Below are positions 1 to 13,730 of a DNA stretch of 13,730 bases, piece by piece. Source of the DNA: an uncultured Rhodocyclaceae bacterium. Lineage in GTDB: Bacteria; Pseudomonadota; Gammaproteobacteria; Burkholderiales; Rhodocyclaceae. Within the stretch, counting starts at the first letter, position 1. Each line of letters begins with the position of its first letter. Location of the stretch: contig CAIYZZ010000238.1 of the NCBI GenBank assembly GCA_903930805.1, positions 1-13,730 on the forward strand, written 5' to 3'. Both the position numbers and the translations under genes were made by a program. The notes beneath the pieces were generated by a model, which saw only the letters and a list, made by a program, of their open reading frames with translations, ran no database searches and was not told where the DNA came from.

Positions 1-2289
1 ACGGATCACCTGTGTTGCCTCTACCCCGTTCATTTTGGGCATTTGCATGTCCATCAGAATCAGGTCGTAAGGAGTCAATTTGGCCAGATCAACAGCCACG
101 ACACCATCGCCAGCAACGTCCACCGTGAGGCCGGCATCTTCGAGCAAGCCCCGCGAGACTTCCAGACTGATCGGCTCATCTTCCACCAGCAGGATGCGGG
201 TGCCGGGGAATTCGGCCTTCAGGCGTTTCTCTGCACCATTGTCGGCAAATGTCGGTGCTGGCAGGACGGCATCGGAAACCTTGCCCAGCAGGACGGTAAA
301 CCAGAAGGTGCTCCCCTGGCCCTCCGTGCTTTCGACACCGACTGTACCGCCCATGAGTTGAGCCAAGCGCTTGCTGATGGCGAGACCCAGACCCGTGCCC
401 CCATACTTGCGGGTCATCGAGCCATCGGCCTGCTCGAAGGCGGTGAACAGGCGTTTTTGATCCTCCGGGGCAATGCCGATGCCGGTATCTTGCACCTCGA
501 AACGCAGTAGCGCATCAGTAGTGCTTTCTTCGGTCAGACGGGCGCGCACGGTGATGAGTCCCTGTTCAGTGAACTTGACGGCATTGCCGGTAAAGTTGAG
601 CAGGACCTGCCCCAGTCGCACCGGGTCGCCTATAAATAGACGTTCGGCGATTTCTGGGGGAACGTCGATCCGCAATGCGAGCCCCTTATCCGTGACATTT
701 TGATTGAGGAGATTCGTGAGGTTTCCCAGTACGGTACGAAGATTGAAGTTGATCTGTTCGAGGGTAAGTCGATCGGCTTCGATCTTGGATATGTCGAGGA
801 TGTCATTGATGACACCCAGCAGGTGCTGCGAGGCTTGGGTGGCCTTGCCGAGCTGATCGATCTGCTTGGGGTCGGATGAGCGGCGCAGCGCCATCGCAGT
901 CATGCCGATGATGCCATTCAAGGGGGTGCGCAACTCGTGGCTCATGTTGGCCAGGAAGGTGCTCTTGGCCCGGCTGGCGGTTTCGGCGGCTTCCTTGGCA
1001 AGGGAGAGGGCGACGGTGCGTTCCTTCACTTTCTTTTCGAGACTGTCCCGTTCGCGCGCCAGTTCCTCGTTGAGATGCTGCTGCTCGGCATGTGCTGCCG
1101 AGAGCGCGGCTTCGCGCTCCTGCACGGCCGAGGCAAGATGATTGATGCTGATCGAGATTGTTTCGAGTTCATCGCCCGTTGCCACAGGGGCGCTGTGCGA
1201 GTAATCCTGTCGCCCGATCTTGTCGATCTGCGCCATCAGCGTGTTTAACGGTTGCACAGCGCCCCGCTGGATCAGGTAACGCATCGCCAGCGAAAATATC
1301 AAGGCCACCAAGACAAGAATCACCAGCAGTTGGTGCCGGTTGGCATCCAGCGTCGCATTCAAGCGGGTCTTGGCGAGGCTGGCGATGAAATACACCGGGC
1401 CATCTTTGGTTTCCCGCTTGAGAACGCTCAGGTAGCGGGCTTCATCCTCGATGACGTTCAGGCTGCCAAAATTCGCTTTGGCGTCGAGCAAGCCTGCATG
1501 GGTTTCACGGCTCTGATCGAAACTGGCGGCCAGATGGAGGTCCAGGTCGTGCGACAAGCGTTCAAAATACGCCGGGTCGAGCAGGGTGGAAAGTTCGACA
1601 TGGGCGATCTGCTTGCCGGAGACGGTATCGAACAGGCTGCGATGCGACTTGATCACCACACTGTCGCCCTGGCGATGCCAGGTGATCATGCTGCCACTTT
1701 TGATTTCCTCCTGGCTATAAAAGGGGGCATGCTTTTGCGCCGGAAACTTGCTGGGAAAGTCGGTACTCTGACCATAGTCGCTCTCATTTTCAAGACGGCT
1801 GATGACCTTTTGCTCACTCCCCGCGAAGGACACATAGCCAATCCGATATATCTTATCTTCGCGCGTCACGTAGGCAATCAATTCGTCGTGCTGGTCGTAA
1901 AGTGCGATATCGTCCTTGAAGGAGAGCTTGACGCGCGCGAGCAATTCGCGGCTGATGCGCTTTTTTTCTTCGTCAATCAGGAAGACGTTGTAATTATTCT
2001 TGTCCTGGTAGTTGTTGATCATCTGGATTGAGGCGGCCATCGACTGATCGTTCTTGATGAAATCAGTCGCTTCCTGCAACTCGCGCTCGGTCTCCTGCAA
2101 GTTGAAGGTCAGGCGCTTGAAACCATGATCCATCTGCCGCTCGGTGGCTGCTAAAAAGCTCGCGCGGATGAAATGATCGAAATACAGCCCGAGCACGGCA
2201 ACAACGAGCACCACGCCCGCAGTGAAGAGCAGCGTGAACTTGCCCGACAATGAAAACTGTCGCCAGCGTGTAAGTAGGGGGTCGGCCAT
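1..2289 (-). CDS. Hybrid sensor histidine kinase, C-terminus cut by window edge
   Basis: The frame is open from ATG 2289 to base 1 (763 codons seen, no stop). Visible layout: TM helix 1 at about residues 18-37; a periplasmic domain of about 280 residues; TM helix 2 at about 319-340; a HAMP-like linker to about 392; a charged coiled coil to about 440. The HisKA H-box is [10 protein letters not shown] with His451 as likely phospho-acceptor. The HATPase has N569 (N-box), DTGIGI at 601 and GGTGLGL at 630. A receiver domain begins near 698, with acidic D704 and phospho-acceptor D747 (LMDMQMP). The receiver's conserved Lys and anything beyond it (a second receiver or Hpt) are outside the window. 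The periplasmic part looks Cache-like, but I cannot assign a named family. The gene follows a periplasmic binding protein by 34 bp, so that protein is probably its ligand-sensing partner. The Shine-Dalgarno before ATG 2289 is weak. The phosphorelay chemistry is secure; ligand and output are unknown. Confidence 0.93.
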
Positions 2290-2323
2290 GCAGTGAAGTA
2301 TGCTCGAGCGGGGAGTCGCCGGA

Positions 2324-3244
2324 TCAGAAGATTGGCGGCACTTGCTCGACGTTTTCTTTAGTGATCAGCTTGACCGGAATTGAGATGTGCTTCGGCACGG
2401 TCTTGCCAGCGATGATCGCGCGCGCGACCTCGACCGAGCGGGTTCCACCCAGCGGGAACAGCACTGAACCTGTCTGCGTGCCCAGTCGGATGGCCTCGCG
2501 CGCTTCGCTGGTGTAGTCGCAGCCGATCATGATGATCGAGCGTGCGTCGATCTTGTGCTTGTCGAGTACCATGCGCACGCCGCTCAGCATGCTGTCGCTC
2601 TCGGAAAAGATCGCATCGACGCGCACGCCTTCGGCAACCAGCGTTTCCATTTCCGTCAGGGCATCCTTGCGCAGATAGTTGCCGGTGCGCTTGATCACCT
2701 TGATGCCGGGGTGTTTGGCGATCTCGTCGAGAAAGCCTTTGCTGCGCAATTGGGTCACATCGGCTTTCTGCAGACCCTCGAACAGCAGCACCACTCCCTT
2801 GCCTTTCAGTTTTTCGCCGATATAGGCGGCTCCGACCGCGCCAATCTTGATGTTGTTGGAATTGATGAAGGTCGTATAGTCCTTGCCGGCAATGCCGCGG
2901 TCGAGAATGATCACGCGCACGCCGGCCTTCTGTGCCTTGCTGACCACTGGCACGACGGCGTTTGCGTCATTGGTGCCCACCACCAGAACACTGACCTTCT
3001 GCGCAATGAACTGCTCAATCTGATTGACCAGTAATGCGGTTTGGCCCCCAGCATCCGTAAAGGTAAAACTCAACTCGGGATACTTTGCCACCGCGTCACG
3101 CACCTCGGCTACCTGCGCCTTGCGAAAGTCATTCTGCAGGTCATCCTGCGCAAAGGCGATCACAGCTTTGTTGGCATCGGCAGAAATCGCCGCTCCGCTG
3201 AGCATCACCATAAACACCGCCATTAGTTGGCGAATCAGCAGCAT
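2324..3244 (-). CDS. Periplasmic sugar-binding-type substrate-binding protein (RbsB/LuxP-like fold)
   Basis: This 306-residue protein has a Sec signal peptide ([22 protein letters not shown], cleaved near ISA-DA), so it is periplasmic. The frame extends 42 codons further upstream, but ATG 3244 is chosen because GGGAGAGA precedes it and the signal peptide begins there. Family signatures of periplasmic binding protein type 1 (Peripla_BP_4, ribose-binding-like) are visible: [20 protein letters not shown] followed by ILDRG, a FSESDSML hinge region, and IGCDYTSEA. No ABC permease or ATPase gene is adjacent. The next gene in the operon is a hybrid histidine kinase, so a sensory role like LuxP or TorT is more likely than transport. 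The fold is confident; the ligand cannot be read from the sequence, and the sensory role is inferred from context. Confidence 0.88.
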
Positions 3245-3460
3245 CGACTCTCTCCCAGATGGTTCTGTCAATTTTAAATCTGCAACTTTAATGATGCTAC
3301 CGGAATGGACCGGTCGACGATACGGCAATTTCTGCCGGTAATCACTCGGGATGGCGTATTTTCCGGTCAAAAATCACCATCCGCTTGCTGGCCTAAGTAT
3401 TGCTTGATAACGAACTGCATTGCCGTATCGGGACGTGCAGCAATTGATCAGGAGAGTGGC
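3245..3460. promoter_or_regulatory. Divergent intergenic control region
   Basis: This 216-bp AT-richer region separates the start of the binding protein/kinase operon (minus) from the EF-hand gene (plus), so promoters for both should lie here. I see no convincing -35/-10 pair in either direction. Its notable structure is a 12-bp inverted repeat (listed separately). GACCGGTC at 3308-3315 is a perfect 8-bp palindrome, and TACCGG/CCGGTA copies flank it. Confidence 0.55.
3318..3430. repeat. 12-bp inverted repeat, arms 3318-3329 and 3419-3430
   Basis: CGATACGGCAAT at 3318-3329 and its exact reverse complement ATTGCCGTATCG at 3419-3430 lie in the divergent intergenic region, 89 bases apart. A perfect 12-bp match is unlikely by chance in about 216 bases. 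It could be a pair of operator half-sites for a looping regulator or two sites in opposite orientation. No terminator-like T tract accompanies it. Confidence 0.7.
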
Positions 3461-4084
3461 ATGATAGGCATCGGCACCATTATTAGCCTTGCAGCATCAG
3501 TATTTCAGGCCGTACAGGCCACGAACCGCTCAGACTCATCGGCGCCGAAGACAGACCAACTGTTTTCACAACTTGATGCTGCGGGGAAAGGTTCCATTGA
3601 AAGCGCCGACCTGCAGTCAGCTTTCGACAAGGTCGCGGCAACAGCGACTGCTAAAGTTGATCAACTCTTTGCCAAGCTTGATACCAATGGCGATGGCAAG
3701 GTAACGAAAGAAGAGTTTTCAAGTTCGATAAACCGGCTTGCCGAACAGCTTGACCAGCATTACATGCGTTTGCGCATGTATGGTGAGCAAACCAACAAGA
3801 CCAGCTTCTCTCAGGATGAGCTGACCGGTTTGGCATCGAGTATTGCCAACAATTTCAGCAAAGCTGATGCGGATGGTGACGGCAGGATCAGCATCAAAGA
3901 AGCTGCCGACTTCGGGAAGGCTAATTCAACGGGCTCGTTGGTAGCCTCTTCGACTCCCCCAGCCGAAAGTAAGGATGTTGAGCTGATGCTGCAGGTGATG
4001 CGGTTGATGCAAGCCTACGGTACGCATCAAAGCGTAGCTGATAGTAGCGCTAGCAGTACGCCGAAAATATCGGCCTCCGCCTGA
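3461..4084 (+). CDS. EF-hand calcium-binding protein
   Basis: The protein has 207 residues. ATG 3461 is preceded by AGGAGAG at the right spacing, so the upstream in-frame extension is rejected. Four EF-type loops form two pairs: EF1 residues 39-50 (DAAGKGSIESAD, degenerate), EF2 74-85 (DTNGDGKVTKEE, canonical), EF3 around 110-121 (TNKTSFSQDEL region, degenerate), EF4 136-147 (DADGDGRISIKE, canonical). This odd/even arrangement predicts two functional calcium sites. The N-terminus (MIGIGTIISLAASVFQAVQA) is mildly hydrophobic but lacks a basic n-region, so export by Sec is doubtful. The tail after residue 160 is Ser/Ala-rich and low complexity. Its stop abuts the convergent metG stop with no intervening base. 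Calcium binding is well supported; the biological role is unknown. Confidence 0.88.
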   Translation: MIGIGTIISLAASVFQAVQATNRSDSSAPKTDQLFSQLDAAGKGSIESADLQSAFDKVAATATAKVDQLFAKLDTNGDGKVTKEEFSSSINRLAEQLDQHYMRLRMYGEQTNKTSFSQDELTGLASSIANNFSKADADGDGRISIKEAADFGKANSTGSLVASSTPPAESKDVELMLQVMRLMQAYGTHQSVADSSASSTPKISASA

Positions 4085-6190
4085 TCATTTCACCTGCATG
4101 CCTGGCGTCGCACCGGCATCAGGTGAGAGGAGGTAAAGACCGGCGGTCTTTTTCTCGGGATCGGAGGCGGCGAGCACCATACCTTCGCTCATGCCGAACT
4201 TCATCTTGCGCGGCGCAAGGTTGGCGACCATGACGGTGAAGCGCCCAACCAGCGTGGCGGGATCGTAGGCCGACTTGATGCCGGCGAAGACCTGCCGGGT
4301 GCCGAGCGGGCCAAGATCGAGCGAGAGCTTCAGCAGTTTCTCTGCGCCCTCGACATGCTCTGCATTGGCGATAAGCGCGATGCGCAGGTCGACCTTCGCA
4401 AAATCGTCGATGCTGATGTGGTTGGCTTGTTGCATTTTTTCTTCGGCCTGTTGCTGGTGTTGGGCATGCCGCTGCAGCGATTGTGTATCGGCCGGAACGG
4501 CCGCAGGGGCCAGCGATTCACGATTGGCGGCGAGCAGCGCGTCGATCTGCTTGCCCTCGATGCGCGTCATCAGATGCTCATAGGGATTGATGACATGCGC
4601 GGGGGGGAGCAGGTGACCGGCGTCGGCCCAGTGCAGTGGCGCAATATTGAGAAACTCTTCGGCGCGCTGGGCCAACTTGGGCAGCACCGGCTTGAGGTAA
4701 AGCGTGAGCAGGCGGAAGGCGTTGATCAGCGCGGTACAGACATAGTGCAACCGATCCGCGTGTTCGCCAGATTTCGCGAGTTGCCAGGGTTGATTCTTGT
4801 CGACAAACTGATTGATCTGGTCGGCCAGCGCCATGACGCGACGTAGCGCCCGGGCGAAGTCGCGAGCCTCGTAATACCCGGCGATTTCTTCGGCAGCTTC
4901 GAGCACGCCGGGCAGATCGGCAGAGAACTCGTCGGTAAAGTGTGCATGCAGGAGTTTGCCTTCAAAGCGCTTGGCGATGAAGCCGGCAGCGCGGCTGGCA
5001 ATATTGATGTATTTGCCGACGAGATCGCTATTCACCCGGCTGACGAAATCGTCGAGGTTGAGGTCGAGGTCCTCCATCGTGCCGTTGAGCTTGGCAGCGA
5101 AGTAGTAGCGCAACCATTCAGGGTTCAAGCCTTGGTCGAGATACGACTCGGCGGTGATGAAGGTACCCCGCGACTTCGACATCTTGGCGCCATCAACCGT
5201 CAGAAAGCCGTGGGCGAAGACGCTGGTCGGCGTGCGGTAGCCGGCTTGCTCGAGCTCGGCCGGCCAGAACAGGGCGTGAAAGTAAAGAATATCCTTGCCG
5301 ACGAAGTGATACAGCTCGGCCTTGGAATCCTTCGCCCAGTAGTCGTCGAAGTTCAGATTCTTGCGCTTGCAGAGGTTCTGGAAGGAACCCATGTAGCCGA
5401 TCGGCGCATCGAGCCAAACGTAGAAATATTTTCCCGGCGCATCCGGGATTTCGAAACCGAAGTACGGCGCATCGCGCGAAATGTCCCAGTCCGTCAGCTT
5501 GTTGTCGCCCGGCTCGCCCAGCCATTCCTGCAGCTTGTTCACGGCTTCAGGCTGGGCTTTGCAGACCTCCCTCGTCGCGCGTCGCAGAAAGGCCTGGCAA
5601 CTTGGATCGGAGAGCTTGAAGAAGTAATGGTCGGATGACTTGAGCTCCGGCTTCGCGCCCGACACGGCCGACAGCGGATTCTTCAACTCGGTTGGTGCGT
5701 AGGCAGCGCCGCAGGCTTCGCAACTGTCGCCATACTGATCCGCCGCCCCACACTTTGGACATTCGCCCTTGATGTAACGATCCGGCAGGAACATCTTTTT
5801 CACCGGGTCGTAGAACTGCTCGATCGCACGCACCTCGATCAAGCCGGCGGCCTTCAGCTTCTTGTAGATATCCTCGGCGTAGAAACGCGTTTCGTCACTG
5901 TGCGTGGAGTGGTAATTGTCGAAAGCGACATGGAAACCGGCAAAATCGCGGCTATGCTCGTCATGCACGCGCCGGATCAGCTGCTCCGGACTGATACCCT
6001 CCTTCTCGGCGCGCAGCATGATCGGCGTGCCGTGGGTATCGTCGGCGCAAACATACCAGCACTCGTTGCCCCGCATCTTCTGGAAACGCGCCCAGATGTC
6101 GGTCTGGATGTATTCGACCAGATGGCCGAGGTGGATCGCGCCGTTGGCGTATGGCAGGGCGGAGGTAACGAGAATCTTGCGTACAGTCAT
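4085..6190 (-). CDS. metG: Methionyl-tRNA synthetase
   Basis: Class I aminoacyl-tRNA synthetase that charges tRNA-Met in the cytoplasm. At 701 residues it matches the long dimeric bacterial form. Visible in order: the HIGH-type motif HLGH at 20-23; the Zn knuckle Cys144/147/157/160 (CPKC ... CEAC); [11 protein letters not shown] at about 259; KMSKS at 336-340 ([12 protein letters not shown]); the anticodon-binding helical domain with NQPWQL at about 466-471; an Ala/Gln-rich linker at about 555-590; and a C-terminal EMAP/Trbp111-type tRNA-binding domain from about 592 ([20 protein letters not shown]) to the end. All catalytic motifs are intact. The gene is divergent from apbC across 211 bp and convergent with the EF-hand gene. 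The Shine-Dalgarno upstream of ATG 6190 is weak. Certain assignment. Confidence 0.98.
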
Positions 6191-6247
6191 AACAATAACC
6201 GGATGAATTTATTGACGGATTCTAGCAGTCGGTGCCGTCTCCATGAT

Positions 6248-6292
6248 GGCGGCGTGCCGGCTAACGCCGTCCCGCCGGAGCCGACTTTTGCG
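6248..6292 (+). repeat. Dispersed intergenic repeat, copy 1 (core 6266-6292)
   Basis: The core GCCGTCCCGCC at 6266 continues through GCCGACTTTTGCG to 6292 and matches copy 2 (7521-7547) at 25 of 27 positions. GGCGG at 6248-6252 can pair with CCGCC at 6272-6276, giving a small stem-loop that overlaps the core. It lies between the divergent metG and apbC starts. Confidence 0.6.
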
Positions 6293-6373
6293 CCGGCAAG
6301 GCTTGAATGACGTGCCAGCGCCCCCATCTGCGGGAGCATTGTTCATTGCCTGATAAAATTTGTCAGACATTCA

Positions 6374-6382
6374 CCCCCCCCC
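6374..6382 (+). repeat. Poly-C tract (9 C) in the apbC leader
   Basis: Nine consecutive C lie 19 bases before the apbC start codon, outside the coding region and upstream of the GAGG ribosome-binding site. A -10-like TAAAAT is at 6354-6359, without a clear -35. A length change here would alter only the leader, not a reading frame. Confidence 0.6.
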
Positions 6383-6401
6383 ATCCCCACGAGGTTTCCC
6401 C

Positions 6402-7493
6402 ATGTCTTTGACCGAACAGTCCATCCAGGCAGCCCTGCAAGCGGTAGTCGATTCCAACACCGGCAAGGATCTCGTCACCAGCCGCAGCGCGAAGAACATC
6501 AAGATCAGCGGCGCAGATGTGTCCGTCGATGTCGAACTGGGCTATCCGGCCAAGAGCCAGATCGAGGCGATGCGGAAGACGGTCATTGACGCGATCAAGG
6601 GCGTCGCCGGTGTCGGCAACGTATCCGCCAACGTCTATCAGAAAATCGTTTCGCATGCGGTACAAAAAGGCGTCAAGCTGGTGCCGGGGGTAAAGAACAT
6701 CATCGCCGTGGCTTCAGGCAAGGGCGGCGTCGGTAAATCGACTACCGCCGTTAACCTGGCGCTGGCGCTGTCCGCCGAAGGCGCGAGTGTCGGCATTCTT
6801 GACGCCGACATCTACGGCCCCTCGCAGCCGCAGATGCTGGGCATCCCCAACAGTCAGCCGGAATCGACTGATGGCAAGAAGCTCCAGCCGATGGAGGCCC
6901 ACGGCATCCAGGCGATGTCGATCGGTTTCCTCATCGACCCCGAGACCCCGATGGTCTGGCGCGGCCCGATGGTAACGCAGGCACTGACCCAGCTACTCGG
7001 CGACACCAACTGGCGCGAGCTTGATTACCTGGTGGCTGATCTGCCGCCCGGCACGGGTGACATCCAGCTGACGCTGGCGCAGCAAGTGCCGGTCACCGGC
7101 GCGATCATCGTCACCACGCCGCAAGACATCGCCCTGCTCGACGCGCGCAAGGGCCTCAAGATGTTCGATAAGGTCGGCATCCCGATTCTTGGCATCGTCG
7201 AGAACATGAGCATTCACATCTGCTCGAAGTGCGGCCACGAGGAGCATATCTTCGGTTCCGGCGGCGGCGACAAGATGTCTACCGACTACGAGGTGGAAAT
7301 GCTCGGCGCCCTGCCGCTCGACATCAAGATTCGCGAACAGGTTGACTCCGGCAGGCCCACCGTGGTCGCCGATCCTGACGGCCGCGTCGCCGAGATCTAC
7401 AAGGGCATCGCCCGTCGTATCGCCATCAAGATCGCCGAGCAGGCCAAGGACCACAGCGCCAAGTTCCCGAGCATCGTCATCCAGAACACCTGA
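6402..7493 (+). CDS. apbC: Fe-S cluster carrier P-loop ATPase ApbC (Mrp family)
   Basis: A 363-residue cytoplasmic Mrp/NBP35 ATPase that carries iron-sulfur clusters to apo-proteins. The start is ATG 6402, with GAGG 7 bases upstream and the N-terminus MSLTEQSIQAALQ. A TTG-initiated extension from 6360 has no ribosome-binding site and a proline-rich low-complexity sequence, so it is rejected. Domains: a MIP18/DUF59-like N-terminal domain (about 1-90), then the deviant Walker A GKGGVGKSTT at 106-115, DADIYGPSQP at about 130-140, VADLPPGTGD, and the cluster-binding CSKC motif at Cys274/277 in HICSKCGHEEHIFG. The length matches E. coli Mrp (about 370). It is divergent from metG, a common betaproteobacterial arrangement. 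All key residues are present. Confidence 0.96.
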   Translation: MSLTEQSIQAALQAVVDSNTGKDLVTSRSAKNIKISGADVSVDVELGYPAKSQIEAMRKTVIDAIKGVAGVGNVSANVYQKIVSHAVQKGVKLVPGVKNIIAVASGKGGVGKSTTAVNLALALSAEGASVGILDADIYGPSQPQMLGIPNSQPESTDGKKLQPMEAHGIQAMSIGFLIDPETPMVWRGPMVTQALTQLLGDTNWRELDYLVADLPPGTGDIQLTLAQQVPVTGAIIVTTPQDIALLDARKGLKMFDKVGIPILGIVENMSIHICSKCGHEEHIFGSGGGDKMSTDYEVEMLGALPLDIKIREQVDSGRPTVVADPDGRVAEIYKGIARRIAIKIAEQAKDHSAKFPSIVIQNT

Positions 7494-7503
7494 TCCGTTT
7501 CCT

Positions 7504-7547
7504 TGGCGGGTCGGTCATGTGCCGTCCCGCCAGCGCCGACTTTTGCG
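7504..7547 (+). repeat. Dispersed intergenic repeat copy 2 with stem-loop (core 7521-7547)
   Basis: TGGCGGG at 7504-7510 pairs perfectly with CCCGCCA at 7526-7532, with an inner CGG/CCG pairing, giving a stable hairpin 10 bases after the apbC stop. The 27-bp core from 7521 matches copy 1 at 25/27 and copy 3 at 21/27. The hairpin could end apbC transcripts, but no T tract follows directly (only TTTT inside the core at 7541-7544), so a repeat element is the better description. Confidence 0.6.
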
Positions 7548-7599
7548 AGAGATTTGATCGCCGGTTGGCAGCCTTTGCTGAGAGTTCAGGAAATTGCGC

Positions 7600-7626
7600 T
7601 AAAGATCGGCACGATTCCGCCGATAG
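7600..7626 (+). promoter_or_regulatory. Sigma-28 (FliA) flagellar promoter of flgPT
   Basis: TAAAGATC at 7600-7607, 11 bases, then GCCGATAG at 7619-7626. The established FliA consensus is TAAA, 15 bases, GCCGATAA. Here TAAA and GCCGATA are exact, with exact spacing, and only the last base differs. Transcription would start near 7633, leaving a leader of about 33 bases before the flgP ATG at 7666. The position directly upstream of a flagellar-type operon supports function. Confidence 0.88.
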
Positions 7627-7665
7627 CACAACGTAATATCTCCGAACAAAAAGGAAAGGTGCATC

Positions 7666-8229
7666 ATGAAAAATGGCATGGTTTTTGCCCCCCCCCCCCC
7701 CCGCAACTCCCTCCTTCTGCTGAGTAGCATTTTCTCGCTGACGGTTTTATCCGGGTGCGCCACTCAGTGCTGCGTCGCTCCGCCACCAGCACCAGTGCCC
7801 TTGGTGGCGACACCCACCAAATTGATGGCCACGGGATACGGTAGTCCCGGCAGTTACTCCCAGTACACAACCAGCCAACGGAAGCTCATGGCCATCCGGG
7901 CGGCTCAAGTAGACGCCTATCGCAACCTCGCCGAGCGCGTCCATGGCTTTCGGGTTTCGGGCAGCACTTCTGTTTCTGCGTTCGTCACGCAAAGCGATAC
8001 GGTTCGCTCCTATGTCGATGCATTCATCCGCGGTGCCCGCGTGGTCAATACCGCCACAATCGCCGACGACAACGTAGAAGTCACGGTCGAGATCGATCTG
8101 ACACCGCAATTTCTCCAATGCTTCACTTACGGTGGAGGATGCGCTGCTCAGCCGCACGTCGTCACCACCTACCCGACCTGCGCCGCGTACGGTTGCGTAG
8201 CGCCCAGCGCCAACTACTACAGCTTCTGA
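7666..8229 (+). CDS. flgP: FlgP-like flagellar outer-membrane lipoprotein (LPP20 family)
   Basis: A 187-residue lipoprotein. ATG 7666 follows the strong ribosome-binding site AAGGAAAGG. The signal peptide has a hydrophobic stretch from residue 16 and lipobox LSGC with acylated Cys31; Ala at +2 suggests outer-membrane sorting. The LPP20-type domain spans about residues 70-145 (MAIRAAQVDAYRNLAERVHG, then GARVV and VEVTVEIDLT), the pattern seen in Vibrio FlgP, an outer-membrane basal-body ring/disc protein needed for motility. The flgT-like gene starts 3 bp after its stop, and a sigma-28 promoter precedes it. Oddities: codons 8-13 contain a C15 run encoding Ala-Pro4-Arg inside the signal-peptide n-region, and both single-base slips give early stops. 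Cys35-36 and a Cys-rich tail (four Cys in the last 40 residues) are also unusual. Family assignment is confident; the FlgP name rests on family, neighbour and promoter. Confidence 0.82.
   Translation: MKNGMVFAPPPPRNSLLLLSSIFSLTVLSGCATQCCVAPPPAPVPLVATPTKLMATGYGSPGSYSQYTTSQRKLMAIRAAQVDAYRNLAERVHGFRVSGSTSVSAFVTQSDTVRSYVDAFIRGARVVNTATIADDNVEVTVEIDLTPQFLQCFTYGGGCAAQPHVVTTYPTCAAYGCVAPSANYYSF
7688..7702 (+). repeat. Poly-C tract (15 C) inside flgP
   Basis: Fifteen consecutive C, preceded by TTTTTG, form codons 8-13 of flgP. With 14 C the frame reads GCA ACT CCC TCC TTC TGC TGA. With 16 C it reads CAA CTC CCT CCT TCT GCT GAG TAG. Gains or losses of three only change the proline count. This is the architecture of a slipped-strand phase-variation tract, though such runs are also sequencing-error prone. 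Confidence 0.9.
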
Positions 8230-8232
8230 TCC

Positions 8233-9411
8233 GTGTCGCGACGAAGCACTGTCGTGCGGACATGCGGCAGCTTTCTGCTGTGCGCTTTGCTGTTGCCTCT
8301 TTGGGCCTTGGCTCAAGAGGTGATGGTCGAGGGGCAGGCGTTGATCCGCAATGGCGATATGGGGCAAGCCCGCGAATTGGCCTTGCAGCGTGCGCTTGGT
8401 CAAGCGGCGGCATCCGGTTCCGCGCGCATCAGTTCCGTAGCGCAAAGTCAGCCCGGTACGGTACAGGATTCGACACGACTGGCGGCGACAGCGTGCACAA
8501 AAAGCTCACGCATCCTGGGCGAATCGATCAATGGCGAACAACTCACCTTGAACGTGGCCGTCACTCTCGATCAAGCACCGGATTGCACACCACGGTGCCA
8601 GCCCGGATACACCAATAAAGTAGTGGTCACCGGCATCGCCATGGAGTTTCCGGAACAGATCGAACGCAAAGAGACGTCAACCATTGTCTACGCCACGGCA
8701 ATCGAACTGGCGCGCAAGCTTAAGAACCAGAACCACCTGCTCGTCGATCATGATGAAGGGATGTTTCCATATTCTTCCCCTGCCCGTGCACCGGAGCCTT
8801 TTCTGCTTCCGGGCGACAAGGAAAGCCGTTTTGTCTCACTGGCGAAGTCGCGGCGAGCCCAATATGTCATTTCCGGCATCTATCGCGATTTCGCCATACG
8901 CCGGGAGTGGTTGGCATTCTCGAAGCGGGTGATAGTTATCGATATCTATATTCATGATGGCGCGAACGGCACCTTACTCGCGCAACGACGCTTTTCGCGC
9001 ACGGCGAGCGGCGACGTAACGCTGAAAACTTCGCCGCCCATCGGCAGCGAAGTTTTCTACGCTACCGACCTTGGACGTGCCTGGGGGGCGCTGCTGGACG
9101 AGATCGCCATATGGACGACCGATAACGCAGCCTGTCTGCCCTTCATCGCTCGCGTATTGAAGGTCGAGAGCGGACAGATTTTTCTCGACATGGGCGCGGA
9201 AGCGGGCATCGCGACGGGAAACACACTGCGCCTACATACTTTGAAAGAGCCGCCAGTCATGACTTCGACCGGACTCCTGCTGGGACAGGAAAAGCAACTC
9301 GGCATAAAGCTGAACTTGAAATCTGTTTATCCGGGATTCTCGATCGCAGAAGTGGCCGAAGTGGGATTCAGCCTGAAAATTCGGCCGGGCGACTTGCTGT
9401 ACCTGCAATAA
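8233..9411 (+). CDS. flgT: FlgT-like flagellar basal-body H-ring protein
   Basis: A 392-residue periplasmic protein with a Sec signal peptide (basic SRR n-region, hydrophobic core, ALA-Q cleavage near residue 27). The three-part FlgT layout is visible: an N-terminal domain of about 28-115 starting EVMVEGQALIRNGDMGQARE; a middle domain of about 127-292 with KVVVTGIAMEFPE, a YATAIELARKLKNQNHLLV helix/strand and AQYVISGIYRDFAI; and a C-terminal domain of about 300-392 with IARVLKVESGQIFLDMGAEA. FlgT forms the H-ring around the LP ring in Vibrio and helps place the T-ring and stator. The start is GTG 8233, 3 bp after the flgP stop, with no good ribosome-binding site, which suggests translational coupling; GTG 8254 is an alternative. 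If flgP is frame-shifted off, coupling and transcription polarity could silence flgT too. Cys88/118/122/301 might form disulfides. Confidence 0.87.
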   Translation: MSRRSTVVRTCGSFLLCALLLPLWALAQEVMVEGQALIRNGDMGQARELALQRALGQAAASGSARISSVAQSQPGTVQDSTRLAATACTKSSRILGESINGEQLTLNVAVTLDQAPDCTPRCQPGYTNKVVVTGIAMEFPEQIERKETSTIVYATAIELARKLKNQNHLLVDHDEGMFPYSSPARAPEPFLLPGDKESRFVSLAKSRRAQYVISGIYRDFAIRREWLAFSKRVIVIDIYIHDGANGTLLAQRRFSRTASGDVTLKTSPPIGSEVFYATDLGRAWGALLDEIAIWTTDNAACLPFIARVLKVESGQIFLDMGAEAGIATGNTLRLHTLKEPPVMTSTGLLLGQEKQLGIKLNLKSVYPGFSIAEVAEVGFSLKIRPGDLLYLQ

Positions 9412-9433
9412 TCCACGCCACACTTGGCCACGC

Positions 9434-9460
9434 GCCGTCCCTCCAGCGCCGGCCTTGTCC
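9434..9460 (+). repeat. Dispersed intergenic repeat, copy 3 (diverged)
   Basis: GCCGTCCCTCCAGCGCC followed by GGCCTTGTCC matches copy 2 at 21 of 27 positions, in the same orientation, 22 bases after the flgT stop. The stem seen in copies 1 and 2 is degenerate here. It is the weakest of the three copies. Confidence 0.45.
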
Positions 9461-9478
9461 AGTGACGACTGATGTGGC

Positions 9479-9493
9479 TTACAAACTGTTACA
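9479..9493 (+). promoter_or_regulatory. OmpR-family-type direct repeat, RstA-box-like
   Basis: TTACA at 9479-9483 and TTACA at 9489-9493 are direct repeats with a 10-bp period, one helical turn, as expected for a tandem dimer of an OmpR/PhoB-class regulator. TACAAACTGTTACA (9480-9493) fits 10 of the 12 fixed positions of the enterobacterial RstA box TACATNTNGTTACA. The same bases also contain the dyad AACTG-TTA-CAGTT (9484-9496). It lies about 80 bp before the Asr-like start; no clear -10 is seen. Confidence 0.4.
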
Positions 9494-9575
9494 GTTGTCG
9501 GGTCATCGACTCCCGCCCCCCTTCGTTATTAGGAGCAGGCGCATGTGCGCTGATGACCCAACGAGAGGAAATAAA

Positions 9576-9851
9576 ATGTCCAAGCTGCTTGCCACCCTGA
9601 TTGCCGGTCTGTTTGCTGTCTCTGCCTTCGCTGCCGATGCCCCCAAGCCGGCTGCGCCCGAGGCCAAGCCTGCCGTTGCCGCTACCGCACCGGAAGCGAA
9701 GCCGGCCGCCGCTGCGCCGCAAGCTACTGCACAACCGGCTGCTCAAGCCGAGAAGAAGGCCGTCAAGAAGCACAAGAAAGCTGCTGCGACACCGGCCACA
9801 CCGGCGGCTCCCGCAACCCCCGCAGCTCCAGTCACGCCCGCGACCAAGTAA
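9576..9851 (+). CDS. Small exported Ala/Pro/Lys-rich protein, Asr-like composition
   Basis: A 91-residue protein. ATG 9576 is preceded by AGAGGAA; a longer in-frame start at 9462 lacks a ribosome-binding site and would bury the signal peptide. The signal peptide is MSKLLATLIAGLFAVSAFA with cleavage before ADAPK, so the product is periplasmic or secreted. The mature part is low complexity: an APEAKPA repeat at about 28-42, a basic block AEKKAVKKHKKA in the middle, then PATPAAP tandem repeats to the end. It has no Cys, no aromatic residue after the signal and no recognisable fold. Composition resembles E. coli acid-shock protein Asr (Ala, Pro, Lys, His-rich), but low-complexity likeness is not homology. 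It is followed at once by a strong terminator, so it is monocistronic. Existence of the gene is well supported; function is unknown. Confidence 0.75.
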   Translation: MSKLLATLIAGLFAVSAFAADAPKPAAPEAKPAVAATAPEAKPAAAAPQATAQPAAQAEKKAVKKHKKAAATPATPAAPATPAAPVTPATK

Positions 9852-9866
9852 GTTTGCGTGGCGCGC

Positions 9867-9897
9867 AAAACGCTCCCCCTCCAAGCGGGAGCGTTTT
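9867..9897. terminator. Bidirectional stem-loop terminator
   Basis: AAAACGCTCCC at 9867-9877 and GGGAGCGTTTT at 9887-9897 are perfect 11-bp complements around a 9-base loop, with A/T ends on both sides that provide a U tract on either strand. It lies between the Asr-like stop (9849-9851) and the convergent trkH stop (9898-9900), so it can serve both genes. Confidence 0.9.
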
Positions 9898-11358
9898 CTA
9901 TTTGCGCCAGAAGGTCGGGGTCAGCAAGACGAAGATGGTCATCACCTCAAGGCGGCCGACCAGCATGGCGAGTGAGCAAATCCAGACCTGAAAATCGTTC
10001 AGCGCCTGGTAGTTCTGTGCCGGGCCGACGACATTGAGTCCGGGGCCAGCGTTGTTGATGCAGGCGACGATGGCAGAGATCGACGAGGTGAAGTCGAGTC
10101 CCGAGGCGACGAGCAGGAAGGTGAGCTCTCCCATGGTCAGGATGTAAAGAAAGATGAAGCCCAGCACCGCGCTGGCAATTTGCTGAGGTACGACGGTATC
10201 GCCGACACGCAACGGCGCCACGATCTGGGGATGGACCAAACGTTTCAACTCGATCAGCGCCTGTTGCGCGAGGATCAGCGTGCGGATCATCTTGATGCCA
10301 CCACCGGTCGAGCCCGAACTCACCGTGACGCAGGAAAGGAACAGCATCCATAGTGGCACGAAGATCGGCCACTTGTCGTAGTCCTGGCTGGCGAAGCCGC
10401 AATCGGTGGCGATCGACACCAGATTGAAGGCAACATGTCGCAAATTGGTCAGAAAGTCGGGATAGACCTCGTGGTAATCAAGGTAGGCGGCGCAGATCAA
10501 GGTCGAGCTGACGATGGTCACGACCACGCCCTTCGCCTCCGGGTCGTGCAGATAGACCTTCAGCGAACGTTCACGCCAGACGAGGAAATGGGTCGCGAAA
10601 TTGAGCGCGGCGACCATCATGAAGAAGATCAATACGGCCTCGATGGCGGGCGAATCGAAATGGCCTATAGAGTCGTCATAGGTCGAAAATCCGCCCAAAC
10701 CCATCGCCGCAAAGGCATGGCAGATGGCATCGAGCCAGTTCATGCCGACGGCCTTCAATGAGAGGATGCAGGCGATGGTGATGACGAAGTAGACCAGCCA
10801 GAGCGCCTTGGCAGTGTCGCCGATCCGCGCGGTCAGCTTGGAATCCTTGTTGATGCCGGTCACCTCGGCTTTGTAGAGCTGCATGCCGCCGACACCCAGT
10901 AAAGGCAAAATGGCCACGGCCAGTACGATGATTCCCATGCCGCCGAGCCAGTTGAGTTCATGGCGCCAGATATTGACGGCAGGCGGCAGATGTTCCAGTC
11001 CGGTAAGCACCGTGGCGCCCGTCGTGCTCAGGCCCGACATGGTCTCGAAGAATGCATCGGTGAAAGACAGGCCGTCGATGACCAACATCAGCGGCATAGT
11101 GGCGATGGCGGACATTAGTATCCAAGCGAGTGTGACCAGCAGGAAGCCGTCGCGCGGCTTGAGTTCGCGCCGGTTACGCCAGCCGGCTACAAACAGGAGA
11201 GCCCCCAACCCGAAAGCGGCCACCATGGCATCGACGAACTCCATCCAGGTGCCGTCGGCGTAGATGAGCGAAGCGGCAATCGGCATCAGGTAACTGATGC
11301 TGAAGAACATCAGCAGCGCACCGAGGACGTGGAGTACCGGAAGTAGCCGGAACAGCAT
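9898..11358 (-). CDS. trkH: Trk potassium uptake channel TrkH
   Basis: A 486-residue inner-membrane potassium translocation subunit; the length is the family norm. The four pore loops of the TrkH/KtrB fold are visible: TTGAT at 112-116 (MSGLSTTGATVLTG), GLGGFST at about 220-226, TDCGFAS at about 318-324 and NNAGPGLN at about 435-442. SSGSTGGGIKMIR at about 348-360 matches the conserved intramembrane loop after the third repeat. Hydrophobic helices begin at residue 2 and continue through FWRK at the C-terminus. Its ATG overlaps the trkA stop by one base (TGATG), so the two are translationally coupled and made together. No truncation or missing motif is seen. The bidirectional terminator ends the operon just past its stop. 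Confidence 0.96.
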   Translation of the reverse strand: MLFRLLPVLHVLGALLMFFSISYLMPIAASLIYADGTWMEFVDAMVAAFGLGALLFVAGWRNRRELKPRDGFLLVTLAWILMSAIATMPLMLVIDGLSFTDAFFETMSGLSTTGATVLTGLEHLPPAVNIWRHELNWLGGMGIIVLAVAILPLLGVGGMQLYKAEVTGINKDSKLTARIGDTAKALWLVYFVITIACILSLKAVGMNWLDAICHAFAAMGLGGFSTYDDSIGHFDSPAIEAVLIFFMMVAALNFATHFLVWRERSLKVYLHDPEAKGVVVTIVSSTLICAAYLDYHEVYPDFLTNLRHVAFNLVSIATDCGFASQDYDKWPIFVPLWMLFLSCVTVSSGSTGGGIKMIRTLILAQQALIELKRLVHPQIVAPLRVGDTVVPQQIASAVLGFIFLYILTMGELTFLLVASGLDFTSSISAIVACINNAGPGLNVVGPAQNYQALNDFQVWICSLAMLVGRLEVMTIFVLLTPTFWRK

Positions 11359-12785
11359 CAGAGAAACCCAGCAGAAACCTGGAAAAGTTTTTCAACTTCG
11401 GTGACCTGGCGCTTGCGCATGCAGAAGATGATGATGTGGTCGTCAGGCTCGATTACCGTGTCGTGATGCGGGATGATGACGTGGTTGACCCAGTCATCGA
11501 CAAGGAAGCCTTCTCTCATCACGACTTCCGATTCACGGCCGCGCCGCACAATGGCGCCAATATGTACCCCCTTAATTTGCGTTAGTTCGTCGATGCGACG
11601 GCCAACGACCTTGGAGGTTTTCTTGTCACCGTGGGCGATCAATTCGAGTGCCTCGGCCGCGCCGCGCCGCAGGCTATGCACCTTAGCGACGTCGCCGCGG
11701 CGAACATGGGTCAGCAGGGCGCCTATGGAAACCTGGGCCGGTGACAGGCCGATGTCGATTGGGCCGCCTTGCACCATGTCAGCGTATGCGCGACGGTTGA
11801 TCAGCGCCAGCACACGTTTGCAACCGAGCCGCTTGGCCAGCGAGGCGGCCATGATGTTGTCTTCGTCATCGTTAGTCAGCGCGAGAAACATGTCGATCTC
11901 GTCGATGTTTTCCTGTGCCAACAGGTTCTCGTCGGTGGCCTCGCCATGCAGCACCAGCGTATCGGTGAGTTTGCCGGCAACGATCTCGGCACGCTGCCGG
12001 TCGCGTTCAATGAGTTTGACGGCATACCTGTTGCCCAGTGTTGATGCAACACGCAAGCCGATGTTGCCACCGCCGGCGATCATCACGCGCTTCACCGGTT
12101 CGAGCATGCGCCGCAACTCTTGCAACACGAGCCGAATATGGCCGGTGGCGGCCAGGACGAAGACCTCATCGCCTGGCTCGACAACTGTATGTCCGTCTGG
12201 ATCAAGCGGCTGATGTTCACGAAAGATGGCAGCGATGCGCGCATCGGCACCTTCCGGCAGATGTTCGCGCATGGCGCGGATCGGCTTGCCCACCAGCAAG
12301 CCGCCCTGATAGGCGCGCACGCCGACGAGCGTGACCAGCCCATTGGCGAATTCGAGCACCTGCAAGGCTTCGGGAAATTCGATCAGCTTGACGATGTAGT
12401 CGGTGATGTCCTGCTCGGGGCAGATGGCGTAATCGACGGCAAAGTTGTCGTTCGACAACAGTACGGGGTCGAGAAAGTCCTGCGAGCGCAGGCGCGCGAT
12501 GCGCGTCGGCACATGAAACAGGTTGCGCGCGATCTTGCAGGCGACCAGATTGGTCTGGTCGGATTGCGTTACCGCTACCAGCATGTCGGCATCCTCGATA
12601 CCGGCTTCCTTCAGTACCGAGGGGTAAGCGGCGTTACCGGCTACCGTGCGTACGTCGTAGCGGTCGGCCAGATCGGCGAGCGCCTCACGATTCTGGTCAA
12701 CGATGGTAATGTCATTGGCTTCAGAGGACAGTGCTTCGGCTACCGAGGCGCCGACCTGGCCGGCACCGAGAATTACGATGCGCAT
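11358..12785 (-). CDS. trkA: Trk system NAD-binding gating protein TrkA
   Basis: A 475-residue cytoplasmic RCK protein that gates TrkH. There are two tandem RCK units: the first Rossmann motif GAGQVG at 7-12 with acidic Asp30 (IVDQ) and a TrkA_C domain to about 220 (EPGDEVFVLAATGHI); the second GGGNIG at 238-243 with a Glu at about 260 (KLIERD) and a second TrkA_C to the end (IEPDDHIIIFCMRKRQVTE). Both nucleotide-binding glycine motifs are intact. The start is ATG 12785, with GAGGAA inside the end of the ntrX-like gene. It lies 3 bp after that gene and overlaps trkH by 1 bp, so all three are probably one transcript. Certain assignment. Confidence 0.97.
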   Translation of the reverse strand: MRIVILGAGQVGASVAEALSSEANDITIVDQNREALADLADRYDVRTVAGNAAYPSVLKEAGIEDADMLVAVTQSDQTNLVACKIARNLFHVPTRIARLRSQDFLDPVLLSNDNFAVDYAICPEQDITDYIVKLIEFPEALQVLEFANGLVTLVGVRAYQGGLLVGKPIRAMREHLPEGADARIAAIFREHQPLDPDGHTVVEPGDEVFVLAATGHIRLVLQELRRMLEPVKRVMIAGGGNIGLRVASTLGNRYAVKLIERDRQRAEIVAGKLTDTLVLHGEATDENLLAQENIDEIDMFLALTNDDEDNIMAASLAKRLGCKRVLALINRRAYADMVQGGPIDIGLSPAQVSIGALLTHVRRGDVAKVHSLRRGAAEALELIAHGDKKTSKVVGRRIDELTQIKGVHIGAIVRRGRESEVVMREGFLVDDWVNHVIIPHHDTVIEPDDHIIIFCMRKRQVTEVEKLFQVSAGFL

Positions 12786-12788
12786 GCT

Positions 12789-13730
12789 TCATTCCTCGCT
12801 ATCTTTCGGTGCGTTGCGCAGACCGAGATCCTTCAGCTTGCGATAAAGGTGAGTGCGTTCGAGACCCGTTGCTTCAGCCAGGCGCGTCATGCTGCCACCC
12901 TCAAGCTTGAGGTGGTATTCGAAGTAAAGCCGCTCGAACATTTCGCGTGCTTCCCGCAGCGGCAAGACCAGCATCTCGGGCAGGAGACCGGGCGGTACTT
13001 CAGGCAGCCCCGTCGTGCCCGGTGTCAGAAGATGTTGCACATCTTCGGCGCTGATTTCTTCCTCCAGTGCAGCGAGCGCCAGCGATTTGACGGTACTCTT
13101 CAACTGCACATAACCCTCGGCCCAGGGATGTTGGCGCAGCGCGTTCTGCGCCGCAACCGACAGACGCCGGCCGGGGGCTTCACCGTCTTCGACCAGTTGG
13201 GCGAGGATGTGGGTGGCCAGGTCAGGGATGTCGTCTTTCAGTTCGGCAAGCGAGGGCAGGCCGATGCTGACGTCGAACAGGGTTTTCAGTGGGCCTTCTT
13301 CCCAACCCAGCGCCGCCAGCGCAGTGGCATCCTGCGTGGTGGCGACGATCAGCCGCAGGTTGTATTTTTCGATGCGTTCGAGCGCGAAGGCGAGGTTTTT
13401 TTGCTGCAGGCGGGTCAGGCGCGCCAACTCGCCGCAATACAGCACACCGCCATTCGCTGCGGCCAGCAACTCGAGAGTGAGCGGTGTCGAGTCATTGCTC
13501 AGGTCGATCCAGTTTTTGCCGGGCGTTTGCAGGGTGTGCGCCGCCAGCTCGACGATAGAGCTGGCCGGTGCGCGCAGCAGCAGGCTACGGCTCTTCGCCA
13601 CCACTTGTTCGAGACGACGGCGCAGATCTTTCAGCGCCGGCGAGCGCGGGAAGGCGGCGAGCGAAAGCACGCTGCCCGCCTTGGTGGCGCGCTCAAGCCC
13701 GTGCTTGACGGCGGCCAGCAGCTTTTGCAT
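12789..13730 (-). CDS. ntrX: NtrX-like response regulator, N-terminus cut; degenerate AAA+ domain, Fis-type HTH
   Basis: The last 313 residues of a regulator open to the window edge. An ATG sits exactly at 13730, but MQKLLAAVKHGLERA resembles the tail that follows a receiver domain, so this Met is probably internal. The central region aligns by eye with a sigma-54 activator AAA+ domain: ANGGVLYCGEL at about 92-102 in place of ANGGTLFLDEI, LRLIVATTQD at about 125-133, and IGLPSLAELKDDIPDLATHIL at about 155-175. The Walker A glycine loop is absent (LLLRAPASSIVELAAHTLQ), the Walker B Asp is Gly, GAFTGA and its roughly 50 flanking residues are missing, and the usual arginine finger is not seen. 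The C-terminal Fis-type helix-turn-helix is intact (SMTRLAEATGLERTHLYRKL, about 280-299). Gene order ntrX-trkA-trkH is common in betaproteobacteria. The name is from context and family; an ATP-independent mode is inferred. Confidence 0.78.
   Translation of the reverse strand: MQKLLAAVKHGLERATKAGSVLSLAAFPRSPALKDLRRRLEQVVAKSRSLLLRAPASSIVELAAHTLQTPGKNWIDLSNDSTPLTLELLAAANGGVLYCGELARLTRLQQKNLAFALERIEKYNLRLIVATTQDATALAALGWEEGPLKTLFDVSIGLPSLAELKDDIPDLATHILAQLVEDGEAPGRRLSVAAQNALRQHPWAEGYVQLKSTVKSLALAALEEEISAEDVQHLLTPGTTGLPEVPPGLLPEMLVLPLREAREMFERLYFEYHLKLEGGSMTRLAEATGLERTHLYRKLKDLGLRNAPKDSEE

Follow-up and report, generated by a model that had tools for sequence, protein, structure and literature searches.

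A predicted flagellar gene of an uncultured Rhodocyclaceae bacterium carries a run of 15 cytosines close to its start. The run lies in a stretch of 13,730 nucleotides, hereafter the window, which is contig C238 of a 3.25 Mb draft genome (558 contigs; completeness 95.1%, contamination 5.69%). An earlier note on this DNA had proposed that the length of the tract switches the assembly of a flagellar ring, and with it motility. From the sequence, the tract, here called C15, probably allows slippage to raise or lower the output of the gene, flgP, with ease.

Results

The flgP-flgT locus

The features of the locus are the following:

7600-7625, + strand: predicted FliA (sigma-28)-type promoter motif, TAAA-N15-GCCGATA, zero mismatches
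7651-7659, + strand: ribosome-binding site AAGGAAAGG, ending 6 nt 5' of ATG 7666
7659-7661, + strand: GTG in the lipoprotein frame at C14, overlapping the ribosome-binding site
7666-8229, + strand: flgP, encoding an LPP20 lipoprotein of 187 aa; ATG 7666 is the strong start, and ATG 7678 lies in the same frame
7673-7675, + strand: ATG that shares the lipoprotein frame when the tract is C13 or C16; distance to the ribosome-binding site, 13 nt
7688-7702, + strand: C15 tract, exactly 15 C, flgP codons 8-13 (A-PPPP-R)
7721-7723 and 7725-7727, + strand: stops TGA (at C14) and TAG (at C16) for the strong start, from the frame table
7747-7758, + strand: lipobox LSGC of FlgP, Cys 31 (codon 7756-7758)
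8233-9411, + strand: flgT, 392 aa, GTG start 8233, 3 nt past the flgP stop

The product of flgP scores 40.5 bits against LPP20 (PF02169; Pfam cut-off 25.9), its C31 is invariant in an alignment of 20 sequences (A1), and a profile of 20 FlgP relatives matches the solved flagellar-motor FlgP 8z5n with an E value of 2.5e-20. Given its LPP20 domain, lipobox and similarity to a solved FlgP, the predicted product of 7666-8229 can be classed as a FlgP. For the product of flgT, FlgT_N and FlgT_M lie above the Pfam cut-off and FlgT_C below it (18.1 bits vs 27). No clear ribosome-binding site was seen upstream of GTG 8233; a relative with 87% identity (P0125) has the same flgT start. A flgT accompanies the flgP match in 59 of 86 loci, a count that includes many short flanks and some duplicate loci.

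The promoter motif was identified with what we take to be the FliA consensus. Nothing else in the window comes within one mismatch of that motif; 0.11 such sites were expected, and 21 of 200 shuffles gave at least one. With a looser pattern, FliA-like sites were found 5' of 10 of the 31 distinct flgP-like genes of the family (0.48 expected from mononucleotide shuffles) and 5' of 11 of the 81 non-family ones (1.23 expected). The genome also encodes a FliA that scores above its cut-off. Motif and FliA gene together support a predicted sigma-28-type flgP-flgT operon. The earlier note had described a near-perfect FliA promoter, a strong ribosome-binding site and a GTG start 3 bp after flgP; the promoter match proved exact, and the other two elements were found as described.

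Tract length and reading frames

The 15-C run that the earlier note had placed in codons 8-13 is indeed there, and so are the early stops that it expected before the lipobox after a shift of one base. At C15, ATG 7666 opens the 187-aa lipoprotein. At C14 the same start yields 18 aa and halts at the TGA, at C16 it yields 20 aa and halts at the TAG, in both cases before the lipobox Cys codon. Thus flgP carries one of the features that mark a contingency locus: a repeat near the 5' end of the ORF in which a change of one unit shifts the reading frame.

The claim that no functional protein would then be made is overstated. The strong start is truncated ahead of the lipobox, but a start codon is available 5' of the tract in all three frames: ATG 7673 (at C13 and C16) and GTG 7659 (at C14) read through the signal peptide with no stop between. 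Because these two codons are in frame at other lengths, loss of functional protein is not strictly implied. GTG 7659 is probably weak as a start; from its overlap with the ribosome-binding site and the 13-nt distance of ATG 7673 we infer low, not zero, expression. A comparable arrangement is reported from Neisseria meningitidis, in which 19 of the 55 strong repeats have several in-frame ATG starts (PMC5084427, accessible text).

Poly-C runs in the genome and the genus

Under a first-order model, 0.0024 runs of at least 15 are expected in 3.25 Mb, and all-C coding of A-PPPP-R has a probability of about 0.0015 when codon usage is taken from six genes of the window. For runs of at least 10, the same model expects 3.3 in the genome of the window and four were found: C15, an in-frame C12 in ftsK, a C10 and one at the beginning of a contig. 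The C10 lies, as we read it, shortly after a signal-like start. The C12 (L041 1206-1217, contig C205; gene named from its sequence) may serve as a natural control tract for that of flgP.

Across 19 genomes of the genus there are 73 G/C runs of at least 10. With 30 of these 73 locations read, runs of at least 15 occur in at least six other genomes (G001, G004, G005, G008, G009 and G013), and hence in at least 7 of the 19 with the window's own, both counts being lower bounds. Three of the long runs in other genomes (L111, L118, L123) lie at or near contig ends. In G005, a C21 (L105 1502-1522) stands in a frame resembling a caspase-like peptidase, and translation beyond the tract seems to be out of frame. 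The genus is rich in long G/C runs, which makes the first-order null too generous, and the significance it gave to C15 was dropped. With runs of at least 15 in at least 7 of 19 genomes, tract length alone therefore proves little.

The same abundance of runs would fit neutral expansion, that is, slippage in a tolerant n-region of the signal peptide with no regulatory role, frameshifts being purged by purifying selection. The in-frame tract of ftsK agrees with this, as do the open frame at C15 and the finding that close relatives without a C run differ in residues at the place of the tract (A1). A second flgP whose tract does not keep the frame, described below, speaks against it, and we consider neutral expansion a possible yet rather unlikely account.

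FlgP relatives

The nearest named relatives of the window FlgP come from metagenome-assembled genomes and strains labelled Rhodocyclaceae, Zoogloeaceae, Azonexus and Zoogloea. A FlgP match is present in 27 of 395 family genomes, with a scattered distribution. In a search interval that opens 330 nt 5' of the point where the profile match starts and closes 90 nt 3' of it, a G/C run of at least 8 was found in 2 of 116 distinct FlgP-profile genes, namely in the window and in G064, a genome from another genus of the family (95% complete). Both belong to the 35 family flgP-like genes, among which four have less than 200 nt upstream, four are weak LPP20 matches and one copy, that of G118, starts past the tract position; none was among the 81 others. 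Counts of relative genes were made without L041-L045 and without the loci taken from mrp flanks or from the poly-C survey; the 116-gene set and the FliA-site counts are also without L140-L142 and without matches that start late in the profile, and one poly-C check among family loci is without L042-L045 and loci from L076 on. Relatives lacking a C run had been named in the earlier note as a finding that would count against its model, and among the 116 genes this is partly the case; one other flgP does have a poly-C tract. Conservation of poly-C across the family was ruled out, G064 alone sharing the tract among the genes seen.

G064 carries three flgP-like genes in tandem (L134, contig C283). 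In the middle one, a C11 directly follows an ATG, which in the assembly is out of the lipoprotein frame. As we read it, no ATG, GTG or TTG occurs in that frame from the tract to the lipobox, and the TTG available upstream lacks a good ribosome-binding site. The body of the gene is 95% identical to that of G118, with a dN/dS of 0.128 over 147 codons, which indicates that purifying selection has maintained the frame even if the assembled start misses it. An assembly error of one base might explain the C11. At the genus-wide rate of 73 runs of at least 10 in 54.1 Mb, borrowed here for G064, the expected number of coding-strand tracts within 60 nt is 0.001 for 27 further genes and 0.004 for 100. 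This low expectation, for a tract that follows the ATG and does not keep the frame, is what weighs against neutral expansion.

Protein databases gave further leads. Three metagenome FlgPs (P0019, P0040, P0057) begin with 7-residue units repeated in tandem, the pattern that translation through a 7-nt repeat would yield. Such repeats, with at least 10 matches, were found in 3 of the 120 FlgP homologues listed (of 167) and in none of 60 FlgTs. Among 117 of the 120 listed homologues (167 in all), proteins without a signal region make up 6 of 11 in the clade of the window and 15 of 106 elsewhere (Fisher p 0.004, the clade motif having been chosen post hoc). A late start call can also remove the signal region, as in P0078, where the annotated start falls after a usable in-frame ATG, so the short proteins are a weak lead, and we rejected them as proof of OFF alleles. 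The 7-residue repeats and the missing signal regions may be taken as weak leads for the locus.

A five-copy TCCGCTC array in G298 (L140 340-374) reads RSPLSALRSPLSAL, but is intergenic there, upstream of a gene that we take to be nitroreductase-like. It was found in 1 of 395 family genomes, and TCCGCTC was ruled out as a common family repeat.

Genomic context

If the assembly or the reads were in error, the tract might have another true length, or the contig might be a chimera joined near position 7500. A draft in 558 contigs with 5.69% contamination leaves room for this, and among congeners there are contigs whose first bases are, or lie close to, a long run of G/C. The surroundings of flgP are unusual as well: flgP follows mrp in none of the five congeners inspected, and TrkH shares just 48-54% identity with its congener counterparts next to TrkA. 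In those five congeners, the gene after mrp is presumably dCTP-deaminase-like, directly in three and after a small lipoprotein-like gene in one, and another gene in the fifth. On the other side, Mrp is 82-92% identical to that of 17 congeners and TrkA 79-88% (17 full-length matches); both are genus-like, and both halves of the contig therefore fit the genus. Moreover, the window FlgT occurs on 4 contigs in the protein database, the longest of 21,674 bases, and C15 keeps the ORF open. Taken together, we regard such an error as improbable.

Contamination as the source of the contig was rejected, since Mrp and TrkA do not support it; gene order still differs on both sides of the flgP-trkH stretch. 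Between 7494 and 11358, the order of genes is unlike that of the inspected congeners, with flgP-flgT after mrp and a divergent TrkH beside a genus-typical TrkA. Transfer, rearrangement or a chimeric contig are its possible origins, and the flgP-trkH region gives the impression of having been acquired or rearranged. The 187-aa FlgP of the window is absent among the 120 of 167 homologues listed, the closest of which is a 142-aa protein with 96% identity. A second poly-C run, C9, lies at 6374-6382 in the metG-mrp intergenic region, just 5' of the likely mrp start.

Tract length and motility

In the model of the earlier note, C14 and C16 would both be OFF states of ring assembly and motility. Truncation of the strong start in both other frames agrees with an all-or-none switch; the start codons in every frame do not. 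The genome also holds a second flgP-flgT pair without a tract (L133 6606-8305, contig C201), whose products are 46% and 34% identical to those of the window. No FliA-like site was found at this pair by the looser pattern, and the genes near it are presumably MSHA/type II pilus-like. Flagellin, moreover, is present in 18 of the 19 genus genomes and FlgP in 3, which again argues against an ON/OFF switch of motility.

The title of a paper on Rhodobacter sphaeroides reportedly calls FlgP essential. The H-ring of Vibrio is built from FlgO, FlgP and FlgT (PMC6375700, accessible part). Published flgP phenotypes point both ways. In the accessible texts, flgP of C. jejuni is grouped with paralysed-flagella genes (PMC3928116) and counted among genes essential for fitness (PMC7677240), whereas deletion in Pseudoalteromonas merely weakens swimming and a V. 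cholerae flgP mutant is termed slightly motile (both PMC10634453). Precedent for an ON/OFF outcome exists in H. pylori fliP, where poly-G slippage is described as an ON/OFF mechanism of flagellation (PMC11756786, available text); the earlier note had also pointed to homopolymer slippage in Helicobacter fliP.

Given the second pair without a tract, the distribution of FlgP and the divided phenotypes, the proposal that the tract switches ring assembly and motility was overstated. A plain motile/non-motile switch is doubtful and an all-or-none one with C14 and C16 OFF improbable; a change in the accessory ring seems likelier.

Discussion

The window combines a C15 tract, a start in each frame and an operon behind a promoter motif, and elsewhere in the family a second flgP joins an out-of-frame C tract to a body under selection. 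We favor the reading of flgP as a simple-sequence contingency locus whose output is graded, not all-or-none. Through slipped-strand mispairing, C15 would gain or lose single bases. At C15, and at lengths that differ from it by multiples of three, ATG 7666 would read into the lipoprotein; at other lengths it would be stopped before the lipobox, leaving only the weaker ATG 7673 or GTG 7659 in frame. Expression of flgT, whose GTG lies 3 nt downstream, would drop with that of flgP through lost coupling, and cells within one clone would vary in the FlgP and FlgT dose of the accessory rings of the motor. From slippage to graded output, coupling and motor effect, these steps are inferred, and our confidence in the contingency locus is moderate because the start regions of G118 and four others are not visible and the phenotypes point both ways.

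The lic2A gene of Haemophilus influenzae is said to be repeat-controlled with several start codons. It and the repeats of N. meningitidis concern mainly surface-structure genes of host-adapted species in which variation has been observed, whereas flgP here is known from its sequence. Like the tract in flgP, the meningococcal repeats stand just after starts in different frames, and their length sets both the start used and the level of expression (PMC5084427, accessible text). H. pylori fliP shares with flgP a G/C homopolymer in a flagellar gene and a proposed switch by single-base slippage; it differs in encoding part of the export apparatus and in having a tract of 8 G (PMC11756786, available text). 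FlgP is instead a predicted accessory ring lipoprotein with an N-terminal tract of 15 C, and extra starts and a second copy may buffer its changes. As in motors of the Vibrio type, an LPP20 lipoprotein FlgP is paired with FlgT, both parts of the H-ring (PMC6375700, accessible part). Unlike in those motors, FlgP here is scattered through the family and absent from most flagellated congeners, and FlgT_C falls under the Pfam cut-off. In the literature searched, which was mostly non-subscription, with most subscription papers outside its coverage, we found no description of a homopolymer switch in flgP, in keeping with the earlier note, which knew of no poly-C switch in betaproteobacterial flgP.

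More tentatively, the flgP signal peptide of Rhodocyclaceae might be a recurrent target of hypermutable repeats, acquired independently as poly-C in at least two lineages and as two 7-nt repeats elsewhere. Clones would then keep mixed doses of an accessory outer-membrane ring, graded by starts in three frames. We hold this wider reading to be possible rather than probable.

If flgP is such a locus, an accessory part of the motor, and not the export apparatus or the sugars of the filament, would be under chance genetic control. Such control would operate in bacteria that live outside hosts, and the build of the motor would vary within a single clone. As the state would be readable from DNA, heterogeneity of the motor could be tracked in metagenomes.
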